A stretch of DNA of 64,000 nucleotides from Mesaphorura yosii. Its lineage: Eukaryota > Arthropoda > Collembola > Poduromorpha > Tullbergiidae. Shown in pieces: positions 1 to 64,000 of the stretch. Location: NCBI GenBank assembly GCA_009869945.1, contig WIXG01000031.1, positions 304,602 through 368,601 of the forward strand, read 5' to 3'. The position numbers were made by a program, and so were the translations under genes. Below the pieces are notes generated by a model. The model did not search any database. It was given only the letters and a program-made list of their open reading frames with translations, and had not been told where the DNA came from. Each line of letters opens with the position of its first letter. Position 1 is the stretch's first letter.

Positions 1-1582
1 GTGTGCGATTTCACTGAAACTATCTTAAGAAATATCTAATTGGCTCAATATCACGTACTTCCAAAACTCAATAATCGCTCCTCTTCACGCCTGAGTCCAA
101 ATAATTGTATGTATTAATTCTCTCTGGGCCTCTCCATTTTGAAAATAGAGTCCTCATACATCATATCTGCATCAGTCTGGGTTCTGAGTCCCGAGGTGAT
201 AAAGCTGGAGCTGTCCACACCGAGACACTGACGGAATGAAGCCATAACTCATAACTCACGAGTCGCGACATGACTCATCTTCATAAATATTGTGCTGCCG
301 ACGTTGTTCATCAAGTTTCTTCACTTCACATCAACCCGCGCTACAAACAAAGGCTGAGATGTGCTGTGCAGATCGGAGAAGGAGAAAGTTACGACTTTCA
401 TAATAACGCTTGCATCGGGCCATGAAAATGAGGCAGTAAAATATTATGAACTTATACGAGCGTGTGACCAGGACAAGTGCAGACTTGCAGTCGTGGAAAA
501 AGTAATAAAAATGAAAGATAGTCAAGTTAGTGCTGGCACACTTTACATATAATATTAAAAGGGACCGAACCCCCGCGACTCAACGCGGCCCGGTCGAGTT
601 GTCGCACTATAATGAAAAAATTAAAAGCGGATTCTTGACGATGATGATGAATTCAGTCAGTCGAATAATTTTGGGGTTTGAGTTGGAGGTTCTTGTGATT
701 ATTTTACAAAGAGAAAGTTTCACCACTGCATTGCCATTGTAGGCAGAAACTTCTAACAGAGACGAGAGGACGAGACAAAGAAAGTGCAGTGCAGCAGGTG
801 AAATTTTTGCGAGCTTGGGACCACGAGAAACCGCACGAAATGAAATAATAAAAGTATGGAGCCTGCCTGCCTCTGCCTGCCTGGTTGCAATCATACAAAG
901 ATTCTCTCGGAAAGATTTTATTATTTTAGTCAGAATGCTAAAAAGATAACGTAATTATGTTCTCTGCTTTGTCAGATGAAAGACTCGAACACTTTCTTCA
1001 CCTTTGGTATTTTCAGGGTATATTCCTCTTCGTAGTCAGACTCCTTCAGTGCCTGCGTCTTCCCATTAAAATTATCTTTACATCTGTCTTTTCGTCAGCG
1101 CTCTCATTTAGCGTACGTCGACTTTCTTCACCTCAGCGCTACAGCGAGTATTTATGTAAATTACGATGAAAGTAACATGGAAGACTCTGTCCTGCCTCTT
1201 TGCTTCTCGCCAGCGTAATTCGCTCGCGTTAATCTAGGCCAGGCGGAGAAAGGGTTATTAGGCCCTATTAGTCTTGTCAATTAATTGCAGAATCCCAGCA
1301 GCTCCCTCAAATTTATCAGCATTAAATGCCAGTGTTAAATCTCTTTCTACTTTAGGACATCAATTAACATGTAACGAGTAGATGAGAACATAGAAACCAA
1401 TAGCATTCAGTCACGCTTGCCATTTAAAATCCAGAATTTGCATGAATCCGGCAAATTACGAAATTACCCGGAGCACGAATTTTACATACTTCAAGTTAAT
1501 TCACATTTTCATTTCACACACATTCACATGAGACCATGGCGAAGCGATACTTTACAGCCGAACTGTGTTAGGAATGTCTCAC
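1..1582. other. intron or 3' sequence of the SAM gene, no gene seen
   Basis: No open frame here has a splice acceptor in the right phase and credible composition. At 861-884 there is an imperfect CCTG tandem repeat. I see nothing else. Confidence 0.5.
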
Positions 1583-2596
1583 CTTAAAATTTTGCAATGC
1601 CCAGGCGCTTATTTCACCAACGCCAATTTCGTCGGCCTCCTCTACGTGGGCATTCATAATTGCAACACTTGCTCGCTTGTCTCTCCATGATGACGGTGAC
1701 ACGACTTGTCCCACTTCAATTGCCGAGGCTGAGTGGCGATGGTGGAGCGGTTCATTCATTATCGCTGTGCTCTTGACCTTGCTTAACTTCAAACCCATGA
1801 CTTCCGGCGCCGGGTGAGTCTCAAGCACGTCGCGTCCACTTTTGTCTGTCTCTGTGTGTGAGCACAGATTCGACACGGAAGCTGCGACTGTGGCGGTAGC
1901 CAAATCACCGCTGCTGCTGCTATCAGTTGTATTGCTATAACTCGAGTATCCGGAGGTGACAGATAATCTGAACTCTGGTTCGTACAGCATATGAAGCTGT
2001 GATTGACTGTGTTGATAGTTGTCCTGGAATGAAGTCGACGCCCGATTGCTCTGTGTCTCTGTGTCACCTGCCCCACTGATTGAGTTACTCAGATTGCTGT
2101 CAATGTTTGTGCTTGCCTTTGATGTCGACTCTGATTTGAGGCCGCTTTCCTCGAATTGAAACAGATTGCGACTGAATGGTGTTGATTCAGACCTTTTCAG
2201 ATTATTTTGCTCTTCGTCATCACCCTCATTGCTTGGCACATAAAAAACGGACTTTGGAGTTGGAGTCGCACTTGACGAATTGTTATTGCTAACCGTCATG
2301 GAATTCTTGAGGTCTTTCAGGAACTGGAAGAATGCCACTCGACTCGGTCGTTGCGTAGTGGGTGAAGAATCAGAGGCAGAAGTACTCACATTAGTCATGA
2401 CGCTATTTCTTCGATTGCCGTTGTAACTGTCATTGTTGTTGTTTAGCTGTGGCTGCGCGGGTGATGAGCACGTTGGCCTCATGTCAATGCTTCCTGCAAT
2501 ATCTGTCGTACTGCGTCTTCTAGTATTCCTTAGCAGTATGTTCTTCTCCTTAGAAAACATGTTTGTGGAATTTTTGTGAATGAGTAACGTACTGAG
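1583..2596 (-). CDS. SAM gene exon 8: long Ser-rich exon
   Basis: This exon holds 338 codons, phase 0 to phase 0, ending AAG then GTGAGACA. The acceptor (CCTGCAG before CTCAGTACG) has a weak pyrimidine tract, so the left boundary is less sure. The sequence also contains an internal ATG (MFSKEKNILLRN) that could serve an alternative first exon. It carries basic and Ser-rich patches (RNTRRRSTTDIAGS, SVTSGYSSYSNTTDSSS) and ends VGEISAWALQNFK, which looks more ordered and probably continues in the next exon outside the window. Its link to exon 7 across 11.8 kb rests on phase and composition only. Confidence 0.6.
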
Positions 2597-5500
2597 CTGC
2601 AGGTTCAAGTGGAGTCAAAACTAACGTCACGGATTTGCTGATATACGGCCTACACGGCCATTGAAGTACTCGTTTCAAGAAACTCCCAAAATATTCTAAA
2701 GTGCTTGGTCGATGACTTGATAACGACAATTGTCATGAAGTATGAATCAATAACCCCAAACGAAATGAAAATTACACGGCAAAACAACAATAACACTACT
2801 CAATTGCGTGGCTGTGATTACATTTAGTGTATGAGTGCGTAGTAATTGGTTTACGTGCAAAACAAAAACATTGCGAATTGTGAATCGGATGACACTTGCT
2901 AATGCTAATGCACATGTCAATGTAAATAAAAACCTAAATCAGTCACACAATTTAATACGACTTATGTTGTCTATATGCACTACAGGTTTGTCAACAGGAA
3001 ATTAGATTTGGACACGGACTGGGAATCAAAATCCTTTCTACACTTCGCGTATTAAAAATTGCGAATCAACGAAGCAGTCCAAAGTCTAGTGTCCGGCAAC
3101 CTAGACAACACTTCCTGGGAATTGAAGACGAAACATCAGGCTAGCCAGGCAGCTTGACCACTCACAATATCCTGTCTGCCCAGTTTGTTCAGTGACTAAC
3201 ACCGATTTGGTAACGAAGTTGCAAATAAAAACTGATTTTAACTGATCGTATTCTGAACTTGTTCAGTGCTGTGGAGTCGTACGGACACTGTGACTGATGA
3301 GTGCTAGCACAAAGAGTTCTGATGCCATGTCTATCATAATCACCAGACAGACGTTGCAACTTGTTTTGAAAACACAATTCCAATCAATAATTTAGTGTAT
3401 ATTTATTGACGTCTCTTTCCGTTTCATCTGTCCTAAACTCTCATTTCACTCTTTGTTCTTGCTTTGGTTTCTGAAGCACTTCAAGAAAACTCATTCTTCA
3501 CAACTGTAAATCTGGCACTACTTTTGCACATGCAAGTGAGTCATTGTTTCCTGCTACTGTTGCTGTGCTTAAAGTTTGCTAAGTCACATCGAGCCTCCCT
3601 GGAAGCGACGAGAAGTCATAAATCATTAGCCCAATTTTTACTACCAAGTAATTTGAAACTGCTTGAATTAGCTTTCGCTTGCGCATTTCGTATCAAAATT
3701 CAAGTCTTTATGGCACTTGCACTTGTACTAATGGCTTTGGCTTTGGCTTTGGCTGGAGGAACACGATAGCTCAGCATCATTCTCCTTTGTTTGTGCCATG
3801 ATGGAGATGAGTCATGTAAATTGATAAGTGTTAACTTTGCCTGTCACTCGCCCATGAATTCGATTGTCGTCTTTGTTTGCTGTTTTCGTAACAACAACAG
3901 CGTGCTTCAGCTTTCTGGCCACACTTTTATCAATTGAGAATTGACACAATTATCAAAAAGCAGAGGTAAACACAGACAAAAATCTCCGATAACAGCTTCT
4001 TATGTCGAGAAATAACCCGGGCTTGCAGGCGCTTTTACGTGTCCAGTGCTCTGTCTGAGAGTCTGTTTAGAATGGGTTCGTTAATCCACTAGCGTCCAAT
4101 TATCCTAATTTTAACTGCACAACTCTACAGGAGTAGCCGTCGTCGTCAGTACTTTACGTAAGCACGATTAGTACGAGCTGCACGTTCTGCGAACCAGAGT
4201 TGATGGACATTGCTCGGGAAAGATACAATCACGGCTTTTGTTCATGCTTCAGTGAACGACGTAATAATAGCAATGTTAACGTCCATAATGCCAGCTCATC
4301 TTGGAAGTTATGAATTGTTAAGAATATAATGATCATGATGCATTGTCATGCAACGCGCAGTCGCACGCAGCCAATATTCACGACTCTATTCTTGTCTGTC
4401 CATCTGATGATCTAATCTTCCGAAGAAGCACAGAGCAGGAAAAAATACTGGACAGTATCGGAATGCCGACACGCAAACACAAAATGCAATACACATCGAC
4501 GCACGAGCATGTTCGATAATCTGCAAAGAATGTCACAAATATTCAAATATCATCTCGCAAAAAATCAGTGTCACATTCTTTCGTGATCTGCCCTGTAATT
4601 CATGCGAACGCGAATAATGAGCTACCGGAAAACTCAACTCAGAATCTATTATTCATGAACTTGCTACTTGAAGGATGAAATTGATTGGCATTCGCAATTG
4701 CATGGAGTGGAGTTTTCATTCAGGCTTTTGCACTCTACTCACGGTATTTATTCCAATTTACTGATCATGCAGTTTCGGCGCATGGCAAGTTGAAAATGCG
4801 CGTGTGCGTGCAGACTTCAGCACAGACAGACAGCATGGCCAGCAGAATGACAAACAGAAGGATTAATGATCCAAAACAATCAAACAAACACAAACGCGGA
4901 AAGTGAATGCATACAGAGGACGAATAGGCCGTAGCCATATTTTACTCGTATTATAAAAAAACAGTCCAGCAGGTGTATTTACTCACATGATTAAATTTAC
5001 ATAACCTGCTTGCACTTTGTGCTCCGAATCCGAGGACCAAAAATAATACAAAAATACATTTGCTCCTGATAGCATTACACTTTACGTTGTCGGGAAGTTT
5101 AGATTTTGCTGGAGAGCTCTCCAATTTCATAAAGTATTCGAAAAATCTCTTGCATGCATAATAAGCTGCTGCTATTCTCCGCTGCAACCCCAGCAAAGAA
5201 ATCATAATAATGCAACGCTCAGCATAAAATATTCTGAATTCGGACTCGACACCTCTCTCGTGTCTGACGCTGAGAATCTGCTGTTTCTGCTGGAACTTAG
5301 CTAGAAATACTGTGGTGTAGCTTTGAACCTCATAAATAAAACGAAAAATATTTATTCCACTCAGCCTAAAAACTCACACTTCTTCAATTCATTCTTCTAT
5401 GCTAATTGTAATGCACATACACGAGTCTGCATCCTTGATTGAGTATTTCGTTCATTCATGATCATTCTTTCAATCTGATTCATCAATTCATTAATTTCAG

Positions 5501-8500
5501 TCAACAATGAGTTCTAGTACACACAATTCTAGTTTCGGGCATGGTTTGGGTGCACACCACTTGATAATTCCATGAAATTGTCGGTATTGCAACCGCCAAG
5601 TCAGGTGAACTGGATTTATTTCATGGTACTTCGGCGTTTCATTGCGAAGCCAAATGATAATTCGCGTACCATGCAGACATCTTCCGTTAGTTAACCAATT
5701 ATTGCAAACTTCCATTAAATGTCAGGATGAGGATCTGCCTTCACGTCCGCCAGAATTAATCAAACAGTTAAAATACCCTTCAGACTAAGAGGGCCACGCA
5801 CGATGCAAAATATATTCAGAATTTATCCAGACACAAGCCTGAACAGTGCAGACACGAGCGGCGGGTCACTATACCCGTGATCCGATTTACCCAACCAAAA
5901 ACCTTTGCATTTGCACGATCATGATCACAGAATTTCACAGAACGCCATAACTCACTAAAGTAGGAACTGACATGACATGGCATGGCAGCTTGTATTATGC
6001 TTTTGTACTGCAATTATAGATTCCGAATTAGCATGCATAACTGCATCGCTCCACTGTGGTTACGTGACATGACATTTTCATGTTGGAATATTTATGCGAA
6101 CAGGAAATGAAAGAGAGAAAATACCAAAATCGAGAGTGAGAGTGCTTCCTTTTAGCCGATGCGACTTGAAAATCTCTACGTGCAGCTCTCTAATTGGGGA
6201 GGACAGCAAGAGCTTTGGAAGATTCGAGCGAAATAGATATTCGTCAAAGTCTGGCTCAAAATGCGCTGGAAACAAAATGTATTAATATGCACTGTATCCT
6301 CCAAATGATCTTTCAAGTCTACATTTGAACTCGTGCTTCTCGCTCGCCACATTGCAGGCAGAGACTACAGTCGAATCAGAGCTTGAAATTCTCGGGCTTT
6401 ACACGAATGGTCACTAGTCACTATTCTCAAGTTTAGAGGAAATAATTTATGCAGAGCACTCGTAATTGTGTCTTAATACTTAATACATTTGCCTGCAAAC
6501 TCGAACAAGTCCTTATAATGATTAATTCGCAATAACAATAAGGTCAATATTGCCTTACGTGTTTCTTGGAAATCCACTTTGACCAGCAATGCACCATTTT
6601 AAACTTCAAATGAACACACCGTACCCGATTTAAGCTTAAAGCGAGTTATTTCGTGGGCACGCTACATTGTAAATTGTTCTCGTGTCTATTTCCCTAAATA
6701 CATAAGTCTAGGACCAAAAATAGTCTGTCACAAAATCGCACCTTCCCAGTTTAATGGCACTTTGGTTCCTAGTTCACACTTCCTTTAACAGTTCCTAGCT
6801 TAATTCCACTGCGAAGTACGTGAACTTTATCCATGAGTTTATTTTGCGGTTTGTTTCCAAATTCAGTAACGAGTACTCAATGAAGCTGGAAGCTCATTGC
6901 ACTCGTGGTGAACCGACATAAGGATAGATTTGAGACCACCTGTTCGATTACTGTGTAAATTAGAAGCTGAATTGGTACAGCATTGGAATTTTATATCATT
7001 TTTATTTCCAGTAGCGTGACGTGGCGGTTTACACACTTGTGTCGTATAATTATTCATAAAATTAATCATCAAATGACGATCCTGGCATTCATTTGCCGGG
7101 ATCCGAGATGTCGAGATGGATGGAGTTGGAAAACGATTCACAATTCAGGAAAGCCCAAATCTTTATGGACAAGTGTGTCCTCATTCGAATTTGAATACGG
7201 ATGGCCACATTCGCAGACGCACATTTGTGTGGTTTGCGTATGTAGAACGATGAAATTGTCACATCAAATTAGAAACTTATTTTGTGTAGTTTATTTGACA
7301 AAGTTCCTGCCTGGCATTCAACAACACGAGCACAGGACAGGACAAAGGAGCGCGAGAGCCACACTTGCCCATTTAATTATAATTCCAAGGTAGAGTCGGT
7401 AGTTATTTAGACCATTGTGAAGCGCCTTCCTTGTTTCTAGTCTCGCGGCCGTGCAAATAGTTCAAGTTTGGACTCAATTTTTGGTCATTTTACATTGAAA
7501 CTACAAATTTTTGACCATGTGCTTCTTTTCGCTCCCTTCAAACCCCAATTGCCATTCACAAGTATGAAATACGAAAGGTCTTTACGTTTACTTCCTCAAA
7601 GCCGTCAAAACGTACCTGAACTGTGTTATAACACTATTTATAAAGCAAGTAACGAGGCAGCATTGGCATTTGGCAGCATTAGCATTCAATAAAACAATGA
7701 TCATTTAGTATCAATTTATGAGGCACAGGCACACCGTTGAACTTCAAGGGAACTCGACACAGCGCAAACAATGTGCATTATTAATGTGCACACCGCGCGT
7801 AGTACGGCTGTAGTAATCTCGGACGAGGTTACATTCTCATTTAAAAATGGGGATAGCAGTTGGGGTTAAAGTGGGTCAGTGGTATGATGGTCATGGTCTC
7901 GAATCGTGTCAATCCTTTCCTACGCCAAACCAAGGCGCGCCACGCACCTGAGCGTACTTGTTCTGCGTGCTGCTGCCGTGTTCCCTTTCCCTCTCGTCTT
8001 CTCGATGCATTTCAACAATAGCAGCAACAATGTCAGTCGCGTTTCCTTTCATTCGTTGGACTCACTTGCATTTTCTGCTTGCAACTTGCCTTCCCCATGC
8101 AATCAATAGGTACGGCAGTGGAGCGTACTTGAAAATGGTTTCTTCCTGCCATGAACTACTTTTGAGAATGAATTCAAGAGTAAGCAATGACGACGGTTGA
8201 GTGTGCTACATATTCATGCTGCTGCCTCTGGCTCTCATTGGGTCAGAGTCGTCAGTCACATCCGGACGACTAAATAATGTGAATAAGGTACCATTGCTTC
8301 ATGCCTGGGCTCTGTGCTACTGTCACTGCCAAAACTCTTGCACGTGGGCACTCATACACGAGGCGTGGATGATCCTATTTTGACGAGAGTGGCCGGGGTT
8401 TGTTTACGTTCAATTCAGCTGGATAGCGAACAAGTGTAGGCCCAACGTGCATTTGAGCCTGGCAAGCGAAACAGTGTGGGTTGCAATGGAAGTGGATTCC

Positions 8501-11500
8501 CCTCGGCCATGTGGCAAGTCGAAATGATATCGTCGAGCCAAGCTCTTTAAAACTAATGCTGTTCTACTTTCAGAATCCATTCGGTCCTTCTCCGATCCGC
8601 CTTGTTTCTCAATGGTTTCATGCCCGCCTCGTGACCTTCAGACTGGTCTACATTTCAAGTGTACCCCTTCCACAAGCACAGTACTGTGATGCAACGGAAT
8701 ACGTAACGAAACCCACGCCCAATCCCTTGCATTCTGTGCTCCTCTGCCAGAGCCGTGAGCCAGTGCCACTAGTTGCACATGATTGAAGGAAGAGGTTCGT
8801 CTGCTAAACTCACAACCCACAAAGGTAACCTTTACCTAGAAAATGTATTTACCACTGTGCCTTACTTTTACTCACCAGCTCAACATGACGTCAAAAATTT
8901 CAGTGACTCTCGCGTTCTTGTGCTCCTTTTTTACAGTCAAACCTTTCCACCCCAAAAATTCAGGATAACAGAATCTAACGTACTATTTACTCGAGCCTCT
9001 TGCGTGAGTCCCACATTCAGTTGGAAGAGTTCAACTTTCAATGTCAGGATGATGTCTCTTCTGCCCTGCTCGGCATTCGATGTTTGTTTGCGTACTATGC
9101 AATGAGAAATTAATACGAGTAACGCAATACGAAATTACAGACAAGATTTCAAGTACGCAATGTTTATCGTTCATTTGTTATTGAGACATGCCCGTGCTAG
9201 TGCTTGGTGATGAAATGAACGAGGAAGTTGCATTTGTAAGGCTTTCGAGCTGTGCCATGTATTCTCACAGAGTACAATTTATTAACAGTTAGGAGGACGA
9301 ATGATGGACTCTGCTCTACGCTGGAATACTGGAAAAGCATGGAGAATAACCCGTCAGGGCTTAATCACAGGAAACCGAACCATGGGAAAATGAGAACATA
9401 TGGCAGCCTCCTTTGTCTTTGATTCTGCCGTGAATGAATGAAATATAAAAAGAAGTTTAAACAATCTTATTCATAAAATCGAAATTGAAATCTCCGAGTC
9501 GTCGAGATGGAATTTCTTCTATCAACAAGTTTGAGTTTCATATGTCATTGTCAGTGCAAACAGTCGCCGAAAGTATTGTATTGCTGCAATACTTCTCCTT
9601 CGCCTTGCCCTTGTATGTCATTCTTTGTGTTAAAAATGTATTAATCATCATTCACTCCGGTTCACATTCATGAGCTCCAGCAATTTGTCATTGCAGTGTC
9701 AAAACGCGACACAATACAGCCTTCCCTTTGACTCTGTACAAAGAAATTTCGCAACTTATTCTTTAGTAGATGAACCATCGAGCTATGAGCCAATGCCACT
9801 GCTACCATCTTACTGTGTCTTCGCTTCGGTTGGTTCTACTCAACTATTGCATCAAGCCGCAATAAAGCAGTGAAAGGTCTAACCTGTTGTGCCGTGCCCC
9901 ATACCCGTGCTCTATAATGGGTTTCATGGATGTGGAACCGAGCTCTTGGCAAGGCGGTCCGAGTTTATCCGAATTCGCCTTCTTTGCATGACGCACAAGA
10001 GAGTTTCCCCGAGATTTATACAGCAGCGAGCATTTCTGCATTACAATGCGGTGTGTACTTTGTGTATTCAGCTATAGCATAGCAGTAGTAAGTCTAGATG
10101 AAGTTCATCTCTCGGTTTTGATGACCGTGAACGTGAACAATATTTGTGCGGGATGAGACAGGGAAAGTCTGGTGCGGAGAAGAGCGAAGAGGGGTACGCA
10201 TTCACAAAACAGGGAACAGAGAGTATGGTTCGGGATCGGAGAATTTCAGGGTCAACATCTGACCCAATTTCATGATTTCTAGGCCTTGTCTTACCATCAC
10301 AAGGTTGAGCAGGCCCGAATTCAATACTCCGAAGGTTACTTGACTCTACTCAAGGTATACGCTGCGCCTATATGGAACAACGTACCGCTCTGCTCAGTGC
10401 GCACAGCGTACACTGCTGATGCATTGTACAAGTACAGCTACATATTAGGCAATGCAATGCAGCCAATGTTGGGTAGGATATTTAACACAGGGACCCTGAA
10501 CATGGGATCTTCGAGTCGACAGTGTGCCAGCTATTAAAAAGTTACTTTTCATTTTATGTACATTCCACAGGCAACAACGGCCCAGGCCCAGTCGTTGTCA
10601 GTCTTCTTCCCTCATCAACTTGGCTTCATCTTGTGTATTGAATAAGTCATACTTACCAAACAGTATTATTCTCGTGCAACCTTGCTCAAGTTTATCATAT
10701 AAATACATGCAACAACAACTTGTTGGTTCGCTCGTCCTCTTTTTATGGAGCCTGCCTGTGATGGAGAGTTTACCACACCACACTGTCCATTGATAAGTAA
10801 CATGGCCAAGTACTAGTGTAATGCTTAGTGGCTTACAACTTTACGGTGCCATGCTAAACAAAATACAGTATTGTGCGTCACAGAGCTGCGCTGTTGGGAA
10901 AACAGGAAGGTCAAGTTACAATTAAACATGTCAGTGCTGGCTGCACATGTAACTAAACTTCAACCGGACACCCCTCCACTTCTGGAGAAACGAAGCGCGC
11001 TGTTTGTGCGTCCTATCCAGGACCCGTGCTCAACATCTGGCCAGCAGATCTCATTTTCGATTTTAAAGTGACGGAGAGTGGTGGAACAGGTTGGGATCAG
11101 ATGTACTTGAGAAGTTACGTTGTGCCTCAGTTAACATTGAGTGCCTGACTCGTTAACTCTGATTTGTGAGGTTCGCGCAGTCCGGGTAGTGCAACCTTCA
11201 AATTTGGTGCTAATTAAATCAGTTTGGCACATGCCAATGCCAACTCTCAATCAACTGTGACCCAAGTTCAGGTGCTTCTGCGAATTACCCTGTGCGTATT
11301 TTCATAATTTCCAATTTTGTACATTGTGTATATGTCGCTTTGCCCAGTTAGAATCAGCTAAATCAGTTCGTGAATTCTACAGAAATTCATTTGCATTCAT
11401 TCCACAATCCGACAAAATCAGGAACCGTTGGAAAAATAATGTCACTGTGCTTGGCTACTTATGCAGAAAATGCTACCATTTAAAATTTACTCAAGTTTCA

Positions 11501-14500
11501 TGGAGAAGTAAGATGCACGATGCAGAAGCGTATTGCAATGTGCCAAATGAATACAAATCGACCTAATCAATTCAAAACGGTGCTGTGAGTAAAATGGTTA
11601 TCGCTTTGTGCAATAAAAGTTCAGATTTTGTACTCAAATGTTGTTCATTACTTCCTATTTGCTACGCGCTGGTTCTTTTCATGCCGAGTGCCGTACTCGT
11701 ACTGAAACGAATGTCCTTCAGATGAATTTGCTTTTTGCGCCTGCTTCACATTTCGCATTGTATGCCAACTCTTTCAATCACATAGAAAGTTACGGGCTGT
11801 GCTACCGCGTTGTTTTTTACCGTATTGCAAAAATCCAGACACAGGCAGACATAGAACCAATGCCAATGCAAAGCCAATGCCGTGCTTGGCCTGGGAACAC
11901 ACGTCGCCTGTTGGCATTGGACTTGGACTCTACGAGATCCAGAAGAGGAGTCGCAACCGTGTCTTCCAGCAGCACGAGCTCAAGCTGGATTCTGGATTTG
12001 AGACTGATGTTCCCTTCCCTGCTTGCAAATAGACAGTGGACAAAGAGTTCGCGTTCCGTGCAAATCGACGCGTGAGCACATGCGAAGTTAAGACAGACAA
12101 CCCTGTGCGATTCCACTAAAAAGTCGACTCCACCTGCCCACATGATTTCAAGTTCATCCCCATTAAATATATATGCATTTAAGGTACAATAACGGCTAAG
12201 CAAATGGCTCGATGCGCAATACATTAACTTTACTGTGTGCAAGGTACCTGCAAAGAAAAGTGAACTATTCCGAACTCAGCCTTCAAACTACCACTGTCTG
12301 GTACTAGTTAACCTAGAAACTACTCGTTTAGATTCTAGAAACCCACGACCTCTCTCATGCTCGTGCTAGCGCTAGCCCACTTTTCAAGTTCATGCGTCTA
12401 CTTTTCCAGGGTCTTCCAGATTTTAAAATATTTTGGAAGGCCAAGGCCTTTTCACTATTCATGTTCAAGGTAATGGCCTCGATCAGGCATGCAAGAGACA
12501 AGGTGGAACGTAACGTACGTAATGTGCGCATTTAATAAGCACAAACTTCATTACGAAACTTCAATTATCTGCTTCTTATGTGTGCTGTACGTAATTCTAT
12601 ACTCACGCGAATGCTATCTTCTTCCTCTTACATGTTAAACTCTGGCAATTGATAAATGATATCTGCAACATTGCGTCCGAATCTCCAACTCAATAATTAC
12701 TGGAATCTTAACTTCATCAGATTGGTACTCAGAAGTCGTAAATAATATCATACAATTATGATGGCTATGACTCCATTTCTCTGAAGCACTGCTCGTTTTT
12801 AACAATTAACGATTATTTACATCGGCGGGCCAGCGGGCAGTAGCCGGGCTCACAACTCATTTCGCAAATACCTTTTAAAATGGTAGCGCCACAAACTCAA
12901 TTGAATCCATAAATCTTTTATCCCCTCAGAACCGGAACCATTCTCCACTTTATTTCCATCACCCATCCAACGATTAAATTCCATTTTCGACCCGATTATG
13001 GATTTTAATTCTTAATTCATCTTCCGCTGCGACTTGGTCCGACTTCTTCCGCCATGACTTATCCCCATTTCACGGTTCCAGCCTTTTAACCTCACTTATG
13101 GCCGTGGCAGTAATATTTATGTAGGACGAGAATCAGAGCTTGAAACATGACCGAGTGCACATGATGCGAAGAGAGACCATTAGAAACTTCCAGTTTTCAC
13201 ATTTTCAAATCTACTGCCCTCCGCTACTTTCTTTCGAGCGTTCGCGTTTCGATAACGGGTGGCCTTATTGCCTTAAATGATCTTCTAATGGATTTTTCCT
13301 TTACTCGATTTTAAGTGGATCGCTTGGTACGGCATGATGCAAGGAAGTTGACTGAAAACATAGTGAAAAAGGAGACGCAACTTCAAGCCAAGTCTCCGGG
13401 CTCGGATTTCCGGTCTAATAAATGACAGGTCAACTCTCGCAAGCCGTACACAGAGCCTCTCCGCCCGAAAATAGAAAAGATGGAAAAGCCGACCGACACA
13501 GCCGCAGTTTCAAATTCTTCAAGTTCGGACTTCCGTCGCACGTTCGTTATACTCAAAAGCTATTTAAAGTCGGACCTAGTGCATTTTTCAAGAAGATAAA
13601 CCATGCCGTGCATGCTTGTTTGCATGTGACAGAAGGAAGGATGGCATGACGACAATATGCGACGAGGCTGCGGCTAGCTGAAAATGATGCTTCATTTCGT
13701 TTTCGCTCGTATAAACGAAGACTATCCTCGTAGCCTTGCTGAATGAATGCAATTTCAGTGATGTGTATAATCCGTATAATGTCATCTGTAGTAGGGAATT
13801 GAATCCCTAGACTTTTAGCCGAAAACAGTGCTCAATTTGAAACTAAATTATTTAGGAATCATCGTGAACTCATTCGACGGAAAACATGGATCAAGGCAAA
13901 AGACACATTTGAGGTAGTTTACAGAAACATAGACGGTCCAATCTTGTGGATTTAATATTTGCCAGGGATCAAAGGAGGTTCCAGTATAAGTATATGGCAC
14001 ATAAAAATTATAACAAAGATCGTTTTGAACAGACAATGTCTGGTAAGGCAGGCCTCAGCAGTAAAATTATAAGATACAACGTATTAACCTGAGGTTCGCA
14101 TTCGCTTCTGTTGTAAGAATAAAAAGAATTTGAGGATTATCCTGTATTCTTTACGATTTCAATTTGTTTTTGCATCAAATGCTTTCTTGTTCGCTAGCAA
14201 TAATAAAACTGAGTTTTGGTCTTGAGACTTGAGACTCAAGCGCTCAAGCTTTGAGCCGAGCGAGCGGTTTTGGTTCTACCTCTGGTTGGTTTGCCAAGTT
14301 TGCTTCAGTTTTGGTCAAATTAACGCACGCATGATTGAATTTAATAATTGAAAATAGTTTCAACAGTTTCGCAGAAGCGTTCAGCGCAATAAGCTTTAAA
14401 ACTAGCGGGAGGTAGTAAAAGGATTTCAGGCACTTACCAGATGCTGCTCCGCTTGGTCCTGTTCTTGTTGCGCAATCCGTTCCTTCCGCCGCTGGAAATC

Positions 14501-17500
14501 TTCATATTTCAGCTGTATACAGGGAACACCAGAATCGGAATCCATTAGACGAGAGACGAGAACACAGCAACGCGAGTAACTGGTCCAAGTTTTGACTTAA
14601 GTGTTCAGAACTTTAAGCTGCATACTTTGTCAAGTTACTAGTTGCAGTATTCAAGCCTTACCCTGTTGATGGTCTCAATTATCCGCTCGTTGGATGGCAG
14701 CGATAATGATGACAATGAAGTACAACTCTGTTCCTTTCCAGTCTACAGCAGCACGGAAGAGAGAAGAAAGGGATTAATTAGTTTCAAATTACATTAGCCG
14801 ATTATCAACATGCAAACTCGCGAACACTGCCGAGCAACGATTCAATTTTCAACCAAGCGAGGACACGCAAAAATTGATTGGTAGTTGTATTGAAATGAAA
14901 GTTTCATTTAGTTGAAGTATTTGAACATCGATAATTAAAATAAACGTAAGACAGAGTACAACAAATTTTTAACCGAATTGCCATCTGTTAAGATTATTGC
15001 TATTTATGAGATGAATTGCAAAGGAGGAAGCGACTTGGAGCGTTCTCACCTGTGAAATCTGCTTTCTGCTAGCATTTATTGACAATTTCGACTGATTTGT
15101 CCCTGATTCGTTCAATTTATTCGCAAAGTTTGTATTTCTTGACGTCAGTACAATTTCGATGCTCTCAGATTGTCGTTCATTTGTTCCATTCAGTCGAAGT
15201 GTGCGGAATAGCTTCGCCAGCCCGAGTCTGCGACTAAGCTTGGTTAACGTTCGGCATCCATTATTCGACGGCGATGGTTTGCAGCTATCGTCCTCATCTT
15301 GGCCTGCAACGCACACGAAAAATCGATTCAAATTAACTATGATTTCGGATAATGGGTATCGTGAATGGCATGCTTAGGCCAGTCGAGTTTCAGTAGCGTC
15401 ATGAAGCAATACAATGAAAAGTAATACGGCCGTAACAAAACGATAAGAAATGATTGGAATTGCTTTATTATTGGTTTATTAGCAAGGCAAACTCTAATGT
15501 AATCGGGCTGAACTGGAATAGCTTCGCACAACGCACTCGAATTTAAACTGTCCAAGAAAAGGCGAAATGCTCTGAAAGAGCCTGTTGCAATAAATACTTT
15601 GATTATACAACAATCCAAGCGAAAGCTGGTAAGAGAAGCACGAAATTTGTCTATTACGCAATAAGAGTGAAAAGAAATGTGAATATACACAGCAATAAAG
15701 CAATGAATACAAATGATAAGTAATGAGCCTAGTTGCGTTCCGGATTTTTAGAACAAAGTCCACTTCTTTAGAGTCACAGCCAAATTCAAACGCGGACTAC
15801 AAGAAGAATATGTTCCTGGAGAAAGTTGAAATGCCCGAGAACGGAGAGGAAACATAACGTAATCCCTTAATGGCTATTTCTTTCCCATTGCCATGTTTTG
15901 TTGCAGTTGCGAGCTCCACGTGCTCCGTATTCGTGCACGAGCGTGGTGGCATGCACCACGCTCGGAATTTTATGGTCGTTCGTCGTGCTAAATTTATTTC
16001 GGACATTTTGAGTTTGGATTCGGGCATGTGCGCGTACGCGGCAGACAAGAAAGCAAACTCGTAGCTAACAGCCAAAATGCAATTGCAGAATTCAGAAGGA
16101 GCATTTAATCCCAATTGCCCAGTTAGTGCCTCGCCTTTGTAATTTAAACAAGATGTGCAGCACTGAAATGCGCTTCCTGCTTTGTTTAAGCTGTCAAGTT
16201 ATTGCGGAACGAGCATTAAATACGACAAAAATCATATTTGTTTTAATGGAACATCACAACAGATTAGTAAACAGGCAGTTTTAATCTGGGTACTTCATCC
16301 TCGGAAATCGGCCGAAGCAAAATCTAATTTGTGATCCGGCCTGCACAAGTTGGAGAGTAGAAGCCTCTGCCAAATTCCCTCAACAAATTGAGTTACGAAA
16401 ACTTTATTGCTTAATCCAACTTGATTATCCATTATCCTCATTTTACACTGTTATGAACAATAGGCTTTGCTCATTTCAGTAAAGCACAAGCACTTTATGG
16501 CGAACATCGTGCTGAAAGATTTAATCCCATTCGCGTGCTAATTCCCTGCTTCTGCAATAGGAAAACAATATTTAGTTGGCCAATATGGTGAGAGATTTTC
16601 TTTTGAATTTGTAATCCTTTCTTAGGGCAGGATAAATACACAGCAACAACCGCTTTCAGTTATTTCTCCACTGCGCATTCTCAAGTGACCAAATCACAAA
16701 CTCAAGGACTAAGACATGATTTTCCTATTATCACGAGAAACCGCACAGGAGCAGACAGCGGACAAAATTGCTTCATACAATCAAATTATTAGTCCCCCTC
16801 TAATCTTTCACCAAATCCGAAGTGTGAATGTGACAGAGCCCGACCGGCCACTCGCAGCTATGAGTTGAAGTAAGACGGAGACAGGCACGAATACTTGAGA
16901 GAAAATTGAGAAACCAAGCGGTAGTCAAACACATATCGCGTTGTCTGAGAAGTTCCCGGTTCAAAGCTTCTGAAAACTTGAGATGGAAGATTTGATTTAG
17001 AGTGAGATTACGTGTAATTAATTTCAAAACAATTTCAGAGCAGCAACTCAAATCGAAGCTAAAAGCATGGAACTCCTATTTCGTCGATTTAGTAATTATG
17101 ACCCATTAGGATTAGAAATAGATTTCCAATTTTGAATGATCTACCTGTCGCAGATTCGATGGAGCAGGTATTGACGTAGGTAGGCGACGAATTGGACGCC
17201 GCGCCTTGAGCGTACATGCTGACACTGCGACTCAGTGCGTACGACAACTTGGAAGAGTTTTTAATTGTAGCAAACTTCCGCTTTGGAGAGTTTCGATGGG
17301 ACGCTGATTTACCAATTGTGCTTCCACTTCCACCTTCTCCACTGCCACCACGATAACATGAGAGTGTGGACTTTGACTTTCCCTTGGACTTGAATGGTGA
17401 AAGCGTCGAGTTTTGAAGTGACCTGCAAGAGACGAGCGATTGTTCATTAATGAAAGGAATTTAGAGATCAGAAAGTTGGGATTCTGCAAATGGAGCACGA

Positions 17501-20500
17501 AAATCTCAATTATAGCACATTGTAATAGAAATTATGCTCCGTCATTTATCATCTTACAGGCCGTTGGGCCAGGGCTTTGCAAGGTCTTTACAACTTTCAG
17601 TACAAGTACAAATTCATTAGACTTCAATCATCAAGAGATAGAAAGTTTCGAGACCTTTCACATCTCTTCGGCCTGACTTCCGTTATAGAAAGCTGGCGAA
17701 CGAAGAGCGCTGCATGCCCTTAATCCAAACCAATCTATTTTACACGATTTCATTTCCCCACGGTAAGATTGCAATGAAAATAGTTGTTCTAACTGGATCG
17801 AAATAGTTGTAACAAGTTTCAATGTGTTCGTCAACGACTGGCAGAGCAAAACTTTTCGGCTCCTTCCATGGGAAGTCAGGAATAGAGAAGAGATTGGATG
17901 AACTTGGAAACCATGTCAGACGAAGACTCGACTAAAGTAAAAGTGTAATGTAAAAGCATTTCGCCAATCGCCAATGCCAGTACAACCAAGAGAAGGAGAA
18001 ACTGGCACAAAATATATATCGCCATGTGTAGCATGTGCTTGAAATAGTGTGGCGTTTGCGTTTCTGTACAGGTTGCAGTAAATCGGAGTTGAGAGGGCTG
18101 AGAACTAGGAGCGAAACATAAGCCTCGCAATCAAAGTCATGTGTTATGGCAGAATAATCCAATCTGTGAGTATTAGGAAAGAAAATGATGACTGTGCTTA
18201 GGATCTGTCAGAGTGCTGCAACGTGTTGGGTCGATTTCAGATTTCTTCGTACACTCTGACTCTAAGTTCAGGATAGTCCTTCGCCGAAGTAGGAAAATAA
18301 TGGGCAGTGGAATTCAGAGCAGCTTAAAGCCAGGCCAATGCAGATAACGATAAATATTAGCAAGAAACAGCGGATTTGAGTGAAACGTGGATTCAAAATT
18401 TTAGGTGTTGGTTTTGTCCAGTTCAGCCTCAAGCCATTGCGCATTTTGAGAATAAGCAAAAATACGTCAAACACGTCACAGATAAAGTGATTGCTGCACA
18501 CTATATACAAGGAGGAGGACTGACAGGGTTGATACGTGAAAAGCAAGGAGATTTTTAACTTATTTTCATTTCACAGATCTTCCTGATACATTTCTCCAAT
18601 CTGTGATTCAGTGCTCGTGGTGCAGGATGTAGTACAGCTTGTACAAAATTTCTCTGAATCAGCAGAATCTGGGTTACCCAATTCACAGATTACGCGGATC
18701 CAAGACAGACTCAGTTCTCGGTCCTCTGTTGCCTGCTCTTGCTCAATTCAACCATCATCTTATACTTTTCCTTCTTCTTTCAATCATTCCCCACTGCCTT
18801 GCACTCCTGTGCAAGTGAAAGCTTCTCGTTCTTGTTTCCACTCAAAAGATCAGGAGTGATTTGATTTGAGAGATCCAGCTCCACATCGTGTATTCAGCCG
18901 CTGCAAACGGAGAGCAGGAATGAAGGCAATGAAGCTTATATACTGTAATAGTTGGTATTATGAGCCTAACGATGAAGAGAATGAAGACGAGTAGACGAGA
19001 TCGCGTCGACGAGACGAGACGGCGAGTGCTGCTTTCACCGCGCACTGAAAGTTTAGTCCCGCAAACACAAGCTGCAAACATAGAATGCTGACTCACACTC
19101 GCACTGAAAACGTACAAGTTCAGTCTCCGTGGTGGTTTAGTCTTCTGACAACTTTTAACTGCATTTCTTATCAGATAACTTGATCGTCGAGTCATTGCCA
19201 TTGCTCGCATTTGTACAAAAATACGTTTGAGCAAGAAATACTATGCGGAGGGTAGGAACAAGTAATAAAAGTTAAAGGAATCAAGAATCCCCGAGAGTGT
19301 GAAAGGAATTCCAACCAAGCGGGCAGGAAACTGGAGGAGGAAGCGACCTCGCAGGCAGGCAGCATTTAAGTTGGTAAATAGAATTGGTTTACTCCGTCGC
19401 CTCCTGCCTCCGTGCTCGTTTCTTGACTTTGTACACGTAGTACGTATAAATATTTGGGTTTGTTACGTATACACTGGTACACGATACACGCCGACTAATA
19501 ATATAGAATCGAGTAAACTACGGATTTGGAATCATAATGCACTAGTTCAAAAAAGTAGTGAATAGAACCTCACGCAAAGAGAGTGAGTAATAGAGCGTTA
19601 GTAAGTGAAAGTACGTTCGAAGAATTGTGCAGGGATCGAAATGTAATGTAATGAGATTACATTCTATATAATACGATGAAAATAATCTCATTTCTTCCCG
19701 TTTCACATCCACAAGAATAAGAACCGGAATAACTTTGTGCACTTCAAAGTGTGAGGAGTTCTTAGATTTCTCTTCTCATTGAGACCATTGCGGACGTTAA
19801 CCGATCACGGATCGGGAGCCCTGAATTCAAACACTGCTTTAAAATGTAATTAATAACCGTGGTTGTGTTCAGACCGTTTGAAGAATATTCTTTCTTTCAA
19901 AGATGAAGGAGTGGGTATAACCTCATTTCGTGTGTAAACATAATAATTCTAAATCCTTCAAGTAAGTAAAATATAAACAAACTCATTTTTCTTATTTTGA
20001 TCCGTGCTCCAGTATTTTGGGAGCTTCCCCGCTGTAAAACACGCAGAATGGTGCCCCAAATTAGGGATTACGTACTTAATAACGTTTTCCATTTTCCTAT
20101 ATCCATTGTACGTGCGATATGGAGAAAGTGAGATCATAATTTCCGTGGGCACAGGTTCCAGCCCCAATACAAAACACAAAATGAAGAAATGCACACATTG
20201 CGTGAGTAGAAAGTACATACCGCCTCGACGCTGCTGGTGAACTGCTGCAGTAGGTCTGGTGCTTGCTCTGAAGCGGCGGTGCATAATCATAAATCTCATC
20301 CTTATCGAGCAGACAGCTTGATGGCTATCATTTTCAATTCCAAGAGTGCAAGCGGGCGAAGACCATGTTGAATCAAGTGCCATAGTGAAATAGATTGGAT
20401 GAAGTTGTTGGAGAGACACAGGCGCAAGCCGGGCACACATGAAAGAAATAATAAAAAATGCAATACAATAACACAGTTGAATAGACTCCGGTTCGGGCTG

Positions 20501-23500
20501 CAGCGTAAGAGAACAACTCAACTTTCACTAAATCCCAAACTTTATAACTATAATAACAGAAATAACCGGGCGGGCGGACGGTTGTAAATATTATTACAAT
20601 GTGTTGGGATATTGGAAATCAATATGAATTCGTTTTACGCTCACGTTACGCTGCATTTAAGGACCTGTAAAGGAAGTGATTTAAGAAAATGATAACAATA
20701 AGAACAATGGCATCGGGTTCATTGTGAACGCATTTTCCGGGTACTTGAGTCCTCTCCATGGAGCGTACGCGTAAGGTTGTCGCTTTCTTGTGAGAATCTC
20801 ATAAATTAATGATAAAAGACGTTGGCATTCACCGTGATTTATACACGCGTGCGACGGGTGATGGCGACACAACACGACGCGATTGACTTACCGAATAGAT
20901 TCCAGGCGTGTAGACTTGTTTGGTTCGCGTCGGGCTTTGGAGGGGATGCAGGAACGAGGTCGGGGCGGATGCAAGTCTCGAAGCTCCGAAATTGATATTG
21001 CTATTGTCTTTGACGATGCCATTGCAGTTGCTGTTTGTGGGATTACATTCCGGATTATTCGTCACAATGACATGCTGGAGGTACTGGTGCTTGTGCTGCT
21101 GCTGACTGTGCTCTGGGGATGGCAAGTACAGACTGCTGTTCATCGCTGAATTAATCGTCATGTCTTCATTACTCGCGTTATTATTATTGTTATGACTTTT
21201 ATGAATGAACTGCTGCTGCTGTCTGACTTTGGCCCGATTCAGGGTGTTGCACGCACTGTGCGGCGGCGGCAGTGAGGAGATTAACGAAGATTGGAAACCA
21301 AGTTGATTGCAATGAGATGGACTCACACCGTTGCAGTTGTCGGTGGCGGCGACCAGACCCGACACGGTAGGAATCGTCCCGTTTCCTACTCCATGACAAA
21401 TTCTCGAACTGCTTAGCACGTCATTCGTAGCTCGTCCGCTATTATTATGGCTATTGCTATTGCCAGTACTTGTGGCGGAATTTTTAGTGGCCGCACATTT
21501 GCTTTTATTCTTGTTCAGGAGCAAATGAGTGAAATTAGTTTTCGCATTGCACGCATTATGGGGCCCGTTACGATGTGTCGCTGTCTGCTCCTGCTTTGAC
21601 CCGGGTGATCGAGATGTGGTAGAAGGATTCAGAGTGGTTGTCGTCGCAATGGAAGCACCATTTGGAAATAATTTTCGTCGTTCGCCCAACCACATTTCTT
21701 TCAGCTGTTGTTCTTGGAGGTGGTTGTAAAACTCAGGTCTCACTTCCTCGTGAACGCCGCCTGCGCCCGGTTCAAGGCAGTAGTCAAAATTAAACAAATG
21801 ATCCACACTCTCGTACAAGCCGTTGCCGTTCCCAGCTGAAGTCTGCGATATGTTGAATCCATTTGAATTTGGCAGCATGGAGAGTGGATACTGGAGCAGT
21901 GAATGTGGTAGTGAGGGTAACACATTGTCCGATGACAACTCCGATGCATACTGAACAGCGCTTCCGTTGTTTGGACCGGTAGTCATTGTGCTGGTTAGAG
22001 CTTCATCACAGGTCTACAAGAGAACAAGAAGAAAATCGTAAGTGTTCGCCATGCCGCTGCCGTTTACGCATATAAGCACGTTTGAAGTGCTTGCAGAGTT
22101 CACCTCATATTCGAAATTGCTTACATTGTCGAAAAACCACGAGAAAAATTGCAAGTCAAGAATTTTTAAAAGGAGTCAAGATTTTGCCTCCCCGGTGCGA
22201 TAGAAAACCAACGCACGGAGAAAGTATAGAGTAAATAGCGCATCTCGTATTAAAGAGCACAAAGGATGCACGAATTCTTTGCGTAATATTTTGGCAATTT
22301 TGGCCTGTAGATCTGAAAGATATTTTTTACATTTCTCCACTTCCTTGCCCTTGCCTTCGGTAATAAGAAATTTAAATGTTTACAGAGTTCGAAGCGCAGC
22401 ACTACGCAATAGAGGTGCAAGGGAAATAAGAGCAGCGGAACAAACTCTCTATGTTGTAGTCAAATCTAAGCAAGTTGGCATGATCCACATACATCAAGAT
22501 GAATTTTATTTAAATAAACCGAGTAAAATGCAAGCAGATTCTTGATTCAGTGACTTTTTGTTAGGCACGGAATAAATTTACGTGCAGGGATGAAAGAGAA
22601 GACAGGCAAGATAAGATTTAGGTGGTTGGTCAAAGTTCCTTCATACAAAACCGGAAACCTTTCAAGAAGGCAAGCAGTAGGTTGACTGACTGGCAACGCA
22701 GGAATGTGAAAGCAAAGTAAACATTGCACTTGTGGATGAGTCTTCATTTAAACGATGAGAAAAGGGCCGCCTGCTCTGCCTGGCTGTCGTTTTCCTTTTG
22801 CCAGAGCCACAATGTAACTATTACGAGATAAGACATGTGTGTTCAAACTCTGCCGAGGTACGAGCCTCCAATCATTATACATCATCATACTGTGGTCGAG
22901 AAAGACAGTGCCTGCCACGGATGGAGAAGGAAAGGCCCAACTTTCTTCTCAGTGCCCGTATTTAATGTTTACACAACTTGTGCGGAATTCTCACGGAAGC
23001 TCATTACTCACATCGCTTCAGAGTTTCTCTTTTTCTTTGAAACTGTGTTGGTCAGCAGAGAGAAAGAAGAGAAAGGGCAGTAAAATGGGAAAAATGTTGT
23101 GGCAGTAAATAAGAAGTATGAGAAAAATGTTGAAATGATGAACTGCACAACGTGGAACAGTTAAGTAACGAGGTACTGGGAGCCAAATATTGTGGCAGGC
23201 AAAAGGAATGTTTTGTGCTTACGCCATAAGTAATTTTAACGTCTTAACATAATACCATTCTATGAATCCCATTGAGAGAATCAAACCCAAACTTTCAATT
23301 ATTCATGAAGCGTTATGAATAAATAGAAGTTGAACTTTAAATCGGGGATTTTAGGAAGGACTTCATATCGAAAACAGAGATATCGGTTCCTGAATCAAGC
23401 CAACGCACCTGGACTTAAATAGTTAAATATTCAATCAACACGTTTTATGATTCTCTTACCTCAAAAGACAAGTCGCGTAATAATCAAAATTCTTTTCAAC

Positions 23501-26500
23501 TTTTGTAAGATTTCCTGAGTTAAATTGAATAAAACTGGGTAACAGTAAGAGTATACCTCTGGAGAAGACGTAAAAGTGAAAGTTTTAACTTTTTCAGTCT
23601 CACCCATTCAGCAGACTCTAATAAGAGTCACACGAGATCGAAGTAAGGGAAAGGTAATAAAGTGTACCGTGTTTTAGGAGCAAGAGCAGAATAATAAGTA
23701 GAAAATGGGAAGGAGTTCGAATGAACAAAACAAGTTTAGAATGAAATGAAATAAAAAAGATATAAAAATATTCTATTAAAAAACTCGTGTCATGAAAATC
23801 AAGACTCGCAGCCGCACTGCTATCTCTCATTAACCATGCTGCACCATGCATTCCAGGAAGGAACTTGTGTCATTTTTCTTGAAGCTTTTTCTAGCAAGCG
23901 CACGCTTACTCTACCCGGTTTGGTTTTTGTAGAGTGTCTTGTGCGGTTCTTCATATTTATTAACTCACATTCTTGTTCATTCATTCTTTACTCAACTAAA
24001 ATCGCATTTCAGAACCAAAAACAGGTCCAATTTAAAAGGCGGGTTGTTTTCCTTCGCTTTCGTCTGTTAGTTTCGATGTTTTATGAGAATTCGATAGGGT
24101 CGATCGAAGCGACGTAGGATCAGGCTCTTCAATTTGCTCACCTTCGCAGTTGTGATAAGAAGAACGCCTCAATGACATTTATTTTAAAAGTATTCACGTC
24201 GTCACACGAAAAGCGTTGAGAGTAACTTTGTTTCGTTCTTTCACCGGAAATCATTTATATACACTTTTCATTATGAATGATGTATAGACTTCATTTTCTC
24301 TTCTTGTTAGCCTCGTTCTCGGTCTCGGCTGCCTGTGCTGCTGATACTTTCAACCCGAATAGATTCAACACTTGAGAAATTCACATGGCATCTCGTATAT
24401 GATAATAATGTCGGGTTGAGAACACCGAGAAACCTACAGCCAAAAAAACCTAGCCTTCTTGCCTTTCTCACTCCATACCACGAGGACAAGACGCCAAACG
24501 TACGAGACAGAAGATAAGAGAAGAAGATTGCACGCTCCTCGGATCTTTTTTCTCTCACACCAGGGCACAGCTCGCAGCTCGCAATGCTTGCGTTTTTTAT
24601 TCTATTAGTTCATCGGGTGGAAGATCATGTACCCAGCACTCCGAGATCCGTACGTGGGAGAAGAGATAAGTAAAGTTAAGAGTTACTTACGGGTAAAGAA
24701 ACAATTCCGAGATAATAATATAGAAAATGAGATCTCAATATACGCACCACTTGTGCCTGCCTGGAAAATGACGGGGATGAAACAATGCCCAAAATGTGTG
24801 AGCAAACAGCACGTGCAATTTCAGTGAAAAATTCCTCTCGGCTTGACTTTTCCGTGTATTTGGCTTCGTTTCTGCCATAATGCACACAATAAGCCCATTA
24901 TTATTTTGCCTGTGAGAATTCCAAGTTCTGTATTAGTTTCCAGACGCTGCGCTGTGGCTGTATCTGCGGCTGGTGTGCATAAGTATTTTTATTATTACAA
25001 TTACGCACCACCAGCCCATGAGCTCAGAGTGTGAAGAAGAAAAGATCTCAATTCAAGTGTTATGTGCTGGTGTAGCGCAATACGAGAAGCTTAGAAAGTG
25101 AGTGAAGATGCCAAATGTTGAAATTTGTGAGGATCCAACACATGCCAACTGACAACACTGACACGAGTCGGAATTCTTGGACGTGGCGGCTGCGGCTTCA
25201 ACTGAATTTGTGCTTTCTTCTCTTCCATGAGTTGTGAATGGCAGAATGGGACAATGCGGAGTAGAGCAGAGTTTTGTTTGTATTGATGAAAAGAAGTTTG
25301 GAAAAATGAAAAGAACAATGCATACCCGTTTGGGTTAGGCTTCCATTGTAAGCTGACTGGAGGCTGACTGACAAATAGAGCCTTATTGACAATAGCAGTT
25401 GCGCAAGCAATAAAAGTTGATATCTCAATAGAAGACAAGTTGGCACTCGCACGGTGCATGCAAAGTGCAAGTTCTAGCTGCATTTGACAGTAAACAACTT
25501 CGTTGGAGTTGTATTTCCTTCACTTCCTTTGTCGATTACTCTTTCACTGATAAGAAACCTCATCTGCAAATTCCCTGAATTGTCTATACTTCGGAAATTT
25601 AGTGCTGCTGAAGACGCTGTCGTACAAGTCGTGCTATTCAAATTACAAGAAGTGTGAAATGATACAGGCATCATTGATCGGAAACCATTTATCAGGATAA
25701 AGCTTAATGCGCCGCTTGGCATTCCTTTCGGGGCGGAGGCTCAATAACAAATCAATTGCACATAATGAAAAATTGAGGGAAGAATTTTCAAACCAAAATA
25801 CAAATTTCAATTCTTTGCGAGCAGTAACCAAAAGCCCCAATGATCTATGGTCTCAGCCCAGATCAGGAGTTCTGCCCAAGGAATTGCCAAGCCTCAGTTC
25901 ATGTTTGGAAACCACATCCACAACTTTATGAATGAAGCATGGGATTTTAAGGATACACGGACAATGTTTTTCGCTTGTCTAAACCGATTTCACAATGCTC
26001 CAGCATTCCTGCACCATGCGAGTTGTGCGTGCCTCTGCCATTTTGAGTCTCGCTTTTGCCGACAAAACAAAACGTCAGATTCCAGGATAAGCTGTCTTAT
26101 TTGAGCTTCCAAATTCTCTCTTTAAATCTTGCACAACTTATTACTTGAGTAAATAAGTCCTAACGCAACTGAAAGGAATTAACCAAGTGAACTCAGCGTA
26201 TTTCCTTCCCTTTCTTAAAAACTGCAAAGGCGGCAGCTATTTACTGTAATACTGCCACACTGCTTATGATTCTTATTTCCTTCCCGTGATTCCTCTTAAA
26301 ATGAAATTGAAAATGCTGATGATGGCAGAACGAATTTCCTTTGAAACCGATTCTGTGAGATAATGGGATGAATGAAAGTCGGAAAGTGTAAGGATTTCAG
26401 AATGTGGAACCTTGAAATTATATGCACCATGAGGACGACAACAATCGGCCTGAAAGGTATCGTCGTGTGCGTAGCTCGGCTTGAAATTGGTCGTGTCTTT

Positions 26501-29500
26501 AGCCACCGTTCTTAACAATAGAATTTACCACTCGCACAGAGCACGAAAGTGTCAAGCAAACTGTTTCAAAGAATTGTGTCTCCTAATACCCGTAGCACGA
26601 GGGAGTCCCTCCGTCCCAGTCCCTCCGATACATTCTTCAATTTTGAGCAGAGCGAGTGGGGAATGAAGCAAAGGATGGAGTAGATATAGTTGTATGTAGC
26701 AGATTTTAAGGGAATTTCTATTCAAACTCGGCTACTCGGGGTGAAATGATAAGGTGGGTGAGGTTAGGTTTGTTAGCTTCAGGTTGTGTAAGCTCTTGGT
26801 TAGTTTGGTCATGGGGGGACTGGGACGGAGGACCTCGGTCCTAGAAGGACTCAAGCCAGAGGGATTCAGACGGAGGGGCTCGGATGCAGGGACGGGAGGA
26901 AGGGACTGAAACCAGAGGGACTCTGTCGTAGAATCCCTAATACCCGTAATAAATGTCATTTCGTTCCATTCGTATTGTATAATGCTACTCCGCACAATGC
27001 AAATACAAACAGCGTCAGATGACACAATCCGTCTGTGTGCGGATAAGGCATAATAACATTATTATATGACGAATTAGACTTGAAAGGGTCTAATCTGATT
27101 TGGGGGAATTGTTGCTCATTTCAGGCTACATATTTTCTAGCGAATTCTTCTGAAACTTACTGCGTGCACAATTTATAAAGCTTTCCCATCTTTCAAATTC
27201 TCATTAAAAGAATTAATCCTAGCCTTCAGAACGCCGTTTCGGTAATTCATTATTGATGGATGGGTCCAGTACGTCTGTCGACGATAAATTGTAAATAGCA
27301 ATCTTGTTCACTGGCTTCGGTGTACTAATGAAATTAACATCAAATATTCCACACATTGATGATGGCGAAGCTAACTCAGCGGACTTGTGGAAAACTTGAA
27401 GGACTCATTCCGCAGCCGCACATCAATCTACGGCAACTCTAATGCAATGTACTTTATGAATCGGGAAAATGCGATCGACAAGATAAGCAGCTTCACTGAT
27501 AACAGAATAAGAACCGGTAGAAAAAGTTGTCTTGAATATAACAATGCTCTTGCCTTGTCTAGGAGGAAAGAGAAAGGAAAAATCTTGGAAGAAATAAAAG
27601 CAAAGTGGTCTGCTAATGGATAAACTTGGCGAAAGTTAAAAGAGAATTGTAATGGTGCACAGAGAGCAACTGGATCCAGAAACAGAAAGAAAAAAGAGAG
27701 TCGTAAAGTAAATTGGAAATTAAATTACGAGAAGTTCTTCTTGGCCCTGCTGCTGCGATGGCTTGCATGTTCTTCTTTCATCTTAACGGCAGCAAGTGCC
27801 ACTGTCTATTGCTATTGCTTTCGCTATTCGCTACGTCAGTGAGAGCAGTGGCAGTTGCAATAATACCAAAAATAAAAGAGCAAAGCATAAAACAGGGAGC
27901 ATCGGAGTTTGAGTCCGAGTCAAACGTATTTTATTGGTTCGAATGGGAAATTGTAAGTCTGAGTACAAACATACGGAGAGTGAGAGCTTCCAGGAGTGAG
28001 ACGGTTGGAGAACTGAAAGCACGAGAACTGTCTACACGTTGTAGCAGAGAGCATGCACAGAATGAAGAAAGTTAAAATCAGAATCAAATTCACATTTGGC
28101 CATACATACTAAGAGATCATGTAAGACAGAGGGAATACTTCGGAGTGCGTTCAGGAACGCGTTTGTGTCCCTTTGAGTGCAAGATACAAGGATTCGAAGT
28201 GGTATTTTGCTTCACACTTCAAACAAGCTCACAGCTTTCACAGGTCAAACGACAAACACCAAAATGACGGGCATTCGACCTGTGACCTCATGACTCAAGT
28301 AAAGTCACGTGCATATTAAACATCTTTTGTGGTGTAGAGGTATTAGACTTTCATTGAAGACCTCCACACTCGCGAAATCAATCTGATCCCTCAAATTGCA
28401 GCTCAGGCCGACTATCCTAAAACTGAACTCTGTTGTGGTGATGACGGGTTAAAAATGAAATATGAAACGACTTCGTGCTTTTCTTCAAGCCCACAATGAA
28501 ATATACCCTAATTAACTCAGCCCCAATTGTCGAAGTTGTATCCACTTTGATTTTAAGCTACAAAATTGGAATTCTTTCACGCTCGGTTAAAGAGGATTTA
28601 AAGTCTCGCAGCCGAATCCGTGCTCATGGAGCAGCAAGGCAAGGTCTAGCACAAGAAAGCGGTGCAACTCTCCCTGTGCACTTGGATGTTAAAGATTCAC
28701 ATTATAAATACACGTTTTATTATCATTATCTCGAAGCAGCAGCAAGCAGCCAGCCAGTCAGTTCCAAACGAAACAAGATTTCGTGCAGAAGCAATCTCGA
28801 ACAATAAAGGTTTCCTTTTCATTTCCTTGCAGCCAGTCGTGCCTCTTTAAATCTCGTCTTCTAGACGCAGGACGGTGAGATGAGAGAAACGCAGCAGCAG
28901 AAGCAACATTTATGTACCTGCGATGATGATGACTGTCAGTTATGTATATTTTTCCAGTAAGGTTCCTTCTTCCTTTTATCGTGTCTTCATATCATTTATA
29001 TTGTGTGCTTCACGGTGGCATGCACTTCGTTTTCATTTTTTACCAGGCTCCTGTACTCGCTGCAGCTCAAACCGTCAGCTCTTGACAATTCGTTCCCACA
29101 CCACAAAAGGAGATGAAAAAGGTGCGCAGTGCACATTATGGGACGCCGTGAGAGATGAAAAAGTGGCAGTTCCAAGTAAAAGTGTGAATAAGTGTTCAAA
29201 ATGATTCAAAACTCTCGAGCACTTCAAAATAGATTTAAAATGTCATGTTTCATGCAACGTTTTTATGTTAAATCTCTGCTCGAACGTGCAGATTCAGTCG
29301 GGCTTCAGCTTTTCCGTAGTTCCGCTGCAGAAACCAACATTCTTGGGAATTATGCTTTTGAACCTTGAACTTTCCGAGACGGAAAGTGCAGCGCCCCGCG
29401 AATGCTAATGCGACTGCAGAAAAAGTGCAGTGCACTGCATCGGCAGCAGGCACAAAGGCACTATGCAATTATAAATAATAAATTGCATCTCTGGAAACCA

Positions 29501-32500
29501 GACAAGAATGCAAAATGTGCTTTGAGAAATGAACCCACCACAACGACGATCAATGCGTTGCCTCTACGAGAGACCAGAATGAGAATTCATTGACGCCAGT
29601 TTGAATTATGCATAACATTAATCTGTTTTTGGTTGAAAAGTTAACTGTGCATTTCTCATTTCGCCGTGCTGTTGAATGAAATAAGAAAATCGATTATTTC
29701 AGACGCCGAGTCGGAGTCGGAGCGCGTTGGTGGAAAAGAATGGGCCAGAAAGAGTAACGTCTCTCAAGAGACAAATTGAAGCTAACTGTAGACTCACTTA
29801 TTTTTACATAATATATTTTCTTTCGCCGTACTTTTGCCGTTCGCGAGCCGCTACCGTAAGATTTTGTAGCACAACATTCCAGATTCAACTGGAGCAAGCA
29901 AACGCAATATCACTTCCCCAATAAGAAGCGCACACACAAAGGACGTGCGATGGTGCAGTGATACTTTATAACTGGAAAGCAACATTTTTCTCACTTTGTT
30001 TCTGTAACCTACGCCCGTTTGATGTTGCACTGCATCCATAAATCCAATTCAGACCAGGATTTCATGAAACGCTCAGTACAACGAACTCACAACAATGTAT
30101 TTGGTATTCGAGAACAATTTACCCAAGAAAAAGTGGATGCATTAGAAATGCAATATAATGTGTAATTATTCAATTAGATCATCAAGTTCTTGAAGAAATA
30201 CGAAACTGCACATCACGCGATTGGCGAACTTCGACTTCAATATGCGCAATCAATTATGTGATTTGGATTGAAAAACTCCAAGTGCTGAGCAAAATATTTG
30301 TACTTTTCCTGAATTCGCTATCCGCCTGTGTCGATATCTGTATTTACTATTTGCGGCAGTAAAAGTAAAAGTGTACACAGAAATCAGGGCAAGTCGTTGG
30401 CAAGAATTCCCGTGTTACGATTGCAAACTTTTACTCATAAATCTGCACCTCGGATTCACTACTTTTATTTACTTTTAGCTTTCGCTTTCAAGTTTACCAA
30501 TCCTACGCTCTTATTTCCAAGAAAATACTCGCGCCTAGCAGTAGAGTGGATCCACTTCAAAGCTACTGCTTTTACAAGAAATCTCTCTTCAGACTCCTGA
30601 ACTTTAGAGAAGGAACTCCGAATCATGCGTATTTTAGTACGCACTCAGAGATTGTATCTCGCCTTGGATTAGAATTCATGACAAATCGCACTGCAGCGAC
30701 AATACCAATAAAAATTTGTCTAAACCCAAACACGGAATGCAGTACATGGAAAATGAAGCGACAAATATGCGTGGCAATAAAAAAGATGTACGCATTTTTA
30801 CATCGGATTCTAATCTCATGCATAAAGAACAGGATTGTCTATTTATGGCTGGTTTTGTACATTGCAGTTTCATTGTTTTGATAAAAAAAAAACACGCGCA
30901 CAGGGTCTGTACCCGAGCGTCTGATGCAAACCGGCCCGACAAAAAGACCGAAAGCGGGAGCGGGCACGCTTCTTATAAAGGAATTTATTTTTGCAGTTGC
31001 AGTGCTAAACAGGGATTAAGCTGTTTCAATGTTTCTTTGTCTTGTTGTCTCAAAAATTTAGAAAAATACTTTGGTACTTGTTGGCGCATAAGACATTAGC
31101 TTAAAGTATGAATCCTGTTTTATTATTTTAGAGCGCAACTCGTTCGAAAAGGAAATAAATATGACAGGACATCTGCTGCGATTCCATGGCCAGGGCCATG
31201 GTGCACTCGAATTCGAACAGGAAACAACGGAACACGATCCAGAATAATGCATGCTAACTCGGTCGCTGAATTATTAGAGCGCGCTGGCAAGACAGAAGGC
31301 TGCAAAGGCTTAGCAAACGCATGTTTTCGGCTTCCCATGAAAGCACAAGCTTCCAGCAAGATTTAGGAAGCTAAAGTTTCAGAGTTGTCAGCCGGTGCTC
31401 TGCCTTTCTTCCTGGCGCAGTCAGAAAATATGATTTAAGAAGGTGAGTTAAGAGAATTGTGACAGAAATTAAAATGAATTACGTCCTTTACGTGATCTTG
31501 ATTCGCCTTTCTATTTCATTTCCATACTCTGCATCAGCATTGAGAAATTCCACGCCTGGCGTGTTAAGTCAAGATCGCACTTACCCGAGAAATATTATTG
31601 ATTTCATCTTGACGAAATTGTTGGTGATGTTTCTGTTGCTGTCGTAATTGATCCTGGAGTTCAGCAGTTCTCATGATGAGATTAGCACGCTGCAAATTAT
31701 ATTTCTGTTCCTCGCGTGCTTGGCCTCCGCCACCAAATCCCAGCGTGTTTGTCACATTACCAAGAATGCCTCGTCTGAGGTCCTTTTGTTGTTGTTGCTG
31801 CTGCTGCTGACGATGTCGTTGTCGTTGATGACTTGGTGTCAGAGACTGCTGCTGTTGAGTAGAGCAGCTTGAATTATTAATGGCCCATAAAAGATTCGGA
31901 TTAGACTGAGAGAACTTGCTGTGATGATTAAATAGTTCGGAATCAAGAGGCTCTTGATAAATCTGATGCAGGAGGAGACCGCCTGCGCCAGCCGGAGTCT
32001 TTGACGGCAGTGCTTTAGATTTAGGCTGAGATTGAGATGGCGGTGGAACTGGTGACACAATTTCGTACACTGGCTCACAATCGTCTCCATCAACTTCAGA
32101 CAGGCGGAAGGTATCCCTGTCTCCTCGTCGCGCTCTTAGTCCACCAGCACCGCCACCACCATTATGAAATTCAAATGCGTCCCTGTCCAGCACTATCGCA
32201 TCGCATTCCTCATAATTATTAGTGTTATTGTTATTGTTTGGAATAAATTGAGAACCATTTCGAGAACCGTTTGGAAAGTGAACATGGCTTTGTTGCTGTT
32301 GTGGGTACGAAGCATAGTAGGAAGAACCCGACGAGGATGATGTACTCGTGCTGTTATTACCACTGCTTATTCCACTGCTGCCACCACTGCCACTGTGAAC
32401 ATGATTAGCCGCTTCCTGATCCTTTTTCTTCTTGTTAAATATCGAACCAAACGTTTGTTGTTGAGAGTTCAGCATCTTCGGAGCAGTTGCGCTTGAACTT

Positions 32501-32718
32501 GCACTCGAACCCTGCTGTCGCAAATATCGTATCGCTTGGAGTAGAGCAATTCGCTCGTGAATGTCGTAGATTCCGATTATTTGCAGATCCGCCTCGCCGA
32601 TTCCCTTGCACGTTTCCAGATCCTTGTACCCATTCTCGAGGAAATGATCGAAATGATATGATAAGTCCAGATTGTTTAACCACTCAAACAGTTCCTTCTG
32701 CTTCAGCAGTTGAGGCAT
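1583..32718 (-). CDS. SAM-domain scaffold-like protein, SAMD5/SASH1-type (3' end beyond window)
   Basis: Eight exons on the minus strand join in frame: 32718-31585, 22013-20892, 20324-20221, 17422-17145, 15303-15050, 14742-14662, 14512-14438 and 2596-1583, giving 4062 bases (1354 codons) with no stop. Intron phases in order are 0, 0, 2, 1, 0, 0, 0 and each matches its neighbour. Residues about 8-70 form a SAM domain (motifs ELFEWLNNLDL, FLENGYKDLETCK, IGEADLQIIGI) resembling the NGYDDLEVCK type I remember from SAMD5 and SASH1. The rest is mostly Ser/Asn/Gln/Gly-rich and probably disordered, with a proline-rich stretch (SPVPPPSQSQP), a poly-Gln run, a likely coiled coil (RANLIMRTAELQDQLRQQQ) and tyrosine motifs (PVYEIV, EIYDYAPP). 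This composition fits an adaptor or scaffold in the cytoplasm or cell cortex; that role is inferred. The Drosophila SASH-like gene SKIP is a candidate relative, but I cannot confirm it. No SH3 domain is visible; it could lie past the left edge. Confidence 0.75.
2597..14437. other. 11.8 kb SAM gene intron, no supported gene
   Basis: Both strands carry only short open frames of AT-rich, non-domain character. The one stretch worth a look is the minus frame at 13848-14036, described under findings. No repeats longer than simple motifs were recognised. Confidence 0.5.
14438..14512 (-). CDS. SAM gene exon 7 (25 codons, charged helix)
   Basis: This is a short phase 0-0 exon with acceptor CTGTATACAG and donor CTG then GTAAGTG. 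It encodes LKYEDFQRRKERIAQQEQ plus seven residues: a highly charged helix that continues the ERIIETINR of the previous exon and probably forms a coiled coil. Confidence 0.72.
14662..14742 (-). CDS. SAM gene exon 6 (27 codons)
   Basis: This is a short phase 0-0 exon with acceptor GCTGTAG and donor AGG then GTAAGG. It encodes TGKEQSCTSLSSLSLPSN followed by ERIIETINR. Because it is frame-neutral it could be skipped without breaking the protein. Confidence 0.7.
14743..15049. other. SAM gene intron 5
   Basis: This 307-base intron separates exons 5 and 6 and shows nothing beyond its splice signals. Confidence 0.6.
15050..15303 (-). CDS. SAM gene exon 5
   Basis: This is a 254-base exon, phase 1 to phase 0. 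The acceptor is GCGTTGCAG and the donor is CACAG then GTGAGA. It encodes GQDEDDSCKPSPSNNGC, then a basic amphipathic patch (LTKLSRRLGLAKLFRTLRL), then a polar tail ending SRKQISQ. The basic patch could bind a membrane or a protein partner (inference). Confidence 0.75.
15304..17144. other. SAM gene intron 4, with a perfect hairpin
   Basis: No coding exon is seen. It contains the 11-bp inverted repeat at 15938-15964, listed separately. Confidence 0.55.
15938..15964. repeat. perfect 11-bp inverted repeat, 5-base loop
   Basis: The left arm CGAGCGTGGTG (15938-15948) and right arm CACCACGCTCG (15954-15964) are exact reverse complements around GCATG. The GC-rich stem stands out in AT-rich intron sequence. 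Function is unknown. Confidence 0.7.
17145..17422 (-). CDS. SAM gene exon 4: basic, Ser/Gly-rich
   Basis: This is a 278-base exon, phase 2 to phase 1. The acceptor is CAG before GTCACTTC and the donor is ACAG then GTAGATC. It encodes SLQNSTLSPFKSKGKSK, a Gly/Ser linker, SASHRNSPKRKFATIKN and a Ser-rich tail ending CSIESAT. The SP and SxR/K sites suggest a phosphorylated linker. Confidence 0.75.
17423..20220. other. SAM gene intron 3, no gene seen
   Basis: Only short open frames of non-coding character are present. A GACGAGA-type repeat patch lies near 18990-19025. Confidence 0.5.
20221..20324 (-). CDS. SAM gene exon 3: EIYDYAPP tyrosine motif
   Basis: This is a 104-base exon, phase 0 to phase 2, with donor GTATGT. 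It encodes PSSCLLDKDEIYDYAPP followed by a Ser-rich end. A longer open frame on the same strand covers it in another register, but only this register joins both neighbours. The acceptor is uncertain: AATGATAG has a poor pyrimidine tract, and CTCGATAAG eight codons downstream would also keep frame. The tyrosine motif could be a phosphorylation or SH2-docking site (inference). Confidence 0.65.
20325..20891. other. SAM gene intron 2, nothing recognised
   Basis: This 567-base intron lies between exons 2 and 3. I see no coding or repeat feature in it. Confidence 0.55.
20892..22013 (-). CDS. SAM gene exon 2: large disordered exon
   Basis: The acceptor is TTGTTCTCTTGTAG and the donor is TCG then GTAAGTC. 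The exon is 374 codons, phase 0 to phase 0. It starts TCDEALTSTMTTG, so the first ATG of the open frame is internal and not a start. The sequence is rich in Asn, Ser, His and Gln, with one more ordered patch (FYNHLQEQQLKEMWLGERR) and an end reading TRTKQVYTPGIYS. Confidence 0.8.
22014..31584. other. 9.6 kb SAM gene intron, no supported gene
   Basis: Open frames on both strands are short and lack domains or matching splice signals. It holds the repeat patch at 26582-26948 and a 7-bp-arm palindrome at 31184-31201. Confidence 0.5.
26582..26948. repeat. composite GC-rich repeat patch with inverted and direct repeats
   Basis: CCTCCGTCCCAGTCCC (26608-26623) recurs as its exact reverse complement at 26816-26831. 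The word CCTAATACCCGTA occurs at about 26582 and again at about 26936 in the same direction, bracketing the patch. Between 26816 and 26925 there are many imperfect GGGACTN- and GACGGAGG-type units. It may be a small non-autonomous element or an eroded satellite; no coding capacity is seen. Confidence 0.5.
31585..32718 (-). CDS. SAM gene exon 1: start codon, SAM domain, poly-Gln
   Basis: This exon holds 378 codons from the ATG at 32718 to a strong donor (CGG then GTAAGTG), phase 0. A TTG lies three codons upstream in frame, but the ATG (MPQLLKQKE) is the natural start just before the SAM domain. The order is SAM domain, a basic patch (NKKKK), Ser/Gly runs, Asn run, a Gly-rich linker, DDCEPVYEIV, a proline-rich SH3-ligand-like stretch, a run of eight Gln, then a Gln-rich predicted helix. 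Confidence 0.85.
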
Positions 32719-35700
32719 GATTGGCAAGTGCAGTGCTGCGGTTTCGAATTCTTTTAAATATCTACCATTATCTTTTTTCCGTTCGAGAGAAGGGGTGGAT
32801 TTTCTTAGAACTCGAGACTCACGTTTGCGTTTGCGTTTACGAGTTGAATCACATCACAATATTTACATTAGATAGTGAAGACAGCGATGTGTAGACACTG
32901 ATTTGATTTGTTTACGCTTGCAACACAACACTTGTCAAAGTAAGGATTCGGTTCTGATTCCAAGTAAGAATGGATAATGATTCATGCGGTTTGCGTGTAA
33001 TTGCAAAACTCACTGATCCACTAAATCAATGCCCGAACTTAAATCCCGTATTGTAAAAACAATTCAATCATGTTTTCGTGTTTCGTGGAAAATCAATGCC
33101 AGACTACAACAAAGCAACTCGAAACAACCACAAAAATGCGATGAGAAAGGCGAGCGCGAGAGATTGTGCATCAGTTTCAATTATGAGATGACGATAATTA
33201 TTTATGCGCTCAAATGTAAACAGTGCCTTGCATCATTCCCATTATTACCGTCATGTGCAGTGCGCAATTTAAAATGAGATATATCACAGCAAGGGAGACT
33301 GCTCGATCGAGATGAGATGACCATCTATTATTTATTCACCATTTTCATGCTGCACGATTTGGTATCCTGAAGACTTACAAATTACGACGGGACCGCTGCG
33401 CGTTTCGTTGTGTGAGTGAGTGCGAGAGAGATTTCATCACGTTTTCATACAAGATTCGCTTTTACAAAGCATAACATTCGAACATTACTGAGCGCATAAT
33501 GTTTACACTTTAAGCTGAGAACGTGCACAAATGCATTGCACTGCGCATCGCATATGGGCATTTAAAATCACATTATTTCCGTAATAATTATAATTATGGC
33601 TCATTTTTCACTGCTGGCTCAAGAATTGTAAATGTTGCACACACTCAAGCAGTATAAGTTGTAATTTCGAGGAGATACACCACCAACTATTAATTTACAT
33701 TAATTTAAACTCAGGGGTTGAAGATGAGACGAAGACGCTGAGACCGATTCTGACGCTGGGTTGAGGGTTGTTGCCAGCAATAGGCCAAACATACGCGCTT
33801 GAACTGGCACTGACTGACTTGGCTTGACGCTTGACTTTTGGCTGCTTGACACTAATAACGCAATAATGAACTACGGCTCAGTGTGTTCTTGTTCTCGTCT
33901 GAGAAGCACGTGCAAGTTGTGGCCTCGAACTGGGATGTGACTTCCTTGACAGCTTCCCATGAACTGAACGCGCACGGAACACGTACACCGAATGCAGAAC
34001 GCAACGAAAGTACGATGAACCATCTGCTTCACCGTTTTCATGATTTTTCTCCAAAAGAACATAGGCACGAACTGAAGGAGCCTCGAACTTCAACTCTTGC
34101 ATTGCTCTACACACGACTCGTGGCTGCAACAATGTAATGTGCGTGCGCTGTACGAGAATCTGCGTCCTGTGTGTTTAAGCCAACCGAGACTTGGAGCAGA
34201 CAGAGAAGAAGTCTTTTCAGTGGAGTAGCAAAAGCAAAATGTGTGAGACCAATCCATCTTCCAGCGGCAGTCACAGAGGCAGTTTCTCGTCGGCCGTTCA
34301 CTGTTACGTAACAAATAAAGTTACTACTGAACAAAACGACGATGATAGCGAGAATATACGAGGACCGACTTGCTTGCTCTCCGCGTGGTGCGTGGTCCCG
34401 TGAAATCTATTACGAATACAAGAGAGAGTCCAAGTCAGAATAACTTCAAGGGTTATTGGATTCAATTCACACAATCACAATCACGAAGTGCAGCCCTTGC
34501 TTCCACTCTGCGAGTAACGCGGCCCACGATGGATGGATGTTGGTGTACATAAATATTATATTATATTGAGCGTGAGGTGAAAGGGCAATGGCTAGCTATC
34601 ATCATTAAAATTGATCATTGGCATTCACGAATGTGTGGAGAAAGCTTCAAGTGGTGGCAGGGCAGCAGGGCAAGAGGACGAGGCCGGAATCCGGATATTT
34701 CTATCAACTTCCGCTTGCGTTTATTTTTCACCAGGCCATTTCCCAGACTCATTGAAAGCAGTAGTTGAAGTACCATACTGTACCATACCCGCACCAACTT
34801 TTCACCGTAGCCCATTACCGTTACCGGACAGAATGCAGAGATTCGCAAATTTGTTCGTACTTCGTGTCCACTTCCATGCTTTCATCTCCTTTCGCTTGAC
34901 CTCGTTTGCAAAAAGAAAAATTAGACCGTGTGATGAGCTCTCTGCGTACGAGCGTGCGCCGTGATTCGCTGTCATTTGTAATTTGTGAAATAAATTCAAG
35001 AATTACGTTCCAGCAAGAATAACGAATGACTACTGGAAAAATGAAGTATTTCATTCCAAATATCTCTGTCGTACGCGGAATATAAATGTTGCAACTTTAT
35101 AGAGCAGCACAAAGTTTACGTTACTCTAAAGTTTCAGTCACAGTCGCAGTCGTATTTTTGCTAAGTTTGTCTCATTGCCGAAATTGGATTCTTTAAAATG
35201 AATGACAATAAAAATGAGTGCTGTCTGGAGGCAGATGAGAAGAGGATACATACGATTTGGTACGGAACATTCATTCGAGTTGAATTTCTTCCTTGTACTT
35301 TTTTCCGTTGTCAGAATTAATATAATTTACATTTTCATTCTCCAACACTTTTCGCGCTTTCTCCAGCCACTTCAGCTCTGAGCTGCACTGCGCTCGCTCA
35401 GGACTGAGACTCATCGTGCTTTCACGCGCTTGCAAGGGCAAACCCGGTTGAGAGAAATTAGAATCCCCTTTTTCTCCATTCATTGTCTTTCTACCGACGC
35501 GTTGTTCCTTTGTAATGCGAGAGTCAACCAAATTAAATGAAAACAAATGAGTTTTTTTGCAGAACCTTTTCCAGCATCAGAATTTACATTATTTTGTCTT
35601 TAGAAAATTCATGGCCCTCAGCTGTGGACATGGCCGACTTGGGCTTGCCTACCCTGCAAACGTATTCGTACCGTTTACCTTTTTGGTACTTTTATTCGCA

Positions 35701-38700
35701 TTTTCCTCGTGCATGTTTTATTGCCATTTTCATTTGTGTAATGTCTTGCATCATCCGCTTTTGTCTCCTCCTGTGCTCTTCAATTTGAACCTTACAATGT
35801 GGACCCGCCGCCTTGTTTGAGTGATAATAATAAAGAAATAAGTGAAATTGCCACTTGGACTTTTTTGAGCTGAGCAATTTCTTCTCTTCTAAGCAGCGCT
35901 AGACAAATTCCCTTTCTCCCTTATTTTTCTCCACGCTAAATAGTAAAAGCAACGGAATAGTGCAGGGGAAGACCGACAAGCAAGTGACTGGAAAGTACGC
36001 GAGATACGAAAAATGTCATGAACTAAAGCACGTCACCGTCGTTTGGCTTTCTGTCGCTGTCGCACGAGATGCAAATGCCCGCATGCCAGTGCAGTGACTG
36101 AGAGTAAATAGTTGAAGGCTGAGCATCAAGGGAAGAATTTATGTAAAGTGTGAGTCGAGTCGGCTTGCATTGAGTAATCGGCTTTCGATGCAAATTATAA
36201 AGACAGCCTTGGCAAAATTATGCATTTACGCAAATGCCCTGGAATTCTTAAATGTGTGTGCACTGCACTTTGCGACGCGAGAGCTCTTAAGATGCGGAGT
36301 TCTTAAAGCCTGGCTTCGATGTAGGAAATATTGCGGGTATACAATATTATGAGGTTGACATTGGAAGAGGGCGAAAGCGAAACTCGAGAAATGAGACACG
36401 ACAGTGGCAAGGCGAGGCGGCGGCTGTATCTCGCCCTCCAAAGTTAACTCTGAAGAATTGACAATATGAATCTTCTTCAAGCGACATTCCTCGCCTCTCC
36501 AAACAGGCAGGCAGGCAGGCTGTTGCTGCTGCTGAATCATGTGGATTAATAAAAGTCATTCTTTATGGAACTTTTTTGTCTCTTTTGTCTCTGCAGGCTC
36601 AGACCCGGCAACACCCGAGCATTTATTTTGTAAATTCATCTCACTCAACGACGACACTAACAACGTAGGCTTAACTTTCGTTCACACTGTCAGTGCTTAA
36701 TGATCTACAACGCTCGCCGTCTTTTGTATTCATTATGTGGAGAAACAGCATTTAAAAGAATGTCACGTCACAGTTTTAGGGTATTGATTAATTGCTGTGG
36801 CTGTGTTACCCTGCGCTTCGTATTTTGTGGCCATTCACGTCGTGTTATGATTCTGACTGGACAGATCTCTTCTCACTCCAGCTTCTTTCGTATAGGCGAC
36901 CAGAACTTGTCACTCTCAGAGACTGCATCTGCATAAAGAGTCGCCGATACCGTGAGCACCACGACGAGATTTACCTGACTTCGAGTGTGACTTACGAGAT
37001 GCTGTGTGCAGTGTAAACAGAATGAAACAGCAAAAGCAAAACAATCATCATCGATCAATGTACGCGCAGTTGGAAAAATGCTGAAACATGAAAGCTGATG
37101 TTAATTTGATTGCTGAATGTGTTTCCTTGTTGTAAACGTAATGCAATAACAATGTGAACAACTGCCATTTAGATAGCGAACGAGCAGCAACAACAACAGC
37201 GCACTTCGAGCGCCAAATCTTAGTTACGGACTCGTTTACTGTTCACTCTTTTCTTTATTGACAGTCACGCACTTCGAACCAAAGAAAACTGTACACGCAG
37301 TCAAGAGTCAATAGCAAGCACAACATCTGTAATGAATTTGCCAAATTGTATCCAGTGAGCAACATTCAAAGAAGGAGCAGAGAATTGATTTACGCAGAAA
37401 ACAAAAGCCAAAATAGTGGGGCTTTCGGCAGGGTTGAAAACTGCCTTACAATTAATTCCAAGTCAGAACAAAGCAACGTGCGAGTTTACGGCCCAGACTC
37501 TCACGGACGTATTTGATATTGAAAACGTGAAGGAATGGTGGAATTGAAATTACAAGTAAAAATAGGGAAGTCGTTCTCTCCCTTGCTGTTAGTTCTCCTT
37601 TTTCGTCGTCGTTTTGTACTATTTCTATTTCACTGACTGACTGGAGCCGCAATTCCTGAATTCTAAACACGGCAATATAAGTGAGATTCCAAACTGGTCG
37701 TGAAGGAAATGGGCGGGTCCATCGGCACGCAATGCATCGCAGTTAAATTGCTATTTAGTGTAATCACGATCTACGCCCTGCGCTAACCTGGACTGCATGG
37801 CATTTGATTTGAAAAAACTTGCTCATTTCCGAGTGGAGCAATATTAACTACAACCAACATCAGCTACCTGAAAACTAATTCAGTGAAGTCGTTTCAGATC
37901 ATCAATTCATCGCATCTTACTGCGTACAGCAGAATGAAGATCTAGCCAAGAATAATTCGAGTTCCAGTAGTTGGATAATGAAGTACTGTAACAATAAAAC
38001 AAGTTCTGCTTCCTTTTACGCATGTTAACGCAACAATGCGCCTGCGATTGTGAAAAGGAAAGAGAAACGAATCAACCCGTCCGTCGCGTCAAGTCGCCTT
38101 GCTGCCGTGGCGTGCCACGTCCTTGTTACAAGTTTCTACTCGCTGTTGCTGTAACCAGGCACGAAAAGACAAGTTGCGATACAAAAAGTCGAGTTAATGG
38201 ACTCGAGAAGAGAAAAAGCTTTCATTTTGTTTTGACAATTGTTTCTTAACTTGTTGACGATTGATTATGTGTACATATTTTTTGTACCGGCTGAGGAGAG
38301 AAGTGAATGACACACGATTATATAAGAAAGCAGCGCAGCCTTTTCTTGTTTTCCCGTGCAGTGCTTGCTAAGAGTCCAGTGGCTTTGAGTTTAATTAATA
38401 TGATTAAAATGTACACCCGCATTATATATGGCTGGATGATTGAATTTGCTAAAGCTGTAAGGTGAAGAAGCGTTTTATTCGCCTATCTCAACCTGTCCAA
38501 ATGCATTTGGGAGATCGAAGATTGCTGTAAAAGGACAAGTTGACGTTTCTAGGAAGCAGAGTGGTGCTAGGCTGAGCTAAAACCTTGAACATAGGGAGAA
38601 CCAATTTTAGTTGTGAGAAAGCAGCCAAAGCCAAACCAAGTAGCAAGGCAGTGTAAAGCCGGAGGCTCATAAAATTATGCACAATTTACAGGTAGCCAGG

Positions 38701-41700
38701 AAGAGACCGGCATACAGAATAGTTTTCCATCCACTTCCACTACTAATGCATACTTAGCAACATTTTGTCATTCCGTATTAAAGTTGCGTCTTGTATTCAT
38801 ATTAAAGTCACAGCGAAGAAGTAGCAAGAGTCAGGGGCCTGAAGATGAAGCCTGGCACAGGTAAAACTAACTCTGAGTAGCATCTGAATGTGAATGGGAC
38901 CTGCTGCAGGGTTTAGTGGAGACGGTGGAAGGGAATAAGTGTGTTGAACAGCATAACAGGATTCAAGAATGAAAATTCCCTGGCCTGAGACTTCGAAGAA
39001 GATGCAAGCGAAAAGATAAAAATCTACTCTAAATGCATGAAAGGAAAAGGGTTAAGCTGCTGCATGGCGGGTACTAAAATCAGTTTAGGAGAATAAGATG
39101 AATCGAAATGAGACTCAGGCGAAAGCGAGAGCACAATGTAAATACATAATGGAAAATCATCGCCGTAATAATATTAAAACGCACTGCTGTAAACCAACTC
39201 CATATCCCAGCAGCGGTGGAGATGAGAAAATTGAAATTGGGAGTCCGAAAGTAAACATAAGCATAAACAAGTGCACGCTGCATTCTCAACCAAACCACCT
39301 TCATGGAGGCATACATTATGGCATGTATGGCTAAAAGGCAGGGATGATGAACCTGTTGGGCGTTGGGCTACCGTGTGAAGGTTACGCACGCCAGAACACC
39401 AGACCGGACAACATTCCAGACTCCAATTAACTGTTTCGTCCACGAGGTGCGAATTTCTCGCATGTACACGTTCATGTGAGGTTAACCTTATCGTAAGCTC
39501 TACTCTTTAAGTAAGAAACTAAATTCAAATTCTCGATGCTCCGCTGCAGCACGACGAAAAGTGGTGATGGTGTTCGTGTTAAGTTTGTCATGCGTAAAGA
39601 TGTAATGCTATTGCATTATGCAGTTTTCTCACAGTTTATGGTTTGCCATACCGTTCTGCCACGGTCTGCTGCCTTAAATTATATCATTACACTACCGTGT
39701 CGTGAACAATGCGGGCCAGAGTGTCTTTATTTAAATTATGATATTATGATTTATCATTTTCAATTATTATTAAGCGCCCGTTCATTTTCTTGCCGCGGCT
39801 TCACGCTGCGCATGCGCTCTGGCATGTTGCATGAAGCATTGGTGTTGTTTTTAATTTAATTTGATAAGAATCGAGTTAATTTGTTTAGCACATTAGCCAT
39901 TAATAGCAACGATTATGAATTATGAGATATGCCTGATTCTTCGATTATGGTTTAAACGCCTGTGAATGAACAAGCACGCGTTAGTTTAGTATTTTCACTT
40001 TCACACGAACAGCAAACGCATTTCCCATTCGTACTTCCTGAAAAGATTTCTTTTGCTCATCCTTCGTGGATTTATTATTCTGAACGGTGCTTTTATTTAT
40101 AGACATTTATCAAGAAATCAGTAGACAATGCGAAAATAGATTTCGTTTTACCTTTATTGCTTTGAAAGAGCGGACGTATTTTTTCGTGTTGTAAATTATA
40201 TAACCAACGATGTGGAGATGTAACTGCAAAGAATTGTACAAGATGAAGGAATAAATCAAACTTTCATTTATTTGCAATTATAACTCGTTACTTATTAATC
40301 CAGTCACCTGCCGAATACAATTCGAATTCACCGTGTTTCAACGTATTTCTTAGTCCCTAACCAAGATCAGTCCACAGTATCTAAACCAGTCCGGTTCACA
40401 GTATGAATGTTTAATGAGATGAGTAGTAGTTCCACGGAGAATGGGATGACATCATGCGGGTGTGATTTCAAGCTATTCCATTTTCGGGATGTCAACGAAA
40501 TTGCAGAGCAACATTCGGCATGTTTAGTGCTTGTATTTAAGTTTGTTTTGTATGAAATCCATTGGATTATACAACATCGCTCTCTCCGATGATGATGTGC
40601 ATGATTACCCAATTAGGGAATTCATAATTACGATGGATGCAAAGAGAATCGACAATTTGCAGGCATTCATAGGTATAAGTAGCGTCATCCGCCTAGTCGA
40701 TGCATCACGACGGTTCGTTGCCAGTCGAGCTTCTTGTGTTGTATAATTACAGGTTTGCAAATTATGCTCGTTGTGCGTCGCAGAGTGAACCACGCGGTTA
40801 TCGCGAATAGTTGTCCTGTCAAACAGGACTTCCTCACCTCACAGAAAGCAATTTGCAAGCACATTGATTTTGAATGTCATGTACACCATGTACCATTTTC
40901 TAATTACCTAAAAAAAGTGCAGCTACTCAAACCGCCCAATCACTTGGATCAATGTCAAGGCAGTGGGTAATTTATGTAAAGTGAAATTTCTACACAGGCC
41001 TTTCTGTAGGGCAGAAATTCATTTCGGCGTCACGTATGAGTTGTAAGATTCGGATCACAACTGCAAATCGCAAACGACCGAGTCCTATGTCTGACTCGCT
41101 CGACGAAACTCTTTCGATCAGAAAAGTGCAACATGCATGTATGCGATAAGCATCTACAAAACAATAACCGATGCACAATCCTTATCTTGTAATGTCATGC
41201 CATGCCATTTGAAATAAAAACACATGTGCGTGTACGGAAATGTGCTGTCGAACGCCTCAGTCCTCGATTTAACATGTGCACACATTCAATAAGTCCAAGG
41301 TAGCACCTTTACCTTTTCATTAAATTGGCGGAAGTAACTGTGCAGGTTTAGTAAACTTTCATAATTTTAATGAAAGCGCCGCGACTGTCTTGCATCATGC
41401 CTTCCCGGTGGTCTATCACACTCTCATCTCAATTCTGGTGATGTAATTGCGTTGCACCTTTAGCTCCGCTAGCCGCTAAAAATGCATTGGACGGAACCAA
41501 TTCCTGAACCTCGAAGTGACATGTCAAGTTTTTATTATTAGAAAATTGCATCAGTGCAGTTTGTGCGCTTGCATCACAATGCAGTAATTAATTATGACAT
41601 TAGAAACTGGTGCAATAATAAAATTCCCGAGGCAGGAATTGTTGCTTTGCTCTACTAGAAACGTGATTTTTATTTATTGACAGGCTCAATAATGTGCGAG

Positions 41701-42692
41701 CAATCGAGAATTATTGCTACTGCTTTATCAATACAAGGCTGATCTCACTGGATGAATTTGAAGAAAGCAGAAACTTAACACTGCACATGTGCTTGACCAC
41801 TCTTGTAATTGTAATCTGTGATAATGCATTTCGCATGCAGTGCAGTGCAACAATGTAATGTAATCGTGCTTCCTTCCTTTGTTGTTGCATTGAGTCATAA
41901 TTCTGTATGCAGCTTTTCTTCTCAACTCGGTCGAGATGCTCACACGTTACGTGCGTTTTTCATTAGAATAGAGAGTTTGCACGCAGGAGGACAAGAAGTC
42001 ATTTATAATAACTCTATAAATTGTTGATTCATTTACGACGTACGTGCTCACTCGTAATTCGTATTTCGTGCACACACCGACGACCAAGTGGACGGGCGGA
42101 CACTGCAGTGGCAACGATTCTAGTTCTTGAAAGAAATTAAGAAAAGTTTTGCCAAGAAAAGTCAAGAATCTCTCATCGTGCAAAAAACACGAGTACGAAA
42201 ACCTGATACCGTAATCTCCTTCCACTGTATTTGCCTACCTTATTTAAACTTTCAATTTCTTTAGTATTATTGTGTGAATAAGTGATGAACCTGCAAATCT
42301 GTATCATTATTGATAAACTGGTTTTCTTTTCCCCACACCACCACCATAACCACACAGCATAAACCGCACCACGCACAACTTTGTTATTGTTGCTAATTCA
42401 GTAGAGCAGGAGTGTCAATTCATAATTTATGCAGCAGTCATAATTTTCTTTCTGTTCGTAGGGCGAAAATAATTCAGTTCAGTAATCAGCGTGTGGGGAG
42501 GTGCAACTATGCAAGCAGAGTAATGGTTGTCTAACGTGAGTAAAAGCCTGCCATTTAGTGATTTAGTGTGTAAAGCAGCTCCGTAGAAATTGTTTTGATT
42601 TGTGATACAGTTCGGTTTCAAGAATTAATTCGCGGAATTCTTTTCTAAAAGTTTTTCGGACTTCTGAACTTGGATAAAATACTGGAACCACA
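32719..42692. other. 10 kb intergenic region between the SAM gene and the secreted-protein pair
   Basis: No gene is supported. The right-strand and left-strand open frames are short with random-looking composition. Upstream exons or promoter of the SAM gene probably lie near 32.8-33.8 kb but cannot be fixed. A (CAGG)4 run followed by TGC repeats lies at 36504-36534. Possible 5' UTR and promoter of the plus-strand gene lie just before 42693, without a clear TATA box. Confidence 0.5.
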
Positions 42693-42701
42693 ATGAAGCT
42701 G
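42693..42701 (+). CDS. secreted Tyr/Pro-rich gene exon 1 (MKL)
   Basis: ATG AAG CTG is followed directly by a GTGAGT donor, phase 0. The next exon supplies the hydrophobic core of the signal peptide, which is why this tiny exon is preferred as the start. Confidence 0.8.
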
Positions 42702-45287
42702 GTGAGTAAAAATTACGAGTCGACGCTGCTTTTATGATAGAAAGGTAGCGTTCATGTAGTAAATAGTCAGCGGTCAATATTTCTGGTCATTCACAGACTT
42801 GCGAGTTGAAACAGTGTTTTAAATTGCGGCGATGTAGATTAAAGAAGTTTTGCTAAATGAAAGTGATTGATGTTGCGTGATTACGTCTCAAGTGCGTCTT
42901 TTATGACCAATTAATAAGAGATTTACGATCATCAACTTTGCGTGAACAAATTGCTCATCACTTGACCGGCCAATCTGCGATGAGAGAACCTTTAAGAATC
43001 CATGAACAACTTTCGTTTATAAAACATAAATGCCGATCACTTTGCTAAATTCAATATTGCTAAAGTCTTAATTTGCTGTACTTTTTAATGGCGAGAAGAT
43101 GTGGGCAGGTTCAGCCTGAGATGATTAGTTTAGTGCAGTTTAAGCTGCCAAGTAATTGCTTTGAAGTATTAATGGCAATGTTAATGTAGTGTGAAGTCTC
43201 AAGTGGAGTTTAACCGCGGCTGTGCAATTATTCCCCAAATGAAATAAAAAAAAAACAAAGTAAAATTTGTCTCACGGTCTCATGCATGCACTTACAATTT
43301 ACATTTGAGAAATTGGCTTAGAAGTTGAAGTGCTCGTCCGGTTCGTCGGCAATGTCAATCACAGAGTTGAGGTTGAGATTACAAGTTGCGCTTTGCTGAA
43401 ACGTGTACTGCACTTCAACTTTCCTTTATCAACCTCGTGCAGATGCCTAAGCGTGTAGTTCAGCTGCATGCAATACAATTCGTGACTTGTCTGACTGAGT
43501 CAACGGAATAAATATTACGAAACTCTTTTGACCTTTGTTCAGGTTCTACCGATTTTATGCGTCCTCCTTGGATTCGCCGCTGCTGAACCTCCACCTCCGA
43601 GTTACATGTTCAGCAATTATGATGACACGTCGACATTCGGGTAAGAAATGACTCTGACTGTTTGTGTCATGGCCCATATGTCATTTTCATGTTGGACCTC
43701 ACCTATTGATTCGCTGACTTTAGTGCGACAGATGATGACGGAGCCGGAATAAGCGAACTTGGTCAAGAGTCGTCAGGAATCAGATTTTCTCAGAACCCAT
43801 TCGGCGGAGGCGGCGAAGGTGGATTTGGTGGTGAGAATGAAGTACAAGGATACCAAACCCAAGGGGATGATTACGGATTCGATGGCGGACCAAGCAATAC
43901 ATTTGAGGGCGGTGGAAGTGGTGTAGGCTCATACAGCCCTCCATCCGGCGACCATGATTCGTATGGACCTCCGACATTTGGTAAGACAGTAGGCAACCCC
44001 AATGGTTGGTTTAACTGCATATTTGTATTAAAATGTTTCGAAATCGATTGTAGGTGGGCCGAAGAAGAGGCCTTATGGATTTTCCATGTTTCTACCAAAA
44101 ATGCCAAAAATTCGTATCAATTTGGGAAGGCCAAAAATGCCACAAGCAAGTCCATCACATTTTACGTATCCCACTTACGCCCAGTCTGGACCACAACAAT
44201 CCAGTCCTTTTGAGGCATACTCGGGGCCTGGCTCGGAGATGAGCTCATTCGACACGTCTCCAAAGGGACCTCATGGATTAAGTTACGAGGAAGCCCCGAG
44301 TACAAGTGCGTACGGCGCACCTTCAAAAGGACCACACAGTTCGTATGAAATTCCAATAACGTATGAGAAACCTTCAAAGCCATACGGTGGACCTTCGTCG
44401 TCCAGCCAGTACGGAGGACGTCCTAAAGACATTCCCGCGTACAAGCCAGGAAACCCATACGGATCTGCGCCTTTAGGGTTGAAGCCCGGCGGATACAAAA
44501 ACACGCCATCCAGTCAGTACAGCCCCTTCTCTGGCCCAGGTGGTTTCAAGAAACCATATTCTTCGTCATACAAGCAACAAGCCCCAGATTTCGAGCGTCC
44601 TTACGAAAATCCAAAGGGCGGGCACAGTTCGCCCGCTCTATCCAATGCAGGATACGTGCGTGGACCCAGCTACACGAAATATGGACCTCCAATCAAAAGC
44701 CACACGCACACCAGCAAACCGATGCCAATGAGCACGTACGGAAGTGATTTCAGCCAGGGTTCGAGCTACGACTCGCAGCTGAAGTCGTACGGTCCACCGG
44801 CAAATGATTATCTGGATCCAGTGTCCAACTACAACGCTCCTAGCCACGGACCTTACCAAGGTGGTCGTGGTTCCAACAGTAAATTTAAATTATTATTCGG
44901 AAGCAGGCGTATTTAATACTTAAGTTTTGCTAACACATGATGCATTGATTATTCAGAGTACAACGACTTCGATGACCAAGAGAACCGGTACAAACGCCGT
45001 CCACAATCCTACGGTCGCCCACCAATGAACTCACCTCACTCATACTCGCCTAAACCACCGAGAGGAAGGGGTTATCCTTCTCCGTCTCCGTCTTCAGGAG
45101 GATACAAACCGAGTAGCCAAAGTAATAAGTTCAAGTTTTAATTACAGTGTGCAATGGCTTAATTTTTGCAACGGTAATTTCAGGTCACAGTAGCTACGAT
45201 AATTACTCAAACTTTGGAAGCAGCCCAGAACCAGAGTACTCGCCACACTCTTCCCCATATGCAGGTAGCAGCATGTTCCGCTACTAG
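42693..45287 (+). CDS. secreted Gly/Pro/Ser/Tyr-rich structural-type protein
   Basis: Six exons join in frame: 42693-42701, 43543-43640, 43724-43980, 44054-44878, 44957-45121 and 45184-45287 (1458 bases, 485 aa). Intron phases are 0, 2, 1, 1, 1. Residues 1-17 (MKLVLPILCVLLGFAAA) are a clear signal peptide with predicted cleavage before EPPPPSYMF. The mature chain has no cysteine. It begins acidic (NYDDTSTFGATDDDGAG), passes through a Gly-rich segment (FGGGGEGGFGGE), a basic patch (PKKRPYGFSMFLPKMPK), then a long low-complexity region of SYGPP, SSQYGG and KPYGG-like units, and ends SSMFRY. The first exon carries three codons and splits the signal peptide, a structure typical of arthropod cuticle-type genes. 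Extracellular matrix, cuticle, adhesive or silk-like roles fit; I recognise no named family and no chitin-binding R&R consensus. Confidence 0.85.
42702..43542. other. first intron of the Tyr/Pro-rich secreted gene
   Basis: This 841-base intron splits the signal peptide after three codons. Nothing else is recognised. Confidence 0.6.
43543..43640 (+). CDS. secreted Tyr/Pro-rich gene exon 2: signal peptide core
   Basis: The acceptor is TTTGTTCAG and the donor is TTCGG then GTAAGA, phase 0 to phase 2. It encodes VLPILCVLLGFAAA, then EPPPPSYMFSNYDD. Confidence 0.85.
43724..43980 (+). CDS. secreted Tyr/Pro-rich gene exon 3: acidic and Gly-rich
   Basis: The acceptor is GACTTTAG and the donor is TTTG then GTAAGA, phase 2 to phase 1. 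It encodes ATDDDGAGISELGQESS, a Gly-rich middle and SPPSGDHDSYGPPTF. Confidence 0.85.
44054..44878 (+). CDS. secreted Tyr/Pro-rich gene exon 4: main low-complexity region
   Basis: The acceptor is GATTGTAG and the donor is AACA then GTAAAT, phase 1 to phase 1, 825 bases. The ATG at 44086 is internal, since the frame runs back to the acceptor (GGPKKRPYGFS). If the following intron is retained the protein stops at 44916 after a KFKLLFGSRRI tail. Confidence 0.85.
44957..45121 (+). CDS. secreted Tyr/Pro-rich gene exon 5
   Basis: The acceptor is TTATTCAG and the donor is CAAA then GTAATA, phase 1 to phase 1. It encodes YNDFDDQENRYKRRPQS and a Pro/Ser-rich end with KPPRGRGYPSPSPSS. Retention of the following intron would end the protein with NKFKF and a stop at 45139-45141. 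Confidence 0.8.
45184..45287 (+). CDS. secreted Tyr/Pro-rich gene exon 6 and stop
   Basis: The acceptor is AATTTCAG; entry is in phase 1. It encodes HSSYDNYSNFGSSPEPEY and ends AGSSMFRY then TAG. Confidence 0.8.
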
Positions 45288-45498
45288 TGAGAAAATGTGT
45301 ATAATTCAATAGTATTTGCATGCTTTATGTAGAAGAAGATTTATCAGGATATTGAACGTAGCCAAACACACGTAGATCGCTCGTAGGACCCGTTTTGGTC
45401 AACCATTTGCACGTTCCTCGCTTCGCATGATTTCCTAGTTGTTTATGCTAGCTAGCACTGATTAGCAGAAAATTCCGAATTGTTTTTGTTAGCATAGT

Positions 45499-45504
45499 TT
45501 TATT
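45499..45504 (-). terminator. candidate polyadenylation signal, minus-strand gene
   Basis: TTTATT on the plus strand reads AATAAA on the minus strand, about 275 bases beyond the last stop at 45778. It is the first such hexamer downstream, and using it would overlap the plus-strand 3' UTR by about 100 bases. Confidence 0.45.
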
Positions 45505-45595
45505 TTGCATGTATTTTGTTCTTCTAAATACCAAAAATCTCATTAATGTAAAGTTTACAAATGAAATGACATTTTATACTTTTGTACGCAAAAGG

Positions 45596-45601
45596 AATAA
45601 A
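45596..45601 (+). terminator. polyadenylation signal AATAAA, plus-strand gene
   Basis: AATAAA lies about 310 bases after the TAG and is followed by a TG-rich stretch (TGTTGTGA), as expected for cleavage and polyadenylation. Confidence 0.65.
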
Positions 45602-45777
45602 TTATGCAATGTTGTGACAATTGAAAATCGACTCCGAAATACAAAAGAGTGATGAACGCAGGAATGACCAATGGCCTATTCTTTCAGACACGAAGCAATG
45701 GAGAGATCTGAACTGTATATTGCTAATGTGGCCTGGAATTTTAAGAAGTAGACGGAAACGAAACCCACACGAATGCT

Positions 45778-45800
45778 TTAGCCTTGTAGAGCATATCCGC
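45778..45800 (-). CDS. Gly-rich gene exon 9: alternative last exon
   Basis: The acceptor CGTTCCTTTCAG is strong and enters in phase 1. It encodes GGYALQG and then TAA, which fits the Gly/Tyr character of the gene. Confidence 0.6.
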
Positions 45801-47758
45801 CTGAAAGGAACGAAGCAAATTCATTGTAATCGTACTTAAATTGTAACAAAGTAGTTTGATCTCACCTCCGCCTGTACCTGCTCCGTACGATTGAGAAGGC
45901 ACACTGGCTCCTCCGCCACCACCATAACCTAAACACAAGCCACACATTTTGCTCATTTACTTATTTTGGATGGCAGAGCGAGAGCATTCATACAGACGAA
46001 AATACAACAGGCACATTTTGCTTTACATACGTGCGAGAATTCATTTCATGCTTTAGGCAAGTGCTTACATGCTACTTCAACCAAAGTGGGCAGGGACGCT
46101 GCCATAATTTCCTGAATTGTAAAAACCCAGTCTCCCTAACGCTGCTTGTGCCAGCAATAAGTTCTCATCAGTAGGATCGGGAATGGCTGGCGTGCCATTT
46201 CCAAACCCTCCCAGACCTGGAAGTGCGAGGCCAATTTCTCCAATTCCGTTGTGACTAGATTCGGATGGAATTGGCAACTGTTCTGGGAGTGGGATTGGAA
46301 TTCTGTTGGGTTTCGAGTTAAGTGGTTTTCCCGCGCCAGTTGAGTACGTGGGGTATTCGTGTTCACGGTTACGATCACGCTCGCGGTCTCGATCACGATC
46401 TCGAACTGGACCCAACGGCCTGTGATTATGATGCTGGGGTTCTGAAGAAGGTGTCGACGTCTGACTCATTTTGGATATGTGATCATCGTAGTCTTCAAAA
46501 ATCTGATAGTCTTCGTTGTCGATGACATGCAAGCCAACAGTGTCTAAAAGCGTGGCTATTGTATAAATTATTTTGATTAGCATGCAACACGCACCAGAAT
46601 TTTCAGGCTAAAGCAAAGCAAGTGTACCTAACGCAGACAATCCACCTTCATCTTTGACATTTCCATGCTTGTCATCGTTGCTGGTGCCATTTCTGATTTT
46701 GTTAAGACTAACTGCCTTTCTACTGTTGTTAGCGGGTGGTGAGTGGAATCTAGGCGGATGCGCGTATTCATCGTCGTCATCGTAGTCATGCATATGCATC
46801 GGTTCACCACGGTATTTATGGCGTCTGAGGCTGAATGAGGAGTCGGGAGAGGATGCAGAACCAGAATTTTCTGCATATTCATGCAATCGAGAGTTCATGC
46901 AAAATTTAACACATGTTGCATGCGAAAAGTGACCCACCTCCTCCTCCACCACCGCCTCCACTACTACCTCCTCCCCCATAGCCACCCCCTCCTCCGCCGC
47001 CATCACTTCCACCGCCACCGTAGCCTCCTGAAAAATTTAACTTCGGTCATAATAAAGTTCTGAACACGAATTTCACAGCTTCTATCAAGAATCACCCAAT
47101 GCCCTTTTTTATGAACTCACCTCCACCGCCACCACCCGAAGGAGCTCCGTATCCGCCGCCTGAGTCTCCACCGCCTCCACCTCCTCCGCCACTGTAGCCT
47201 CCACCTATTACCGTTAACCACATTTTACTGTTAGCCATACCTTCCTCCGTCATGATGTATAAGCCATCTAATCATTTCTATCACTATTCTCTCGATAAAA
47301 CTAATATTTGCAATGGATTGCAAGTATGCAAGTCGTAATTAGATTGCTTACCTCCTCCTCCGCCTGATGAATACCCTCCACCACCACCTCCTCCAGAGTA
47401 TCCCCCACCACCGCCGCCTCCGCCAGAATATCCACCACCTCCGACACTGTTGCCTCCACCTCCGTAACTTCCTCCTGTGCACAACGAAACCATTTCTTCG
47501 TGTGTTCGTGAAGTGTTCGTGAAGGCAGACATCACAAAACTGCACATACCTCCTCCACCGCCGCCATTGTTGCAGCCAACTCCACGTTTTACTCTCCTAA
47601 TGGCCGCTGCGTCAGCCGTTCCAGTGACGACTAGCAACGTCAACGCCAGTCCAGCAACCTAAAATATAATGACGAAGTTTGAACTCAAGACCAACAGAAC
47701 CTTTGTGTCACTGTCTACACTTATGACTTGTACTTACGATTTTGAATGACGTCCCCAT
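45778..47758 (-). CDS. secreted Gly-rich modular protein with RVKR site
   Basis: Exons run 47758-47738, 47658-47550, 47474-47352, 47204-47121, 47027-46938, 46870-46628, then either 46543-46077 (stop; 378 aa) or 45928-45866 plus 45800-45778 (stop; 251 aa). The intron after exon 1 is phase 0 and all later ones are phase 1, so exons 3-6 can be skipped or included in any mix. Residues 1-24 form a signal peptide (KIVAGLALTLLVVTG core). IRRVKR at 27-32 fits furin-type cleavage, leaving a mature start GVGCNNGGG with the only cysteine. Exons 3-5 are Gly/Tyr/Ser repeats such as GGGGYSGG; exons 6-7 are polar and charged. Signal peptide splitting by the first intron resembles arthropod cuticle genes. 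A matrix or cuticle role is likely but unproven; no named family is recognised. Confidence 0.8.
45866..45928 (-). CDS. Gly-rich gene exon 8: alternative, downstream of a stop exon
   Basis: This 63-base phase 1-1 exon has acceptor TGTGTTTAG and donor GGAG then GTGAGA. It encodes YGGGGGASVPSQSYGAGTGG. It lies after the stop of exon 7, so it can be used only when exon 7 is skipped or cut short. Confidence 0.65.
46077..46543 (-). CDS. Gly-rich gene exon 7: alternative terminal exon
   Basis: The acceptor is ACGCTTTTAG; entry is in phase 1. It encodes DTVGLHVIDNEDYQIFED, an Arg/Asp/Glu repeat (RDRDRDRERDRNRE), a Pro-rich PIPLPEQLPIP and a hydrophobic end LAQAALGRLGF, stopping after PAHFG with TGA. 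A GT at the stop (TTTG then GTTGAA) matches the phase-1 pattern of the other exons but is a poor donor. Confidence 0.7.
46628..46870 (-). CDS. Gly-rich gene exon 6: polar, His/Asp-rich
   Basis: This phase 1-1 exon has acceptor ATATGCAG and a weaker donor TTAG then GTACAC. It encodes NSGSASSPDSSFSLRRH, MHMHDYDDDDEYAHPPRF and a basic/polar tail. The His/Asp cluster could bind metal ions (inference). Confidence 0.72.
   Translation of the reverse strand, partial: KILVLHPLPTPHSASDAINTVVNRCICMTTMTTMNTRIRLDSTHHPLTTVERQLVLTKSEMAPATMTSMEMSKMKVDCLR
46938..47027 (-). CDS. Gly-rich gene exon 5
   Basis: This phase 1-1 exon has acceptor TTTTTCAG and donor GGAG then GTGGGT. It encodes GYGGGGSDGG, a Gly run and GGSSGGG. 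Confidence 0.8.
47121..47204 (-). CDS. Gly-rich gene exon 4
   Basis: This phase 1-1 exon has acceptor GGTAATAG and donor GGAG then GTGAGT. It encodes a Gly run, DSGGGYGAPSGGG and related residues. Confidence 0.8.
47352..47474 (-). CDS. Gly-rich gene exon 3
   Basis: This phase 1-1 exon has acceptor GTGCACAG and donor GGAG then GTAAGC. It encodes GSYGGGGNSVGG followed by three GGYSGGGG-type units. Confidence 0.8.
47550..47658 (-). CDS. Gly-rich gene exon 2: signal core, RVKR, cysteine
   Basis: The acceptor is ATATTTTAG and the donor is GGAG then GTATGT, phase 0 to phase 1. It encodes the signal peptide core, then AAIRRVKRGVGCNNGG. Confidence 0.82.
47738..47758 (-). CDS. Gly-rich gene exon 1 (MGTSFKI)
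   Basis: This start exon has seven codons and a GTAAGTA donor, phase 0. It joins the hydrophobic VAGLALTLLVV of exon 2. Confidence 0.8.
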
Positions 47759-48901
47759 GAGATAAATTTTGTCTCAAGTATATGCAAAATTTAATAATAC
47801 TCCAGCCTGGTTGTGGCGGAGCTGAATCCACTCCTGAGTTGTCTTTGCACTTTGTTGACCAAAATTCGTAGGCTTTAAGAAGCCATAAAGTGAGTAACGA
47901 ATTTCAGCACACTTCTCAACAGATTACTGCTGATATCAAGACTGCTGCTAAATTGGATTGCGTAAACTATTTATATCTTTCCGACCCCACTCAATTCGAG
48001 CATCTTTTACTAGCACATGAATTAGTGGAGTACGGGCAGGTATCCTTAATAACATTAAGAAGCATACCTCGGCAAGGAATTGAAACTCACTGGAAACAAT
48101 AGGCGCTTTCAAATAAAAGGAATGATATTTTATTGATGTATAATAGGGCGAGTTAATCAAATGATAATGCTCACGTGCCCTGGCGGTTTCACTTTCATTT
48201 GCCGTGCACGACATGGAGAAACTTTGATCATTGGTTAGTGATTCCTGAGAACAGCAACAGCAGCGGCTTCGAGAGAATTTGACAAGAATCCCTGTGCCAC
48301 GACTCGGAACAAAAGAGATGATGAAACTTTCTCAGTTACTCGTGCGTATTGTTTTCTTGAAAGTTCATTTGTTTCCATTTTACGCACGCAAATGGCAACT
48401 GTATTGTTGACGGTTGAATCTAATACAAAGCGTGAATGAGATCTTGAACCTTGAGAATTACGCTGAACTCTCCTTTTGCCCATCCATGACCCAAAAGTGA
48501 CGGATTAATGGGTCGTAAGCACATGATCATGATTTCTACCTTTCTAATCAGCGTAGTCCATTCTTGTATAGTTCGCAGTTTGGGTCGAATTGTATAATCA
48601 ATGAAGCCATTGAATTAGTTAATTTAAAGAACAGTTTGATTTAATCACGGTAAAATCTACGGTTAAATGTCAACAATGAAAAATAGGATTATATAAGTCA
48701 AGTGATTAAAGTCGCTTCGTCAAAGACGTAGTAAACAAAAAGTATGCGTTCCATAATTAACATAATGTGTACACGTTCCTATCCTATTGACTAAAGTACA
48801 AACACGTCATTTACGATGTTCATACAGGATTCAATAATGTCATTACAATAAATAGATTGTCATAAACTATCGAACTATTTCACTAGAACGTTATCCATTT
48901 C
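47759..48901. other. gap between Gly-rich gene start and receptor stop
   Basis: It holds the receptor 3' UTR and the upstream region of the Gly-rich gene, both read on the minus strand. No gene is seen. Confidence 0.55.
48640..48645 (-). terminator. weak polyadenylation signal for the receptor (ATTAAA)
   Basis: ATTAAA on the minus strand lies about 260 bases after the receptor stop. No AATAAA on that strand occurs before it. Confidence 0.3.
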
Positions 48902-49006
48902 TTACTGGCCTTCAACAAAAAATATCTGATTTACAGAATTCTCTGGACTACTCGGCGGCGTAGGCACTTCTTCCATCGGCACGTATGCTTCCATGTCCAT
49001 GTATTC
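48902..49006 (-). CDS. FGFR: FGFR exon 14: cytoplasmic tail and stop
   Basis: The acceptor is ATTTTCAG. It encodes [23 protein letters not shown] and ends FFVEGQ then TAA. EYMDM matches the position of the vertebrate EYLDL PLC-gamma docking site. The tail is short. Confidence 0.93.
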   Translation of the reverse strand, partial: EYMDMEAYVPMEEVPTPPSSPENSVNQIFFVEGQ

Positions 49007-52000
49007 CTGAAAATTTAGAAATCGACATAAGTAACGAACTGAAAGAAAGAATTCAAGTGACAATTGTAGCGTAATCTCAACTTACAGTCCCGGACGCTAT
49101 ATGTAAAATTCGCCCGATATCTTCAACCAACTCTTTGAATTCTGGACGCGTTTCAGGCACATCAGACCAACACTCTCGCATCACTAAGTACCTATAATTG
49201 AAACAAAACAATGATAATTTGATAGTACCATGAACATGACATTTAGCCACATGAAGAACAACGTTTAAGCAGAACTTACAGTTCTGTGGGACAATTTGAT
49301 GGCTGCTCCATCCGCCTACCGGACTTTAAGAACTCAAGTAACTTGTTGATGTCAGGCATGGATGGGTACGGCGTGCCTCCCAATGTGACGATCTCCCAAA
49401 GCAAAATACCATATGACCACACATCAGACTGTGTTGTGTAAATTCGGTGGAACAGCGTTTCAGGAGCCATCCATTTAACCGGTACTCGACCGTCGCTCTT
49501 TTTACGATAATAATCTCTCACGAAGGTGCTTCGTGTCATGCCAAAATCGGCAATTTTGGCCTGAAAATCATTGGATAAATAGTATAATTCAGGAAGATAA
49601 ACTCAAAAACGAAAACACATTCTTCGCTTACAATTCTATTACTAGACACTAGTACGTTTCTTGCGGCCAAGTCTCGATGGACGTACTGTTAAGGGAGAAA
49701 AACGCATTAATAATTGGGTAACAAATTAGAAGATTGTCAATCACATTCTATAATACCTTTCTCTGAACTAAATACTCCATTCCGCGTGCCACTTGATACG
49801 CAAATGACATTAGATCCCGGAACGTGAGGTTGTTCTCATAATAATTTTGCGAGTTTTGGTATATTTGTAAAAAAGAGTTTTGTGGAGCTCTTGATCGCTC
49901 ATACACATATTGCTGGCGATTGTTTCTCAGATAGTCTCTGAGGTTTCCAAATTGGGCGTATTCCATAATGACCAGCAGCTCGCCACTTTGTGTGCAGCAA
50001 CCAAGCAGGTTGATGATATTCACATGTTGGCCGAGCTCTTTCATAGTCTCCATTTCAGAAATCAGGTCAATCATTTCAGCGTCGGTATGAGTTTCTGTTA
50101 AATTTCATTGAAACATTAAGTCAAATTTGTTTTCATTAAAATTCGTTGCACTTACTCTTCAGTGATTTAACGGCAACCGTTGTGGCGACTCCTTTCTCGA
50201 CAATATCCATCGCCACACCTTCCATAACTTCACCGAATGCTCCTTCGCCGAGTTTCTTGCCAAGAGTGAGTTTCTCGCGTGGAAATTCCCAATACACATC
50301 AATTGGAAGCTCGTATTCTTGACCGCTCTTATTAGACTCCGCCCGTTCGACGTTTTTGATATTGACTTCCGGGATAAGCTATTGAAGAAATGTCGCGATG
50401 AGTTATGCCATCTTCGCTAGGCTACATATCCACAAAACGACGTAGTATTTGAACTTACGACAGAGCCATCTTCATTTTCATTTGCTGGCCTCCTTTCAAT
50501 GTGGACTTGTTTAGTCCAACCAATGGATTTCTTCATTTCCAGTGCCCTGAGCCTGTTAGAAGGACCGAACTGCAAAATGCGTTCCAGTACGAATCAGGTT
50601 AGTGAGCGTCTGCCTACCTTCGTTTGTTATCCACTCTAATTTTGCACAATGCGAGCAGGGCCACAATAGCAAAAACTGACATGAACACTAGACCAATTAT
50701 ATACGCCCTAATTCCAGAGTCGTGGAAGTTTCTTGTAGGTTCTGGTGGCAATTCTGCAAGGGATATATATATATCGGCGACGGGACAAACTAAACTAGCG
50801 AAGAAAAATAAATGAATTTGGCGACGGGCTTTGTAGCGACAATATTACGAAATAAATGAAAACGACTACAGGTATTTTAAATGAAAAGAACGACGGGTCA
50901 GGCGAGCAACAAAGAATAGGAAATTATCGTCCGTCCGGAAGTAGCCAAGGCTCTCATCCGACAATAATATAACTTGTATATTCTGTCGATTTTCGTAGCC
51001 GAATTCTTATACATGGTGACATATTTCATTTTTTCAGTCGCCAAATGGTTGTCGACGTCTTCATTTCTTGAGTCGCTCAAAATAAATGTCGCTAAATTCA
51101 TCAATCTTACCCGTCGTCAAAGTAATTTGTGTGGTCGACGAATTAATTCTATCCCATTCTGCAAGAAGACGACGTATAAAATACATACGAGTTAATAACC
51201 AGCTTCGTTGGCATTTTCATTTACCTTCCAGGACTTGGATGTAGGCACTGCTGAATGCCTTTCCAATACTGTTCCCAACTACGCATGTGTACCACCCTTC
51301 ATCTTCCAGTGTCACATTTTCCAGGACTAAATTATTGGGGTCATGAAGTAAATCCCGGTTGGTTGTGCGAGACTGTAGAAAATAGAACCTTCAAGTATTT
51401 CCGAATTTTCGCCAGATAACATGCAGCGACGGCAACGCCCAAGCTGTAAGATTTAGGATCCTGGACTGCTTTCTGGGACGCATTCCATATCAAAATTGTG
51501 GCCGGTTAACAGATTTTAACCTAAGTTCTTTAATTATTCGACCAGGAAACATCTTTACGTATGGGGACGTTAGTAATAGTTCGCTATCATGCCGTTAATG
51601 GGCCGCGTGTTAAAATGCTCAGCACTAGCACTAACTAAAAGCTAGTTCTTCGTACACTCTACTCGTTTTAGCTTCGTTCTAGCCAATTTTTGTTAACAGC
51701 ATTATCAAGCCTTAGTTTTCAGTCCATCAGCTTTAGAAGAAGTTATCACACGAGCTTCAAGACCCATTCTCAATACCTTAACAATGCTAGTATTGTACGG
51801 ATCGGCATCCGAATGTTTGACCCATTGAAGAGCGAATTCAGGGTGGCTGAGTATTTTGACATTGAGTACGACAGTGTCGCCTATGACCACTGTTACATTG
51901 GTCGGAGCTTCTGTAAATATGGGTCTTGCATTTGCTGTTTCTATAAACAACCGGGAGTAAAGAGATTAATTTTCGCCCACGAGAAAAATGAAACGAGTCA

Positions 52001-55000
52001 AGAATTAGTTTCAGTTGGTGTTAGAAAGATCAGGCCAATCAATTCAAATCAGAAAGCTCAATCAAACAATGCTTGCAAATGCAGTTTCGCCTCATAACTC
52101 CTCAATTTACAATTTTGCGGCGCAATTTTGCATTCCATCAATCATCTAACTAAATTCGGCTTATTTGTGTCCTGATGCTGGTTTTTAGAAGCTGCTATCA
52201 TGACACGCACCTTAATTACGATAGACGTATTCAAATCCAGAGTATGTTCCGTATGATGGTAAAATCGGACATGAGTGGTGTGGGCGTCTGAAGTGTGGGA
52301 ACAATTCAGGAAGACTGTATTTCCAACACGAGTGGTCATGTTTCTCAATCGTTCCAATATTATCGGTCTTGCACCATATCTCTCTATAAATGAAGGGCGG
52401 GATCTTGTTTAGAATTTACTCGCAGTTGTCAAAATTACTTTATCGTTATTTTACCGATGAAATAACATTTGGGAAGGAGAAGGCCCATCACCAGAATACT
52501 ATTCCTACTCCGTCACCATAAATTCGAGAAACTTCAAGAAATCTGGTTGTAATATTGAATAAAAAGTGAACTAAACCACTCCACCAAATCTAAATAACCT
52601 TTGATTCACCGTCCACCAATTAAGCAAAGCAAAGGAAGCCCATCGAACTTCCACCCTATGGTGCAAATTCCACAAAACAGCATGCGGTGACTTGATTTTA
52701 AAGATCTCATGCAATTGCAAAAGAAATTCCGATCATTCCTGAATTTTGTCATTATCATTCTTACGCAGCAACGAGAAAAAGGTTTAGCACTAATTAAGTA
52801 TTCATGCAGGGCTGAAGTATCAATAATCAAGTCACGAATGCTTTTCATACATTGGCGAGATGCAGGTGCAGTAAGAGGCAAAGCAATAGAACGAGACAGG
52901 AAAAACGCGAAAAGTTATGAAAAGTTGTCAAGTAGCATTTTACAAAATGACTGGGCAAACAGCGTGAAGTTTCTGCTACGGCTAATGTAATCAGCAATTC
53001 TACAGGCCGAAAAAGCGAAAGACGAAAGCGTGAAAGTCAATGTCAAAAGAAATGTATTCACGATTAATTGCAGGATAACTAATCAGCACTTGTAAGAACA
53101 TAAGAACATGCCGCATGCAAGAGAATGTTAGGAAAAGAATTCCGAAGGTTTTGTTCATGTTTTCAAATGTAAATACTCTACCAGGAATCCTACCAGGAAT
53201 TTCGAGGTGGGTGTCATATTTGATGTCAGCCTGAACACCATTGCTCACAACGCACGTGTACTTCCCACCGTCTGATGGCACAGAGTCTTGGAAATTGAGA
53301 GAATTCCGTGTGATTCTGTGCTGATACCCGGATTTTATGAAAGGAGCATCGTTTTTAAGCCAACTAATTCGAGGCACTGGGTTGCCTGCACGAGTTAAAT
53401 TAAGAATGCAATTATTGCCAAGTTATTACAAATCGGACTGATGAGTCGGAAAATTACTTTAATTACCTCTGGCATTGCAGTACAGAGTGACTGTTGTTCC
53501 AGCTGATCTGACAAGATAATGTGTCATGGCTTTACGACTTTCTTGCTTCAGCACCAGGCAAAGATACGTGTCGTTTTTACTCTTCAACTCGGCTTCAACC
53601 TTTGTGCAAGAAACCAGTTCATCGTTGGCAGCCTGCTGTAGATCTTCTTCGGACTCGTAGTAATACTCATCGGACGAGTAGGAAGAATTTTCCATTTCAA
53701 CGTCACCGGTCGACCTGTCTTTCGAAGTGGTGCTTGTGCTTGGCTGCACGGTTGTCGTGGTGGAATCTGATTTTCTGAATGATCGCTGCAGATTTTCTTT
53801 CTCAGACTCGTTCCGAACCACATACACGGTTACATTCCTTGACAGCAACAATGAACCCGTGTCCATATCACGAACTTTACATCCATAAATTCCTGCGTCT
53901 TGTACTTTGACTTTCTTGAGCAATAAACTATAAAAAGTGGAAACAACGTGCATTGAATATTTACCATTCACGCACATCAGAAAGCTTTAAGGTGTATAAA
54001 CATTGTGGCATTACTAGAAGTTGCTGAAAATGGCTCTTGGTGCGGTATCAGGACTCAACTCCTTTCCATTCTTAGTCCACATGGTCCGAGAGTAGTCATT
54101 CATTTCATTGAGATCGCCGCAGTGGAGTTTCAAATTGTCTCTTTTAACCACAACGACTGGGTCGTCCGCATGATCCTTCAAAACTGGAAGATGACAAGAA
54201 AGTACACAAATTATACATTAAAGATGCGACAGACTACGCAACAACTAACTGCTTCATTACTTTATTTCCAGTAGTAAACAACATAAAGCGAGCGGCCGCA
54301 TTCGGCTGCGTCTTTAATCATTTCATGTGAACATGAAACATGCGTTTATACATTGAACTGTTGACCCTTTCGCTTTACTGTTCCTGCTGGAGATACAAAG
54401 TTTATATTTTGTACGACGTACGAAGGCCCGTCTCAATTCACCCAGTTGAAAGGTTACTCGCGTTAAAAAGCAATAACGCTAATCTTTGCCAGAACTCCTT
54501 ACGGGAGGCTTTCTTTGCATGTGCATCAGGCGCAGGGTTCAAGCAATAATTCCCTCCAAAAGTCCAGGCCAAGTACATAAATATGGCAAGGATCAGGCGA
54601 AACAAATGAAAAACACATTCTCCCATTTCCATCAGACGTAAAAGAAGTCTTGAACTGTCAACTGTCATCGGATAAAGTCAAGGAACCGAAGCTGATGCGA
54701 AGACTTGGACGGAGAATTTGAGATACAAAAACAGTTGTTGCTCGCTGTTCATTTTTCACAACACCATAATGCACATATTTCAAATTGAGGTTGCGTTGGC
54801 TACCGGCCTGGCTTCACTTGAGACTGGCTACATTTAAGAAAGAGCACAAGATTTGGGACCGAGGCCAGAGCAGACCCAAACTGCACTGCTTAATACACTG
54901 CGCTCCTGTGCTGTTGTAAACTAAGTCCAATAAAAATAATACATAAAAATAGAACAGAAAAGGTGGCCATAGGTTTTGAGAAAATCTTTAAGGTTCTAAA

Positions 55001-58000
55001 CAGTTCATAAATGTGAGTGTATTTTGAAGACGTAAACTTTTGATGCTCATTCACAAGAATGAAGACTGGCATTATGCTGCTAAGAACCGGCCGTCATGCT
55101 GCATTGCAAAGAATTCGACTTCACTGGTAACTACTGCTACTGAAAATGTTTATGACTTCTGATGACGTCCAAGCCAAGAATTATCAGCTGCGTGTGAGCA
55201 GCAGCGTAGAAGCGCAAAGAAAAGATTTGCGCACAGAGAATCAAGTCGCGAAAAATCAAACGAATCCGAAAATTGGTTTACAACCATTAAAGACACAATG
55301 ACAGACATTCAGTCAGCGTTCAACTCAACTCATTTAAGAAAGTTGCGAAATTCGGTTTCCAGCATCGCGTCGCGGGGATCTGTGAGCAGATATGCAAAAC
55401 AAGATCCGTGAATTCCTAGTGCCTATGAAATTCACCACAGGCAGTCAGTCAAACTCGACGTAAATCCCTGAATATCGACTACAATAAGTCTTCATTTATC
55501 ATTCCATATTTTCTTTGTTTGCCGTTTGACATTTGACATAATACACTACATTATCGAGCTTATTTTCCTTAAAACTTCATAATGCAGATGGTGGTTATTA
55601 GCCCTGGTATATAAATTACACACGGATCGGGTCTCAGGCCAGGAATTAAGGAAAGAAAACCAATACAAGTATGAGAAGAAAGGAAAACAACATGAGTTCT
55701 TTTCTTCTGACTTGAAGCTGTGACCCAAGCCAATAAAAGAAAGAAGTTCTTTCAATATTCAATTTATAGGTCTGGCTCTTTGTAAGAAAATTTTGTTTGG
55801 GTCATGGGTCTTCGTTTATAGACTTTTGGCGAGCGAGCTGCGCTTTGAGAAACTGAATAATAAAACTACATATTAATAATACACTCTCTTCACTTGCTGC
55901 TCATTTAACAGCTGTATTTTTTGTATGCCGTACTTGTAAAGTCAAGACTTGCCGTTGTAAAAGATCTTTTCTGGTTCTGCAGCAAGTTAACAAGTAATTC
56001 AATCCGGCGGACTGTCCGGCTTTTGTTTGTAAGCTGACCATTGGGTTCATTTTGCTTGGCACCAAGACCAAGAAACCAAGCCTACGGGACATTGACGCTG
56101 GCAGGGCGGGTAACCTGCTGCTCTCAGCCTTTCCGTCGAGGACTCTGGAAACAGAGTTTCAGTATCAGAACCAGTGAAGGAGCATCAAACTTGTTTTGTT
56201 GTTATTGCTTGCCAATGTTAACCTTCCAACAACAGGGCCGAAGAATGTTTGGCAATGGCAATGTGCAATACGCCCCCAATGTGTAAGTTTTCCTCTTGAA
56301 ATCCAAGTCCTCAAGATGTGCTTGAATTTCTTAAACCTTCACACACGACTCGATTTCACGACAAGAAAAGGGTCTCCCACTGCCTGCTGCTTGAGTGCCA
56401 TTTCTCTCGAAACTCACAACATAAAAGAAACTAATGAAGTTAAGTACCTCTCAACGGGCGCTGGCAATACATAAAAATCAAATTTCAAGTGAGCATCATG
56501 TTTCTAATCTTGGGCACGAATAATGAAACTCTATAACAATATTAACTCGGGTCTTTCCTTTGAGCAAATCCTTTCCATATGGATTAGCTTAGCGAAGAAT
56601 TAAGGCCGTAAAAAGTTTCAGTCAAGAGCCAAGCCAGGCTTGACTTGACTTTCTTTCAGGTTGATCGTTGAAGGGTCTCTTATTCAGAAATAAATCACGT
56701 CACCAGGTTTAATTTCAAAGTAAAACAGAGCGTTGATACCGGACAATACTCAAAGCACGAAAATAAACGTAATTGAGGTATTAGCTTAAGTCCTTCTTGG
56801 AACAAAGCAATTCTAGCGAGATAAGAAAGACTTGGAATCAAAGAGTCTGGGTGAATTTGCCTATTCAAGCGTCGTGTTTTTTTCACCTCTCAAAAATACT
56901 TCGCTTATCTGACTGATTCAGACACTATTATGAGCCTTTCGAGATAAAGCAAAACAAAAGTGTTCTGATTTGTAATTGCAGAACTGAAGTAACTGACTTC
57001 CAACTAAAAAATGACCCCAGCCTATTTACTACAAGCTTGCAGTCATGTTTGTCCGAATAATCGAACATGCCATTGGCGCTGAGACACGCAGCTTGCCCAC
57101 TGAAGTTCAATAATTTGTGAAATAGGACACGAAAATTTCCGAAACTTCCCGAAAACCTCATCGTCAACGTTAAAGCACGTGTGCCAACAACCGGGCAGTG
57201 CCAATCATCTAGAACTAAAGTTCTCTAAGTCCAGTGCTGGGCAGATGAGCATCCGGTCAAGCCGGACTGATTTATTGTGACGGGATGATATCCAAGACTC
57301 TTTCGCTGCCTCTGCTTAACTATCAGCAGTGGACACGCACTATGGGTTGCTCCTCGGCGCCTGCGTCTGCTCGCGTGGTTACATAATTGAAAAAGAACTT
57401 GCGCATCGTGCACAAATTATTCGTCAGTTCACGACTCCTTTCAACTGAATCCTCAACCTTTCGACCTGATCTTTGACTTGTGCGCAAGAATTTCCAATTT
57501 CAATTACATGTAAATTCGTTTCTGAACACTAATTGAGTTGGAGATACCATCACAACAGGAGCTTTACTGAAGAAATGAGCTGCCCAAGCTCAGGAAAGGA
57601 AGAAAGATCATTTCATCTCCTCAGTATGTGAATGAGTTGTATGTGCTCCAAATGCGTGTTGCTTGTTCAAGCAGTCGCAGGAAGGAATGTTTCGAATTTC
57701 CGTTGAGTCAGAAATGACCAGATTCGGTTACTGCTGTGGCGGAATAATTGCGCTACCGAAAGAGACGGAAACATCTGAGTCAGCGGGCAAGGTGTCAGGT
57801 GTTTGTCTTTCGGGATGTGAGGAAAGAAAAAGACGAAGATGGGTTCATGAACAAACGCCGAGAAAGTGCAACATGCCATCTTCTTAGGCGCGCTTCCAAG
57901 CATGTGTTCATTTACAGTTAAATGAATTTGGTGAATATGACATTAAAAAGTGAAACTGGTGCCACCGGTGAACCGTGAATGCGCATAGCACATGAGCGCA

Positions 58001-61000
58001 TTCCACACTCTCCCGAAATCGAAACTGGTGTTACTCGAGATCGTCTGAAATTTCAAATATCCGGGAAAACGGTCATGATGAAAACAAGCGTCATCGGCAG
58101 TGTGCGGAACACAGACTCTAATTTGAAAGTGAGACTCGACAACACTCATGTCGAATGCAGTGCACTGACTAAAATAATCATGACGATGACGACGACTCCG
58201 GCAACTCAAGTCAATGCCATCCATCTCATACCATGTTTTGCGTCTTTTCGTCTTAAATGCTGCCTACACATTTCGAGAAAAGAGTCATCATCTTTCGTTC
58301 CAACTTGAACATCTTTCTCCCGACCAAAACGTAGACAGGCACATGTGGCATTCAGATGAGAGACTCATCGAGAGCTGTACTTGAGTAATCTCCACTCATT
58401 TTTCAAACCAACTGATTTCCTGTACAGTACTGTGTTGCAGTATAGCATTAAGTCTTCATTAGAAAGTACTAAAATGCAAACTTGCAGAGAGTCATAAACA
58501 GAATCTAAAAATTCTTATTGCATGTTTTGTTTACTCATTTTTGCATGTCTGCAGCAGCAAATGATTTCTCGGAATGAGACCAGTCTAAAGTTTGGATTTG
58601 GAGTTTGCTCAACGTCAGAGATTTATGTGAGGCAAAAAAGCCCACATGCGTTGCAGAGCCGTTTACGGCGGCTCATAATTTCCCAAGACATCATATTGCA
58701 GCCACAGCCACGTATTCAAGAAAGATGAAATTAATCTGAATTCTCGAACTAAATGTTGCGCTAGCGGAACATTGGCGACTGGCGTCGGGGACGGCGACAG
58801 TGAGTTTGAACGAGATGACGATGCGGCATTTCGAATCTGTTTTGTTCGCATCCTTGTACATTGTACTTGTTCATGAATACAACGCGTTTACGGGAGTTTG
58901 CCAATAATTCCCGGCTGGGCTGTTGCCTTCACACGCTTTATTAGTTACACAAACTCTGCTCCAAGCGTGTACAAAACTAGAGCAAGTGCACACCGAAGTA
59001 ATGCCGTAATGCTATCTTCGAATCAGACATTCATCTTCATTTTGTGTAAAAATGACAAGGCGACGCGCGCGCGATGCGGCTGCGATGCGGAACGGAAGAA
59101 ATACACACAAGCTTGATGAAGTTGTTTAAAGTTTTTCAAAGTCATTTTAACTTTATGGGTTATGCCTCGAAACCAATATCAAAAACATATGCATTTTGCT
59201 CACTGCTCATAACGCCAGCACCGAGCCGGACCAAGTAGCATGCCAGAAATGCTAAACGACTAGTTTAGACAAAACACAAAACTGTAAAGCTAATGAGTTC
59301 GAGCAACAACCAGTAACGGTGATGAACCCATGTCGTGCCTGCCCGATTCCTTTGTGTGTGATATTTTTTCGACATTTACTAGAACCAACTTAGCGAGCTC
59401 GGGCGAAAGGCCAAGATACATAATCAAAAATCAGTTGGAAAAAGCACTTTTTGAGCCATTTCCTTCGAATGAATGATTTTCTATAACCTGGTGCCTGGTT
59501 CTGGCCATTCTGGCGCGACTTTCAGGGCTGGTCTCCACTGTAGACTGTACAAACATTATTCTTGAGCTCGCCTGCATTATGCATATTTATGGATACATGA
59601 AAGAAAAATGTCTGGTTGATGCAAGCCAGGCAAATCTTCTTTGACTAAAAACTATCAACAACGCACAAAAAATCGGAAATTCAAGCCTCCCATTGCCGTT
59701 GCTCCTGACTCGTAGCCGCAGTTCATGATTGCAAGCACGAGAAGCATTCATGTAATGCCAATTATTCTTTCACTTCGAGTAAACCTGAAGATTATTCAGC
59801 GTTCTCACTTTCTTCCAAGCTAGACCGAGGCCAGGCGTGAATCATGATAGCACATCATTAACCGCGGCTGAGTTGAGCGGAGTTTCTTCATCATAAATTT
59901 ATTTTCTTATCCGGAGGGAGTACAGGATGTTTAGAAATGTGATGTACAGCAGAACAGACGCCAAAGGTAAGTCAGACGACGCAAAGTTTTGACAAACGCG
60001 AATGAACTGACACCATTCATTTCTATTTATTATTTAAATATCCAGCAGCATATCAAACACGCAGAGGAAGGATGCGGCGCGATGGATGAAAGATGATCTA
60101 TGAAGTATAAATCCCTGAGATGCATGAGAAAGCAAGCCAGCAGAGCGAGAGTCCGCAGTAGACGGAGACGGGTTCGAAAACATTTTAATAGACAGACAGT
60201 TTGAGAATACGTGTTTATTTTAGTTTCGGGATAAAAAATCAAAAGATGCATTTCTCATCTTAATGACTCGGATGTTTGAAAGTAGTTCAAAACCCGACGT
60301 GAGACTTGAAGGATGAGAATGATAGGACAAGGAAGACTACAGGAAATCAGTCAGAGCGAAGAGCGACTTTAAATTTTAAACCTTCGGTGATTTTTTGTGA
60401 TTCATTCATTTAATTCATTCACACTCTGTCCGTGAATAACCTAACACCTTCCCGCAAATATTTACGAAAGAGTTGCTCTCGCGAACCGGAAAGAACTCCA
60501 CTTTGGAAGCGCGTCCAAAGTAAAACGTCTACATTAAAGACTAATATTGAATACTTCATAATTGATTATTGGGGCTTAGCAAGCTGAGGGAAACAAAAAC
60601 TTTGTGAGCTCGTCCCAGGCCTTAAAGCTTTCTCCATTTCTAATTCTCTCAGATTTCTCGAATCCTATGAAATTAAATCCCTTTCGTTCATTTATTGCTC
60701 CGTAATTTAATCCCATTTAATTGGGAGGAGATCCACTTTATGTCAGAACTGGTGCTCATGTTATTTTTCTTTCAATCTCTTATCCTGAAACGGGATACTT
60801 TAAATTGTTGAATGTATTGTAAAAGAGCAGATCCGTGCGCGCTAAGCAAATGTGAACGTAAAATACCATGTACGATGTCTTCATTCCATTTTCTCTACCC
60901 AAGAAATGATAAACTGAAACTGCGTAATCTCGAAGAAAAATTCCCAATCCGAGAGTCCTTAAAGCAATAATCGTATGCCGATGACGATGAAATGTGTTCG

Positions 61001-62444
61001 ACGTTCGAATGATCTTATAGCTCATCTGATCTGGAGTCACGAATCACGATCAGTAACCCCACATCGTACATCCTGCCCTGTCCGAAATGGCGGACGCTTA
61101 GAGACAGATTATGTCTAAACATTCCGAGCGAGACTAACCTAACCAGCAATAACAAAACCCTTCTTGTAAACAGGGCAGCAGATGAACGACGGGCGGACAC
61201 ATGCAAATGTGTGAGTGAAATACAATCCCAATAAAGAAAGACAAGAATTGTTGAGAAAACATCGCCAGATCCAAGAATGAGAACGTACCTTAACCTCGCC
61301 TAAGGTCTAAGGAATCACACATGTGTTGTCGGCATGTTTTTTTACCGTGCCGTCGAAGATCTAGACCGATAGCAGGGAGCGTTCTCCTTGCGCGTTGCGC
61401 TCTAGCTTTGCATATAAAGAGTCCTCCGAATCACTGAATCGTCTCAAAGATGCGACGCGAGTGGGAAATTATCCCCATAAAACAACAAGAATAAAATACA
61501 CTTTGACTTTGTCTCATCTTAATCTTGTGCGCTGCGCTGAATCTTTCCTCCTTTCTGAAGAGATGATAAATGAATGGCTGGCTGGCTTCGCTTAGGCAAA
61601 AACACAAGAAGGGTTATCTGTTATTTCTATCCTAAAATTTCTAAGCTCTACTCCGCAACAGGCAAGAGACACTCGCCCTCGCAAAGCCAGGCCGTGCTGA
61701 GTATAAGCTAAGGATGGTTCAGAGGTTCCAGTTCCAAAAACATGGAATCCAATACCGCACGGAGAGATGAAGACGAGAAGCCAAGGTTATGTAACATAAA
61801 CTAAACTGTTGTGCCATGTTCATTTTTCTGTTCTGTTGATTGTTGATATCTAAATACTTTCTGTTTTCTTTCACAGAATTTTCTCCCCAAAAATAATGCT
61901 AAAAGCCAAACTTTGATAATGTAAACTGACAGTTGCCAGAAACACAAATGAGAAGAAACCGAGTTTTCAAAAGTTCAAGCCAAGAACGCTGAATAAGCAG
62001 AGTAGGACCGGACGCCTGTGAAATGTGAAATACCTCAACACGAGAGCGAGGAAGACCTTGTGCTTGTCAGTGCACTGCTATCTTTAAGACAGCCTCGAAA
62101 GATTAACTGACTTCTGGTTGGCGTGCGCACATCATTCGTCACGAATCATGAAACATGCGACGGAATTCTTAGCAAAACACAGAATCTATCCAGGAAATCT
62201 AATGCTATGTACGACAACTGGTTGGTTAAAGAAAGCTGGCCTCACAGATATTGAGTGTTGTCCGTGATGATGAATTGTCCCTTTCTCTTGACGCGCTGCT
62301 CCCGTAATCTTCAAGGCTCGAAGGACCGCCACTGCCATTCAGGTAGTTTGGAGCCGATGCGCAAGGCGAAGGCGATGATAAGCTCAAGATTATAAATGCC
62401 AGCAATCCATAACTTGCACCTGAAGTCAGGTGGAGATTTCCCAT
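48902..62444 (-). CDS. FGFR: fibroblast growth factor receptor (receptor tyrosine kinase)
   Basis: Fourteen coding exons join in frame to 892 aa with the 52211-52383 exon (889 aa with its alternative). Order: signal peptide 1-31; Ig I with Cys87 and Cys139; acid box near 208-217 ([12 protein letters not shown]); Ig II with Cys273 and Cys321; Ig III with Cys368 and Cys428; transmembrane helix about 465-484; kinase from about 555. Kinase signatures are GEGAFGEV (568-575), Lys595 in VAVK, Glu612 in [13 protein letters not shown] (Asp716), ADFG (Asp734), DYYRKK activation loop (Tyr746/747) and VKWMAPE. All catalytic residues are present. It binds FGFs with heparan sulfate at the cell surface and signals through Ras/MAPK and PLC-gamma (family knowledge). 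The kinase insert is about 12 residues longer than in human FGFR1. The tail EYMDM resembles the vertebrate PLC-gamma site. Drosophila relatives are heartless and breathless. Confidence 0.97.
49086..49191 (-). CDS. FGFR: FGFR exon 13: end of kinase
   Basis: The acceptor is CAATTATAG and the donor is ACT then GTAAGT, phase 2 to phase 0. It encodes [16 protein letters not shown] and [12 protein letters not shown]. Confidence 0.95.
49280..49560 (-). CDS. FGFR: FGFR exon 12: DFG, activation loop, C lobe
   Basis: The acceptor is GATTTTCAG and the donor is GAACT then GTAAGT, phase 0 to phase 2. It encodes [43 protein letters not shown] and the rest of the C lobe. Confidence 0.96.
49632..49685 (-). 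CDS. FGFR: FGFR exon 11: catalytic loop
   Basis: This 54-base phase 0-0 exon has acceptor CCCTTAACAG and donor ATT then GTAAGC. It encodes [18 protein letters not shown]. Confidence 0.95.
49757..50094 (-). CDS. FGFR: FGFR exon 10: helix C, hinge, kinase insert
   Basis: The acceptor is TTTAACAG and the donor is AAAG then GTATTA, phase 1 to phase 0. It encodes [23 protein letters not shown], the hinge LVIMEYA with methionine as gatekeeper, a Tyr/Asn-rich insert and [10 protein letters not shown]. Confidence 0.95.
50156..50378 (-). CDS. FGFR: FGFR exon 9: ATP-binding lobe
   Basis: The acceptor is CTTCAATAG and the donor is AAGA then GTAAGT, phase 0 to phase 1. It encodes [27 protein letters not shown] and TVAVKSLK. 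Confidence 0.95.
50459..50552 (-). CDS. FGFR: FGFR exon 8: juxtamembrane region
   Basis: The acceptor is TTCTAACAG and the donor is GTC then GTAAGT, phase 2 to phase 0. It encodes [19 protein letters not shown], equivalent to the FRS2-binding juxtamembrane stretch of vertebrate FGFRs. Confidence 0.9.
50618..50753 (-). CDS. FGFR: FGFR exon 7: transmembrane helix
   Basis: The acceptor is CCCTTGCAG and the donor is CGAAG then GTAGGC, phase 1 to phase 2. The helix is [20 protein letters not shown] followed by the basic stop-transfer KIRVDNKRR. Confidence 0.93.
50754..51224. other. FGFR intron 6, CpG-rich patch
   Basis: This 471-base intron has a (TA)6 run at 50763-50774 beside the acceptor and repeated GACGGG/GACGACG words on both strands. 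No exon is recognised. Confidence 0.5.
51225..51372 (-). CDS. FGFR: FGFR exon 6: Ig III second half (shared)
   Basis: The acceptor is TTTTCTACAG and the donor is GGAAG then GTAAAT, phase 0 to phase 1. It encodes [17 protein letters not shown] and [19 protein letters not shown], the usual end of FGFR Ig III. Confidence 0.93.
51373..51776. other. FGFR intron between exons 5A and 6
   Basis: I see no third Ig III exon copy or other feature here. Confidence 0.55.
51777..51940 (-). CDS. FGFR: FGFR exon 5A: Ig III first half, alternative A
   Basis: The acceptor is TTGTTTATAG and the donor is AAG then GTATTG, phase 1 to phase 0, 164 bases. It gives [16 protein letters not shown], then [15 protein letters not shown] and LQWVKHS. 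The Trp is kept, but Val stands where the Ig cysteine belongs; the exon has no cysteine at all. It ends YNTSIVK, matching exon 5B. Confidence 0.82.
52211..52383 (-). CDS. FGFR: FGFR exon 5B: Ig III first half, alternative B
   Basis: The acceptor is CATTTATAG and the donor is AAG then GTGCGT, phase 1 to phase 0, 173 bases. It gives [10 protein letters not shown], like the ERSPHRPIL start of vertebrate Ig III, then [11 protein letters not shown] with the Ig cysteine. The expected Trp is replaced by Phe (VRFYHH). It ends LNTSIVIK. Confidence 0.85.
52384..53181. other. FGFR intron between exons 4 and 5B
   Basis: I looked for a third alternative Ig III exon (an ARPI-like start with a phase-1 acceptor) and found none. 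Confidence 0.5.
53182..53385 (-). CDS. FGFR: FGFR exon 4: Ig II end, two tandem donors
   Basis: The acceptor is CGTGCAG; entry is in phase 1. It encodes [12 protein letters not shown] and [12 protein letters not shown]. Two donors 12 bases apart (exon ends at 53194 or 53182) both leave phase 1; the longer form adds GRIP in the Ig II-Ig III linker. Confidence 0.9.
53467..53927 (-). CDS. FGFR: FGFR exon 3: Ig I end, acid box, Ig II start
   Basis: This is a 461-base exon, phase 2 to phase 1. The acceptor is TTTTTATAG and the donor is AGAG then GTAATT. It holds DAGIYGCKV (second Cys of Ig I), a Ser/Thr-rich linker, the acid box with three adjacent tyrosines, and [10 protein letters not shown] (first Cys of Ig II). 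Confidence 0.92.
54015..54183 (-). CDS. FGFR: FGFR exon 2: Ig I first half
   Basis: The acceptor is ATCTTCCAG and the donor is TTCTA then GTAATG, phase 1 to phase 2. It contains LKLHCGDL and [10 protein letters not shown], the Cys and Trp of Ig I. The apparent TAG at the exon end is split by the intron and becomes Tyr. Confidence 0.9.
54184..62245. other. 8 kb first coding intron of FGFR, no nested gene seen
   Basis: Open frames are short and non-domain on both strands. Long first introns of receptor genes often carry enhancers, but none can be assigned here. Confidence 0.5.
62246..62444 (-). CDS. FGFR: FGFR exon 1: signal peptide
   Basis: The ATG at 62444 gives [17 protein letters not shown] and a hydrophobic core, with predicted cleavage after CASA (residue 31). 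An in-frame TTG further upstream is not needed. The exon ends ATCT then GTGAGG, phase 1. Confidence 0.85.
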
Positions 62445-64000
62445 TTCGAAAGTTCCACGGTTGTGTAACAATTTCTTCTTGTATTAATGCGGCGTCCACC
62501 GGCCGATGAGAATGGCACGATTAATTCTAATTCAGCATATCAACTTGACACGGCCTCACTTTATTCTTGAGACATTAAAAGCAACTCACAATCTTCCCGT
62601 AGTGCTTAACAAGATATCGTCATAAAATTTAATTAACAGCAGTTTCAGTTGAAGTGGCACATTCTCAGATTTGCACTTGCTGTGGTTGCGTTCTCGAGTG
62701 TAAAATCTGTTCAAAGTGTAAACACAACCACAGCGTCACATGTAGCACGTAGTAGCAAAAGCACTTTTACTTGTATACTTTCCTCTCAGAAGATTCAAAC
62801 GCAACTAAAACTTGAAATGAGACGAAGCTCGGTACAACGCTGCTGCGTCTGTCTCAAAACCAGCATTACTACATTTACTACGCAGGGCAAGGAGTACAAA
62901 AAGTAAGCTTTACACTTACACACATATTATCGCGAGTTTATAAGCATGAGGGCTCTTCGTAGCCAGATTGGCGACTGGGCGCGCTTTTTCTGATGGAGGG
63001 TGGCCTGAACCGGGATGTGACAATACGACTTTGGCGGCAAATCAGTGATCAAGACCAAACTGACCCACGGGCGGCGGGGTCGAGCCCTTCGAGATTTTGG
63101 CGCTGTACTCAATTTAGTTCCTTTCTATTTGTTGTCTTCGCGTATGTTATTCTGCTTTCACTGAAGTGCAAAAGTGCAGATGTCTCAAATTTTGATGATG
63201 CCAGCATTTGTTGATTCGTTTTGAGTAACCTGAATGTAGCGAATCCAAATCAACGATTGCAGCGATGAACTGTACAGTCTAGTCGTGTTGAACTGCAGTT
63301 TCAAGCTTTTGTTCGGGCTTGGGAACTTTCGGCTTTCAAAGGAATTTAAACTCGTTAAAGCTTTTACTCAGCCGACGACAAGGATTATGCTTTATTGTTG
63401 TGCTGATTTGCATGAGAATACGAGTGCGAGTAAGTAACTGAACAGGAGATAACGCGTTGCGGCTCTTTCCATGTAAACTGCTTTGTGCCTTGTGCTTTGA
63501 TAACATTGAGCATTACAATTCCACGGTTTATACGCAATTAATTCAAGTGTAATCGCTCTCCACTGCTCTCGACAGGACAAGATTACGAACCGCATATTAC
63601 AATTTCAGCCTATTCTAATTTCTTTTATGAGACATGTCCTAAATACATCTTGACAAGAACTGTGGGGTTAAATTGCTCTGTGATAAAAGTCATCGTAGAT
63701 CTGCTGCTGGTCATGTTCTGTACTTTAGCCTTTATGCGATCCTGAATAAATTTCAACCCTTTGCTACTGCTTTTCTTTAGCTTCATTCTTGTGCCATCGC
63801 ATCGCTCGGTCGAGTCGTTGTCGTTTTAAATGAATACCATGACATGATCTTGTCTCTTTGCAGTGGGCGCACGAAAATCCTCTTGTACGTTCAATTCATT
63901 TAGAACTAGTAGCCCGTGTCCTCGAGTCACTCGAGGACAAAAGTATGCATCAGTTTAAATCAGTTTATTCATAAATTGTTTAATAAATAAATTGCTAATA
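62445..64000. other. upstream region of FGFR
   Basis: It probably includes 5' UTR and promoter of FGFR. No TATA box or further gene can be supported. Confidence 0.45.

Follow-up and report, generated by a model that had tools for sequence, protein, structure and literature searches.

We have found an arthropod FGFR gene in which an old tandem duplication of exon IIIa has very probably given rise to two mutually exclusive exons, here called A and B, within the 64,000-nucleotide stretch of DNA that was analysed (the window). The anatomy of the two exons, the frame logic that makes them alternatives and a protein-level constraint on both are established by the analyses below. As judged from the sequence, this single gene probably yields two receptors that differ in their ligand-binding surface. 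In the mechanism we propose, exon IIIa of an arthropod FGFR gene would have been duplicated in tandem long ago, an mRNA carrying A only or B only would make a receptor, and one carrying both or neither would run into an early stop. The two receptors would be identical in Ig1, in Ig2, in the kinase and in the second half of Ig III; the D2-D3 linker and the initial strands of Ig III, which form part of the ligand-binding face, would set them apart. Both exons would be used, in different tissues or stages, the premature stop would remove wrong splice products, and the choice between A and B would change which FGF is bound.

The FGFR gene and exons A and B

The gene clearly belongs to the FGFR family, as seen from its Ig layout, acidic stretch, transmembrane segment and FGFR-type kinase (Table 1). 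The spliced model runs to 841 residues if exon A is used and to 838 if exon B is used, has a stop at its end either way, and shows the domain order Ig1, acidic stretch, Ig2, Ig3, transmembrane segment and split tyrosine kinase; with either exon, its frame stays open across all of these parts, as far as the final stop. In the A form Pfam detected three Ig stretches and a full-length kinase, and the Ig1 piece taken by itself also exceeded the Ig_2 cut-off; the acidic stretch and the transmembrane segment were recognised by eye in the translation. When the kinase was compared with the PDB, the best 60 of 2624 matches were all FGFR1-3 (60/60). Signal-peptide exons upstream of Ig1 were not located in the gene model. 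According to the exon boundaries, set against FGFR1/2 sequence, an intron divides Ig III into a IIIa and a IIIb/c half, and the split point is what we take to be the end of vertebrate IIIa.

Table 1. Positions of the features discussed, in window coordinates
Feature	Position	Strand	Remark
FGFR gene as far as modelled	48902..54183	-	spliced translation open to final stop
Exon for Ig2, upstream of the A/B choice	53194..53385	-	donor 53194
Alternative exon A (IIIa-1), linker and first half of Ig III	52211..52383	-	173 nt
Alternative exon B (IIIa-2), linker and first half of Ig III	51777..51940	-	164 nt
Single shared exon, second half of Ig III (vertebrate IIIb/IIIc position)	51225..51372	-	
17-nt element just downstream of A donor	52184..52200	-	82% like 51732-51748
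Partner 17-nt element, downstream of B donor	51732..51748	-	

Exons A and B are separated by an intron of 270 nt; each is 2 mod 3 long, is flanked by AG and GT, is entered in phase 1 (after one codon base) and is left in phase 0. Coordinates and phases had been given in an earlier sequence-only reading of this DNA, and all were correct on recomputation. Donor 53194 contributes the G of a Glu codon that is shared with exon A or B, exon A reading ERYGARPI...GNTVFLNC...NTSIVIK and exon B reading ETANARPI...GDTVVLNV...NTSIVK. When A and B are joined, the translation ends in ...KLRPM at a TAA within exon B, and when both are skipped it ends in ...QPGFTS at a TGA in exon 6; both of these stops, which the same reading had predicted, were reproduced. 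Since each exon is 2 mod 3 long, an mRNA with both exons, or with neither, is thrown out of frame and soon meets a stop; only A-only or B-only mRNAs yield a receptor, and the claim that one exon at a time gives a receptor holds as frame logic, with an open model for either. A second possible donor, 53182, lies inside a 12-nt tandem repeat, and splicing from it would make the D2-D3 linker 4 residues longer; the linker obtained with donor 53194 lines up with that of FGFR1/2 with no gap.

Taken alone, open frames and splice sites are weak evidence for A and B. By chance, 9.7% of random 165-nt windows are stop-free, and the codon usage of the two exons is weakly coding-like, that of A being reached by 5.3% and that of B by 4.8% of random windows; one antisense frame of exon B is open as well. 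Under a small splice-site model, whose training set was 12 donors and 12 acceptors from this gene, the A donor (AAG/GTGCGT) was given 2.5 bits, equalled or bettered by 17.5% of GT sites, and the B acceptor 1.4 bits (18.3% of AG sites score as well). The B donor, equalled by 6.1% of sites, and the A acceptor, equalled by 0.9%, stand out more. All 12 of the 12 training donors are GTA, unlike the A donor. Both the A donor and the B acceptor fall within the leave-one-out ranges of the other sites of the gene (1.7-7.8 bits for donors, 0.8-10.4 bits for acceptors), near the bottom.

Exon A thus combines a strong acceptor with a weak donor and exon B a weak acceptor with a better donor, an opposition that would leave room for regulation. 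A search for docking/selector RNA pairing gave no signal: the best common sites reached -18.9 kcal/mol, matched or bettered by 2 of 12 shuffles, and -15.5 kcal/mol, matched or bettered by 7 of 12. The pair of 17-nt elements downstream of the two donors is weak evidence, because its score was reached by 87 of 2000 shuffles with 100-nt flanks and by 140 of 500 when 250 nt were compared; it may be a relic of the duplication, a shared splicing element or chance. Nothing shared was detected in the upstream introns, where 632 of 2000 shuffles were as good. The longest direct repeat reported in 51300-53300 measures 30 nt at 73% and spans both acceptors, 443 bases apart.

Similarity, age and constraint of the two exons

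The deciding evidence that A and B exceed chance is, in our judgement, their protein similarity. The proposal that the two exons are duplicates was borne out by a Smith-Waterman score of 61 between them, compared with a shuffled maximum of 48, none of 5000 shuffles reaching the score. Likewise, 0 of 5000 shuffles reached the scores against FGFR2 IIIa, which were 54 for A (shuffled maximum 38) and 66 for B (shuffled maximum 52), or those against FGFR1, which were 49 for A (shuffled maximum 37) and 77 for B (shuffled maximum 46). Identities amount to 21/55 aligned residues for A-B, 21/57 for A-FGFR2 and 19/54 for B-FGFR2. In comparisons with the PDB, FGFR1 was the top match of isoform A; for isoform B the top two rows were Roundabout 1, followed by FGFR1 as the best FGFR match, the Roundabout 1 rows being sums over several Ig domains, of which the best has 50.9 bits by itself, and the FGFR1 domain score being 80.2 bits.

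No third IIIa-like segment stood out in 47000-58000. A second IIIb/c-like segment did not stand out in this region either, so that the description of the Ig III second half as one shared exon stands and a duplicated second half of the vertebrate type was not found there; the other matches to the IIIb/c exon in the region were Ig1 (score 41) and Ig2 (score 51) of the same gene. Two kinds of weaker candidate were rejected. A IIIb/c-like stretch on the + strand, with a score of 40, was not above the shuffled maximum of 41, and A-like scores of 39-45 at 57865-57445 (-) and of 45 at 55685-56060 (+) were taken as chance, as scores of at least 45 arise in 5 of 20 shuffled regions.

The duplication is old: at the DNA level the two exons no longer resemble each other significantly (their score is reached by 209 of 2000 shuffles), and each exon is about as distant from the other as from FGFR2. 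The loss of DNA similarity together with the retention of protein similarity is the pattern of an old duplication under selection. Neutral decay was simulated by letting a copy drift to 38% identity, in 3000 runs in each direction, assuming one indel per ten substitutions and that two thirds of indels are frame-shifting. The simulated copy was stop-free in 31% of the runs from B to A and in 22% of those from A to B, was free of both stops and frameshifts in 1/3000 and 2/3000, respectively, and reached the observed FGFR2 score in 13/3000 and 0/3000. As no run in either direction (0/3000 each way) gave a copy that was both intact and as FGFR2-like as observed, selection at the protein level has acted on both exons through most of the period that followed the duplication.

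This result bears on the possibility that only one of the exons still serves as IIIa, the other being a relic that has dropped out of the mRNA. Such a relic might be suspected from the one poor splice site and the one missing core residue that each exon has, and from the whole-chain score against FGFR1 (8jqi_B), which is lower for isoform A (89.8 bits) than for isoform B (104.2 bits). A neutral copy, however, would not be expected to look as both exons do, with open frames, a common phase and a lasting likeness to vertebrate IIIa, and we regard a relic as decidedly unlikely; a variant in which one exon was silenced recently is possible. The early stops that follow from A+B and from double skipping would also fit an on/off switch, in which these products are degraded mRNAs that lower the level of the receptor and no ligand choice is made. 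A switch of this kind needs only one exon, of any sequence, and would leave unexplained why FGFR-type sequence has been kept in both, which makes it very improbable.

That two alleles or gene copies were collapsed into one tract by the assembly is named on the ground of its draft state (1127 contigs in 93 Mb), no sign of it having been found, and it has next to no probability: A and B share 21 of their 55 aligned residues, a divergence far above allelic difference, they lie within one gene, and the best match to the Ig2-Ig3 region outside the gene, among the candidates listed for a query that contained exon B, has 30% identity. Mutually exclusive use of two anciently duplicated IIIa exons is thus our preferred reading.

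Core residues of Ig III

If both exons are used, as we propose, the isoforms would differ at defined positions. The linker is ERYGARPI in A, ETANARPI in B and ERSPHRPI in FGFR1/2, so the Arg that follows the Glu is kept in A and is Thr in B; this Arg is presumably an FGF contact in vertebrate complexes. Exon A has the B-strand cysteine (LNCSH), and its C-strand tryptophan is replaced by F (VRFYHH). Exon B has the tryptophan (LQWVKH), and its B-strand cysteine is replaced by valine (LNVKI); residue readings of B were taken from the phmmer alignment, as the MAFFT alignment misplaces the middle of this exon. That each exon has lost one Ig core residue is unusual and, as read from these alignments, is new here, and the two complementary losses provide concrete, testable differences between the isoforms.

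With one cysteine in exon 6 (YTC) and none in exon B, the Ig III of isoform B is left with a lone unpaired cysteine. In human FGFR2, passages of two reports (PMC6369924, PMC5051481) describe a C278-C342 bond in Ig III, and changes such as C278F are reported there to lead to aberrant disulfides and to constitutive dimerisation or activation. Mutations of this class likewise lack the B-strand cysteine of Ig III, but they are disease mutations, while exon B is a standing exon. A rather unlikely, more far-reaching version would hold that isoform B is a standing broken-disulfide form, that splicing switches between a normal, ligand-dependent A and a B that either dimerises by way of its free cysteine or binds FGF differently, and that the pair predates insects. 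If true, the animal would carry, in isoform B, its own version of the human FGFR2 C278F-class change.

Genome context

The genome that carries the gene is that of an arthropod, as judged from 66 R&R cuticle-domain matches and from the presence of Ubx, abd-A, Antp and other Hox-type homeoboxes on one contig (names assigned by eye). A tardigrade, the first origin considered, was rejected on account of the homeoboxes resembling Antp, Ubx and abd-A, which tardigrades are not known to have. A search for mitochondrial COX1 gave no match. The search for the insect odorant receptor gave 0 matches, compared with 61 for the related gustatory receptors, which speaks against an insect, although the odorant search was also silent in every control genome and the zero does not show absence; four weak matches to odorant-binding protein were seen in the genome. 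For an arthropod in which the insect odorant receptor was not detected, the IIIa event is probably not insect-specific.

A single FGFR is likely in this genome, since none of the kinase loci that were read looked like an FGFR. A kinase search gave at least 133 matches, the exons of the gene itself included. As candidates for a second FGFR, three loci that contain stretches of 51-62% identity were inspected and read by eye as other kinases, which we take to be PVR-like, Ret-like and Cad96Ca-like, and eight more from a family search (L001-L008) were not FGFR-like by eye; the by-eye reading covered these loci, the rest, including stretches of 52-63% identity on C158, C194 and C202, lying outside it. 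One match to an FGF ligand was found in the genome, in a search that may miss divergent ones. One kinase scan of a viral contig collection gave no eukaryote contigs and no arthropod FGFR.

Comparison with known FGFR splicing

Passages of Burguera et al. 2017 (PMC5703972) describe the Ig III region of FGFR as a hotspot of recurrent alternative splicing, in which IIIb/IIIc arose in the lineage to chordates and a single IIIb/c exon is constitutive in all non-chordates that were studied. The sequence-only reading had proposed that the varying first half would be an independent route, a claim that is not supported, as the Fig. 7 legend of that paper (PMC5703972) reports a mutually exclusive exon IIIa in insect FGFR, as an insect-specific event; insects are thus on record as having alternative versions of the first half of Ig III. 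Its arthropod sample comprises honey bee, red flour beetle and fruit fly, of which the fly has intronless genes, and by our reading of the species list in the legend the insects that show the IIIa choice are the bee and the beetle; the paper also cites Sharma et al. 2015 on two Tribolium isoforms (PMC5703972). In the passages on FGFR that bear on other arthropods, two FGFRs are given for a centipede (PMC4244043) and one for Parhyale (PMC5111886), with splicing mentioned in neither.

The present gene has the features of the insect IIIa pair, namely two exons at the same position, the first half of Ig III, together with one IIIb/c exon and, by frame logic, one of the two usable per functional message. 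In Tribolium, the exon-specific RNAi of Sharma et al. in 2015 reportedly gave distinct tissue roles. The insect pair has been described as insect-specific, whereas the present arthropod is one in which the insect odorant receptor was not detected, and what is new here is probably the extension of the IIIa pair beyond insects; no report of a IIIa choice in a non-insect arthropod was found among titles and listings (not full texts) of the open-access literature. The event would then probably move outside insects. Either the IIIa duplication predates insects and would be a basic feature of arthropods, later lost where genes became intronless, as in the fruit fly, or the same exon IIIa was duplicated twice, independently of the insect pair, alternatives that are testable with existing crustacean, chelicerate and myriapod genomes.

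Outside arthropods, the IIIb/IIIc exons of vertebrate and amphioxus FGFR are likewise tandem duplicates that encode half of Ig III and are mutually exclusive there, but in these genes it is the second half that varies, while the present gene has alternatives for the first half and one exon for the second. The alternative exon of sea urchin and other ambulacrarian FGFR, which lies upstream of IIIb/IIIc, is likewise in the Ig III region; it is described as having no similarity to its neighbours in the passages of PMC5703972 that deal with it, whereas A and B are duplicates of each other.

The FGFR donor region and neighbouring genes

A 12-nt tandem repeat (ATTCCTGGTAGG/ATTCCTGGTAGA) lies at the FGFR donor that precedes the choice between the alternative exons A and B, and this repeat gives rise to two donors, both of which are in-frame. 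The glycine-rich and proline/serine/glycine-rich genes that adjoin FGFR are possibly cuticle or silk-like; a Pfam scan of 43710-44210, the single piece of these genes scanned, gave no match.

Features of the FGFR donor region and its surroundings
Feature	Position	Strand
12-nt tandem repeat	53170-53205	
Donors	53194; 53182	
Glycine-rich and proline/serine/glycine-rich genes	46600-47660; 43700-45300	-; +
Long open frame with SAM domain	31567-32853	-

Kinases and homeoboxes elsewhere in the assembly

Many of the kinase matches in the M. yosii assembly occupy intron-free frames. Judged by eye from their translations, the kinase loci L002 (contig C646), L003 (C981) and L004 (C789) appear to form a small family of receptor-like tyrosine kinases in which a subtilisin-like protease region replaces the usual ectodomain; in the translation of L002 the kinase and the protease region fall in different frames. 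Inspection likewise suggested that L006 (C539) combines a tyrosine kinase and a Kelch-like repeat region within one open frame, and that L005 (C37), L007 (C604) and L008 (C387) are a tyrosine kinase group with a membrane-proximal region common to all three.

Contig C22 carries six Hox-like homeoboxes, all within 115-395 kb. A Ubx-like homeobox on this contig (L033) has the C-terminus KQARAKEVVQSLHGGHDQNGQN, without an alanine run; an alanine run at the Ubx C-terminus is known from insects.
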